From NCBI GenBank assembly GCA_012514535.1, contig JAAZAA010000331.1:1-34339 (forward strand): a stretch of DNA of 34,339 bases. The letters run 5' to 3'. The notes below the pieces were generated by a model. That model was not told the DNA's origin. It saw nothing but the letters and a program-made list of their open reading frames with translations, and did no database searches. Within the stretch, counting starts at the first letter, position 1, and each line of letters starts with the position of its first letter. Of the stretch, positions 1-34,339 are shown piece by piece. Position numbers and translations under genes: made by a program. Source of the stretch: Myxococcales bacterium (lineage in GTDB: Bacteria; Myxococcota_A; Polyangia; Polyangiales; Polyangiaceae).

Positions 1-537
1 CCCATTGCAGTCATAGTCCCAGGCGATCCCGCAGATGTTCGCGGGGGAGTCGAAGTACTCCGTTTGCCCTGGGTGGATGAGCGCAGCGAGCTCGAGGTTG
101 CCGCCGTCGTCGCAGCAGTCGCCGCCGAACGCCGTGTAGCCCGCGGGGATCGTCCCATCGCAGCGTCCGGTGACGTCGTCGTTGGTGCCGTACCCGTCGC
201 CGTCCTTGTCGCGGTAGGAGAGGCGACAGCTCCCCGAGAGACAGTCCTCGTCCTTCGTGCAAGACGTGGGCTCGACCTCGACGTTCATCTCGCCGCCCTG
301 GCCGCCGGTCTCCCCGGAGGAGCCACCGCCGCCGCCCGCCGGGGCTCCGCCGGAAGCAGCGCCGCCCGTCGCTGCTCCTCCCGACGACTCCGCGCCGCCC
401 GAGGACGCACCGGCGCTGCCGTCGGGATCGGGGTCGCCGTAGTCGCGCCGTGACGTCGTGCACGCCGTGGGAATCACCAGTCCAAGAGCCACGATGGCGG
501 CCGAGGAGCCCAGGAAACGTCGAGCGAGGGTGGTCAT
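1..537 (-). CDS. MopE-like metal-binding-motif lipoprotein, C-terminus cut by window edge
   Basis: Reading from an ATG at 537 the frame stays open to base 1, so the C-terminus lies outside the window. The first 26 residues form a short basic, hydrophobic signal ending PTAC; Cys26 is the likely lipidation site although the lipobox is imperfect (Pro at -3). A Gly/Ala/Ser-rich linker follows (about residues 30-65). Then come a Cys-rich stretch and an acidic segment with DKDGDGYG and GDCCDDGGN, ending in DYDCNG. This layout (Asp-rich loop, Pro-Gly, Cys-x-n-DCNG) matches the 'putative metal-binding motif' found in MopE and in many secreted myxobacterial proteins. Probably an outer-membrane or surface lipoprotein; its ligand and partners are unknown. 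It is the only gene at this edge, so the operon context cannot be judged. Confidence 0.75.
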   Translation of the reverse strand, partial: MTTLARRFLGSSAAIVALGLVIPTACTTSRRDYGDPDPDGSAGASSGGAESSGGAATGGAASGGAPAGGGGGSSGETGGQGGEMNVEVEPTSCTKDEDCLSGSCRLSYRDKDGDGYGTNDDVTGRCDGTIPAGYTAFGGDCCDDGGNLELAALIHPGQTEYFDSPANICGIAWDYDCNG

Positions 538-857
538 CGTTTGGGTTCCTACACGGGTTGTCGTCCGGGACTCAAGTGCGCTCGTACGTTTCTGTCTCCG
601 CTTTCTTCCTTTCCGCCCGGCCCGACGGCCCAGGGGCCGCGGTTTCCGTTCGCGTCGATTCACGTTCGCGGCACGCCCTCCGCTGCCCGGTCCGTCGATG
701 GGGAAAGCCCGTCACGGAAGAGGAGCCGCCGCAGGGGGGGCGCGCCGTTCCGGAGGAGCATTGGGGCTCATCGGTGGCCCGGACGGAACCGGAGGGGCCT
801 GGACTCCGCGGCGTGCCGCACGGCGTGGTCGCGCGAAGGTCGGCGACGTCGTGAAGC
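538..857. other. Intergenic stretch without a supported gene
   Basis: 320 bases separate the start of the edge lipoprotein gene from the end of the Rdx-family gene; both are on the minus strand. Open frames exist on both strands, but they encode Arg/Pro/Gly-rich low-complexity peptides with no recognisable domain, as expected from GC-rich noncoding sequence. The lipoprotein promoter must lie here; I do not see a convincing -35/-10 pair. Confidence 0.5.
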
Positions 858-1133
858 TTAGCGGTCGATGTGCCCCAGGGATCGGTCGGGGGCGATGTGG
901 TCGCGGACGCGTTGCTTGAGCAGCTTGGGTTCGGGAAAGCCGCCGTCGACGGTGCGGGAGAACAACAGCTCGCCGTCGAGGCGGACTTCGTAGGTGCCTG
1001 CTTCCGACGGCACCAGGGCCACTTCTCCTAGCTCGTCGGAGAATGTGGTCAGGAGCTCCTGGGCCATCCAGGCGGCTCGCAGAAGCCAACCGCACCGGGG
1101 GCAGTAGCGGATTTCGAGACGCGGCGAGGGCAC
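858..1133 (-). CDS. Rdx (SelT/SelW/SelH-like) thioredoxin-fold protein
   Basis: A 91-residue protein beginning with the characteristic R-Y-C-P-R-C-G motif (Cys11 and Cys14). It continues with the family helix (WMAQELL), a mid-protein VRLDGELLFSR strand and a FPEPKLLKQRVRDHI C-terminal helix. These are the hallmarks of the Rdx family of small selenoprotein W-like proteins; here the redox site is Cys-x-x-Cys with no in-frame TGA that could encode selenocysteine. I chose the GTG at 1133 because GGAG lies about 9 bases upstream and it puts the CxxC at the usual place; a start at 1172 would add 13 atypical residues. Members are presumed cytosolic thiol-redox proteins, but their substrates are poorly known. 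It is divergent from the MshEN gene. Confidence 0.85.
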   Translation of the reverse strand: MPSPRLEIRYCPRCGWLLRAAWMAQELLTTFSDELGEVALVPSEAGTYEVRLDGELLFSRTVDGGFPEPKLLKQRVRDHIAPDRSLGHIDR

Positions 1134-1180
1134 ACCCCAGCATACTCCAGCTGCCGCGAGAGCACGTGCCACTTGAATCC

Positions 1181-1209
1181 TTCTGGGGCGGCCCGAACCG
1201 ACCTATGAT
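1181..1209 (+). promoter_or_regulatory. Candidate sigma70 promoter for the MshEN gene
   Basis: A good -10 hexamer TATGAT (1204-1209) is preceded by 17 bases and a weak -35 TTCTGG (1181-1186). Transcription would begin near 1216, giving a leader of about 37 bases to the GTG start at 1254. Confidence 0.35.
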
Positions 1210-1253
1210 GGCGAAGAATGTTCATTCAGGACGGATCCGCCCCGCGGGGGAAA

Positions 1254-2141
1254 GTGAAGAAGCGGTTGGGAGAGTTGCTCATGGACCTGGACCTGCTCAC
1301 GCAGGAGCAGCTCGATGAGGTCCTCGCAGCTCAGAAAACGGACCGGCGTCGCTTGGGCGTGCTCCTGGTCGAGAAGAAGGTCATCACGGCCACGAAGCTC
1401 ACGCAGGTGCTGTCCTATCAGTTCAACTTGCCCTTCGTGAGCCTGGCGCAGGTCCGGTACACGCCGGCGCTCATCGCGCTGATCCCGGGAGCGTTCGCGA
1501 AGCAGCGGCGCGTGGTGCCCATCTGCGTCAGCGGCGGCGACGTGCTGTTCGCGGCGACCGACGATCCGGCGGACGAGAGCCTTCCCGGAGATCTGGGCCA
1601 GCAGAGCGGGATGGAGGTGCGCCTGATGGTGGCCGCCCCGGACGAGGTGCAGGCGGTTCTGGACGCCCACTACCACCAGTTTCCATCGAGGCGCCCCCCG
1701 CCGCCCGTGTCCACCCCCGGTCCCTCGGGGGCAGTGCGCGTCGCGGTCTCGGAACACCCGCCGCGGCTGGAGCTCGATCCCCCGGGTGTGATCGAGCTGT
1801 CCAGCTCCGACCTGGAGCTCATCGAAGGTCAGGACGCGAAGGACGCGCCGGTCGCGCTGTGCATCGCTCCGTCCCCCGCGTTCCTCAACTCCTGCATCGC
1901 GGCGGCGAACGCGCAGGGGCTGAGGATCGAACAGACGAGCGCCGCGGAGGCAACGGCCCGCGCCAACGCGCTCCGTCCGGTGGCTTTGGTGGTCCTCGAG
2001 GACGTGTTCGCCCGGAACCGGCTGATGCTCACGAAGCTCTCGATCGACGCGGGTGCCCACCTCATGATCTGGAGTGACTCCCTGGAGCCCCGGTATCTCG
2101 AAGGACTCTTCGCCTCCGTCTCCGGGCAGCCCCGCCCCTGA
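1254..2141 (+). CDS. MshEN (GspE/PilB N-terminal)-domain protein
   Basis: Residues 1 to about 110 (KKRLGELL, LTQEQLDEVLAAQ, RLGVLLVEK, LPFVSL, VVPI) show the helix-turn-strand pattern of the MshEN domain. This domain forms the N-terminus of type II secretion and type IV pilus ATPases and in some members binds cyclic di-GMP. There is no ATPase domain. After a Pro/Ser-rich linker (about 145-200) comes a 90-residue alpha/beta segment (VALCIAPSPAF ... ALVVLED ... LMIWSDS) that resembles a degenerate receiver fold. Stand-alone MshEN proteins are common in myxobacteria and are often linked to surface motility or signalling, but no role can be assigned here. GTG 1254 was chosen because GGGGGAAA precedes it and the product then starts MKKRLGELL; an ATG at 1218 is also in frame but would leave almost no leader after the candidate promoter. 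Confidence 0.8.
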   Translation: MKKRLGELLMDLDLLTQEQLDEVLAAQKTDRRRLGVLLVEKKVITATKLTQVLSYQFNLPFVSLAQVRYTPALIALIPGAFAKQRRVVPICVSGGDVLFAATDDPADESLPGDLGQQSGMEVRLMVAAPDEVQAVLDAHYHQFPSRRPPPPVSTPGPSGAVRVAVSEHPPRLELDPPGVIELSSSDLELIEGQDAKDAPVALCIAPSPAFLNSCIAAANAQGLRIEQTSAAEATARANALRPVALVVLEDVFARNRLMLTKLSIDAGAHLMIWSDSLEPRYLEGLFASVSGQPRP

Positions 2142-2361
2142 GCGGCGGCAGCGAGAACGCCAGCCAAGTGGCGGGCGCAGTGCGGGCGGAGTCGGGCGGA
2201 GTGCTGGACTCGGCGACGGGTCCAGCGCGCCAGGGGGGACAGAGCCCGCCAGAGAGTGGCACCGGCATGCGCGCGGAGCGGGGCTCAGCGGTGGCCACGT
2301 CGCCCACGTCGCCCTTCGGCGAGGGACGGGATGCGGTCGCCAACGGCTGTGCGACTCGTCT

Positions 2362-3108
2362 TCAGCGCTCTAGCGTTTGTCGGTGAGGGCCTTCGTCGGC
2401 GAGGGGCGCGAGGCGAAATAGATCCGCAGCCTCGTAGACCTCTGGCGGCAACCCGGAGCCCGGAGGCAGAGACGAGCGCGGCCGGGAAGGCGCCTCGAGC
2501 CCGCTCGAGAAGGTGATGGCACGAGCGGCGCGCGCGACGTCGGACGCGTCGATGGGCCGCACCCGCGCGAGGGACGACCACGCGGGGAGGAGCCCGAGCG
2601 TGGCTGCTGCCACCTGCTCTGCGGGGCGACGCTCGGACCGCGCACCCCGCAACAGCCCGGGACGGAGGATACACACGCGCCGAAACCCGAGCGCGCTGAC
2701 GTCGCGCTCCAGCTCGCCCTTCATACGTGAGTAGAAGATGAGCGACTGCGGGCTCGCCCCGGTCGCGGACACCAACACGTAGGTGCCGACGCCGGCTCGC
2801 GCGGCGGCCTCCGCGACCCGGAGCTGGTAGGTGTAGTCGACCTTGTGTTGGGCCGCTTGGCTTCCAGCCTTCTTGATCGTCGTGCCGAGCGCGGAGTAGA
2901 GCACGTCGCCCTGGATGGCGTCGCGCCAGGCGTCCGGAGCGTCGAAGTCGATCACCCGATCTTCGACCTTCTCGTGGTCGAAGCCGGTCGCTCGCCTCCC
3001 CAGCGCGATCACCCGAGCGCAGCGCTCGTCGGCGGCGAGCTGCCGTAACAGCTCCGAGCCGACGAGCCCCGTCGCTCCCAAGACCAAGGCGGTCAATCCA
3101 CCATCCAT
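2362..3108 (-). CDS. Atypical short-chain dehydrogenase/NAD(P)-binding protein
   Basis: A 248-residue Rossmann protein with the dinucleotide loop GATGLVGSELL near residues 11-21. It has an ALGTTIKKAGS segment, VLVSATGAS, and Y-S-R-M-K-G-E-L-E that places the Tyr-x3-Lys-like pair of the family. The order resembles the HTATIP2/FMP52-like atypical SDRs (oxidoreductase YwnB/YbjT type); the catalytic Tyr is retained. Substrate unknown; cytosolic. The ATG at 3108 has GGAG 6 bases upstream (GGAGTCAGCC); a GTG at 3138 is in frame but lacks a properly spaced ribosome site. It follows the methyltransferase gene on the same strand after 61 bases and converges on the MshEN gene, so it may be read with the methyltransferase. 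The last 25 or so residues are Arg/Pro-rich and divergent. Confidence 0.8.
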   Translation of the reverse strand: MDGGLTALVLGATGLVGSELLRQLAADERCARVIALGRRATGFDHEKVEDRVIDFDAPDAWRDAIQGDVLYSALGTTIKKAGSQAAQHKVDYTYQLRVAEAAARAGVGTYVLVSATGASPQSLIFYSRMKGELERDVSALGFRRVCILRPGLLRGARSERRPAEQVAAATLGLLPAWSSLARVRPIDASDVARAARAITFSSGLEAPSRPRSSLPPGSGLPPEVYEAADLFRLAPLADEGPHRQTLER

Positions 3109-3169
3109 GGCTGACTCCGCGCTTCCCCGTGACGTCACTCCAGAGCGAACGGCCCGGAGCGACGCACGA

Positions 3170-4225
3170 TTACTTGGCCACCTTCGTGAAGCGGAGCGTC
3201 ATGCGATCGCTCTCCCCGATGGCGAGGTACTTCTCGCGGTCCTTGTCCCCATTCCGCAAGGTCGGAGGTAGGGCCCAGACGCCGCCCTCGTGATCGCGGG
3301 TGTCCTTGGGGTTGGCGTTGATCTCCGACTTCGCAGCGAGCTTGAAGCCTTGGGCCTCCACCTGCTCGATGACCCAAGCCTGCGGCAGGTAGCCTCGAGT
3401 GGCGCTCTCCTTGGGATCCGCGTCGGCGGCGGCTCGATGCTGGACGATGCCCAGGGTCCCTCCGGGCTTCAGCGCCCGATGGATCGCCTGCAGCCATCGA
3501 TCGACGCTGTCATCGCGGACCCAACCCTGCATCCCTCGGATGACGAGGGCGAGATCCACCTCGCCGTCGAGGTCGAGCTCCGGAGCGCTGGGATCGAACA
3601 GCGCTCGTTCGACCTTGCCGTAAACTTCGGGAGACTTTTTCAGAAACAGATCCAGCCGCTCGGCGTAGAGGGTGGGGCGAGCCTCGGGAGGACCTTGCGG
3701 ATCGGTGCTGGTGACGATGAGCTTGCCTCGAGCGGCCAGGGTGGGCGCCAACAGCTCCGTGTACCATCCGGCGCCGGGGCCATACTCCAGCACGGTCATG
3801 GTGGGCTCGAGCCCGAAGAACTTGAGGGTCTCGACGGGATGCCGCGCGCCGTCGCGGGCGGCGTGGCCGGGCATGCGATGCGGGCTCGCCATCGCCGCCC
3901 GCAGAGCGGCCTCCGTGTTTGGATGGCTCTTCGACGCCAAAGCCGCCGCCTGCTCCCGGAGCTCGGGAGTCCAGCGCGCGAGCTCTTCCTCGGCTGCCGC
4001 CCGCATCTGTGCTCGCTCCTCCGCGAGGGGATCTTCCGCCGGAGCGGCGGTCTGCGTCTCCTGCGCGTCGGCCGTCGCGGGCTCCTGAGCGGGTTCCGTC
4101 GCCGGCGCTGGAGTGGTTGCGGGCGGCTGGGTCGCGGTCTGGGGTTCTTGGGGCTCCCGGGGCGACGACGCGCAGGCCATAGCTCCGAGGAGGAAGGGCA
4201 GCGTGATGTACCGTGCGGCTCTCAT
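3170..4225 (-). CDS. Lipoprotein SAM-dependent methyltransferase (COG4798-like)
   Basis: A 351-residue protein with a signal peptide ending LLGAMAC (Cys18 lipidation), a Pro/Thr/Glu/Ala-rich spacer (20-80) and a class I methyltransferase domain. Motif I reads TVLEYGPGAGWYTELLAP. It is preceded by HPVETLKFFGLEP, the typical lead-in of the exported 'predicted methyltransferase' family COG4798, and followed by VDLALVIRGMQGW and RALKPGGTLGIVQH. Members of this family carry export signals even though S-adenosylmethionine is cytosolic; their substrate is unknown. ATG 4225 was preferred because GAGAG lies 5 bases upstream and it gives a compact signal peptide; ATG 4237, four codons earlier, lacks a ribosome site. 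It is divergent from the Bcp-type peroxiredoxin gene across a short gap, so the two may share a promoter region. Confidence 0.82.
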   Translation of the reverse strand: MRAARYITLPFLLGAMACASSPREPQEPQTATQPPATTPAPATEPAQEPATADAQETQTAAPAEDPLAEERAQMRAAAEEELARWTPELREQAAALASKSHPNTEAALRAAMASPHRMPGHAARDGARHPVETLKFFGLEPTMTVLEYGPGAGWYTELLAPTLAARGKLIVTSTDPQGPPEARPTLYAERLDLFLKKSPEVYGKVERALFDPSAPELDLDGEVDLALVIRGMQGWVRDDSVDRWLQAIHRALKPGGTLGIVQHRAAADADPKESATRGYLPQAWVIEQVEAQGFKLAAKSEINANPKDTRDHEGGVWALPPTLRNGDKDREKYLAIGESDRMTLRFTKVAK

Positions 4226-4335
4226 GGGTGCTCTCATAACACAAAGGTTCCGCGACGCCCGGCTCCTTGTCGGTGCGCGGACGGCGTGGTTTCCTTCCTC
4301 GAGCCATGAGAGGGTCGTCGAGCAAGCATCGAGCT

Positions 4336-4932
4336 ATGGGGCCAAACGCGCGTCCACGTCGTGCGCGCTATGCGGGGCGTGCGCTCGGCGCGATCGTCGG
4401 AGGGGCCCTGGGCTTGTCCGCCGCCCTGGCGTGTGAGCGAGCGGAGGCCCCCGTCGGTGGCGAGGGGCGCTCGGCTTCTCGGGCGTCCGGGTTGGTGGCC
4501 GAGGGGAGTGAGGCGCCGGATTTCGAGACGGTCGCGCACTCGGGGCAGCGCGTGAAGCTCTCCGAACTCCGTGGAAAGAACGTGGTTCTCTACTTCTACC
4601 CCAAGGACGATACCCCGGGCTGCACCATCGAAGCGCGAGAGATTCGGGACGAGTGGCCGCGGTTCCAGCAGGCCAACACGGTGGTGCTCGGCGTGTCCGC
4701 CGACGACAACGAATCCCATGTGCGGTTCGCGGAGAAGCACGGCCTGCCCTTCCTGCTCTTGCCGGACCCCGACCACGAGATCGCCGAGGCCTACGGGGTG
4801 CCCGTGCGCTTGGGGGTGACCAAGCGGGTCACCTTCGTCATCGACGCGACGGGGCGCATCGCCAAGACCTTCGACGACGTCAACCCGAACGGTCACGCGG
4901 CGGAGATCATGAAGACCGTGACGAACCTGTGA
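4336..4932 (+). CDS. bcp: Bcp/PrxQ-type peroxiredoxin, predicted lipoprotein, no resolving Cys
   Basis: The thioredoxin-fold domain (APDFETVAHSGQRVKLSEL, VVLYFYPKDDTPGCTIEA, VLGVSADDNESHVRFAEKHGLPF, VTFVIDATGRI) is unmistakably the Bcp/PrxQ subfamily, which reduces hydrogen peroxide and organic hydroperoxides. The peroxidatic Cys lies in TPGC (codon 4621-4623). The resolving Cys that most PrxQ proteins carry five residues later is absent (CTIEAR), so this would be a 1-Cys enzyme. The N-terminus (about 33 residues from ATG 4336) is Arg-rich, then hydrophobic, ending LSAALAC. This indicates export and lipidation, unusual for the normally cytosolic family. Start uncertain: ATG 4306 and TTG 4267 are also in frame and none has a strong ribosome site. 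The gene converges on the TonB receptor gene with 9 bases between stops. Confidence 0.85.
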   Translation: MGPNARPRRARYAGRALGAIVGGALGLSAALACERAEAPVGGEGRSASRASGLVAEGSEAPDFETVAHSGQRVKLSELRGKNVVLYFYPKDDTPGCTIEAREIRDEWPRFQQANTVVLGVSADDNESHVRFAEKHGLPFLLLPDPDHEIAEAYGVPVRLGVTKRVTFVIDATGRIAKTFDDVNPNGHAAEIMKTVTNL

Positions 4933-4941
4933 GGGGCGAGC

Positions 4942-7578
4942 TCAGAAGTCGAGCTTGGCGCCGACCTGGAGCCAGCGCGGCGCGTTCGGGCGTGCGCCGT
5001 AAGGTCGCCGTGACACGATGTTCTCCGCGCCGAGCACGTTGCGCAGGTTCGCGTAGAAGCTGAGGTAGCGCAGGGCGCGCCAGCTCGCTCCGGCGTCGAG
5101 CCAGAACTGCGAGTCCGTGAGGAGATCGCTGCCGTGCACCGCGACCCCCTCACCGAGGGTGCACGTCCCGGCGCACTCGCGCATGCGTGAGATGTAGTTC
5201 GCCGAGATGACCCCGCCGACGCGACCGGCCTCCACCCCGACGGTGGCCACGAGCTGGTGCAGGGGCAGATAGGGGAGCTCGTCGCCGGAGCGCACGTCAC
5301 CCAGGCTGGGATCCGTGGAGGTGAAATCGCTGGCGAAGCTCGACTTGGTGAGCGTGTAGGCCACGGTGAAGGGGACCTTCACCGGACCCGCCGGGAGCTC
5401 GTGGGCGGCGAACGCCTCGAGGCCGTAGATGTGAGCGGCGCCCGCATCGACCTGGTGTCCCACGTCGTCCTGGACGCAGCCCGAAGCGATCGTGCAGATG
5501 CTCGTCAGGTTGGAGTAGTCGCTGAAAAATCCGATGAGTTCGAAGGTGGTGGCGCCCGACTTGAAGCGGCCGCCGGTCTCGTAGTTGACGCTGTACTCGG
5601 GGCGGGGCTGGCTTGGCGGAGCACCGTTGGCGCCCGGCTCGGGGGGAGCGGGTGGACTGAAGCCCCGGTGGACCCCCGCGAGCAGACCGAACGAGTCGGT
5701 GATGCCGTAGAACGCGCCCATGCCGGGGAGGACCGCGTAGATGAACTGATCCGCCGTGCCTCCCTGGACGAGGTTCGTCGTCTCCTGGCGGAGGAGCTCC
5801 ACCCGCACGCCGGGGGTCAGGGTGAGGTTGCGCCACGTGATGGCGTCCAGGGCGTGCAGCGCCAGCGCGTGGGTCTGGGCTTCGTTCTTGGCGGTGACCT
5901 GAGCAGCCTCTCCGCCGTGGACGAGCCTCCCGCCCACCATGTCGTAGGCGCTCTCGCTGTGGCGGCGTGCGATGGAGTCGTGGTGTAGGCGCAGCCCCGC
6001 CTCGATCCTGTGGCTGAGCGCGCCGCTGTCCACGGCCAGATCCAGCCGGGTCTGCACGCCTTGGCTGACGAAGGTGCGCGCGTTGGGACCGATGAACAAC
6101 CGTGTGCCGGGCGAGGCGGTGTCCTGCTCTCCGGTGAGCACGCCATAGAGCTCCTCGTGGCGGAGGGTGTCCGGCTCCCGGAGGACGCCGGCGACCGCCG
6201 CGCTCCCCAGCCGGTTGAGCTTCGTCCACGTGCGGGTCATCTCGTGCTTGTAGGCGCTCGTGGTCAGCTTGATGCCGGCGTCGGGCGCGTGGAGCACGTG
6301 GGTGGCCGCGAGGGCCAGCCGGTGGCTCTTCATCTGATCGAGGGCGGAGGCCGCGTAGCGCCGGTACGGATCCGCGCGGAAGTCCGCGTCCGTCTTCCCG
6401 AGGTACGTCTCGTTGGAGACCTCGTCGCTATAGGTGAGCTTGAAGCGGAACTCGTTGAGGACGTCGGCGCTGGGATCGAGGACGTGGGACGCCTTGGCGA
6501 CCCACTCGTAACGCGTGGAGCCCGTGTCGGCGCCGCTCGGCAGGTTCATGAAGCCGGTGTTCTGGAGCCGCACCCCCTCGAGCAAGAAGCCCGTCTGCCC
6601 GTCGCTCGATCCGAAGTGACCGTGGGCCTTGCTGTACCCGAAGTCGCCGAGGCCGAGATCGAGCCCGCCCGAGGTCTCGGTGGGGATCGGTCGGGAGATG
6701 AAATCGATGGCGCCGCCTACGGTCTGCGGGCCGTGGGCGATGGCCGAGGGCCCCTTGATGACCTGCACCTGCCCCATGCGCGTCATCAGCGGGAAGAAGT
6801 ACGCCGCAGGGGCGGAGTAGGGGGCGGGACCGAACAAGATCCCGTCTTCCATCAGCGTGAGCTTCTTGCTCCGGTCCGGGCTCACCCCCCGAATGCCGAT
6901 GTTCGGACGCAGCCCGATCCCGTCCTCCTGACGCACGTAGACGCCGGGTACCTGGAGCAGGATCGCTTGGGAGTCGTCGTACTCGAAGCGCTCGAGCTGT
7001 TTTCTCCCGATCACGTGGGCGGAGCCCGGTGTGCGGGCGAGGCGAGCCCCCGCGACGAAGATCTCCTCCTCGGGTTCTCCCGCCTCCGCGGCCTCGGGAG
7101 GAGTGTCGGACGACGAGGGGTCGGCAAAGCCCACCGAGTCGTCGCTGTCGCGCGCGGCCTCGTCGATCGTTGGCGTTGGCAGCTCCGTCGTGGGCGTGTC
7201 CGCCTCGGGCGCGGGAGCGGTGGGAGTGACCGAGGACTCTGGGGAGCCGTCGCCGGTGTCTCTCCGGGGTTCGTCGCCGGTCTCGGCCTGGTCGGCGGGA
7301 GGGGCCTGCGGATCGGCCGCGTCTTCGCTGGAGGGGCCGCCCTGTGCGGGCGCGTCCTCGGTGGGCGCCTCCTCCAGCGGGGCCTCTTCCGCGGGGGCTT
7401 CTTCCGCGGGGGCTTCTTCCGCGGGGGCCTCGGGAGGCGCCTCGGCGGCGTCCGGGGTGTCCGTCGGGTCGTCAGTGGGCGCTTGCGCCAGCGCCTGCGC
7501 CGGCAGGAGACACCAGGGCAGGGCCGCCAGCAGACGGAGGGACGGCGCAGAAGCTCGGAACGTTCGGCGAATCCACAT
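4942..7578 (-). CDS. TonB-dependent receptor (FecA-like) with Glu/Ala/Pro-rich N-terminal tail
   Basis: An 878-residue outer-membrane receptor. Residues 1-32 form a signal peptide (cleavage near AQALA). Residues 33-172 are a low-complexity acidic tail containing AEEAP repeats (about 53-77) and some two dozen Glu residues. A TonB-box-like EEIFVAG lies at 171-177. The plug follows (LLQVPGVYVRQEDG, IGIRGVSPDRSKK, GPQTVGGAIDFISRP), then a 22-strand-type barrel ending in the terminal Phe of Omp85-inserted barrels (GAKLDF). The plug resembles FecA/ferric-siderophore receptors. It is the last gene of a four-gene operon: its ATG lies 11 bases after the stop of the gamma-carboxylase-like gene. The imelysin-like partner and the operator-like sites upstream of the operon point to iron or another metal as cargo; the substrate itself is inferred. 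The long tail before the TonB box is atypical. Confidence 0.92.
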   Translation of the reverse strand: MWIRRTFRASAPSLRLLAALPWCLLPAQALAQAPTDDPTDTPDAAEAPPEAPAEEAPAEEAPAEEAPLEEAPTEDAPAQGGPSSEDAADPQAPPADQAETGDEPRRDTGDGSPESSVTPTAPAPEADTPTTELPTPTIDEAARDSDDSVGFADPSSSDTPPEAAEAGEPEEEIFVAGARLARTPGSAHVIGRKQLERFEYDDSQAILLQVPGVYVRQEDGIGLRPNIGIRGVSPDRSKKLTLMEDGILFGPAPYSAPAAYFFPLMTRMGQVQVIKGPSAIAHGPQTVGGAIDFISRPIPTETSGGLDLGLGDFGYSKAHGHFGSSDGQTGFLLEGVRLQNTGFMNLPSGADTGSTRYEWVAKASHVLDPSADVLNEFRFKLTYSDEVSNETYLGKTDADFRADPYRRYAASALDQMKSHRLALAATHVLHAPDAGIKLTTSAYKHEMTRTWTKLNRLGSAAVAGVLREPDTLRHEELYGVLTGEQDTASPGTRLFIGPNARTFVSQGVQTRLDLAVDSGALSHRIEAGLRLHHDSIARRHSESAYDMVGGRLVHGGEAAQVTAKNEAQTHALALHALDAITWRNLTLTPGVRVELLRQETTNLVQGGTADQFIYAVLPGMGAFYGITDSFGLLAGVHRGFSPPAPPEPGANGAPPSQPRPEYSVNYETGGRFKSGATTFELIGFFSDYSNLTSICTIASGCVQDDVGHQVDAGAAHIYGLEAFAAHELPAGPVKVPFTVAYTLTKSSFASDFTSTDPSLGDVRSGDELPYLPLHQLVATVGVEAGRVGGVISANYISRMRECAGTCTLGEGVAVHGSDLLTDSQFWLDAGASWRALRYLSFYANLRNVLGAENIVSRRPYGARPNAPRWLQVGAKLDF
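7367..7426 (-). repeat. 15-bp in-frame tandem repeat encoding AEEAP units
   Basis: Four head-to-tail 15-base units; the three at 7382-7426 are nearly identical (GCTTCTTCCGCGGGG on the plus strand, one differing at a single base) and that at 7367-7381 is diverged. They encode the E-E-A-P repeats in the periplasmic tail of the TonB receptor. Such in-frame repeats can change copy number by slippage without breaking the frame. Confidence 0.85.
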
Positions 7579-7589
7579 GGTGGAGCTCT

Positions 7590-9134
7590 TCACAGGACGG
7601 GCCGCGTACGGGGCGGTGCTTGCGGCGGGGCGGGCAGGACCCAGTGGGCGCGGCCGAGCCCGTCGCGGATGGTCGTCAGGTCCACGTCCGGATCGATGAG
7701 CCGCGCGCTCCGGCGGCCGTTGAGGGTGACGTGGGAGTCGGCGCGGACCTCGACGGGGCCGAGCCCGCGCTGGTCGAGATCCCGCTGGATGTGATGGGCG
7801 AGCTGGAGGATGAGGTCGGGCTGACTCGACATCTCCGCCTCCTGCAGGGGGTTCAGGTACTCGCTGGGGCTCACGTGCCAGGTGCGACCGGTCTCCTTGT
7901 TGCGAACGATGAAGGTCGTCCCGCCACCCTTGACCCGCACCATCACGCGCCAGGAGAACCGCATGCCCTGCTCGTGCCACAGCACGTTCCCGCCATAGGC
8001 GAGGAACCGTAGCGGCAAGGTGACCTGAACCAGGCAATACACGACGCCGAGGGTGACCGCGGCGCGCTGCCAGGCGGTGATGGGGCGCAGAGCGTGCGTC
8101 GCCCGTGATGACCCGCCGCTGTCGGGGAGAGCCTCCCGGAGAGACGCGCTGGCTCGAGCTCCTTCACGACCGAGCAGCGAGCGGAGCCACCTCAGCGCCC
8201 CGCGGAGCGCACCCAGGAGGGTGCGCGGCCAGCCGGGAGAGAAGAACACGAGGGCCGCGCACACCATGATGAACGGAAACATCCCGATGTTGAACAGGAG
8301 CTTCGTCATCGTATGAAACGCGATCACGACCAGGTAGGCCCAGGGGCGCGTCTTGCGATGCAGCAGCCACCACACGATCGTCGTGTCGAAGAGAAAGCCG
8401 CACCAGCTCATGATGAGCGGGACCTCCTCGAGCGTGAACAGCTTGCCGAGGATCGGGAGCTTCGTGTTCGCGCCGAGCCAGATCCGCAGCGGTTGTCCGT
8501 GCAGGAGCCAGTCGGTCTGGAACTTGGCGAGCCCGGCGAAGGTGTAGACGATGCCGACCTGTGCGCGGAACAGGTAGTGCCACGCGGCGGATACGGTGCC
8601 GTCGTTGCGGGGTGCTCCCGTGCCCGTCGCTGGCAGCGTCCCGGCGGCGCGAGCCGCGCGGAGCCGGCGTGAGATCCATGCGTCGACGGACCAGAGGCGC
8701 TGTGCGGGCGACACGGCGAGCAGCCACGTGAGCAGCGCGACCAAATAGTAGTGGTTCAGGTAGACGCTGACGTCGAGCAGTTGAATGTAAGTGAGCCCGG
8801 CGGCGAGGAGCGGCGTGACGAGCCGAAAGGCGAGCCCGACGGTCATGGCGACCGCGAGCCCGAACAGCACCCAGAACAGCAGGTGCATGTTCGCGCGGGA
8901 GAGCGGCTCGACCCACTCGAAGCCCCAGTACTTGAACCGGAAGTTGGGCTCGACGAGCAGCTTGTCGACCCAGCCGTACACGAGGAAGCGCTGCATCGAC
9001 ACCGCAATGAGCGTGCCCAGCGCCATGCGGAAGGCCGCGAGCCAGGCCGCGTCCACGGGGCGAAAGGATGCTTGGAGTGCTCGCTCGAGGAGCCCCGGTG
9101 AGGTGGGGCGCGCCTCGCTGGCGGACTCAGTCAT
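7590..9134 (-). CDS. Vitamin K-dependent gamma-carboxylase-like (HTTM) membrane protein
   Basis: A 514-residue protein whose N-terminal half has several hydrophobic helices, the HTTM domain. Motifs align with eukaryotic gamma-glutamyl carboxylase. LNHYYLVALLTW (His128) plus RLWSVDAW matches the human NNHSYLYGLL ... WSVDG region. YTFAGLAKFQTDW (Lys204) matches the human AGVKKLDADW segment that holds catalytic Lys218. After about residue 375 a soluble domain begins, with MRFSWRVM and YLNPLQEAEM, which parallel human YSWDMM and YLNPGVF. The human enzyme converts Glu to gamma-carboxy-Glu using reduced vitamin K, CO2 and oxygen; whether this homologue does so is not known. Its start overlaps the imelysin-like stop by 8 bases and the TonB receptor follows after 11 bases, so it belongs to a tightly coupled operon. 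By topology the soluble domain would face the periplasm. Confidence 0.85.
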   Translation of the reverse strand: MTESASEARPTSPGLLERALQASFRPVDAAWLAAFRMALGTLIAVSMQRFLVYGWVDKLLVEPNFRFKYWGFEWVEPLSRANMHLLFWVLFGLAVAMTVGLAFRLVTPLLAAGLTYIQLLDVSVYLNHYYLVALLTWLLAVSPAQRLWSVDAWISRRLRAARAAGTLPATGTGAPRNDGTVSAAWHYLFRAQVGIVYTFAGLAKFQTDWLLHGQPLRIWLGANTKLPILGKLFTLEEVPLIMSWCGFLFDTTIVWWLLHRKTRPWAYLVVIAFHTMTKLLFNIGMFPFIMVCAALVFFSPGWPRTLLGALRGALRWLRSLLGREGARASASLREALPDSGGSSRATHALRPITAWQRAAVTLGVVYCLVQVTLPLRFLAYGGNVLWHEQGMRFSWRVMVRVKGGGTTFIVRNKETGRTWHVSPSEYLNPLQEAEMSSQPDLILQLAHHIQRDLDQRGLGPVEVRADSHVTLNGRRSARLIDPDVDLTTIRDGLGRAHWVLPAPPQAPPRTRPVL

Positions 9135-10476
9135 TGTCGCCCTCGACTCCGGCGGGGGGCGAGAGGTTCAGGGGGCTGCCCGCGCCCGCGAGGAACTCGT
9201 TCTTGATCAGGTCCGACAGACCCTTGATGCTGGCGTGCAGCGCCAGGAAGTCCTCGGTGGTGGCCTCGTGAAAGGGCGGGAAGGCGTCCACCGCTGCCTG
9301 GGCTACCTTCCAGGCGGCGATCATGTCGGCCGCGAGATCGCCGTGCCCGGCGGCGATCAGCCAATCGTCGAAGCCCACGCCAGCGCCGTCGCCACCGCAC
9401 CCCTCGAACAGGCGCTGAAAGGAGCGCAGGTTCGCGCGGAGCGCCTGCACCGCCTGCAAGGCGAAGGGCGTCTCGAATCCGTCGAGCGGCGCTGCTGGGT
9501 TGAGCCCCGCGGGGTGGCCCACCTTCCAGTCCTTCACCTGCCGCTCGATGTACACGAAGGACCAGGCGACGATGTTCAGGGCCTCCTGGTCTCGATCCGT
9601 GGCCGGCTTGTCGTAGCCTTCCGCGCGGATCAGCGTGTCTCGGAAGTTGCCCCCGTCGGCGCTCCAGCGCGACCGCAGCTGCTGAGTGAGCGCGAGCACG
9701 TCCTCCGCCAGCGCCCTCGCGTACGCCGCCTTGCGTTCGGCGATCTCGGCGGCGTCGAGGGTGCTCCAGGTCTTGCCGGCGCTGGACGTCGGCGTGCACG
9801 CGTGGTCGTCACCGGGGTAAAACAGCAAGTATTCGAGGGCGAAGAGCCCCCGGGCGGTGATCAGCGCCCGGTCGATGCCCTCGTCGAGGTAACGCTGATT
9901 GGCGACCTGCTCCTCGACGCGGCAGCGGCTGATGCTGGGCCACGCGTAGATCCGATCCCGGTAACCCGCGCCGTGATACGGATCCTGAGTCGCCGAGCCC
10001 GCAGGTCCGAACTGGAACAGCTCCGCGTGCGACCAGCTCTCCATCGCCCGGACCCACGCCTCGCGGGCCGCGGCGAGGTTCGCGTCGCTGGGCTTCTCTG
10101 CCCACGCGACGACCCGATCGCGCAGCAGGGTCGCGGCGCTTTCGAAGTCGCAGTAGTGCCACTCGGCGCACGAAGCCGAGGCCTCCAGCAGGCGGCGTTT
10201 GCTGAAGGAGCCCTCGACCAGAGGCGGCGGTCCACACTCGAGCCCGGTCGGGGGCGCTCCCGCCGATCCTCCGAAGGACATCCCGCCCGAGGCGCGGCTC
10301 CCCGCGGCTCCGGTCTTGGTGCCCCCGCTCGCGCCACCGCTACCGAAGACCTCCTCCGGGTCGGGAGTTCGATTGCAGGCTCCGAAAGCCACCCCCCCCA
10401 GCGCGAGGCAGGTGAGAGCGGCGCAGACCCTGCGTCGGATCATGCGCGGTGAAGAGAAAGCGTTCGGTGAGGTCAC
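9127..10476 (-). CDS. Imelysin-like (M75/IrpA family) lipoprotein with altered GxHxxE motif
   Basis: A 449-residue protein with a lipoprotein signal (VAFGAC, Cys34), a Gly/Ser-rich linker (45-78) and an imelysin domain. AREAWVRAMESW followed by ELFQFGP is the conserved first-repeat motif, and the second is present as RGLFALEYLLF (210-220). In the family that second segment is GxHxxE, the presumed metal site; here His is replaced by Phe212. Imelysin-like proteins (IrpA, EfeO relatives, Leptospira LruB) are periplasmic or surface proteins of iron uptake. The GTG at 10476 has GGAG 5 bases upstream; ATG 10443 is in frame but has no ribosome site. The gene sits between the delta-60 lipoprotein and the carboxylase-like gene and overlaps the latter, which ties it to the TonB receptor system. 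Confidence 0.9.
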   Translation of the reverse strand: MTSPNAFSSPRMIRRRVCAALTCLALGGVAFGACNRTPDPEEVFGSGGASGGTKTGAAGSRASGGMSFGGSAGAPPTGLECGPPPLVEGSFSKRRLLEASASCAEWHYCDFESAATLLRDRVVAWAEKPSDANLAAAREAWVRAMESWSHAELFQFGPAGSATQDPYHGAGYRDRIYAWPSISRCRVEEQVANQRYLDEGIDRALITARGLFALEYLLFYPGDDHACTPTSSAGKTWSTLDAAEIAERKAAYARALAEDVLALTQQLRSRWSADGGNFRDTLIRAEGYDKPATDRDQEALNIVAWSFVYIERQVKDWKVGHPAGLNPAAPLDGFETPFALQAVQALRANLRSFQRLFEGCGGDGAGVGFDDWLIAAGHGDLAADMIAAWKVAQAAVDAFPPFHEATTEDFLALHASIKGLSDLIKNEFLAGAGSPLNLSPPAGVEGDND

Positions 10477-10524
10477 GCGGGCTCCGGGGGAGAGACAGCG
10501 ATGAGTGGGGACGAATGAAGCAGA

Positions 10525-10558
10525 GCCGGCGGGGGCACCCAGACGTACCCCCGCCGGC
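10525..10558 (-). terminator. Strong intercistronic hairpin inside the metal-uptake operon
   Basis: A perfect 11-bp GC-only stem (GCCGGCGGGGG at 10525-10535, CCCCCGCCGGC at 10548-10558) with a 12-base loop. It lies 14 bases after the stop of the delta-60 lipoprotein gene and 48 bases before the imelysin start. No U-tract follows on the minus strand, so it may be a partial terminator or an mRNA-protecting stem that raises expression of the first gene relative to the rest. Confidence 0.75.
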
Positions 10559-10572
10559 GAAGGAGGATTGGT

Positions 10573-12132
10573 TCAGTCCTGGGAGAGCTCGAAGATGGCC
10601 AGGAGCCCACCCTGAGAAGAGGCCGCCACGCGGGCCCCGTCGGGGGAGAGCGCGGCCTTGAAGAAGGGCCGCTCGTGGGTCGTGTAGTCGCTCGACGCGT
10701 CCAGCACCAGCATGCCGTAGTCGCCAAAGCTCTCGTCGAGACCGCCGTCTTTCTGGACCATGAAGACGGCCGCGTAGTCGTTGTAGCAACCGACGTGGAG
10801 CGTGCGCTGGTCGGGGAGGAGCACCAGATCGCGTCCGTTGTCACGGTGCTGCCGGCCGCCCTCCCACGTGGGCGAGGGGTCCTCTTCGCTCTGGATCGCG
10901 AAGGCGCCGTCGTCGCCGTAGGTGGTGTCGAAACCGTCGTCGAGCACGCCGAAGCTGACCACGTCGTTCTCGTTCGTGTTGACCAGGAAGTTCGAGACGC
11001 CGTAGCCGGTCGTGATGTAGCGGTTGCCCACCTTCACCGCCGAGTAGGCCTCCGACATGGCCCCGGCGCCGCTGAAGGGCTGGAATCGGGTGAGCCCATC
11101 CTGATCCGTCGTCGTGCCGAAGCCGAAGGTGCCATCGAGCTGCCCGGAGGGGGTGAGGCGCATCAAGGCGACGTGGTTGCCTTCGCCGAAGTTCGTGTAG
11201 CCCGCCGAGAGGATCTTGCCGTCGGCCTCCACGAAGCCTCGGCGCGTGTTGTCCGCGGCGTTCGCGCCGTCCACGTCGACCCCGAAGGCCTGCCCGCCGT
11301 TGAAGCTGGCGTCCGCGGAGAAGTCGCTCGCGAGGACGCGCGCGACCCAGCGGTCGTTGTCCGTGCGCTGCTCGTCCGAGGCGTCGAGATCGCCCTTCCG
11401 GGGCGCGCCATGGGCGAAGACGACGATCTTCTCGTCGTCGCCGGTCGCGTCGAGCGCGATGCCCCAGGACGTGTACGCGGGGGGAGCGTCGCCGGGCCAG
11501 TCCGCGAAGGGCGGCGTGGTCATGGCGTCGAGGTCCGCCTCGGACCAGCCGAACTCCACGAACGTCGGCTCGGTCACGAGGGCTCCCTCGTCGTCGAACT
11601 TCATGAGGAAGACCCGGCCGTCGAGCGTGCCGTGCACGACCAGGTCGCCGTTCGCGAGCTCCACGACTCCGTAGGAAGCATCGCTCCCGGCGCCGAGGTT
11701 GCGAACGACGACGCCGTCGTCGCCGAAGCTCTCGTCGATGTTCCCCTCTGTGTCGAGGCGCCACAGCGCGACGGCAGGGTCGCCCTCGTCGTCGACCGTG
11801 CCCGAGACGTAGAGCTTGCCGTCCGCGGAGTAGGTGAGCCCATAGAGGTTGCTCGCCCCGGGGATGAGCAGGGTCTTGACGAGGTCGCCCTCCTCGCCCC
11901 GAGCGCCCCCCTCGCCGGCGGTCCCACCACCGGCGTCCTTACCTCCGGTGCCTCCGGTGGCGCCGCCGTCGCCGCCGCTCGACTTCTTGCCTCCGGTGGA
12001 GGCGTCTCCTCCCGAGGAGGTGTCCCCCCCGGTGTTGCTGCTGCCGCTGTTTTCGTCGTCGCTGCCGCAGCCCGCGACGAGAGCCCCGCTGACGAGCAAC
12101 GCGCCCATCCCGTGAAGAAAAACCGTACGCAT
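10573..12132 (-). CDS. Delta-60-repeat (beta-propeller-like) lipoprotein
   Basis: A 519-residue lipoprotein: signal peptide with lipobox LVAGC (Cys22), then a Gly/Ser/Thr-rich linker (about 28-80) and a domain with at least five delta-60-type units. Examples are WRLDTEGNIDESFGDDG, LTPSGQLDGTFGFG, GVLDDGFDTTYGDDG and QKDGGLDESFGDYG. Each has the L-D-x-x-F-G-x-x-G turn that marks this family (DUF5122), which forms beta-propellers. ATG 12132 begins the signal peptide. It is the first gene of the operon with imelysin, the gamma-carboxylase-like protein and the TonB receptor, and lies directly behind two operator-like sites, so it is probably induced with them. A surface-exposed cargo-binding or scaffold role is inference; many delta-60 proteins have no known function. 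Confidence 0.85.
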   Translation of the reverse strand: MRTVFLHGMGALLVSGALVAGCGSDDENSGSSNTGGDTSSGGDASTGGKKSSGGDGGATGGTGGKDAGGGTAGEGGARGEEGDLVKTLLIPGASNLYGLTYSADGKLYVSGTVDDEGDPAVALWRLDTEGNIDESFGDDGVVVRNLGAGSDASYGVVELANGDLVVHGTLDGRVFLMKFDDEGALVTEPTFVEFGWSEADLDAMTTPPFADWPGDAPPAYTSWGIALDATGDDEKIVVFAHGAPRKGDLDASDEQRTDNDRWVARVLASDFSADASFNGGQAFGVDVDGANAADNTRRGFVEADGKILSAGYTNFGEGNHVALMRLTPSGQLDGTFGFGTTTDQDGLTRFQPFSGAGAMSEAYSAVKVGNRYITTGYGVSNFLVNTNENDVVSFGVLDDGFDTTYGDDGAFAIQSEEDPSPTWEGGRQHRDNGRDLVLLPDQRTLHVGCYNDYAAVFMVQKDGGLDESFGDYGMLVLDASSDYTTHERPFFKAALSPDGARVAASSQGGLLAIFELSQD

Positions 12133-12261
12133 CGTGAACCTACTCTCCGTGGATGTCGCCGTCGGACGGCCGCGAGGCGCCCGGCGGAGGAGGTCGACGG
12201 CGATCGTGTGCCGCAGCCTCTGGATTACCTGGGGCGGCTAGTACCAGAGCGTCGGGGAAAT

Positions 12262-12276
12262 TGAAAGTCGTTTTCA
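12262..12276 (-). promoter_or_regulatory. Fur-box-like operator, proximal site
   Basis: On the minus strand this reads TGAAAACGACTTTCA. It fits the 7-1-7 Fur arrangement (TGATAAT-N-ATTATCA) at 10 of 14 positions and has perfect TGAAA/TTTCA outer arms. It lies 130 bases upstream of the delta-60 lipoprotein start. Confidence 0.5.
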
Positions 12277-12376
12277 GTCACGGAATGGTCGGTCGCCCAG
12301 TCAAGGAAAATTCGCAGCAAATCCCGTAGGTTCGCGGGGTCCTGGGCGCTCACGACCCGTGCTCGGGTGCTGAGAA

Positions 12377-12391
12377 TGAAAGTCTCTTGCA
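12377..12391 (-). promoter_or_regulatory. Second copy of the operator-like site
   Basis: Plus strand TGAAAGTCTCTTGCA matches the proximal site (TGAAAGTCGTTTTCA) at 12 of 15 positions in the same orientation, 115 bases away. The right arm is weaker. Two spaced, same-orientation copies in front of one operon suggest a real regulator, either Fur-type or another. Confidence 0.4.
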
Positions 12392-12507
12392 ACCTGATGG
12401 GGCGGGTGCGGCCTGGCCGACCTGGCCCTGCGTGCTCCCCCCGCGCCGGATGGGCTCGCGTCGAAGGCGAAAAATCCCTCGTTCCGAGGTCCCGCGGCGG
12501 CCGCCGC

Positions 12508-12960
12508 TCACTCGGTCTTGAGGGCCAAGAGCGCCGCGCGCAGCTCGGCGAGGTCTCGCTCGAGGGCGTCGAGGCGGACGCGCACGTCGTTGAGCTCTCC
12601 GTCGTGCGCTCCCACGCGCGAGCGGAACTCGGAGCGCAGCTCTTCGACGGATCGGCGCAGCGACGACTGGTGCGCGAGGACCTCGCGGTTCTGACGTTCG
12701 AGGGCCGACGCTGCGTCGGCGAACTCTCCCATCGCCGCGGAGAGCTCGTCCCGCGTCCGGTGCATCTCTTCGACCACGGCGAGTGCCCAGGCCGGCGCCC
12801 CCACCAGACCGCCCCGATACCTCAAATCGAGGAGGTCGGCGGGGAGCGACGGCGGGTGCGGGATCGTGTCGGGGCGGTCGCGCAGGGTCCCGCTGGGGCT
12901 CTCCTCGGTGAGGGAGCGACCGTCGGGATCGGGGCGCGGTCTCTTACCTGGGGCGTGCAC
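12508..12960 (-). CDS. Small coiled-coil protein of unknown function
   Basis: A 150-residue protein. The first 45 residues are Pro/Arg/Asp-rich and probably disordered. From about residue 58 to the end the sequence is a continuous heptad-rich helix (VVEEMHRTRDELSAAM, ALERQNREVLAHQ, SLRRSVEELRSEFRSRV, VRLDALERDLAELRAALLAL). I recognise no family; the LRYRGGLVGAPAWAL segment before the helix is the only conserved-looking part. No signal peptide or membrane segment. The start is a GTG at 12960 with only a weak GAGA upstream, so the N-terminus is uncertain. It lies upstream of the metal-uptake regulatory region on the same strand. Confidence 0.6.
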   Translation of the reverse strand: MHAPGKRPRPDPDGRSLTEESPSGTLRDRPDTIPHPPSLPADLLDLRYRGGLVGAPAWALAVVEEMHRTRDELSAAMGEFADAASALERQNREVLAHQSSLRRSVEELRSEFRSRVGAHDGELNDVRVRLDALERDLAELRAALLALKTE

Positions 12961-13213
12961 GTTGTCTCGGCGACGTCCGGCGGCTCCCGAGAGGCCCTGA
13001 TCGCGGAGCGCAAGGGGACCGGAGGGGAGACCGACGGGACTCTCCCTCTACTACGGCGAAGGGGGCGCGGCCGCAAGCCAACCGCGCTCGCCGACCGGGT
13101 GGGGAACCCCCGGCGGCGCTACGCGGAGCGGCGTGCTTGTAGGATGGATGGGGCCGTGGCGGGCGGGTCCGCGCGACGGGCCGAGGGGCGCGCCACGCGC
13201 TCCTACGGGAGGG

Positions 13214-13744
13214 TTACGCCGTCAATTCGAGGGCCACGGCGGTGGCGTGAAGCGTCGCGGCGATGCGGATCGCGTCGTGGACGGCCTCTTCGCTCAGCCC
13301 ACCCTCCGTCACGACCTTCTCGTGGGACCGCACGCACGCTTGGCAGTTGTTGATGCTGCTGACGGCGAGGCAGTACAGCTCGAAGTCCAGCTTGTTCGTC
13401 GCAGGGCGAGCGATGCGGGTCATGCGCAATCGAGCTGGCCGGCTCGAGTACGTCTCCTTCTCGACCACGTGTCGAAACCGATAGTAGACGTTGTTCATCG
13501 CCATCAAGGCCGCGGCGGCGAGCGCGTCGTCCACGGTGTCCTGCCCCGCTGCGGCCAGCGCGTCTGCGACGACGGCGCGCCGCAGCCGCTCGTTGCGAGC
13601 GGCCGCGGCGCAGGCCACGGCCACCCCCCAGCGTTGCTGAACCGTCAGCGAGCTCTCCTGCAGGACGGCCTGCAGGTTGAGCCGAATGTCCTTGGCGACG
13701 TCGGGGAGCGCGTCCCTGACGCCTTCGAGGGCCTGTAAGGTCAT
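13214..13744 (-). CDS. ahpD: Alkyl hydroperoxide reductase D (AhpD)
   Basis: A 176-residue protein that matches mycobacterial AhpD along its length. It opens with LEGVRDALPDVAKDIRLNL, and the active site is NNCQACVRSHEKV, with Cys134, Cys137 and His141 preceded by Glu122 (M. tuberculosis Cys130, Cys133, His137 and Glu118, all shifted by four). AhpD is the disulfide-relay partner that re-reduces AhpC, in mycobacteria with lipoamide as electron donor. The ATG at 13744 overlaps the ahpC stop as ATGA, a classic coupled arrangement; an upstream in-frame start at 13783 would add 13 non-conserved residues. Regulation probably comes from the divergent oxyR. Confidence 0.96.
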   Translation of the reverse strand: MTLQALEGVRDALPDVAKDIRLNLQAVLQESSLTVQQRWGVAVACAAAARNERLRRAVVADALAAAGQDTVDDALAAAALMAMNNVYYRFRHVVEKETYSSRPARLRMTRIARPATNKLDFELYCLAVSSINNCQACVRSHEKVVTEGGLSEEAVHDAIRIAATLHATAVALELTA

Positions 13745-14280
13745 GCGACCTCCAGGGTGGGCTCGCCTTTCTTCCAGTTGCACGGGCAGAGCTCGTCGGT
13801 CTGCAGAGCGTCGAGCACGCGCAGCACCTCGTCGACGTTCCTGCCGACGGACAGGTCGTTCACGCTGACGTGACGGATGACGCCATCGGGATCCACCAGG
13901 AACGTCGCCCGCAGGGCAACGCCGTCTTCCTTGTGCAGGATACCGAGCGCCGTCGACAGCTCACGTTTGGTGTCTGCGAGCATGGGGAAGGGCAAATCCT
14001 TCAGATCGGGGTGGCTCTTGCGCCAGTTCAGGTGGACGAAGTGCGTGTCCGTGCTCGCCCCGAGGACCTGTGCGTCCCGGTCGGCGAAGTCGCGGTTCCG
14101 TCGGCCGAACTCTGCGATTTCGGTCGGACAGATGAACGTGAAGTCCATGGGCCAGAAGAAGAGGACCAGCCATTTTCCAGGATGGCTCGCGTGGGTGAGC
14201 TCTGCGAACTCCTTTCCGGACTCGAGGCTCACGACGGCTTGAAGTTTGTATTCGGGAAGCTTGTCACCAACGGTCAACAT
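13741..14280 (-). CDS. ahpC: Alkyl hydroperoxide reductase C (AhpC), three-Cys actinobacterial-like type
   Basis: A 179-residue typical 2-Cys peroxiredoxin with the peroxidatic Cys51 in DFTFICPTE and two C-terminal cysteines in ELCPCNWKKGE (Cys165 and Cys167). This is the three-cysteine pattern of mycobacterial AhpC, which pairs with AhpD rather than with AhpF, and ahpD follows with a 4-base overlap. It reduces peroxides and peroxynitrite in the cytosol. The ATG at 14280 has AAAGGAA upstream. A perfect 8-bp inverted repeat sits in the leader 19-40 bases before the start, and oxyR is divergent, so peroxide-inducible expression is likely. Confidence 0.97.
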   Translation of the reverse strand: MLTVGDKLPEYKLQAVVSLESGKEFAELTHASHPGKWLVLFFWPMDFTFICPTEIAEFGRRNRDFADRDAQVLGASTDTHFVHLNWRKSHPDLKDLPFPMLADTKRELSTALGILHKEDGVALRATFLVDPDGVIRHVSVNDLSVGRNVDEVLRVLDALQTDELCPCNWKKGEPTLEVA

Positions 14281-14298
14281 ATCGTTCGTTTCCTTTCC

Positions 14299-14320
14299 GT
14301 GACCGCGCCAGTGCGGTCAC
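14299..14320. promoter_or_regulatory. 8-bp perfect inverted repeat in the ahpC leader
   Basis: GTGACCGC (14299-14306) and GCGGTCAC (14313-14320) flank a 6-base spacer. It starts 19 bases upstream of the ahpC ATG. It could be a regulator-binding palindrome or an mRNA stem just before the ribosome site. Confidence 0.5.
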
Positions 14321-14380
14321 CAATGTCTTCAACATGAGAGACGGGCTCGCCCCGGTCCAAGACATCTCCTGCATGAACGT

Positions 14381-14397
14381 GATAAGCTGGGGTTATC
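14381..14397. promoter_or_regulatory. OxyR-like half-operator overlapping the oxyR start
   Basis: GATAA-N7-TTATC is a perfect palindrome ending one base before the oxyR ATG. Its ATAA-N7-TTAT core resembles the ATAG-N7-CTAT half-site of OxyR. Placed over the ribosome-binding region, it would suit autorepression and activation of divergent ahpC. Confidence 0.5.
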
Positions 14398-15348
14398 ATG
14401 AGCTTCACGCCCCACCCGTTCACGCTTCGTCAGCTCCAATACGTCGTGGCGGTCGCGGAGCACCTGAGCTTTCGGCGCGCCGCGGAGCGGTGTCGTGTGT
14501 CTCAGCCGGCGCTCAGCGCGCAGCTGGCCCAGCTCGAAGAGGTCCTGGGTGTCCAGCTGTTCGAGCGCGACCGGCGGCGGGTGATCGTCACGGCCGTGGG
14601 CAAGGATCTGACGGCACGCGCGCGGCTGATCTTGCGAGCCAGTGACGATCTCGCGGAAGCCGCGCGGAGCGCGAACGACCCGCTCGGGGGGACGCTGCGT
14701 ATCGGCGTCATCCCGACCATCTCGCCGTACCTGCTCCCTTGCGTGGCCCCCGCGCTCCGCGAGGACTACCCGCGGCTCGGGCTCCTGTGGACGGAGGACA
14801 AGACGGAGGTGTTGGTCGAGAGCCTGGAGTCGGGCGTCCTCGACGCCGCCGTGCTCGCGCTGGAGGCGGAGATCGGCGATCTCGACTGGGAGGAGCTGGC
14901 CCAGGACCCATTCGTGCTCGTCACCGGCGCGGAGGACCCGCTCGGACGGAAGCGGACTCCCGTGACGCTCGGGGAGCTCCGCGATCGGAGCGTCTTGCTC
15001 CTGGACGACGGGCACTGTCTGCGGGAGCAGGCGCTGGCGTTCTGCACGAGCGCCAAGACGCGCGAGCTCGAATTTCGCGCCACCAGCCTGTCCACGCTGA
15101 CCCAGATGGTGGCGGGCGGCGCTGGGGTGACGCTCCTCCCGGAGCTGGCCCTCTCGACCGAGCTCCGGCGGGCGGATCTCCGCGTGCGTCCTCTGGCCGC
15201 TCCGGTTCCCTCTCGGACGATCGCGTTGGCGTGGCGTCGGAGCTCGCCCCTGGCCGCCCCGCTCCGCCAGCTCGCCGCGACGTTGCGTCGCGCCTACCCG
15301 GAGGGGGACGGCGCGACGGGCCCCAAGCGGGCGAAACGCGGGCGCTGA
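14398..15348 (+). CDS. oxyR: Peroxide-sensing LysR-family regulator OxyR
   Basis: A 316-residue LysR protein with an N-terminal winged helix (FTLRQLQYVVAVAEHLSF, RRAAERCRVSQPALSAQL, FERDRRRV) and a substrate-binding-type sensor domain. The sensor has LLDDGHCLREQALAFC, with Cys207 and Cys216 separated by eight residues. This is the redox switch of OxyR (E. coli Cys199 and Cys208), which forms a disulfide on exposure to hydrogen peroxide and then activates ahpC-type genes. The ATG at 14398 is preceded by GGGG. It is divergent from ahpC-ahpD and has an OxyR-like palindrome at its start. The C-terminal extension after about residue 300 is basic. Assignment is firm from the cysteines and context. 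Confidence 0.95.
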   Translation: MSFTPHPFTLRQLQYVVAVAEHLSFRRAAERCRVSQPALSAQLAQLEEVLGVQLFERDRRRVIVTAVGKDLTARARLILRASDDLAEAARSANDPLGGTLRIGVIPTISPYLLPCVAPALREDYPRLGLLWTEDKTEVLVESLESGVLDAAVLALEAEIGDLDWEELAQDPFVLVTGAEDPLGRKRTPVTLGELRDRSVLLLDDGHCLREQALAFCTSAKTRELEFRATSLSTLTQMVAGGAGVTLLPELALSTELRRADLRVRPLAAPVPSRTIALAWRRSSPLAAPLRQLAATLRRAYPEGDGATGPKRAKRGR

Positions 15349-15389
15349 GGTCTCCCTGGGCAGGCGAATCGTGGTAGGGAGGCCCTGCC

Positions 15390-16130
15390 ATGAGCGCCCA
15401 CCTGACGAAGGTCATCGTAGTCGGGGCGTCCTCCGGAATCGGGGAGGCCCTCGCCAAGCAGCTCGCCCTGGAGGGCGCGGAGGTCGCCATCGTCGCCCGC
15501 CGTGAAGGAGAGCTCAGACGGGTCGCCGCGTCGGCGCCCGAGCGCATCCGCACCTACGTGCACGACGTCGCGTGCGTGGACGAAGTGCCGGCCTTGTTCG
15601 ATCGCATCGTCGAGGAGCTGGGGGGGCTCGACACGGTCGTCTACGCGGCGGGGGTCATGCCCAACGTGGAGGAGGGCGAGTACAACTTCGACAAGGACCG
15701 CAGCATGATGGTCGTCAACGTGGTGGCCGCCATGGCCTGGCTGAATCTGGCTGCCGCGCGCTTCGAGGCCGCCCGGAGCGGCACCATCATCGGCATCTCG
15801 AGCATCGCTGGCGAGCGCGGGCGGCGTGGCAACCCCGGCTACTGCACGTCGAAGGCCGCGCTGTCGACGTACCTCGAGTCCCTGCGCAACCGCTGCTCGC
15901 GCTACGGCGTCAACGTGGTCACGATCAAGCCAGGCTTCGTGGACACGGCGATGACACGGGGTAAACCAGGGCTGTTCTGGCTCATCTCCGCCGAGCAGGC
16001 GGCGCGCGCGGCGCTACGGTTGGCGCGGCGCGGTCGGAGCGCCAGCGGCTTCGTCCCGGCGCGCTGGGCCCTCGTGGCCTTCGTGGTGCGCCTGTTGCCC
16101 TCCTTCATCTTCCGGAGACTCAATTTCTGA
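15390..16130 (+). CDS. DprE2-like short-chain dehydrogenase (2-keto sugar reductase)
   Basis: A 246-residue SDR with GASSGIG at the NAD(P) loop, catalytic Y-C-T-S-K (in GYCTSKAAL) and a Ser in GISSIAGERGRR. The latter, together with the hydrophobic-basic C-terminus LLPSFIFRRLNF, parallels mycobacterial DprE2 (SSAAGERVRR and IPRSIFRKLPI). DprE2 reduces the keto intermediate made by DprE1 to convert decaprenylphosphoryl ribose to arabinose. Here the next gene is DprE1-like and starts on the last base of this stop (TGATG), so the two probably form an epimerase pair. The polyprenyl-sugar substrate is inferred. ATG 15390 has GGGAGG 7 bases upstream; this ribosome site lies in the loop of a small GGCAGG/CCTGCC stem. 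Confidence 0.82.
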   Translation: MSAHLTKVIVVGASSGIGEALAKQLALEGAEVAIVARREGELRRVAASAPERIRTYVHDVACVDEVPALFDRIVEELGGLDTVVYAAGVMPNVEEGEYNFDKDRSMMVVNVVAAMAWLNLAAARFEAARSGTIIGISSIAGERGRRGNPGYCTSKAALSTYLESLRNRCSRYGVNVVTIKPGFVDTAMTRGKPGLFWLISAEQAARAALRLARRGRSASGFVPARWALVAFVVRLLPSFIFRRLNF

Positions 16131-18049
16131 TGGCGAACCGGCCCGACTTGCCCCGACCCGTCCCACCGCCGAGGGTCTCGTCGCGACCACCTCCTCCGCC
16201 GAAGGCCCCGTCGCGGACTCCTCCTCCGCCGCCGCGCGGATCCACCCTGGCGCCGGGGAGCCTGCCGCCTCCGCCCGTTCCGAGGGCGGTGCCGAGCCTC
16301 GGATCGCCCACTCACGTCGTCCCCGACACCGCCGCTGCCTCGCTGAACGGCGACGTGCCGAGCGGGGAGACCGCCGGGGGACCTCGACCGGCGGCGGCGG
16401 CTCCGCTCGGAGGTCTGCCTTTGCCTCCGCTGGCGGCCCCCGTCGATCCGGTGGCGCTCCGGACAGCGTCGTCCGAGCAGCCCTCGGAACTGGCAGTGCC
16501 GCCGGAGCAGACCACGACTTCCGATGAGGGGTCGCCCACGAACGCCAACGCGGCCGCTGCGTTGGTCCCGAGCTCGTCGACCCTGCGCACCCACGCACCC
16601 CGACGTGTGCTCGACGGTTTTGGACGAGCGGTGCTCGGGGCTTGCCGGTTCGCGGAGCCTCGGAGCGTGGAGGAGCTCGCGGAGGTCCTCGAGCGGGCGC
16701 GGCAGGAGGGCCTCCAGGTGGCGTTCCGCGGCGCGGGGCGGAGCTATGGGGACGCTTCTTTGCACCGCGACGGGCTCGTCGTGGACGCGACGCGGCTGCG
16801 GCGGGTGTTGCGTTGGGATCCGGAACACGGGGAGTTCGATGCCGAGCCGGGGGTGACGATCGAGGGCCTGTGGCGTCGCACGATCGAGGACGGCTACTGG
16901 CCCACGGTGGTCCCGGGGACGATGCGTCCGACCCTGGGCGGCTGCGTGGCGATGAACGTCCACGGCAAGAACAACTTCCGCGTCGGTCCCTTCGGCGACC
17001 ACGTGGTTGATTTCGATCTGCTCACCGCCCGCGGCGAGCTGTTGCGGTGCAGCCGCGAGGAGAACCCGGAGATCTTCCACGCCGTCATCGGCGGGATGGG
17101 CCTCCTCGGGGCGCTCACGCGGGTCAAGGTGAGGCTGAAGAAGGTCCACAGCGGTCGGCTTCGGGTGACCTCGCTCACCGGTCGCAACCTGGACGAGACC
17201 TTCGATCTCTTCGAACGGCGTTTGCCCGAGAGCGACTACCTCGTGGGCTGGGTCGACTGTTTCAGCGGCGGTGCTGGGCTCGGGCGAGGAGTGCTCCACG
17301 CGGCGGACTACCTCGAACCGGGGGAAGATCCCGAGGGAGAGGAGACGCTGCACGTGGAGCGCCAAGGGCTCCCGCCGCGCATCCTGGGCCTCCCGCGGTC
17401 CGAGCTCTGGCGCTTCATGCGCCTGGGGACCCACAACCCTGGGGTGCGGCTCGTCAACTGGCTGAAGTACCACTCGTCACGGCCCGCTCACGGCAAGTCG
17501 TTCCTGCAGAGCCACGTCGCGTTCGCCTTCCTCCTCGACTACGTGCCCAACTGGCGGCTCGCTTATGGGCGCGGGGGCTTCATCCAGTATCAGGTCTTCG
17601 TGCCCCACGCGGGCGCCAGGGAGTGTCTCCGCGACGTGTTGGCTCTGTGCCAGCGAGCAGGTCAGCCATCGTACCTGGGCGTGCTGAAGCGCCATCGCCC
17701 CGATCCGTTCCTCATGACGCACGCCCTCGACGGCTGGTCTCTGGCCCTCGATTTCCCGGTCTCCCCCGGGAAGCGTGACGAGCTCTGGGCGCTCACGGAG
17801 CGACTGACCGAGCGGGTGCTCGAAGCGGGCGGCAAGTTCTACTTCGCCAAGGACGCGGTCCTGCGCCCGGCGGACGTGGAGCGCGCCTATGGTCACGAGA
17901 CCCTGGCGAGCTTCTTTGCTCTCAAGCAGCGCCTCGATCCCGAAGGGTTGTTCGGCTCTGCCCTCGCGGAGCGGGTGTTCTCGTCCGCTGCGTCGTCCCC
18001 TTCGGGAGCGCCAGGGGCACTTCCAGGAGTCGTCGGCGAGCCGTCATGA
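16130..18049 (+). CDS. DprE1-like FAD-linked oxidase with Pro-rich N-terminal extension
   Basis: A 639-residue protein. Residues 1 to about 147 are Pro/Ala/Ser-rich, disordered and unusual. From 148 on it is a PP-loop (VAO-type) flavoprotein aligning with DprE1. GAGRSYGD is the FAD loop, GGCVAMNVHGKNN (His278) matches the mycobacterial HGKN segment with His132, and YGRGGFIQYQVFVP matches YGPAGFLQYQFVIP. FYFAKD supplies Lys574 (Lys418 in M. tuberculosis). The residue equivalent to Cys387, where benzothiazinones bind covalently, is Ala539 (GWSLALDF). DprE1 oxidises the 2-OH of decaprenylphosphoryl ribose. The ATG overlaps the DprE2-like stop by one base and the MarR gene start overlaps its stop by four, so all three are co-translated. 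No internal Met lies in the extension, which supports the long form. Confidence 0.85.
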   Translation: MANRPDLPRPVPPPRVSSRPPPPPKAPSRTPPPPPRGSTLAPGSLPPPPVPRAVPSLGSPTHVVPDTAAASLNGDVPSGETAGGPRPAAAAPLGGLPLPPLAAPVDPVALRTASSEQPSELAVPPEQTTTSDEGSPTNANAAAALVPSSSTLRTHAPRRVLDGFGRAVLGACRFAEPRSVEELAEVLERARQEGLQVAFRGAGRSYGDASLHRDGLVVDATRLRRVLRWDPEHGEFDAEPGVTIEGLWRRTIEDGYWPTVVPGTMRPTLGGCVAMNVHGKNNFRVGPFGDHVVDFDLLTARGELLRCSREENPEIFHAVIGGMGLLGALTRVKVRLKKVHSGRLRVTSLTGRNLDETFDLFERRLPESDYLVGWVDCFSGGAGLGRGVLHAADYLEPGEDPEGEETLHVERQGLPPRILGLPRSELWRFMRLGTHNPGVRLVNWLKYHSSRPAHGKSFLQSHVAFAFLLDYVPNWRLAYGRGGFIQYQVFVPHAGARECLRDVLALCQRAGQPSYLGVLKRHRPDPFLMTHALDGWSLALDFPVSPGKRDELWALTERLTERVLEAGGKFYFAKDAVLRPADVERAYGHETLASFFALKQRLDPEGLFGSALAERVFSSAASSPSGAPGALPGVVGEPS

Positions 18050-18591
18050 GCGTCGACAGGCCCACTCGCGGGAGCAACGAACGCGCCGAGCGCGATGGAG
18101 AGCTCGCCCACGAGGTGCTCCGGTCGATCCGACAGATCGTGCGGCGCATCTCCGAGCACTCGAAGTACTTGGGGCGGGAGGTGGGGCTCACCGTCCCCCA
18201 GCTGATGGTGCTGAAGACCATCGGGGAGCTGGAGTCGCAGGACGTGGACATCACGGTCGCCCTCGTGAGCGCGCGGGTGCAGCTGTCGCCCGCGACGGTC
18301 TCGCGCATCCTGGATCGGTTGGTGAAGGCGGATCTGGTGATCCGGGAGCGGGGGAAGCGCGATCGCCGTCGTGTGAAACTCGCGCTGACCCCCGCCGGGT
18401 ACGAGCGCTTTCAGACGTTGCCCACGCCGCTCCAGGAGCGCTTCGTGAAGCGGCTCTCGTCGCTCAGCCAGCAGGAGCGGGTGGCCCTGTTGACCGCGCT
18501 GCGTCGCACGGCGGAGCTGATGGATGCCACTGAGATCGACGCCTCGCCGATCTTGGCGCCGGGCGAGGACGTCAAAGCCGACGTCCTGTGA
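18046..18591 (+). CDS. MarR-family regulator, CosR/EctR type
   Basis: A 181-residue MarR protein: dimerisation helices, then a winged helix with VALVSARVQLSPATVSRIL and the wing KRDRRRVKLALTPAG. The C-terminal tail MDATEIDASPILAPGED resembles the tail of CosR/EctR1, the repressors of ectoine biosynthesis (typically ...D-A-A-P-I/V-L-T). The ectoine operon lies convergently downstream, with 12 bases between stop codons. The ATG overlaps the DprE1-like stop (ATGA). Likely targets are the tandem palindromes in the ectA promoter. Assignment as the ectoine regulator rests on the tail and the neighbourhood; the domain is certain. Confidence 0.85.
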   Translation: MSVDRPTRGSNERAERDGELAHEVLRSIRQIVRRISEHSKYLGREVGLTVPQLMVLKTIGELESQDVDITVALVSARVQLSPATVSRILDRLVKADLVIRERGKRDRRRVKLALTPAGYERFQTLPTPLQERFVKRLSSLSQQERVALLTALRRTAELMDATEIDASPILAPGEDVKADVL

Positions 18592-18607
18592 GGCCGCGCG
18601 CCCTCAC
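18588..18607. terminator. Small shared hairpin between convergent stops
   Basis: GTGAGG and CCTCAC (6-bp arms, 8-base CG-rich loop) contain the TGA stops of the MarR gene on one strand and of the symporter on the other. No T-tract; a weak bidirectional terminator at best. Confidence 0.3.
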
Positions 18608-20136
18608 GGACCTCCCGCGGCGCGCTCGGGGTCCGGCGGCGCGGGGCGGGCGCGTTCAGCGGCCGACATTTGCCGGCCCGTCGTCTGCCCCACAGCCGGA
18701 GGGGAGCGGCGCCGGGCGAGCCCCGTGACGCCGCGGAAAACCGCATAGAAAGCGAAGGGGGCCACGAACCCGGGGAGCAGCTTGAACACGTCGTCGGCCC
18801 AGGGGCCGTGCTCCCAGGCGAACACGGTGGTCAGACCCGCGCCCATCATCACGAGTGCCCAGCTCGTCGGGACGTAGTGACCGAAGACGCGGAGGAGCAG
18901 CAGCGGGCCGAGCGTGGCGCCGAGCGCCGACCAGGCCGAGAGCACGAGCTGGAAGACGCCTTCTCCCGCGGAGAGCGCCACGAACAGGGCGAAGCTCGTG
19001 ACCCCGAGGGTAGCGAGCTTCGACGCGCGGTAGGACTGGCTCCAGCGGGGCACGATGTCCTGGGTGACCGCGGCGGAGCACGAGAGGATCTGGGAGTCCG
19101 CCGTCGACATGGTGGCGGAGAAGATGCCCGCCAGCAGCAGCCCGACGAGCACGCTGGGTAACAGCTCGAGGCCCAGGCGCGGCAAGGCGTGCTCCGCTGG
19201 ATCGGCGAGCCCCTGCACCGCCGTCTCCGTCAAGAGCTCCGGCAGGAGCACGCGCGCGTAGAGGCCCACCAGCACGGCCGAGGCGCTGAAGAGCACGAAC
19301 CACACGAGGTAGACCCTGCGCGCGCGGGGGATCCCTCCGGCGCTGCTGATGGCCATGGTGCGGATGAGGATGTGGGGCTGCCCGACCGCGCCGAAGCCGC
19401 CCGCGACGAAGCCGAGACAGTACACCCCGAAGCCCCAGGCGAGCCCGCTGGGAATCCACTCGACCAGGGTGGGATCCTGCTCCGCCAGGCCCCGCATCAG
19501 CGTGGCGGGGCTGCCCGCGTGGTGCATGGCGTAGCCGAGCAACACGGCCATCGACACCAGCATCACGATCGCCTGGGCCGCGTCCGTCCAGATGGAGGCG
19601 CGCAAGCCACCGGAGAAGCAATAGACGATCACGATCACGGCGCCGATGACGACGCCGATCCACGGCTCCCAGCCGAACAGCGCGTAGAGAGTGGTGCTCC
19701 CGGCCTTGAGCTGTGCGGCCGCATAGCCTCCCAGGAAGATCAACGTGAGCAGCCCCGTCGCGCCGCGAACGCCCAGCTGCACGCGCCCGTCTCCCTGGGT
19801 CGCCAGGAGCGCGGGCACGGAAGCCACCCGCAAGTCCCCGGAGACCTTGCGCACGCGCTGGTGGACCCACAGCCAGGCGATCACGTCCCCGACGATCCAG
19901 CCCGCCTGGAGCCACACCGCCTCCGTGCCGAAGCGGTAAGCGAACCCGATCAGCCCCACGAACATGAAGCCGCTGTTGTTGGTGGCGACGGCGGAGAGGG
20001 CCGTCAGCCACGGGCTCACGTTCCGGCTGGCGACCAGGTAGTCATCGGTCGTCTTCGTACGTTGACGAACCGCCAGGGCGCCGATGCACGTGAAGACGAG
20101 CAGGCAGGCCGCGAAGGTGAGGACGGCGACGAGCAC
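18604..20136 (-). CDS. Sodium/solute symporter (SSS family), probable compatible-solute importer
   Basis: A 510-residue membrane protein with about 12-13 hydrophobic helices and SSS hallmarks. It has TTDDYLVASRNVSPWLTALS near the N-terminus, SGGLRASIWTDAAQAIVML, GQPHILIRTMA, and SATMSTADSQIL corresponding to the PutP sodium-site helix. Members import proline, pantothenate, acetate and similar solutes with sodium. It lies 70 bases after ectC in the same direction, so uptake of ectoine, proline or another osmoprotectant is the natural reading. The start is a GTG at 20136 without a clear ribosome site; translation may depend on readthrough from ectC. The C-terminal 40 residues are Arg/Pro-rich and probably cytoplasmic. 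Confidence 0.9.
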   Translation of the reverse strand: MLVAVLTFAACLLVFTCIGALAVRQRTKTTDDYLVASRNVSPWLTALSAVATNNSGFMFVGLIGFAYRFGTEAVWLQAGWIVGDVIAWLWVHQRVRKVSGDLRVASVPALLATQGDGRVQLGVRGATGLLTLIFLGGYAAAQLKAGSTTLYALFGWEPWIGVVIGAVIVIVYCFSGGLRASIWTDAAQAIVMLVSMAVLLGYAMHHAGSPATLMRGLAEQDPTLVEWIPSGLAWGFGVYCLGFVAGGFGAVGQPHILIRTMAISSAGGIPRARRVYLVWFVLFSASAVLVGLYARVLLPELLTETAVQGLADPAEHALPRLGLELLPSVLVGLLLAGIFSATMSTADSQILSCSAAVTQDIVPRWSQSYRASKLATLGVTSFALFVALSAGEGVFQLVLSAWSALGATLGPLLLLRVFGHYVPTSWALVMMGAGLTTVFAWEHGPWADDVFKLLPGFVAPFAFYAVFRGVTGLARRRSPPAVGQTTGRQMSAAERARPAPPDPERAAGGP

Positions 20137-20206
20137 GGGGAGGCCAAGAACGGGCGGTGCCGCGGCGAGCGGATCGGTGGGTCAGAAGCCCGGGGCCGCG
20201 AGGCGA

Positions 20207-20611
20207 TCAGGGAGTCGGCGTCGCCTCGGCGACCTCGAGGAGCGGATACCCTCGGGTGTCGTCGTGGACCTCCGGGCCCACCAGCGGAGGATTGAAGACG
20301 CAGACGAGCCGTAGCTCGGTCTCGGCGAGCAGGACGTGTTCGTCGTGCTGATCGAGGGCGTATACCGTCCCCGGCTCGATGCGGTACTCGGTGCCGTCCA
20401 TCGTGGTCACGCTGCCGCGCCCCTCGATGCAGTAGACCGCCTCGAGGTGGTTCCCGTAGCGCATGTGCGTGCGCGTGCCGGCGCCGATGATCGTGTCGTG
20501 GAGCGAGAACCCCATCTTGTCCCGTGCCAGCAAGAGTCGCCGGCTGGTCCAGGTGGGGCCGCTCACGACGCGGTCTTTTCCTTCGAGTTCGTCGAGTTTG
20601 CGTACGATCAT
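20207..20611 (-). CDS. ectC: Ectoine synthase EctC
   Basis: A 134-residue cupin that follows known EctC throughout. It begins MIVRKLDELEGKDRVV and continues with WTSRRLLLARDKMGFSLHDT, YGNHLEAVYCIEGRGSV, GTVYALDQHDEHVL and LRLVCVFNPPLVGPEVHD. The enzyme cyclises N-gamma-acetyl-diaminobutyrate to ectoine using an iron in the cupin barrel. Its ATG overlaps the ectB stop by four bases. No ectD hydroxylase or dedicated aspartokinase gene follows, so this cluster makes ectoine but not evidently hydroxyectoine. Confidence 0.98.
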   Translation of the reverse strand: MIVRKLDELEGKDRVVSGPTWTSRRLLLARDKMGFSLHDTIIGAGTRTHMRYGNHLEAVYCIEGRGSVTTMDGTEYRIEPGTVYALDQHDEHVLLAETELRLVCVFNPPLVGPEVHDDTRGYPLLEVAEATPTP

Positions 20612-21924
20612 GATGCGTTGACCTCCGTGGAGCGCGCGGGGGGCTGGCTGCGGGGGCGCTCCGTCTGCCGACGTGACTCGGCCAGCGTCGCGGCCACGGA
20701 AGCGCTCATGATCTCGAGCCCGCGGCTCAGCTGTTCATCACTGATGGTGAGAGGGGGGAGGACCTTCAAGACCTCGTCCCGCGGACCTGCCGTCTCGATG
20801 ACGAGGCCTCGCTCGAAGGCCTTGCGGGCAGCTCGACTCGCCAGCTCGGGGTCCTGGAAGAGCAGCCCCTGGATGAGCCCGCGCCCACGCACCTCGGCCG
20901 GGAACTGGGCAGCCAAGGCGCCGAGCGCGGCGCCCACGATGGTGGCCCGGCGATCCACGGCTCGGGTGAGCTCGTCGTCCGCCCAGTAGGTCTCGAGGGC
21001 AGCCGCGGCGGTGACGAAGGCGAGGTTGTGGCCGCGGAACGTCCCGTTGTGCTCGCCGGGCTTCCAGACGTCCAGCTCGGGGCGCATCAACACGACCGCG
21101 AGCGGGAGCCCGTACCCCGAGAGGGACTTGGAGAGGCACACGATGTCCGGCTTCAGGCCGGCGCGCTCGAAGCTGAAGAAGGGCCCCGTCCGTCCACACC
21201 CCACCTGGATGTCGTCGACGATGAGCAAGGCACCACAGCTCCGGGCGATGCGCTCGAGGCGGCGCAGCCAAGGGATGCTGCCGACGTTGACGCCGCCTTC
21301 GGCCTGGATCGTCTCCACGATCAGCGCCGCCGGCGCGTCGACTCCGCTCGAGGGATCGTCCAGCGCCTTCTCCAGGTAGTCGAGCGTGTCCACCGTCGGA
21401 CCGAGGTAGCCATCGAAGGGCATCCGCGTGACACCGGAGAGGGCGACGCCGGCGCCAGCGCGCTTCTCCCCGTTCCCCGTGGCCGCCAAGGCGCCGAGGG
21501 TCATGCCGTGGAAGGCGTTGGTGAAGGAGATGACGTTGCTGCGGCCGGTGACCTTGCGGGCGAGCTTGAGGCTCGCCTCGACAGCGTTGGCGCCGGTGGG
21601 CCCCGGGAACATCACCTTGTAATCCAGCTTGCGGGGTTTCAGGATCCGGGCCTCGAAGAGCTCCAGGAAGCGACACTTCGCGGAGGTGGTCATGTCGAGC
21701 CCGTGGGTGATCCCCGAGCCGGCGATGTACTCGATGAGCCGCTCCTTGAGGGTGGGATCGTTGTGCCCGTAGTTGAGGGTCCCAGCGCCGGCGAAGAAGT
21801 CGAGGTAGCTGCGTCCTCGCTCGTCGAACAGCTCGGCGCCTTGGGCGCGCTGGAACACGACAGGAAACGAGCGGCAGTAGCTGCGCACTTCGGATTCGAG
21901 CCGGTGGACGATTTCGTCGGTCAT
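20608..21924 (-). CDS. ectB: Diaminobutyrate--2-oxoglutarate aminotransferase EctB
   Basis: A 438-residue class III PLP aminotransferase. Motifs: FFAGAGTLNYGHNDP near residue 45, PTGANAVEASLKLAR, FTNAFHGMTLGALA, ALLIVDDIQVGCGRTG (Asp237, which pairs with the PLP ring nitrogen) and CLSKSLSGYGLPLA with Lys266 as the Schiff-base lysine. It makes L-2,4-diaminobutyrate from aspartate semialdehyde, the first committed step of ectoine synthesis. Start and stop overlap ectA and ectC by four bases each, so the three genes are translationally coupled. The C-terminal 25 residues are an Arg/Pro-rich extension. Confidence 0.97.
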   Translation of the reverse strand: MTDEIVHRLESEVRSYCRSFPVVFQRAQGAELFDERGRSYLDFFAGAGTLNYGHNDPTLKERLIEYIAGSGITHGLDMTTSAKCRFLELFEARILKPRKLDYKVMFPGPTGANAVEASLKLARKVTGRSNVISFTNAFHGMTLGALAATGNGEKRAGAGVALSGVTRMPFDGYLGPTVDTLDYLEKALDDPSSGVDAPAALIVETIQAEGGVNVGSIPWLRRLERIARSCGALLIVDDIQVGCGRTGPFFSFERAGLKPDIVCLSKSLSGYGLPLAVVLMRPELDVWKPGEHNGTFRGHNLAFVTAAAALETYWADDELTRAVDRRATIVGAALGALAAQFPAEVRGRGLIQGLLFQDPELASRAARKAFERGLVIETAGPRDEVLKVLPPLTISDEQLSRGLEIMSASVAATLAESRRQTERPRSQPPARSTEVNAS

Positions 21925-22451
21925 GCGTTTCGTCTCCTCAGGGGTCCAATGCGATACAGGGGTTCGTCCTCGTGGGGCGGCGCGCGCCCCTCGGGAGAGG
22001 GGAAATGGCGCTCCGTGAACCAGGGCAGGATCTCGCAGGGCGCGCCGAGCTCTCGCGCCACGCTCTGGAACAAGCGTGCCGACGCGGTGTTGCTCACCCC
22101 CACCGTTGCCTCCAGGTGAGTCGCGTCGGCCGCCGCCGGCCGCCGCAGGAGCTCGAGCAGGAGCCTGCGTCCGAGTCCCTGACCCTGGGCGCGCGGATGC
22201 ACGCCGATCTGCCAGACGAACACGGCCTCGGGTCGCGCGGGCGGACGATAGGCGGTCACGAAGGCGACGAGGTCTCCTTCGATGCCGTCCTCCTTCACCT
22301 CCGCGACGAGGCAGGTCTCGGAGAAGTCACGGCAAAGCAGCGCGTAGGCGTAGGCGCTGTTCGGCTCGAGCACTCCCGTCGCGCGGACGAGTTGCCACAA
22401 GGCGGGACCTTCGGTTGACGTCGGAGGTCGGAGTTCGAGGTGGTGATTCAC
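21921..22451 (-). CDS. ectA: Diaminobutyrate acetyltransferase EctA
   Basis: A 176-residue GNAT-fold enzyme with the EctA signature. LELRPPTSTEGPALWQLV is followed by LEPNSAYAYALLCRDFSETCLVA, VWQIGVHPRAQGQGLGRRLL (the acetyl-CoA loop Q-G-x-G-x-G/R) and VSNTASARLFQSVARELG. It acetylates diaminobutyrate at the gamma-amino group, the second step of ectoine synthesis. It is the first gene of the operon ectA-ectB-ectC-symporter. Its ATG at 22451 lies 12 bases downstream of two tandem palindromes that overlap the promoter, pointing to osmotically controlled repression. Confidence 0.96.
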   Translation of the reverse strand: MNHHLELRPPTSTEGPALWQLVRATGVLEPNSAYAYALLCRDFSETCLVAEVKEDGIEGDLVAFVTAYRPPARPEAVFVWQIGVHPRAQGQGLGRRLLLELLRRPAAADATHLEATVGVSNTASARLFQSVARELGAPCEILPWFTERHFPSPEGRAPPHEDEPLYRIGPLRRRNA

Positions 22452-22463
22452 AACAGGGAACAG

Positions 22464-22492
22464 ATTGCCTTCGCAATGATTGCTACAGCAAT
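22464..22492. promoter_or_regulatory. Tandem palindromic operators of the ectoine operon
   Basis: Two perfect 14-bp palindromes of the form ATTGC-N4-GCAAT (22464-22477 and 22479-22492) are separated by one base. They overlap the -10 element and the transcription start region of ectA. The symmetry and placement fit a MarR-type repressor, with the nearby CosR/EctR-like protein as the obvious candidate. Confidence 0.75.
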
Positions 22493-22516
22493 AGATGCAT
22501 CAGCAAAGGATGTCAA
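22488..22516 (-). promoter_or_regulatory. sigma70-type promoter of ectA
   Basis: On the minus strand a perfect -35 TTGACA (22516-22511) is followed by 17 bases and a -10-like TATTGC (22493-22488). Transcription would start near 22481, about 30 bases before the ectA ATG and inside the palindromes. Confidence 0.65.
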
Positions 22517-22614
22517 ACGGCCGGTCCGAGCCGATTTCGCCGGGATTTCATCGGGATCGCGCCCCCGCGCCGCCCGCGCGCGGGGTGAAACATGCTGGAA
22601 AATGACGTTCGAAC

Positions 22615-22778
22615 TTTTTTCGGGGCGCTCAGCTTCCGGAGCCCTCGGTCTTCGGAACGCCGGGATTTCCGGAGCGCTCGGTGTCGGAGAGCTCGGTGTC
22701 GGAGAGCTCGACTCTTCGGGCGCTCGGCTTCCGGAAGGCTCGGCTTTTCGGAGCGCTCAGCTTTTCGGAAGGCTCAGC
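22615..22778. repeat. Degenerate tandem repeat array, about ten 14-18 bp units
   Basis: Units beginning at about 22615, 22634, 22651, 22666, 22684, 22699, 22715, 22729, 22745 and 22762 share the pattern TTYCGGAGCGCTCGGC. The last two (17 bases each) differ at three positions. Many units contain the self-complementary cores GAGCGCTC or GAGCTC. Unit lengths are not multiples of three and no frame gives a plausible protein. The array fills most of the space between the ectA promoter region and the next lipoprotein gene, and its last unit includes that gene's TGA stop. Confidence 0.8.
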
Positions 22779-23634
22779 GCGGCAGGCAGTGGCCTTCGCC
22801 GTTGAAGTGGCCGAGGTTGCTCACGAGCGCTTCGACGAAGGCCCTGAGATCGTCGACGCCGCTGAAATTTCCGGTGCCGTAGCGATCCGCGGGCAAGTCG
22901 ACGAGCGAGACGGCGGCGAGCTCGTCGAGGGTGACGTCGCCATCCCCGTCGGCGTCGGCGTCAGCGATCGCCTCGAAGCGCAGCGCGGCGTCGCCCGCGA
23001 GGTCGTCGTAGAAGAAGTGGTCCCCGTGGATCGTCAGCTCGACGGTCTCGCGGCCGCCGCCGCCTATCCTGAACCCGGGCTCCTGGCGGCCACCGACGAC
23101 CTGGACGCAGTTCGTGTAGCGGGTGGTCCCGCCGAAGCTCCAGTCGAAGGTGTAGCGCTCGTCTCCCCGGCGGGCCTCACCCTTCACGGTGATGCTGTAC
23201 GGGCCCGCTTCCATCCGATCCCGCGCGTCCGCGTCGGCGCTCGGGTGGAGGATCGTCTCTGCTTCGATCGGGACGATGCGGTACTCGACCTCGGACCAGT
23301 CGCCCTCCGGGAGCGTCCGTGTCGTGAGCTCGTGGGGCCCTGGCGCGGTGAGATCGACCAGGTAGGTGTCCGCGACGCTGAACTCGTGCTCCTGGTTGCG
23401 CGCCCGCACGTGGCCCAGCACGACGAGGAACTCGTCGAAGCGCGCCTCGAAGTCGTCGGCAAATTCTGCTGCCGGGATGCCCTCCTCGATGAACTCCTCG
23501 CCCCAGGTGGTGAGGCGCACCTCGCCCGAATCGTCGGCGCCGCACGCCGACAGCAGGAGCATCGAGCAGGCGACGAGCGAGCCAGCCAGTGAGGAGGGCG
23601 CGGCGCATTTTTCGAAGGGTGAGTTCTCTCTCAT
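22774..23634 (-). CDS. Lipoprotein with EF-hand-like loop, unknown function
   Basis: A 286-residue protein from ATG 23634. It has a lipoprotein signal with LLSAC (Cys31), a mixed middle region and, at 227-238, a canonical EF-hand calcium loop (DADGDGDVTLDE: Asp at 1, 3 and 5, Gly at 6, Glu at 12). Preceding it is ELTIHGDHFFYDDL and following it the tail LGHFNGEGHC; both look like conserved His-containing motifs. I do not recognise the family. Its start lies 13 bases after the stop of the His-cluster lipoprotein gene, so the two form an operon. A role in binding or sensing metal at the cell envelope is inferred from the His and Asp motifs and the nearby TonB receptor. The repeat array begins at its stop codon. 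Confidence 0.8.
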   Translation of the reverse strand: MRENSPFEKCAAPSSLAGSLVACSMLLLSACGADDSGEVRLTTWGEEFIEEGIPAAEFADDFEARFDEFLVVLGHVRARNQEHEFSVADTYLVDLTAPGPHELTTRTLPEGDWSEVEYRIVPIEAETILHPSADADARDRMEAGPYSITVKGEARRGDERYTFDWSFGGTTRYTNCVQVVGGRQEPGFRIGGGGRETVELTIHGDHFFYDDLAGDAALRFEAIADADADGDGDVTLDELAAVSLVDLPADRYGTGNFSGVDDLRAFVEALVSNLGHFNGEGHCLPR

Positions 23635-23647
23635 GGGGCCTCGCTTT

Positions 23648-24463
23648 TCATGGATCGCTCTGGAGGTCAAAACGATAGGCGGCGGCCTTGGCGAGCCCGC
23701 GCAGGAAGCCGTTGTGCGCTCGAGTGTCGGTCGAGAGCGACACCGCGGATGCTTTCGGCGCGATGCCCGTGAAATCGACCTGATCGAGCCAGAGCGCCAC
23801 GTCGACCCCGAGGAGCATCGTCCCCGCCGCTCGGATCGGTCCTCCGTCGTAGGGGCACCCGGTGATCTCGACGGTTCCCATCGAGCTGCCGAGCTCCGCG
23901 ACCGACGCCGTCGCTACGAAGCGGCGCGGCTCGTCGTCGACGTCCGGATCCGTCGGTCGAGCGACTCCCTCCAGGCGCACCACCGCCTCGTCGAGGAGCT
24001 CCGCGTGGGCGCCGATCGCGGGGGAGGTGAGCACGAGCTGACCGGAGAGCGGGGCTCCGGTCACCGCCTCGGCGACGTCCAGCTCGGTGGTCTCCAGGAG
24101 GTCCACGCTCTGGGGCGACAGCATCTCCGCGAGCACGGCGCCTTCGTGATAGTGCCCCGGGTGCGCGTGGGCCGTCTTCACCAGCAGGTCCAACAGAGAG
24201 CGAGGGGCGCGCAGCCCCAGCGGGGCGCCCTCGAGCAGCCGCAGGGAGCCGATGGAAAGCCAAGCGCCGTCGAGCTCGACGTGCCACCCCAGGGCGTTGT
24301 CGAAGGTCGGAGAGCCGTGGAGGGCGACCTTCGTGCGGAGCCGGACGCGCTCCTCCGACGCGGAGCCGCTGCATCCACCGCTGCTCCCGGCGAGGGCGGT
24401 CATCAGCAGCGCGAACGAACGGCGTGATGGATTCGCGGGCGTGTCGGCACGTCGAACTCGCAT
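23648..24463 (-). CDS. Lipoprotein with His cluster, unknown function
   Basis: A 271-residue protein: Arg-rich N-terminus, hydrophobic stretch and Gly-rich lipobox ending GGC (Cys31), then beta-rich sequence. A striking motif TAHAHPGHYHEGAV (residues 97-110) places five histidines in eight residues except for Pro, Gly and Tyr between them, a likely Zn, Cu or Ni site. Near the C-terminus there is VALWLDQVDFTGI. I recognise no named family. It is the first gene of a two-gene operon with the EF-hand lipoprotein and is divergent from the mscS gene. A periplasmic or surface metal-binding role is inference from the His cluster; a copper or zinc carrier working with the TonB receptor at 25830-27956 is possible. 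Confidence 0.78.
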   Translation of the reverse strand: MRVRRADTPANPSRRSFALLMTALAGSSGGCSGSASEERVRLRTKVALHGSPTFDNALGWHVELDGAWLSIGSLRLLEGAPLGLRAPRSLLDLLVKTAHAHPGHYHEGAVLAEMLSPQSVDLLETTELDVAEAVTGAPLSGQLVLTSPAIGAHAELLDEAVVRLEGVARPTDPDVDDEPRRFVATASVAELGSSMGTVEITGCPYDGGPIRAAGTMLLGVDVALWLDQVDFTGIAPKASAVSLSTDTRAHNGFLRGLAKAAAYRFDLQSDP

Positions 24464-24562
24464 GCCGCGTCCATATCACGACGCCTCGGTGGGCGGTCGA
24501 TGAGGAAGCGCCTTGACGCATTGCGATCGATCCTATTCCCTGGTCCCGGGAGGTGAACTCGG

Positions 24563-25474
24563 ATGCCTGACATTGACGCGGAATGGGTGACGGCCGATTT
24601 CTGGTCGGGGGTGGCGCGAGGGCTGCTCGCCTGGGTCGTGACCGCCGGACCTCGCATCTTGCTGATCCTGCTGCTCACGCTGGTAGCGCTGCGGCTCCTG
24701 GGGTGGGGGTGCAAGGCGCTGGGGCGGCGAGCGGTGCGCCTCGGGGGACGGTCCTCCGGGCGGGAGCAGGAAAAGCGAGTCGAGACCCTGGTCGGCATCG
24801 TCAAGACGGCCGGCGCCGTCGCCGTGTGGACCGTGGCGGGCATGCTGCTGCTGATGCAGGTCGGGGTGAACGTGGCGCCCTTGATCGCCGGCGCGGGCAT
24901 CGTGGGGCTCGCGGTGGGCTTCGGCGCTCAGGATCTGGTCCGCGACGTCATCACGGGGTTCTTCATCCTGCTCGAGAACCAGGTGCGCAAGGGAGACGTG
25001 GCGATCATCAACGGGACGGGCGGGCTCGTGGAGAACATCGGTCTCCGCACGATCGTGCTCCGCGACATGTCCGGCACCGTGCACGTGTTCCAGAACGGGA
25101 AGGTGGAGACCCTGGCGAACATGACCAAGGAGTGGTCGGCGATCGTGTTGGACATTCAGGTCGCCTACTCGCAGGACACGGACCAGGTCGCCGCCGTGAT
25201 GCGGGAGGTCGCCGAGGAGCTGCGCAACGATCCGGAGTTCGCGTCGAAGATCCTCGAGCCGATCGAGATGCTCGGCGTCGACGCCTTCAATGACAGCTCC
25301 CTCGTGCTCAAGGCCCGCATCAAGACGCAGCCCATCGAACAATGGACGGTGGGGCGGGAGTACCGCCGCCGGCTCAAGCGGGCCTTCGACGCCAAGAACA
25401 TCCGGATCCCGCTCCCCCAGCGGACCCTGTCCTGGGCCGGCGACAGCCCGGCGATCTCCGTGAGGTCGAACTAG
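24563..25474 (+). CDS. mscS: Small-conductance mechanosensitive channel (MscS family)
   Basis: A 303-residue protein with three hydrophobic segments and the MscS pore helix and beta domain. GAGIVGLAVGFGAQDLVRDVITGFFILLEN carries the Ala/Gly-packed TM3, followed by VRKGDVAIIN and VVLRD-type strands (TIVLRDMSGTVHVFQNGKVET). It is an inner-membrane channel that opens under tension on osmotic downshock and releases solutes. The ATG at 24563 is preceded by GGGAGGTG, the best ribosome site in this part of the window. It lies about 2 kb from the ectoine operon, so the neighbourhood combines solute accumulation with solute release, but it has its own transcript. Confidence 0.95.
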   Translation: MPDIDAEWVTADFWSGVARGLLAWVVTAGPRILLILLLTLVALRLLGWGCKALGRRAVRLGGRSSGREQEKRVETLVGIVKTAGAVAVWTVAGMLLLMQVGVNVAPLIAGAGIVGLAVGFGAQDLVRDVITGFFILLENQVRKGDVAIINGTGGLVENIGLRTIVLRDMSGTVHVFQNGKVETLANMTKEWSAIVLDIQVAYSQDTDQVAAVMREVAEELRNDPEFASKILEPIEMLGVDAFNDSSLVLKARIKTQPIEQWTVGREYRRRLKRAFDAKNIRIPLPQRTLSWAGDSPAISVRSN

Positions 25475-25481
25475 GGCGGCA

Positions 25482-25504
25482 CGAGCGGAGGGGCGCGCCG
25501 CTCG
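25482..25504 (+). terminator. Hairpin directly after mscS
   Basis: CGAGCGG (25482-25488) and CCGCTCG (25498-25504) form a perfect 7-bp stem with a 9-base loop, eight bases after the stop. No T-tract follows, so termination is possible but not certain. Confidence 0.45.
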
Positions 25505-25545
25505 ACCCTCCGGTCGCGCTGCCCTGCGCGTACGCTGGGCACCGA

Positions 25546-25584
25546 GCCTACGGCCCTCGCCTCTGGCGAGGGAGCGCCGCAGGC
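25546..25584. repeat. Long imperfect hairpin in the convergent spacer
   Basis: The core is a perfect 8-bp stem CCCTCGCC-TCT-GGCGAGGG (25554-25572). It is extended by GCCTACGG against CCGCAGGC (7 of 8 paired) after a 4-base bulge. The 16-bp stem lies midway between converging mscS and the TonB receptor gene; a bidirectional terminator or a structured RNA would both fit. Confidence 0.65.
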
Positions 25585-25730
25585 GCAGTGAACGTACGTG
25601 GGTACTTGAGCACCGGAGCGCAGCGCCCCTTCCCCCTGAGAATTGGGCCTCGAGGATTGGGCGAAGCCAAAACCCGAGATCGGCGGGCGTCCTGGTCCGT
25701 TAAGATTCCGGCGATGGCTCCGTCACGGAG

Positions 25731-25801
25731 GCGTGCAGGTCGGTCGTCGCTCGGCGCGGGCACGTATCGCTGCGTGCAGTCGGTCGTCGCTCGGCGCGGG
25801 C
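25731..25801. repeat. 40-bp-period direct repeat
   Basis: Two copies of a 30-31 base unit (25731-25761 and 25772-25801), differing by one inserted G. The last 22 bases are identical (25740-25761 and 25780-25801). It lies just before the stop of the TonB receptor gene. The rest of 25475-25829 holds no supported gene. Confidence 0.75.
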
Positions 25802-25829
25802 GGTGCGCGTCGATGCGCGCAGGGCGGCC

Positions 25830-27956
25830 TCAGAAGTACAGGGCCGCGGAGAGGAGGGCGCTGCGCGGCTCGCCCGCCGTGATGTGGCGCGCCGGGATGA
25901 GCGACGTCGGCGCCCCGGAGTCGAAGTGGGACGCGTAGACGAACTCTCCCTCGTTCCAGGAGACCCCCAGGAGGTTCCTCACGTCCAACGTGAGCTCGAG
26001 CTGCGCCCTGCGCACTCCCAGCCGCAGATCCGTGACCAGGGCGTCCCGCCCGAACTCCCCGTAGGGCAGGGGGCGGCGCACCAGCCCCTGCATGCCGATC
26101 CCGAAATGGGCGCGCACCGTCCGCCCCGCCCAGGTGCCGAGGATCGGGCGCGCAGCGAGGTCCGCGCGGACGACCAGCTGCGGCACGTACGGGACGAGCT
26201 GCCCCGCCTCGAAGCGCCCTCCGGCCTCGCGGAACGCCGCGCGAGTCAAGGTGGCGCCGAGTCCCGACGCGAACCAGCCGAGGGTCGTCTCCAGATGGGC
26301 GGCGACGCCCAGGCGTCGAGTCCCCGGCACGGCCTCGTTTCGGCCCACCCGCTCGTCGAACACCACGTCATCGGTGAGATCCGTGGCATAGGCGGCCACG
26401 CTGGCCTCCTGGGGCCCCTCCTTCCACCGCAAGCCCAGCTCCGCGGAGCGGACCTCGGTGAACGGAATCCGAGTCCCGTCTGCCACGCCGCGTGCCTGGG
26501 GCGTACGAAAGCCGCGTCCCCAGCTGGCAATCCCGTGGAGGTGCGGGGTGATGGCCCAGTCCGCGACCAATTTTTCGCCGAGGAACGCGCCCTGGCTCTC
26601 CCGATGGGGCGTCGGAGCGAGTCGATCGTGGACCGCGAACGAAGCGACGTCCGCGCGCACTCCGCCGCGCACGAGCAGGCGTCGGATCGGGTGGAGCTCC
26701 GCGTCGACGTAGGCGCCGAGGGTGCTGGTCCGCAGGCGCGCGTCGATCAGCGTGGCGAAGGGGCGGCCGCCGTGATCCTGATACCGCTGGCTCTGATCGA
26801 TCCAGTCGTTGCGCGCCGCGAGGCCGACCTCGACGGCGTCGTCCGCCCGGAAGACCTTGACCCGCTGACGATAGCGGGCGCGCGTCCCCACCGCGACGGA
26901 GTCGTTGTGCTGCCGCGTCGTGTCACCGAGCTCCGGATTCACGAGGAATCCGGTATAATCGTAGGAGAGGCTCAGGGTGCGCAGGACCACGTAGGGGGTG
27001 AGCTCGAGCTCCGTCGCGCCGTCGTCGTGGAGCAAGCTGGCGACGAGCTGAGTCCGAGTCGAGCGGCCCCCCTGGCCGCCGTGATAGGCATCGAACCGAT
27101 CGAGGACGCCCCGGTCCACGTCCCGCTGCCGGAGCACCCCTGCGGCACCGAAGCTCCCCGCGTAGCTGGACGCCATCAGGCGCAGCTGCAGATCGTCGGC
27201 GACGGGGTGGACGAGCTGGGCGATCGCCGAAGCGCGCTGGGCGGCCCGCCCGACGCCGAACCCGGCGCTGTCGAACAGCTCGAACGCGCCGAAGGTCTCC
27301 GGTGACGCGCCCTCGGGGTGGTAGGCGAGGAACAGGCGCTGTGTGTCGAAGGAGCCGTGGCTCGCCCGTACCGTGGTGCCCGGGACGTCATAGCCCAGGG
27401 CGAAGCGCATCGTGCCAGCGACGGCAAAGTCCCCCTGGCTCGGATCATACGTGCCAGGCAGAGCTTCGATGCGGCGCACCACCTCGGGCATCAAGAAGTG
27501 GAGGTCCGCGTAGCCCTGCCCGTGCACGTTGCCGATCTCGTTCACGGGGGCTCCGGCCACCCAGATCTCCAGATCTTGGCCGTGCACGGCGTCGAAACCC
27601 CGGAAGAAGATCTGGTGCGCCTTGCCCTGCCCGCCGTGCTGCGAGACGAACACCCCCGGGACGGTACGGAGCAGCTCGCTCCCCGTGCTCTGGGGCGCCG
27701 CGCCCAGCAAGCGACGGTCACGGACGATGGCGGAGGCGGCCCTCGGTCGACGTTCCCCGGTGACGACGATCTCGGTCTCTGCCCCCTCGTCGTCGGGCGC
27801 CGCGTGTCCCTCGGAGACCTCCTCCGCCGGCGCGTCGTGGGCCCGGGCGTTGCACGGGAGCGCCAGCCCGGCGAGGACGAGCGCTCCGAAGCACGGCGGA
27901 GGATGGAGGAAGCGGCGTCCGTTCCCCTCCCGTCGTCGGAAGCGGGCCCGGAACAT
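25830..27956 (-). CDS. TonB-dependent receptor, second system
   Basis: A 708-residue outer-membrane receptor. A basic, hydrophobic signal peptide ends near ARA (about 39). A short His/Asp/Glu-rich tail leads to the TonB-box-like TEIVVTGERR, then the plug (LLRTVPGVFVSQHGGQGKAHQ, IFFRGFDAVHGQDLEIWV, GNVHGQGYADLHFLMPE, ALPGTYDPSQGDFAVAG) and a barrel ending LLSAALYF. The plug carries an unusually high number of His residues. The substrate is not evident. Its ATG begins nine bases after the stop of the desaturase gene, so the two are co-transcribed. The family resembles receptors of Myxococcota with the conserved VHGQGYADLHF motif, but I cannot name a ligand; a metal is a reasonable guess because metal-binding lipoproteins lie nearby. 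Confidence 0.92.
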   Translation of the reverse strand: MFRARFRRREGNGRRFLHPPPCFGALVLAGLALPCNARAHDAPAEEVSEGHAAPDDEGAETEIVVTGERRPRAASAIVRDRRLLGAAPQSTGSELLRTVPGVFVSQHGGQGKAHQIFFRGFDAVHGQDLEIWVAGAPVNEIGNVHGQGYADLHFLMPEVVRRIEALPGTYDPSQGDFAVAGTMRFALGYDVPGTTVRASHGSFDTQRLFLAYHPEGASPETFGAFELFDSAGFGVGRAAQRASAIAQLVHPVADDLQLRLMASSYAGSFGAAGVLRQRDVDRGVLDRFDAYHGGQGGRSTRTQLVASLLHDDGATELELTPYVVLRTLSLSYDYTGFLVNPELGDTTRQHNDSVAVGTRARYRQRVKVFRADDAVEVGLAARNDWIDQSQRYQDHGGRPFATLIDARLRTSTLGAYVDAELHPIRRLLVRGGVRADVASFAVHDRLAPTPHRESQGAFLGEKLVADWAITPHLHGIASWGRGFRTPQARGVADGTRIPFTEVRSAELGLRWKEGPQEASVAAYATDLTDDVVFDERVGRNEAVPGTRRLGVAAHLETTLGWFASGLGATLTRAAFREAGGRFEAGQLVPYVPQLVVRADLAARPILGTWAGRTVRAHFGIGMQGLVRRPLPYGEFGRDALVTDLRLGVRRAQLELTLDVRNLLGVSWNEGEFVYASHFDSGAPTSLIPARHITAGEPRSALLSAALYF

Positions 27957-27965
27957 CGCTTCCCG

Positions 27966-28931
27966 TCACACGCGGGCGGCGTTGGTGCCCGCGTCGCCGA
28001 GGCCGACTTCGGCGGTGGCCAGATCGACGGGCTTGCCGTCGGGGGCCTCGAAGGGGGCACGCCCGATCTGAGTCGTGCCGAGGCTGGGGAAGAAGGGCGC
28101 CAGCACGTAGTTCTTGAACCAGTAGAGCCACAAGCTCTTCTGGAGGAGATCCGGGTGGATCTCCGGGGCGAGCTTGGCGTGGAGCTCCGGGAGCTTGCTC
28201 CAGTGCAGGCCCGCCACCTCGTGGTGCGCCGTGTGGTAGCCGTTGTTGAACAGGAGGAAATTGAGGGTCTTCCCCACGAAGTTCCGCGAGTGGTTTAGCT
28301 TCGACCACGGATCCGTGTGCACGTGCTGGTCGTAGTTGAACGTCATGATCGTCCACAGGGAGACCAGCGCCGGCGCGCCCATGGTGAGCCCCCACACCGC
28401 GAAGCCAGTGCCGATGCCGTGCAACCTGATGGCGAGGGCGAGCATCACCGCATGGGATCCGAACACGATCACGTACTGCCCGATGATCTTTCGGTACTGG
28501 CTCGGGTTGCGGACCTTGGCGCGCGCGATGAACTCGTCGATCGGCCCCTTCTGGAAGTAGGAGGAGACGAAGAAGTACGTCGCCGCGACCAGGAAGTTGT
28601 GCTTGTTCGTGTAGCGCCAGGTGATCGTCGCGTCGCCGGCCTTGTTCACGAACTTGTGATGATTCAGGTTGTGGGTCGGGATCCACGCGAAGGTGGGGTA
28701 CCCGTAGAAGACCGAGATCCAGTTCCCGAAGAACTCGTTCAGGGCCTTGCTCTTGAAGGTCGGCGAGTGCAGGTGGTTGTGGGCGATGACGCCCGCCGCG
28801 ATCGCGAAGTAGAAGCTCAGCCAGGAGAGGTAGGGGAGCAGGTCCGGCCGGGCGTATTGGAGGATGACGAGTCCTGGAGCGAAGACGAACATCCAGAGCA
28901 ACGTCCGGTAATCGGCGGCGAAACGAAGCAT
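27966..28931 (-). CDS. Membrane fatty-acid desaturase-like di-iron protein
   Basis: A 321-residue membrane protein with the three histidine boxes of the desaturase superfamily: HNHLH (HxxxH), HNLNHH (HxxxHH) and HTAHH (HxxHH) in NNGYHTAHHEVAG. Four hydrophobic segments lie around them. These boxes bind two irons that activate oxygen for desaturation or hydroxylation of acyl chains or related lipids; the precise substrate is unknown. ATG 28931 was chosen for the AAAGG upstream and because the protein then starts directly at the first helix; an upstream start at 29087 would overlap the LysR gene. It precedes the second TonB receptor by nine bases and is divergent from a LysR regulator that probably controls it. 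Confidence 0.85.
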   Translation of the reverse strand: MLRFAADYRTLLWMFVFAPGLVILQYARPDLLPYLSWLSFYFAIAAGVIAHNHLHSPTFKSKALNEFFGNWISVFYGYPTFAWIPTHNLNHHKFVNKAGDATITWRYTNKHNFLVAATYFFVSSYFQKGPIDEFIARAKVRNPSQYRKIIGQYVIVFGSHAVMLALAIRLHGIGTGFAVWGLTMGAPALVSLWTIMTFNYDQHVHTDPWSKLNHSRNFVGKTLNFLLFNNGYHTAHHEVAGLHWSKLPELHAKLAPEIHPDLLQKSLWLYWFKNYVLAPFFPSLGTTQIGRAPFEAPDGKPVDLATAEVGLGDAGTNAARV

Positions 28932-29024
28932 GGCGACCTTTCTGAGAGCCCGAAGGCGGCCGGCTCCTATACCATGAGAACCGACCAACCGGGCAGAAGA
29001 GTCGCCGCCGACCCGGGGAGCCAA

Positions 29025-29043
29025 CCCAAGGAAAATTCTTGGG
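29025..29043. promoter_or_regulatory. Palindrome between desaturase and LysR genes
   Basis: CCCAAG-N7-CTTGGG, perfect 6-bp arms, lies in the divergent spacer about 68 bases upstream of the LysR start and 94 upstream of the desaturase start. Its size fits a LysR-type binding site. An extended -10-like TGGTATAGG for the desaturase lies nearby on the minus strand (about 28968-28976). Confidence 0.45.
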
Positions 29044-29110
29044 GAATGGACGCATGCTCCCGACGATTCTTGCGCCCGGGGCAACAATCCCCGATGCTGG
29101 CCCGGTGGCG

Positions 29111-30034
29111 GTGGATCTCAACGACGTCCTGGTGTTCGTTCGGGTCGTCGAGGAGCAGAGCTTCTCTGGAGCGGCCCGGCGCTTGCACGCGCCCGTCTCC
29201 TCCCTGAGCCGGAAGGTGGCCCGCCTGGAAGACCGGTTGGGGGCGCGTCTGCTCCACCGGACCACGCGCCGGCTGCACCTCACGGAGGCGGGGCGGGCGT
29301 TCTATCGGCGCGCGGCCCGGTCCCTCGCGGAGCTGGAGGACGCCGAGCAGGAGCTCACCATGCGCAGCACGACGCCGCGGGGCAAGGTGCGCATGACGGC
29401 GCCGGTCGATTTCAAGGGGCTCGTCGGGCTCGTCCTCGCCTTCCTCGAGGCCCACCCGGGGGTCGAAATCGATCTGGATCTCTCCAACCGGCACGTCGAC
29501 TTGCTCGCCGAAGGGTACGATCTGGCGCTGCGGGCGGGGGCGGTGGTGGATCCGTCGCTCGTTGCCCAGCGGATCTCCTCCAGCGGGATGCGTTTGGTCG
29601 TGAGCCCGGGCTACGTGGCGCGGCGGGGCGCGCCCACGAGCGTGGCGGAGCTCCGGGAGCACGACTGCGTGCTGCTGGGGCCCAGCACGGAGGGGGCGGT
29701 CTGGCCGCTCCAAGTGGGCAAAGAGATCGCGCGGATCCCGGTGCGGGGGCGCTTCGCCGTCAACAGCCTCGATGGGGTCCGGCAGGCGGTGCTCGCGGAT
29801 CTCGGCATCGGGCTGCTCCCGGAGCGGGCCGTGGTGGCGGAGCTGGAGAGCGGCGCCCTGCAGGAGCTCTTACCAGAGCACTGGCCGCCTGCGACGAACG
29901 TGTTCGTCGTCTATCCGAGCCGACGCCTCATGCCCTCGGCGGTCCGCGCCTTCATCGACTACTTGACGGAGGAGCTGCGGCGCAGTCCCTTCGCCAGCCA
30001 AACCTGGGCGGGCTCACCGAGCAGCGAGCGCTGA
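29111..30034 (+). CDS. LysR-family transcriptional regulator
   Basis: A 307-residue LysR protein: winged helix VDLNDVLVFVRVVEEQSFSG, ARRLHAPVSSLSRKVARLE, LLHRTTRRLHLTEAG, then an effector domain beginning GKVRMTAPVDF. The motif set matches the large group of LysR regulators related to DmlR/YafC. GTG 29111 aligns with the usual MDLN start; an ATG at 29054 and a TTG at 29039 are also in frame. The divergent desaturase-TonB receptor operon and the palindrome between them make a local regulatory role likely. Its effector is unknown. Confidence 0.88.
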   Translation: MDLNDVLVFVRVVEEQSFSGAARRLHAPVSSLSRKVARLEDRLGARLLHRTTRRLHLTEAGRAFYRRAARSLAELEDAEQELTMRSTTPRGKVRMTAPVDFKGLVGLVLAFLEAHPGVEIDLDLSNRHVDLLAEGYDLALRAGAVVDPSLVAQRISSSGMRLVVSPGYVARRGAPTSVAELREHDCVLLGPSTEGAVWPLQVGKEIARIPVRGRFAVNSLDGVRQAVLADLGIGLLPERAVVAELESGALQELLPEHWPPATNVFVVYPSRRLMPSAVRAFIDYLTEELRRSPFASQTWAGSPSSER

Positions 30035-30075
30035 GCCTCACCCCAGACGCCCCAGGGAGACCGGGAAATCCTTCG

Positions 30076-31128
30076 ATGAATTCGCTTTCTGCACGGGGTG
30101 GTAGCCCCCTTCGCTTGGGCCTTTTGGGAGCGGCGCGCATCGCGCCCGCGGCGGCCATCGAGCCTGCTTCGGGGCTCGTGGACGTCGTCGGCCTGGCGGC
30201 GCGGGAGCGCGGGCGCGCGGAGGCGTTCGCCAGCGTTCACGGCATACCGCGGGTGTTCGACGACTACGCGGCCCTGGTGGATTCGCCGGAGGTGGACGCG
30301 GTTTACATCGCCTTGCCGTGTTCCCACCATCACGAGTGGACCTCCCGGGCGCTCGACGCGGGCAAACACGTGCTGTGCGAGAAGCCCTTGTCCTGCAACG
30401 CCGGGGAGACGCGGGAGCTGGTCGAGCGCGCGGAGGCCGCGGGGCTCGTGCTCATGGAGGCGCACCACTGGCGCTATCACCCCCTGGCGGCGCGGATCGG
30501 CGCGCACCTGCGCTCCGGCGTATTGGGGCGCATCCGCCGCATGAGCGCCGTGTTCGACGCACCGATTCACGATCCCGACGACATCCGCTGGCGCCTCGAG
30601 CTCGGGGGAGGAGCCCTCATGGATCTCGGTTGCTACCCGGTGCAGTGGCTCCGGTTCGTGGCCGGAGGGCGAGGCGTGGTGGTGTCGGCGACCGCGGAAG
30701 AGCACTCGCCTGGCGTCGATCGATCCATGCGCGCGACGTTGGAGTTCCCGGGGCCCATCGAGGCGACCCTGGCCTGCTCGATGGACCCGGCGGGGAGCTT
30801 CCGGGCGACCCTGCGCGTCGAAGGGGAGGGGGGCGTGCTCGTCGTGGACAACCCCGTGGCTCCCCACGCGGGGCACGAGCTCGTCCTGACGACGACCGCG
30901 GGGGAACGTCGCGAGCGTGTCCCGGGCGGCACCACCTACCGCCACCAGCTCGAGGCCTTCGTGGAGGGAGTCCGCACCGGCGCGCCAGTGCTCACGGGGG
31001 GCGACGATGCGATCGCCACCGCGGTCCTGATGGACGCCATCTATACCGCTGCCGGGCTGCCGCTGCGCGGGGAGGCGCGGCTCGCCGCGCCTGCAGCGTT
31101 CGAATTCGCTGGTAAGCTCACCGAGTGA
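30076..31128 (+). CDS. Gfo/Idh/MocA-family NAD(P)-dependent oxidoreductase
   Basis: A 350-residue protein with an N-terminal Rossmann fold (LRLGLLGAARIAPAAAI, VFDDYAALVDSPEVDAVYIA) and the family's catalytic EKP motif in HVLCEKPLSC. The C-terminal alpha/beta domain contains EAHHWRYHPLAARI and LGGGALMDLGCYPVQWLRF. Family members oxidise or reduce sugars, inositols or trans-dihydrodiols; this one most resembles the dihydrodiol/glucose-fructose oxidoreductase branch. Substrate unknown. The ATG at 30076 has GGGAAA upstream. The VOC gene starts inside its stop (GTGA overlap), so the two act together. Confidence 0.92.
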   Translation: MNSLSARGGSPLRLGLLGAARIAPAAAIEPASGLVDVVGLAARERGRAEAFASVHGIPRVFDDYAALVDSPEVDAVYIALPCSHHHEWTSRALDAGKHVLCEKPLSCNAGETRELVERAEAAGLVLMEAHHWRYHPLAARIGAHLRSGVLGRIRRMSAVFDAPIHDPDDIRWRLELGGGALMDLGCYPVQWLRFVAGGRGVVVSATAEEHSPGVDRSMRATLEFPGPIEATLACSMDPAGSFRATLRVEGEGGVLVVDNPVAPHAGHELVLTTTAGERRERVPGGTTYRHQLEAFVEGVRTGAPVLTGGDDAIATAVLMDAIYTAAGLPLRGEARLAAPAAFEFAGKLTE

Positions 31129-31544
31129 GCCCGGTGCTGACCCACCTCGCCCTCCACGTGCCCGACGTGGAGGCGTGCGTCGCCTTCTACACGCGCTACT
31201 GCGGGCTCGTGGTGACCCACGAGCGCCCCTCCTCGAGCTCCGGCGGGCGCATCGTGTGGATGGCGCGTCCGGGGGACGAGGGGCGCTTCGTGTTCGTGCT
31301 GTTGCCGGGCGGCGTGCGGCGGGAGCCCGAAAAGCGGGCGTTGAGCCACCTGGGCTTTGCCCTGGGATCGGTGGAGGAGGTCGACGCGGTGGCGGCGCGC
31401 GGGGCCGCGGAGGGGTGCCTGCTGTGGCCTCCCAAGCGGGAGCCCTATCCGGTGGGCTACTATTGCGGGCTGCTCGATCCCGCCGGCAACTGCGTCGAGT
31501 TCTCCTACGGGCAGCCCCTGGGGCCCGGCGCGCCGCGGCCCTGA
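31125..31544 (+). CDS. VOC/glyoxalase-fold protein
   Basis: A 139-residue protein with two beta-alpha-beta-beta-beta units: LTHLALHVPDVEACVAFYTRYCGL with a metal-ligand His, and ALSHLGFALGSVEEVDAVAARG with a second His. The end YYCGLLDPAGNCVEFSYGQ has the usual closing Glu. This is the vicinal oxygen chelate fold of glyoxalase I, dioxygenases and isomerases; the reaction cannot be told from sequence. It starts at a GTG overlapping the stop of the oxidoreductase gene by four bases, which suggests a shared pathway. The C-terminus is a short Pro/Gly tail. Confidence 0.88.
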   Translation: MSPVLTHLALHVPDVEACVAFYTRYCGLVVTHERPSSSSGGRIVWMARPGDEGRFVFVLLPGGVRREPEKRALSHLGFALGSVEEVDAVAARGAAEGCLLWPPKREPYPVGYYCGLLDPAGNCVEFSYGQPLGPGAPRP

Positions 31545-31558
31545 AGCGGGAGTCGGGC

Positions 31559-32698
31559 TCAACGGCTGAGGCCGACGCGCCTGCGGGCCTCGAGGCAGTG
31601 CTCTCCTCCGCGCTCGAAGTCGCGACAGGTCCGGGGGCGTTCGGCGTAGATGCGGCAGGTGAAGGGTTCCTCCGAGGGCCGATGCAGCGGCAGCAGCGGC
31701 CGGGTCGCGTCGGACGTCGGCAGGCGAGGCAACACGGGCGCCCCACCCGACAGCGCGACGCAGCGCCCGTCCGGGCGGAGCAGCTCCGCGCCCTCCTCCG
31801 TGACCTTGACCAGGTCCGGATGACGCCGAGCCACCGGCTCGCGCGGCCCGATCACGACGACGTCGTAGGCCTCCCGACAACAGGCGCCGCAGGACAGGCA
31901 GTCGAGGGAGCTCTCGAATCGCTCACAGGAGGGCCACGCGCCGTCGGCGCGAAGCTCGGGGACCTGGCGACAGCGTCCGCCCCTCGTCGCCGCCGTGTAC
32001 CATCCGCACTCCCCGCAGGTGCGGCCCGCGACGGGATCGAGGCGGAACCCGCTCGGGTGCGGCGGCGCGCGCCGCTCGAGCAGCGCCGACAGGGGAGGGG
32101 CGCCCCCGTCTGCGGAGGACGCGGGGGGAGCGTCGCGCTGCGCGGGCGGCACGGTGGGGCAGGCGGCGTGGAAGATCGTGGCCGTTCGCTCCAGGGCGTG
32201 GCCCAGGTGGGGCGCCCAAGGGCGTGTCTCACTGCGCCGCAGGGCAACCCGCGCGCGGACGATGCTGCCTCCGTCGGGAGCCCCGGGCGTCGCGACGAAC
32301 GGATCGCGCGCGAGCGCGTCGTAGAACGCCCGGTGGTTGGTCGTCGGCGCGAGCACCTGCCGAAGGCCGAGGGGCTCGAGCAGGGCGGCCTGCACGCGCA
32401 GGCAGGCGTGCTCCAGACTCAGGTGGACGTCCGTCTCGTTGTCGAGCCCCCAGTCCGGCTCCTGGAAGCTCTCCGGGCCCATCACCAGGGAGTGACAGAG
32501 CTCGTGGAGGATCATCTGCGCGAGGCAGTCGTCCGCGTCGAAGGCAGCGGGCGGCGCCAGCCAGAGGGTGCCTCGCCCGTCCGTGGCGGCGAACACGTCG
32601 CGGTCCCGGGCCACGCGCAGGCCGATGGCGCGCGCGGTCTCGATCCAGAGCTGGTCGAGGGGATCGACGTAGCGGTGGGTGACGACGCGTTCCTGCAA
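31559..32698 (-). CDS. Metalloprotease-like (HExxH) domain fused to YkgJ-type cysteine cluster
   Basis: A 379-residue fusion. The N-terminal part (1 to about 120) has MILHELCHSLVMG (His65, Glu66, His69: HExxH) followed by EPDWGLDNETDVH, like a small zincin fold. The middle (150-220) is Pro/Ala-rich. At 228-258 there is a Cys-x2-Cys-x11-Cys-x14-Cys module (CGECGWYTAATRGGRC). At 267-274 comes the YkgJ signature CLSCGACC, followed by Cys313, Cys348 (FTCRIYAERPRTCRDF), Cys358 and Cys368: twelve cysteines in all. YkgJ-family proteins probably bind zinc or iron-sulfur clusters. The start is a TTG at 32698, forced by an in-frame stop at 32720-32722 with no ATG or GTG between. It follows the UspA gene across a large hairpin. 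Function unknown. Confidence 0.82.
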   Translation of the reverse strand: MQERVVTHRYVDPLDQLWIETARAIGLRVARDRDVFAATDGRGTLWLAPPAAFDADDCLAQMILHELCHSLVMGPESFQEPDWGLDNETDVHLSLEHACLRVQAALLEPLGLRQVLAPTTNHRAFYDALARDPFVATPGAPDGGSIVRARVALRRSETRPWAPHLGHALERTATIFHAACPTVPPAQRDAPPASSADGGAPPLSALLERRAPPHPSGFRLDPVAGRTCGECGWYTAATRGGRCRQVPELRADGAWPSCERFESSLDCLSCGACCREAYDVVVIGPREPVARRHPDLVKVTEEGAELLRPDGRCVALSGGAPVLPRLPTSDATRPLLPLHRPSEEPFTCRIYAERPRTCRDFERGGEHCLEARRRVGLSR

Positions 32699-32713
32699 CG
32701 CGCTCGAGTATGG

Positions 32714-32751
32714 GCTCCGTCACCGGCCGCGCAAGCGGCGCGTGACGGAGC
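32714..32751 (-). terminator. Two-tier hairpin between uspA and the cysteine-cluster gene
   Basis: A perfect outer stem GCTCCGTCAC/GTGACGGAGC (32714-32723 and 32742-32751), a 2x2 internal loop, an inner 5-bp stem GCCGC/GCGGC and a GCAA loop on the plus strand. It begins directly at the uspA stop and has no U-tract after it on the minus strand. Probably a terminator or RNA-protecting stem. Confidence 0.7.
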
Positions 32752-33714
32752 TCAGTCGTCCGCCGGGCGATGGGTCACGAGCACCGGGACCTGCGCGTGA
32801 TGGATGACGCTCTCGGCGACGCTCCCCAGCATGAGGTGCGCGAGCCCCCGCCGCCCCTGGGTGCCCATCGCCACCAGGTCGAAGCGCTCGCGCTCGAGCA
32901 GCTCGAGGATCTTCGCCGCGGGGTTGCCGAAATCCACGTGACACTTGTCGATGGTGATGCCCTCCTCCTCCGCTTGCCGCTGCAGCTGGGCCATCTCCTC
33001 CTGCGCGACGCGCTGGCTGATCTCGAGCCAGGTCATGGGGGCGCCGACGGTGCCGGGGCTGCCGAGCAGCGGATCCGCGGAGGGGGCGCCCACCGCCACC
33101 TCGGGGGGGACGACCAGCGGCGACGGGCCGACGTGCAGGACCTCCACCGCGCCGTTCTCGCGGGAGGCGAGCTGGGCCGCGACGCGGAGGGCTCTCGTGG
33201 CGGCCTCCGAGAAATCCGTCGCGACGAGCAGGCGCCGCAGCGCGGACAACCCCGTGGGGGGGACGGTCAGCACCGGGCACGGTCCGCCCCGGATGACCCG
33301 GTTGGCGACCCTGCCGAGCAGGAGCTTGCGCACCGTGGCCTGGCCCGTTCCGATCACGATCAGATCGGCCTTGTGGCTGGCGGAGAAGCGCAAGATCGCG
33401 TCCGCGGGGGACCCGAGCAGGATCTGGGTATCCAAGCGCTCACGAGCGCCGGGGACGGCGGCCTCGAGCTCCTGCAGGCTCTTGGCCAGCCGCTGGTCCG
33501 CGTCCTGGCGGGCGATGTCCGAGAGGGGGCGAGCGCCCTCGCCACCCAGCGGTCCGAGCATGCGCGGGCTGACGTAGTGAGGGATGTCGAGCACATGCAC
33601 GACGAGGACGCGCCCATCGGTCATCCGCAGGCTGGCCTCGAGGGCGCGCTGTGACGCTTCGGAGAAATCGATCGCACAAAGGACGCGCCGGAAGTTGCTG
33701 GAATGATCGGTCAC
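32752..33714 (-). CDS. Tandem universal stress protein (UspA family)
   Basis: A 320-residue protein with two Usp domains: residues about 8-150 (RRVLCAIDFSEASQRAL, ILLGSPADAIL, DLIVIGTG) and about 160-318 (RRLLVATDFSEAATRAL, DLVAMGTQGRRG). The second has a complete ATP-binding signature G-x2-G-x9-G-S; the first is degenerate (Gln in place of the second Gly). The insert in domain two (about 210-240) is Pro/Gly-rich. The GTG at 33714 has AGGAGG 5 bases upstream, a strong site; a GTG at 33735 is in frame but has no ribosome site. Usp proteins bind ATP or act as general stress factors. It is divergent from the peroxiredoxin gene at the right edge. Confidence 0.92.
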   Translation of the reverse strand: MTDHSSNFRRVLCAIDFSEASQRALEASLRMTDGRVLVVHVLDIPHYVSPRMLGPLGGEGARPLSDIARQDADQRLAKSLQELEAAVPGARERLDTQILLGSPADAILRFSASHKADLIVIGTGQATVRKLLLGRVANRVIRGGPCPVLTVPPTGLSALRRLLVATDFSEAATRALRVAAQLASRENGAVEVLHVGPSPLVVPPEVAVGAPSADPLLGSPGTVGAPMTWLEISQRVAQEEMAQLQRQAEEEGITIDKCHVDFGNPAAKILELLERERFDLVAMGTQGRRGLAHLMLGSVAESVIHHAQVPVLVTHRPADD

Positions 33715-33886
33715 GATGGCCTCCTGATTGGACACTCGAGGGGAGCGATCCGCCAGAGACGGGCGCGGTGCTGCTGCCGCCCGTCTCGGGCGGCAGCGCC
33801 CTCTGATGCGATTGTACCCGGTGGCTCACGGCTGGCCATCCCGGCCGAGCAACCCTGGACGTTCCGGGCCGGACGAAGTATGCGAA

Positions 33887-33905
33887 CCATCACTCGGCGT
33901 GATGG
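33887..33905. promoter_or_regulatory. Perfect palindrome upstream of the 2-Cys peroxiredoxin gene
   Basis: CCATCAC-N5-GTGATGG, 7-bp perfect arms, 67 bases before the peroxiredoxin ATG and between the divergent uspA and prx genes. It is a candidate operator for a dimeric regulator. Confidence 0.5.
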
Positions 33906-33971
33906 CGGCCCGCCGGGCCCGATACCGTCGCGGCGACCTGGCCATTTCTCAACCCAAAGGTAGGTACGAAC

Positions 33972-34339
33972 ATGGGCGTTTTGGTTGGCCGTAAGGCTCC
34001 CGATTTCACCGCGAGCGCCGTGCTCGGCAACGGCGACATCGTCGACAACTTCACCCTCTCCGAGGCGATCCAGGGCAAGTACGCGGTCGTCTTCTTCTAC
34101 CCCCTCGACTTCACCTTCGTGTGCCCTTCGGAGCTCATCGCTTTCGATCACCGCATCGAAGAGTTCAAGAAGCGGAACGTCGAGGTCATCGGTGTGTCCG
34201 TGGACTCCCACTTCACCCACAACGCGTGGCGGAACACGCCCGTCGAGAAGGGCGGCATCGGGCCGGTGAAGTACACCCTCGTGGCGGACCTGAGCCACGC
34301 GATCTGCCGCGCCTACGACGTCGAGGTGCCCGCCGGGAC
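33972..34339 (+). CDS. Typical 2-Cys peroxiredoxin (AhpC/Prx1 type), 3' end cut
   Basis: The first 122 codons of a 2-Cys peroxiredoxin: MGVLVGRKAPDFTASAV, then VVFFYPLDFTFVCPSELIAF with the peroxidatic Cys, VIGVSVDSHFTHNAWRNTP and GPVKYTLVADLSHAICRAYDVE. It follows typical AhpC/Prx1 enzymes closely; the resolving Cys would lie beyond the window. It is a different subfamily from the AhpC at 13741-14280. The ATG has AAAGGTAGG upstream. It is divergent from uspA, with a palindrome in the shared spacer, so joint stress control is plausible. Confidence 0.95.
   Translation, partial: MGVLVGRKAPDFTASAVLGNGDIVDNFTLSEAIQGKYAVVFFYPLDFTFVCPSELIAFDHRIEEFKKRNVEVIGVSVDSHFTHNAWRNTPVEKGGIGPVKYTLVADLSHAICRAYDVEVPAG

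What the first reader, a model, noticed from the sequence alone, without database searches (positions are those of the whole stretch)
4942..12132. Gamma-carboxylase-like enzyme built into a TonB/imelysin uptake operon
Four coupled minus-strand genes encode a delta-60 lipoprotein, an imelysin-like lipoprotein, a vitamin K-dependent carboxylase homologue (HTTM) and a FecA-like TonB receptor. The carboxylase homologue keeps residues equivalent to human His160 and Lys218 and the soluble YLNP region. Myxococcota use menaquinone (established knowledge), which could supply the cofactor. The operon suggests a receptor system whose components, or whose cargo, are modified by an envelope enzyme. This is inference from co-location and motifs.
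Basis: partly seen in the sequence, partly recalled or inferred. Interest (0 to 1): 0.85.

Follow-up and report, generated by a model that had tools for sequence, protein, structure and literature searches.

The report
Vitamin K carboxylase in iron-uptake operon
A bacterial relative of the human blood-clotting enzyme that uses vitamin K sits in a widespread, apparently iron-controlled uptake operon beside an imelysin lipoprotein, and in some relatives it is repeatedly swapped for an unrelated oxygen-using membrane enzyme, which gives a rare and testable clue to what bacterial vitamin K carboxylases are for.

Summary
The four genes are real: delta-60 lipoprotein, imelysin lipoprotein, full GGCX-type carboxylase (VKGC: HTTM plus lumenal domain) and TonB receptor. 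The VKGC keeps GGCX's fold, catalytic Lys218, His160, Asn159 and the vitamin K pocket. The arrangement recurs: 134 of 161 VKGC loci have an imelysin directly upstream, usually as DUF4856-imelysin-VKGC-TonB (Bacteroidota, Myxococcota, others), otherwise imelysin-dihaem oxidase-imelysin-VKGC. Fur boxes precede many copies, and in Riemerella all four genes are published as Fur-regulated. Imelysin, not the TonB receptor, is the constant partner; it ends in a near-invariant D-x-D tail that is disordered in its solved relative. New here: in 28 of 32 Myxococcota operons of this type that lack VKGC, a di-iron fatty-acid-hydroxylase-type membrane protein sits next to the imelysin or receptor, sometimes fused to one of them. 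The two enzymes are never adjacent together and swapped at least four times. Most likely both modify imelysin (perhaps its acidic tail) or a shared membrane substrate for iron capture. The substrate is inferred, not shown. Recurrent, interesting, apparently undescribed in the papers searched.

The parts
10573..12132 (-). delta-60 repeat (DUF5122 beta-propeller) lipoprotein, lipobox LVAGC; takes the place that a DUF4856 lipoprotein has in most other copies of the operon
   Evidence: DUF4856 in relatives; D60 relatives
9127..10476 (-). imelysin (Peptidase_M75) lipoprotein of the IPPA/PA4372 type: GxxxxE (G210..E215, the usual His replaced by F212), Cys34 lipobox, C-terminal GDND
   Evidence: model fold VIA-align Z 31.0 to 3pf0
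9130..9138 (-). codons of the C-terminal D447-N448-D449 (D-x-D) tail, near-invariant in the family
   Evidence: 132 of 134 VKGC-adjacent imelysins end this way (one of them, L161 from Chloroflexi, with 3 further residues); 5 of about 9,200 other ORFs do
7590..9134 (-). vitamin K-dependent gamma-carboxylase homologue (HTTM + VKGC lumenal domain), 514 aa; K204 = human K218, H128 = H160, N127 = N159
4942..7578 (-). TonB-dependent outer-membrane receptor, acidic N-terminal tail of about 150 aa before the plug
12257..12275 (-). candidate Fur box GAAAACGACTTTCAATTTC, 12 of 19 matches, 125 nt upstream of the delta-60 start; weak here (p about 0.07), strong in many sister operons
10525..10558 (-). 14-bp G+C-rich hairpin between delta-60 and imelysin, possible attenuator or processing site
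   Evidence: MFE -48.1, z -3.2 for the 111-nt stretch

Best explanation
The locus is an iron-acquisition operon of the imelysin kind with an added membrane modification enzyme. The TonB receptor and two lipoproteins (imelysin and a beta-propeller or DUF4856 protein) form the outer-membrane capture complex. The VKGC sits in the inner membrane with its lumenal-type domain in the periplasm, oxidises menaquinol with O2 using K204/H128, and uses the resulting base to modify an acidic residue of the newly exported imelysin, most plausibly an Asp of its disordered C-terminal D-x-D tail, making a better metal ligand. In sister operons a di-iron hydroxylase-type enzyme does the equivalent job, for example by hydroxylation. 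Shown here: operon, recurrence, intact cofactor centre, invariant tail, enzyme swap, Fur-type sites in relatives. Inferred: that imelysin is the substrate, the residue modified, the chemistry on it, and iron as cargo.
For: Imelysin is directly upstream of VKGC in 134 of 161 loci, while the TonB receptor and first lipoprotein are absent from the 27 type B operons. N159, H160 and K218 equivalents are 147/147, and vitamin K pocket F286/F294/F299/W223 equivalents 145-147/147; N159 and H160 hold the substrate side chain in GGCX (PMC12589487). GGCX is the only significant fold match, TMq up to 0.75. D447 and D449 are among only 5-6 invariant imelysin columns and are 100% kept in both VKGC and hydroxylase operons. 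The tail region (384-389) is disordered in 3pf0 (PMC3143127) and low-confidence in the model. PF04116 hydroxylase occurs in 28 of 32 VKGC-less operons of this type and next to none of the imelysin-VKGC pairs; at least 4 independent switches. Fur-like boxes: 60 of 124 operons at p<=0.05, up to 18/19 matches; all four genes Fur/iron-regulated in Riemerella (PMC5609570). MenD present.
Against: The D-x-D tail is also kept where no VKGC is present, and in Psychrobacter 3pf0 (...NSTDGD), so it does not depend on VKGC. GGCX residues that bind the peptide backbone or Glu (N158, R436, partly Y395) and the propeptide exosite are not conserved. Hydroxylases of the PF04116 superfamily usually act on lipids or other hydrophobic molecules with the active site on the cytoplasmic face (established knowledge), whereas GGCX's faces the lumen; a shared protein residue is then awkward. 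Imelysins from VKGC and hydroxylase operons show no distinguishing column. VKOR is not enriched with VKGC (25/40 against 28/40 genomes), so no classical vitamin K cycle is needed. Four VKGC-less operons have neither enzyme nearby (L201, L274, L357, L362).
Confidence: 0.38

Rival explanations
1. VKGC and the di-iron hydroxylase act on a membrane-soluble substrate rather than on a protein side chain: the lipid anchor of the imelysin or DUF4856 lipoproteins, a membrane lipid, or a quinone-like metallophore handled by the system.
For: The two enzymes are interchangeable but probably work on opposite membrane faces; PF04116 relatives hydroxylate lipids (established knowledge). The surrounding proteins are lipoproteins, with Cys34 invariant in A4. 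VKGC keeps the hydrophobic quinone pocket but not the peptide-binding residues.
Against: N159/H160, which hold a carboxylate side chain in GGCX, are invariant. No VKGC homologue is known to act on lipids (own knowledge).
Confidence: 0.25
2. The VKGC is a quinol oxidase/epoxidase without a protein substrate, a local redox or O2-consuming step that helps iron reduction or protects the uptake system.
For: The cofactor half of the active site is fully conserved and the substrate-recognition half is not. It is replaced by another O2-using metalloenzyme. Type B operons also carry a di-haem oxidoreductase. From memory, the Leptospira homologue was reported to epoxidise vitamin K without carboxylating protein; that paper was not available here.
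Against: Invariant N159/H160; tight pairing with one lipoprotein rather than with redox partners.
Confidence: 0.17
3. One reading: the TonB receptor tail (or the cargo) is the carboxylated substrate.
For: The window's receptor has a Glu-rich N-terminal tail and is coupled to VKGC; hydroxylase-TonB fusions exist.
Against: The tail is not Glu-rich or conserved across the family and is replaced by other sequence in Bacteroidota; type B operons lack the TonB gene.
Confidence: 0.1

Closest known systems
Human gamma-glutamyl carboxylase GGCX (PDB 9l6q, 9bvk and others)
   Same: Both Pfam domains, same fold, K218/H160/N159 and the vitamin K pocket
   Different: 514 aa against about 758; homology ends near human residue 505, so the rest of the propeptide-binding and arch regions is missing; N158, K217, R436, Y425 and the C99-C450 disulfide are not kept; sits in an iron-type operon
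Imelysin operon PA4370-PA4373 (P. aeruginosa) and IPPA 3pf0 (Xu et al. 2011, PMC3143127)
   Same: IPPA-type imelysin with GxxxxE and (in 3pf0) C-terminal D-x-D; Fur-regulated; type B operons look like the imelysin-dihaem oxidase-imelysin set with VKGC added
   Different: No VKGC or hydroxylase is described there; the 4-gene type has no second imelysin and adds a DUF4856 or delta-60 lipoprotein plus a TonB receptor
Riemerella anatipestifer RAYM_09779-09794 (PMC5609570)
   Same: Successive locus tags annotated TonB receptor, vitamin K-dependent carboxylase, imelysin, hypothetical; all iron- and Fur-regulated in RNA-seq
   Different: Listed in a table, with no discussion of the carboxylase found; its sequence was not examined here
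EfeUOB ferrous iron system
   Same: EfeO contains an imelysin-like domain; model Z 22.6 to EfeO 7wgu
   Different: EfeO has a cupredoxin domain and a permease partner; neither is here

Membership tests
GGCX / VKGC family | HTTM plus VKGC lumenal domain | tested here: met
   PF05090 246.6 bits, PF22777 161.9 bits, both over cut-off
GGCX / VKGC family | GGCX fold | tested here: met
   AlphaFold pLDDT 91.3, pTM 0.90; all 16 Foldseek matches at E<=0.001 are GGCX, TMq 0.60-0.75
GGCX / VKGC family | Catalytic base K218, H160 and vitamin K pocket | tested here: met
   K204, H128, N127, W209, F273, F281, F286; 145-147 of 147
GGCX / VKGC family | Peptide/Glu pocket N158, Y395, R436 | tested here: not met
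   L126, M391, E434; this bears on substrate specificity, not on homology
GGCX / VKGC family | Propeptide-binding exosite and C99-C450 disulfide | tested here: not met
   Y425 aligns to H420, C99/C450 to F67/H448, homology ends near human 505
GGCX / VKGC family | Vitamin K hydroquinone-dependent carboxylase activity | not testable with these tools
   needs enzyme assay
Imelysin, IPPA/PA4372 subfamily | Imelysin fold | tested here: met
   PF09375 E 4.8e-27; VIA-align Z 31.0, rmsd 2.7, 300 residues aligned to 3pf0
Imelysin, IPPA/PA4372 subfamily | GxHxxE replaced by GxxxxE | tested here: met
   G210-L-F-A-L-E215 in the window; definition in PMC3143127
FecA-type ferric citrate receptor | FecA equivalog score and N-terminal signalling domain | tested here: not met
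   NF041676 106.5 bits against 1100; no signalling domain in Pfam scan
Fur regulon | Fur box upstream of the operon | tested here: inconclusive
   window 12/19, p 0.067; 60 of 124 sister operons p<=0.05
Classical vitamin K cycle | VKOR accompanies the carboxylase | tested here: not met
   PF07884 present in the own genome (2 places) but not associated with VKGC: 25/40 against 28/40

The most novel reading that the evidence does not exclude
A new kind of post-translational metal-site maturation: two unrelated O2-using membrane enzymes (menaquinol-dependent VKGC or a di-iron hydroxylase) interchangeably modify the C-terminal D-x-D tail of a surface imelysin lipoprotein, for example to beta-carboxy- or beta-hydroxyaspartate, creating a protein-borne siderophore-like ligand for TonB-coupled iron uptake. 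This would be the main role of bacterial vitamin K carboxylases.
Probability: 0.2. Interest if true: 0.95.

Novelty: new variant of a known kind. Interest (0 to 1): 0.74.

Why it matters
Bacterial homologues of the human clotting carboxylase have no accepted substrate. This survey gives them one dominant genomic context, an apparently iron-regulated imelysin/TonB operon found in several phyla, and narrows the candidate substrate to the imelysin partner. The repeated swap with a di-iron membrane hydroxylase is a natural experiment: whatever VKGC does here, a hydroxylase can apparently replace it. Both point to a specific test (mass of the imelysin) that can be done in non-pathogenic laboratory strains.

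Tried and rejected
(1) D-x-D tail as a VKGC-dependent signature: it looked perfect (132/134), but a check of VKGC-less operons and PDB 3pf0 showed the tail is a trait of the imelysin subfamily, independent of VKGC. (2) Solo VKGC genes: searched for D-x-D-ending neighbours; none was adjacent. (3) VKOR co-occurrence as support for a vitamin K cycle: not enriched. (4) Residues that distinguish imelysins of VKGC and hydroxylase operons: none. (5) TonB tail as common substrate: not Glu-rich across the family. (6) Futalosine menaquinone pathway in the own genome: no match; the MenD route is present. (7) Literature: only one held paper has both 'imelysin' and 'gamma-carboxylase'; none of the listed papers links imelysin with a fatty acid hydroxylase. 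(8) Complex prediction of VKGC with the imelysin tail was not possible with the tools. Caveats: ORFs were called mechanically and many loci come from metagenome assemblies. At least five loci of the second set (L115, L129, L134, L145, L149) lie on contigs already in the first set, so 161 is slightly inflated. The hydroxylase profile was built from 7 sequences of these operons; a histidine-box pattern search added only two hits not beside an imelysin-VKGC pair (L054 and L091).

Full report
Observation. The region 4942-12132 (minus strand) encodes four proteins in the order delta-60 lipoprotein, imelysin, VKGC, TonB receptor. Imelysin and VKGC overlap by 8 nt and VKGC and TonB are 11 nt apart; delta-60 and imelysin are 96 nt apart with a strong hairpin between them. 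The window lies in a 5.8-Mb draft genome whose nearest named relatives at this locus are Sorangium, Labilithrix and other Polyangiaceae-like Myxococcota. The VKGC is not a bare HTTM protein: it matches both HTTM and the VKGC lumenal domain far over cut-off and human GGCX over residues 23-502 at E 4e-33. AlphaFold gives pLDDT 91.3 and pTM 0.90, and Foldseek's only significant matches in the PDB are 16 GGCX chains, TMq up to 0.75.

Active site. Residues were mapped with an alignment of human GGCX (sequence taken) with 147 bacterial VKGCs and compared with the roles given in the 2025 cryo-EM paper PMC12589487. Kept: K218 (base, K204 here), H160 (H128), N159 (N127), W223, and the three phenylalanines of the naphthoquinone pocket. 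Not kept: N158 (L), R436 (E/Q/M), Y395 (M, Y or F), K217 (A), Y425 of the propeptide site, and the C99-C450 disulfide. Homology ends near human residue 505, so the rest of the propeptide and arch regions is absent. The quinol chemistry should therefore be possible, with a different way of recognising a substrate.

Recurrence. PF22777 is found in 69 of 284 Myxococcota genomes. Neighbourhoods of 80 places in these plus 80 loci from a scan of 84,980 species (which reported 581 encoded relatives) and the window were mapped. Of 161 loci, 134 have an imelysin gene directly upstream of VKGC. Two architectures account for these: type A (107), DUF4856 or delta-60 lipoprotein - imelysin - VKGC - usually TonB receptor, in Myxococcota, Bacteroidota, a Planctomycetota and a Pseudomonadota record and others; and type B (27), imelysin - di-haem oxidoreductase (PF06537) - imelysin - VKGC, including a record titled Dehalococcoidia (L161), with a similar setting in one titled Chloroflexi (L141). 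Several of the other 27 are contig ends that break the operon. A sample of 148 genomes from Bacteroidota drawn without regard to VKGC gave 31 loci with D-x-D-tailed imelysins; 30 are followed by VKGC and a TonB receptor and one is the di-haem type without VKGC. The first lipoprotein is a DUF4856 protein in most copies; the window's delta-60 propeller is a replacement seen in its close relatives.

Regulation. A 19-bp Fur consensus scan of upstream regions gave 60 of 124 operons with p<=0.05 against about 6 expected, with matches up to 18 of 19 bases (mononucleotide shuffles). The window's own best site is weak (12/19). In Riemerella anatipestifer the genes RAYM_09794-09779 (hypothetical, imelysin, VKGC, TonB receptor, successive locus tags) are iron- and Fur-regulated in RNA-seq (PMC5609570). 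I found no paper that discusses the association.

The imelysin tail. Imelysins next to VKGC are only about 20-45% identical to the window's, yet 132 of 134 end in D-x-D (GDND, NDGD, SGDGD and the like; the two exceptions are a frame-shifted and a truncated ORF). Only 5 of about 9,200 other ORFs end so, and the first imelysin of type B operons does not, apart from one rearranged locus (L142) where it lies nearest to VKGC. I first took this for a carboxylase signature and then tested it: the tail is also present in operons without VKGC and in 3pf0 from Psychrobacter, where residues 384-389 at the C-terminus were disordered (PMC3143127). So it marks the IPPA-type imelysin subfamily, not VKGC. It remains the only strictly invariant acidic feature of the one constant partner.

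The swap. Operons with the same lipoprotein, D-x-D imelysin and TonB receptor but no VKGC were collected: 22 loci in a first set and 10 in a set fetched afterwards as a test. A PF04116 fatty-acid-hydroxylase-superfamily protein adjoins the imelysin or receptor in 20 and 8 of them, with the histidine-box residues conserved in 20 of 20. It is a separate gene, or fused in frame ahead of the TonB receptor, or fused ahead of the imelysin lipobox. None of the 134 imelysin-VKGC pairs or the 30 Bacteroidota operons has it beside the imelysin. On a tree of 108 imelysins the hydroxylase label needs 7 changes, at least 4 forced by well-supported branches, including inside the window's own clade (L266, L275). 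Four VKGC-less operons have neither enzyme nearby (L201, L274, L357, L362). The two enzymes are thus alternatives in the same slot.

Mechanism. Shown: the operon, its spread, an intact cofactor centre, the invariant tail, the swap, and iron/Fur control in relatives. Inferred: that imelysin is the substrate and that an acidic residue, perhaps the tail, is modified for metal binding. For: imelysin is the only constant partner; N159 and H160, which hold the substrate carboxylate in GGCX, are invariant. Against: the tail exists without VKGC; hydroxylases of this superfamily usually act on hydrophobic molecules at the cytoplasmic face (and the fusions to signal peptides place the hydroxylase C-terminus on the cytoplasmic side, an inference), while VKGC should face the periplasm, which favours a membrane-soluble substrate. 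I hold the imelysin model at 0.38 and the lipid/quinone model at 0.25. A VKOR-based vitamin K cycle is not required; menaquinone can be made by the MenD route.

Verdict. Known parts, a known kind of operon, and a new and recurrent enzyme slot with an enzyme swap that I did not find described in the papers searched.

Noticed in passing
L206:2028-5183, L207:5499-8696, L268:4093-7251, L272:8325-11348, L267:2847-6017, L195:4918-8310, L271:8291-11725: In-frame fusions of a PF04116 membrane hydroxylase to a TonB-dependent receptor across an internal signal-peptide-like segment; in L199, L264, L269 and L358 the hydroxylase is fused ahead of the imelysin.
   Followed up: partly
L107:6002-11892, L101:930-3160, L055: Another VKGC context: the gene directly follows a TamB-family gene (Pfam TamB in L107), with no imelysin nearby.
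   Followed up: partly
L058:9459-13648: A solo VKGC overlaps the end of a molybdopterin oxidoreductase/NADH-quinone-oxidoreductase-like subunit gene.
   Followed up: no
L141, L161: Records titled Chloroflexi and Dehalococcoidia carry the imelysin-dihaem oxidase-imelysin genes with VKGC; the D-x-D is followed by a few further residues, and in L141 VKGC runs convergently.
   Followed up: no
window 10525-10558: Strong G+C-rich hairpin between the delta-60 and imelysin genes.
   Followed up: partly
window 25830-27956: A second TonB-receptor-like ORF on the minus strand.
   Followed up: no
G000:C151:4769-5572 (L003): A second HTTM match in the same genome; the genome's only lumenal-domain match is the window's VKGC.
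   Followed up: no
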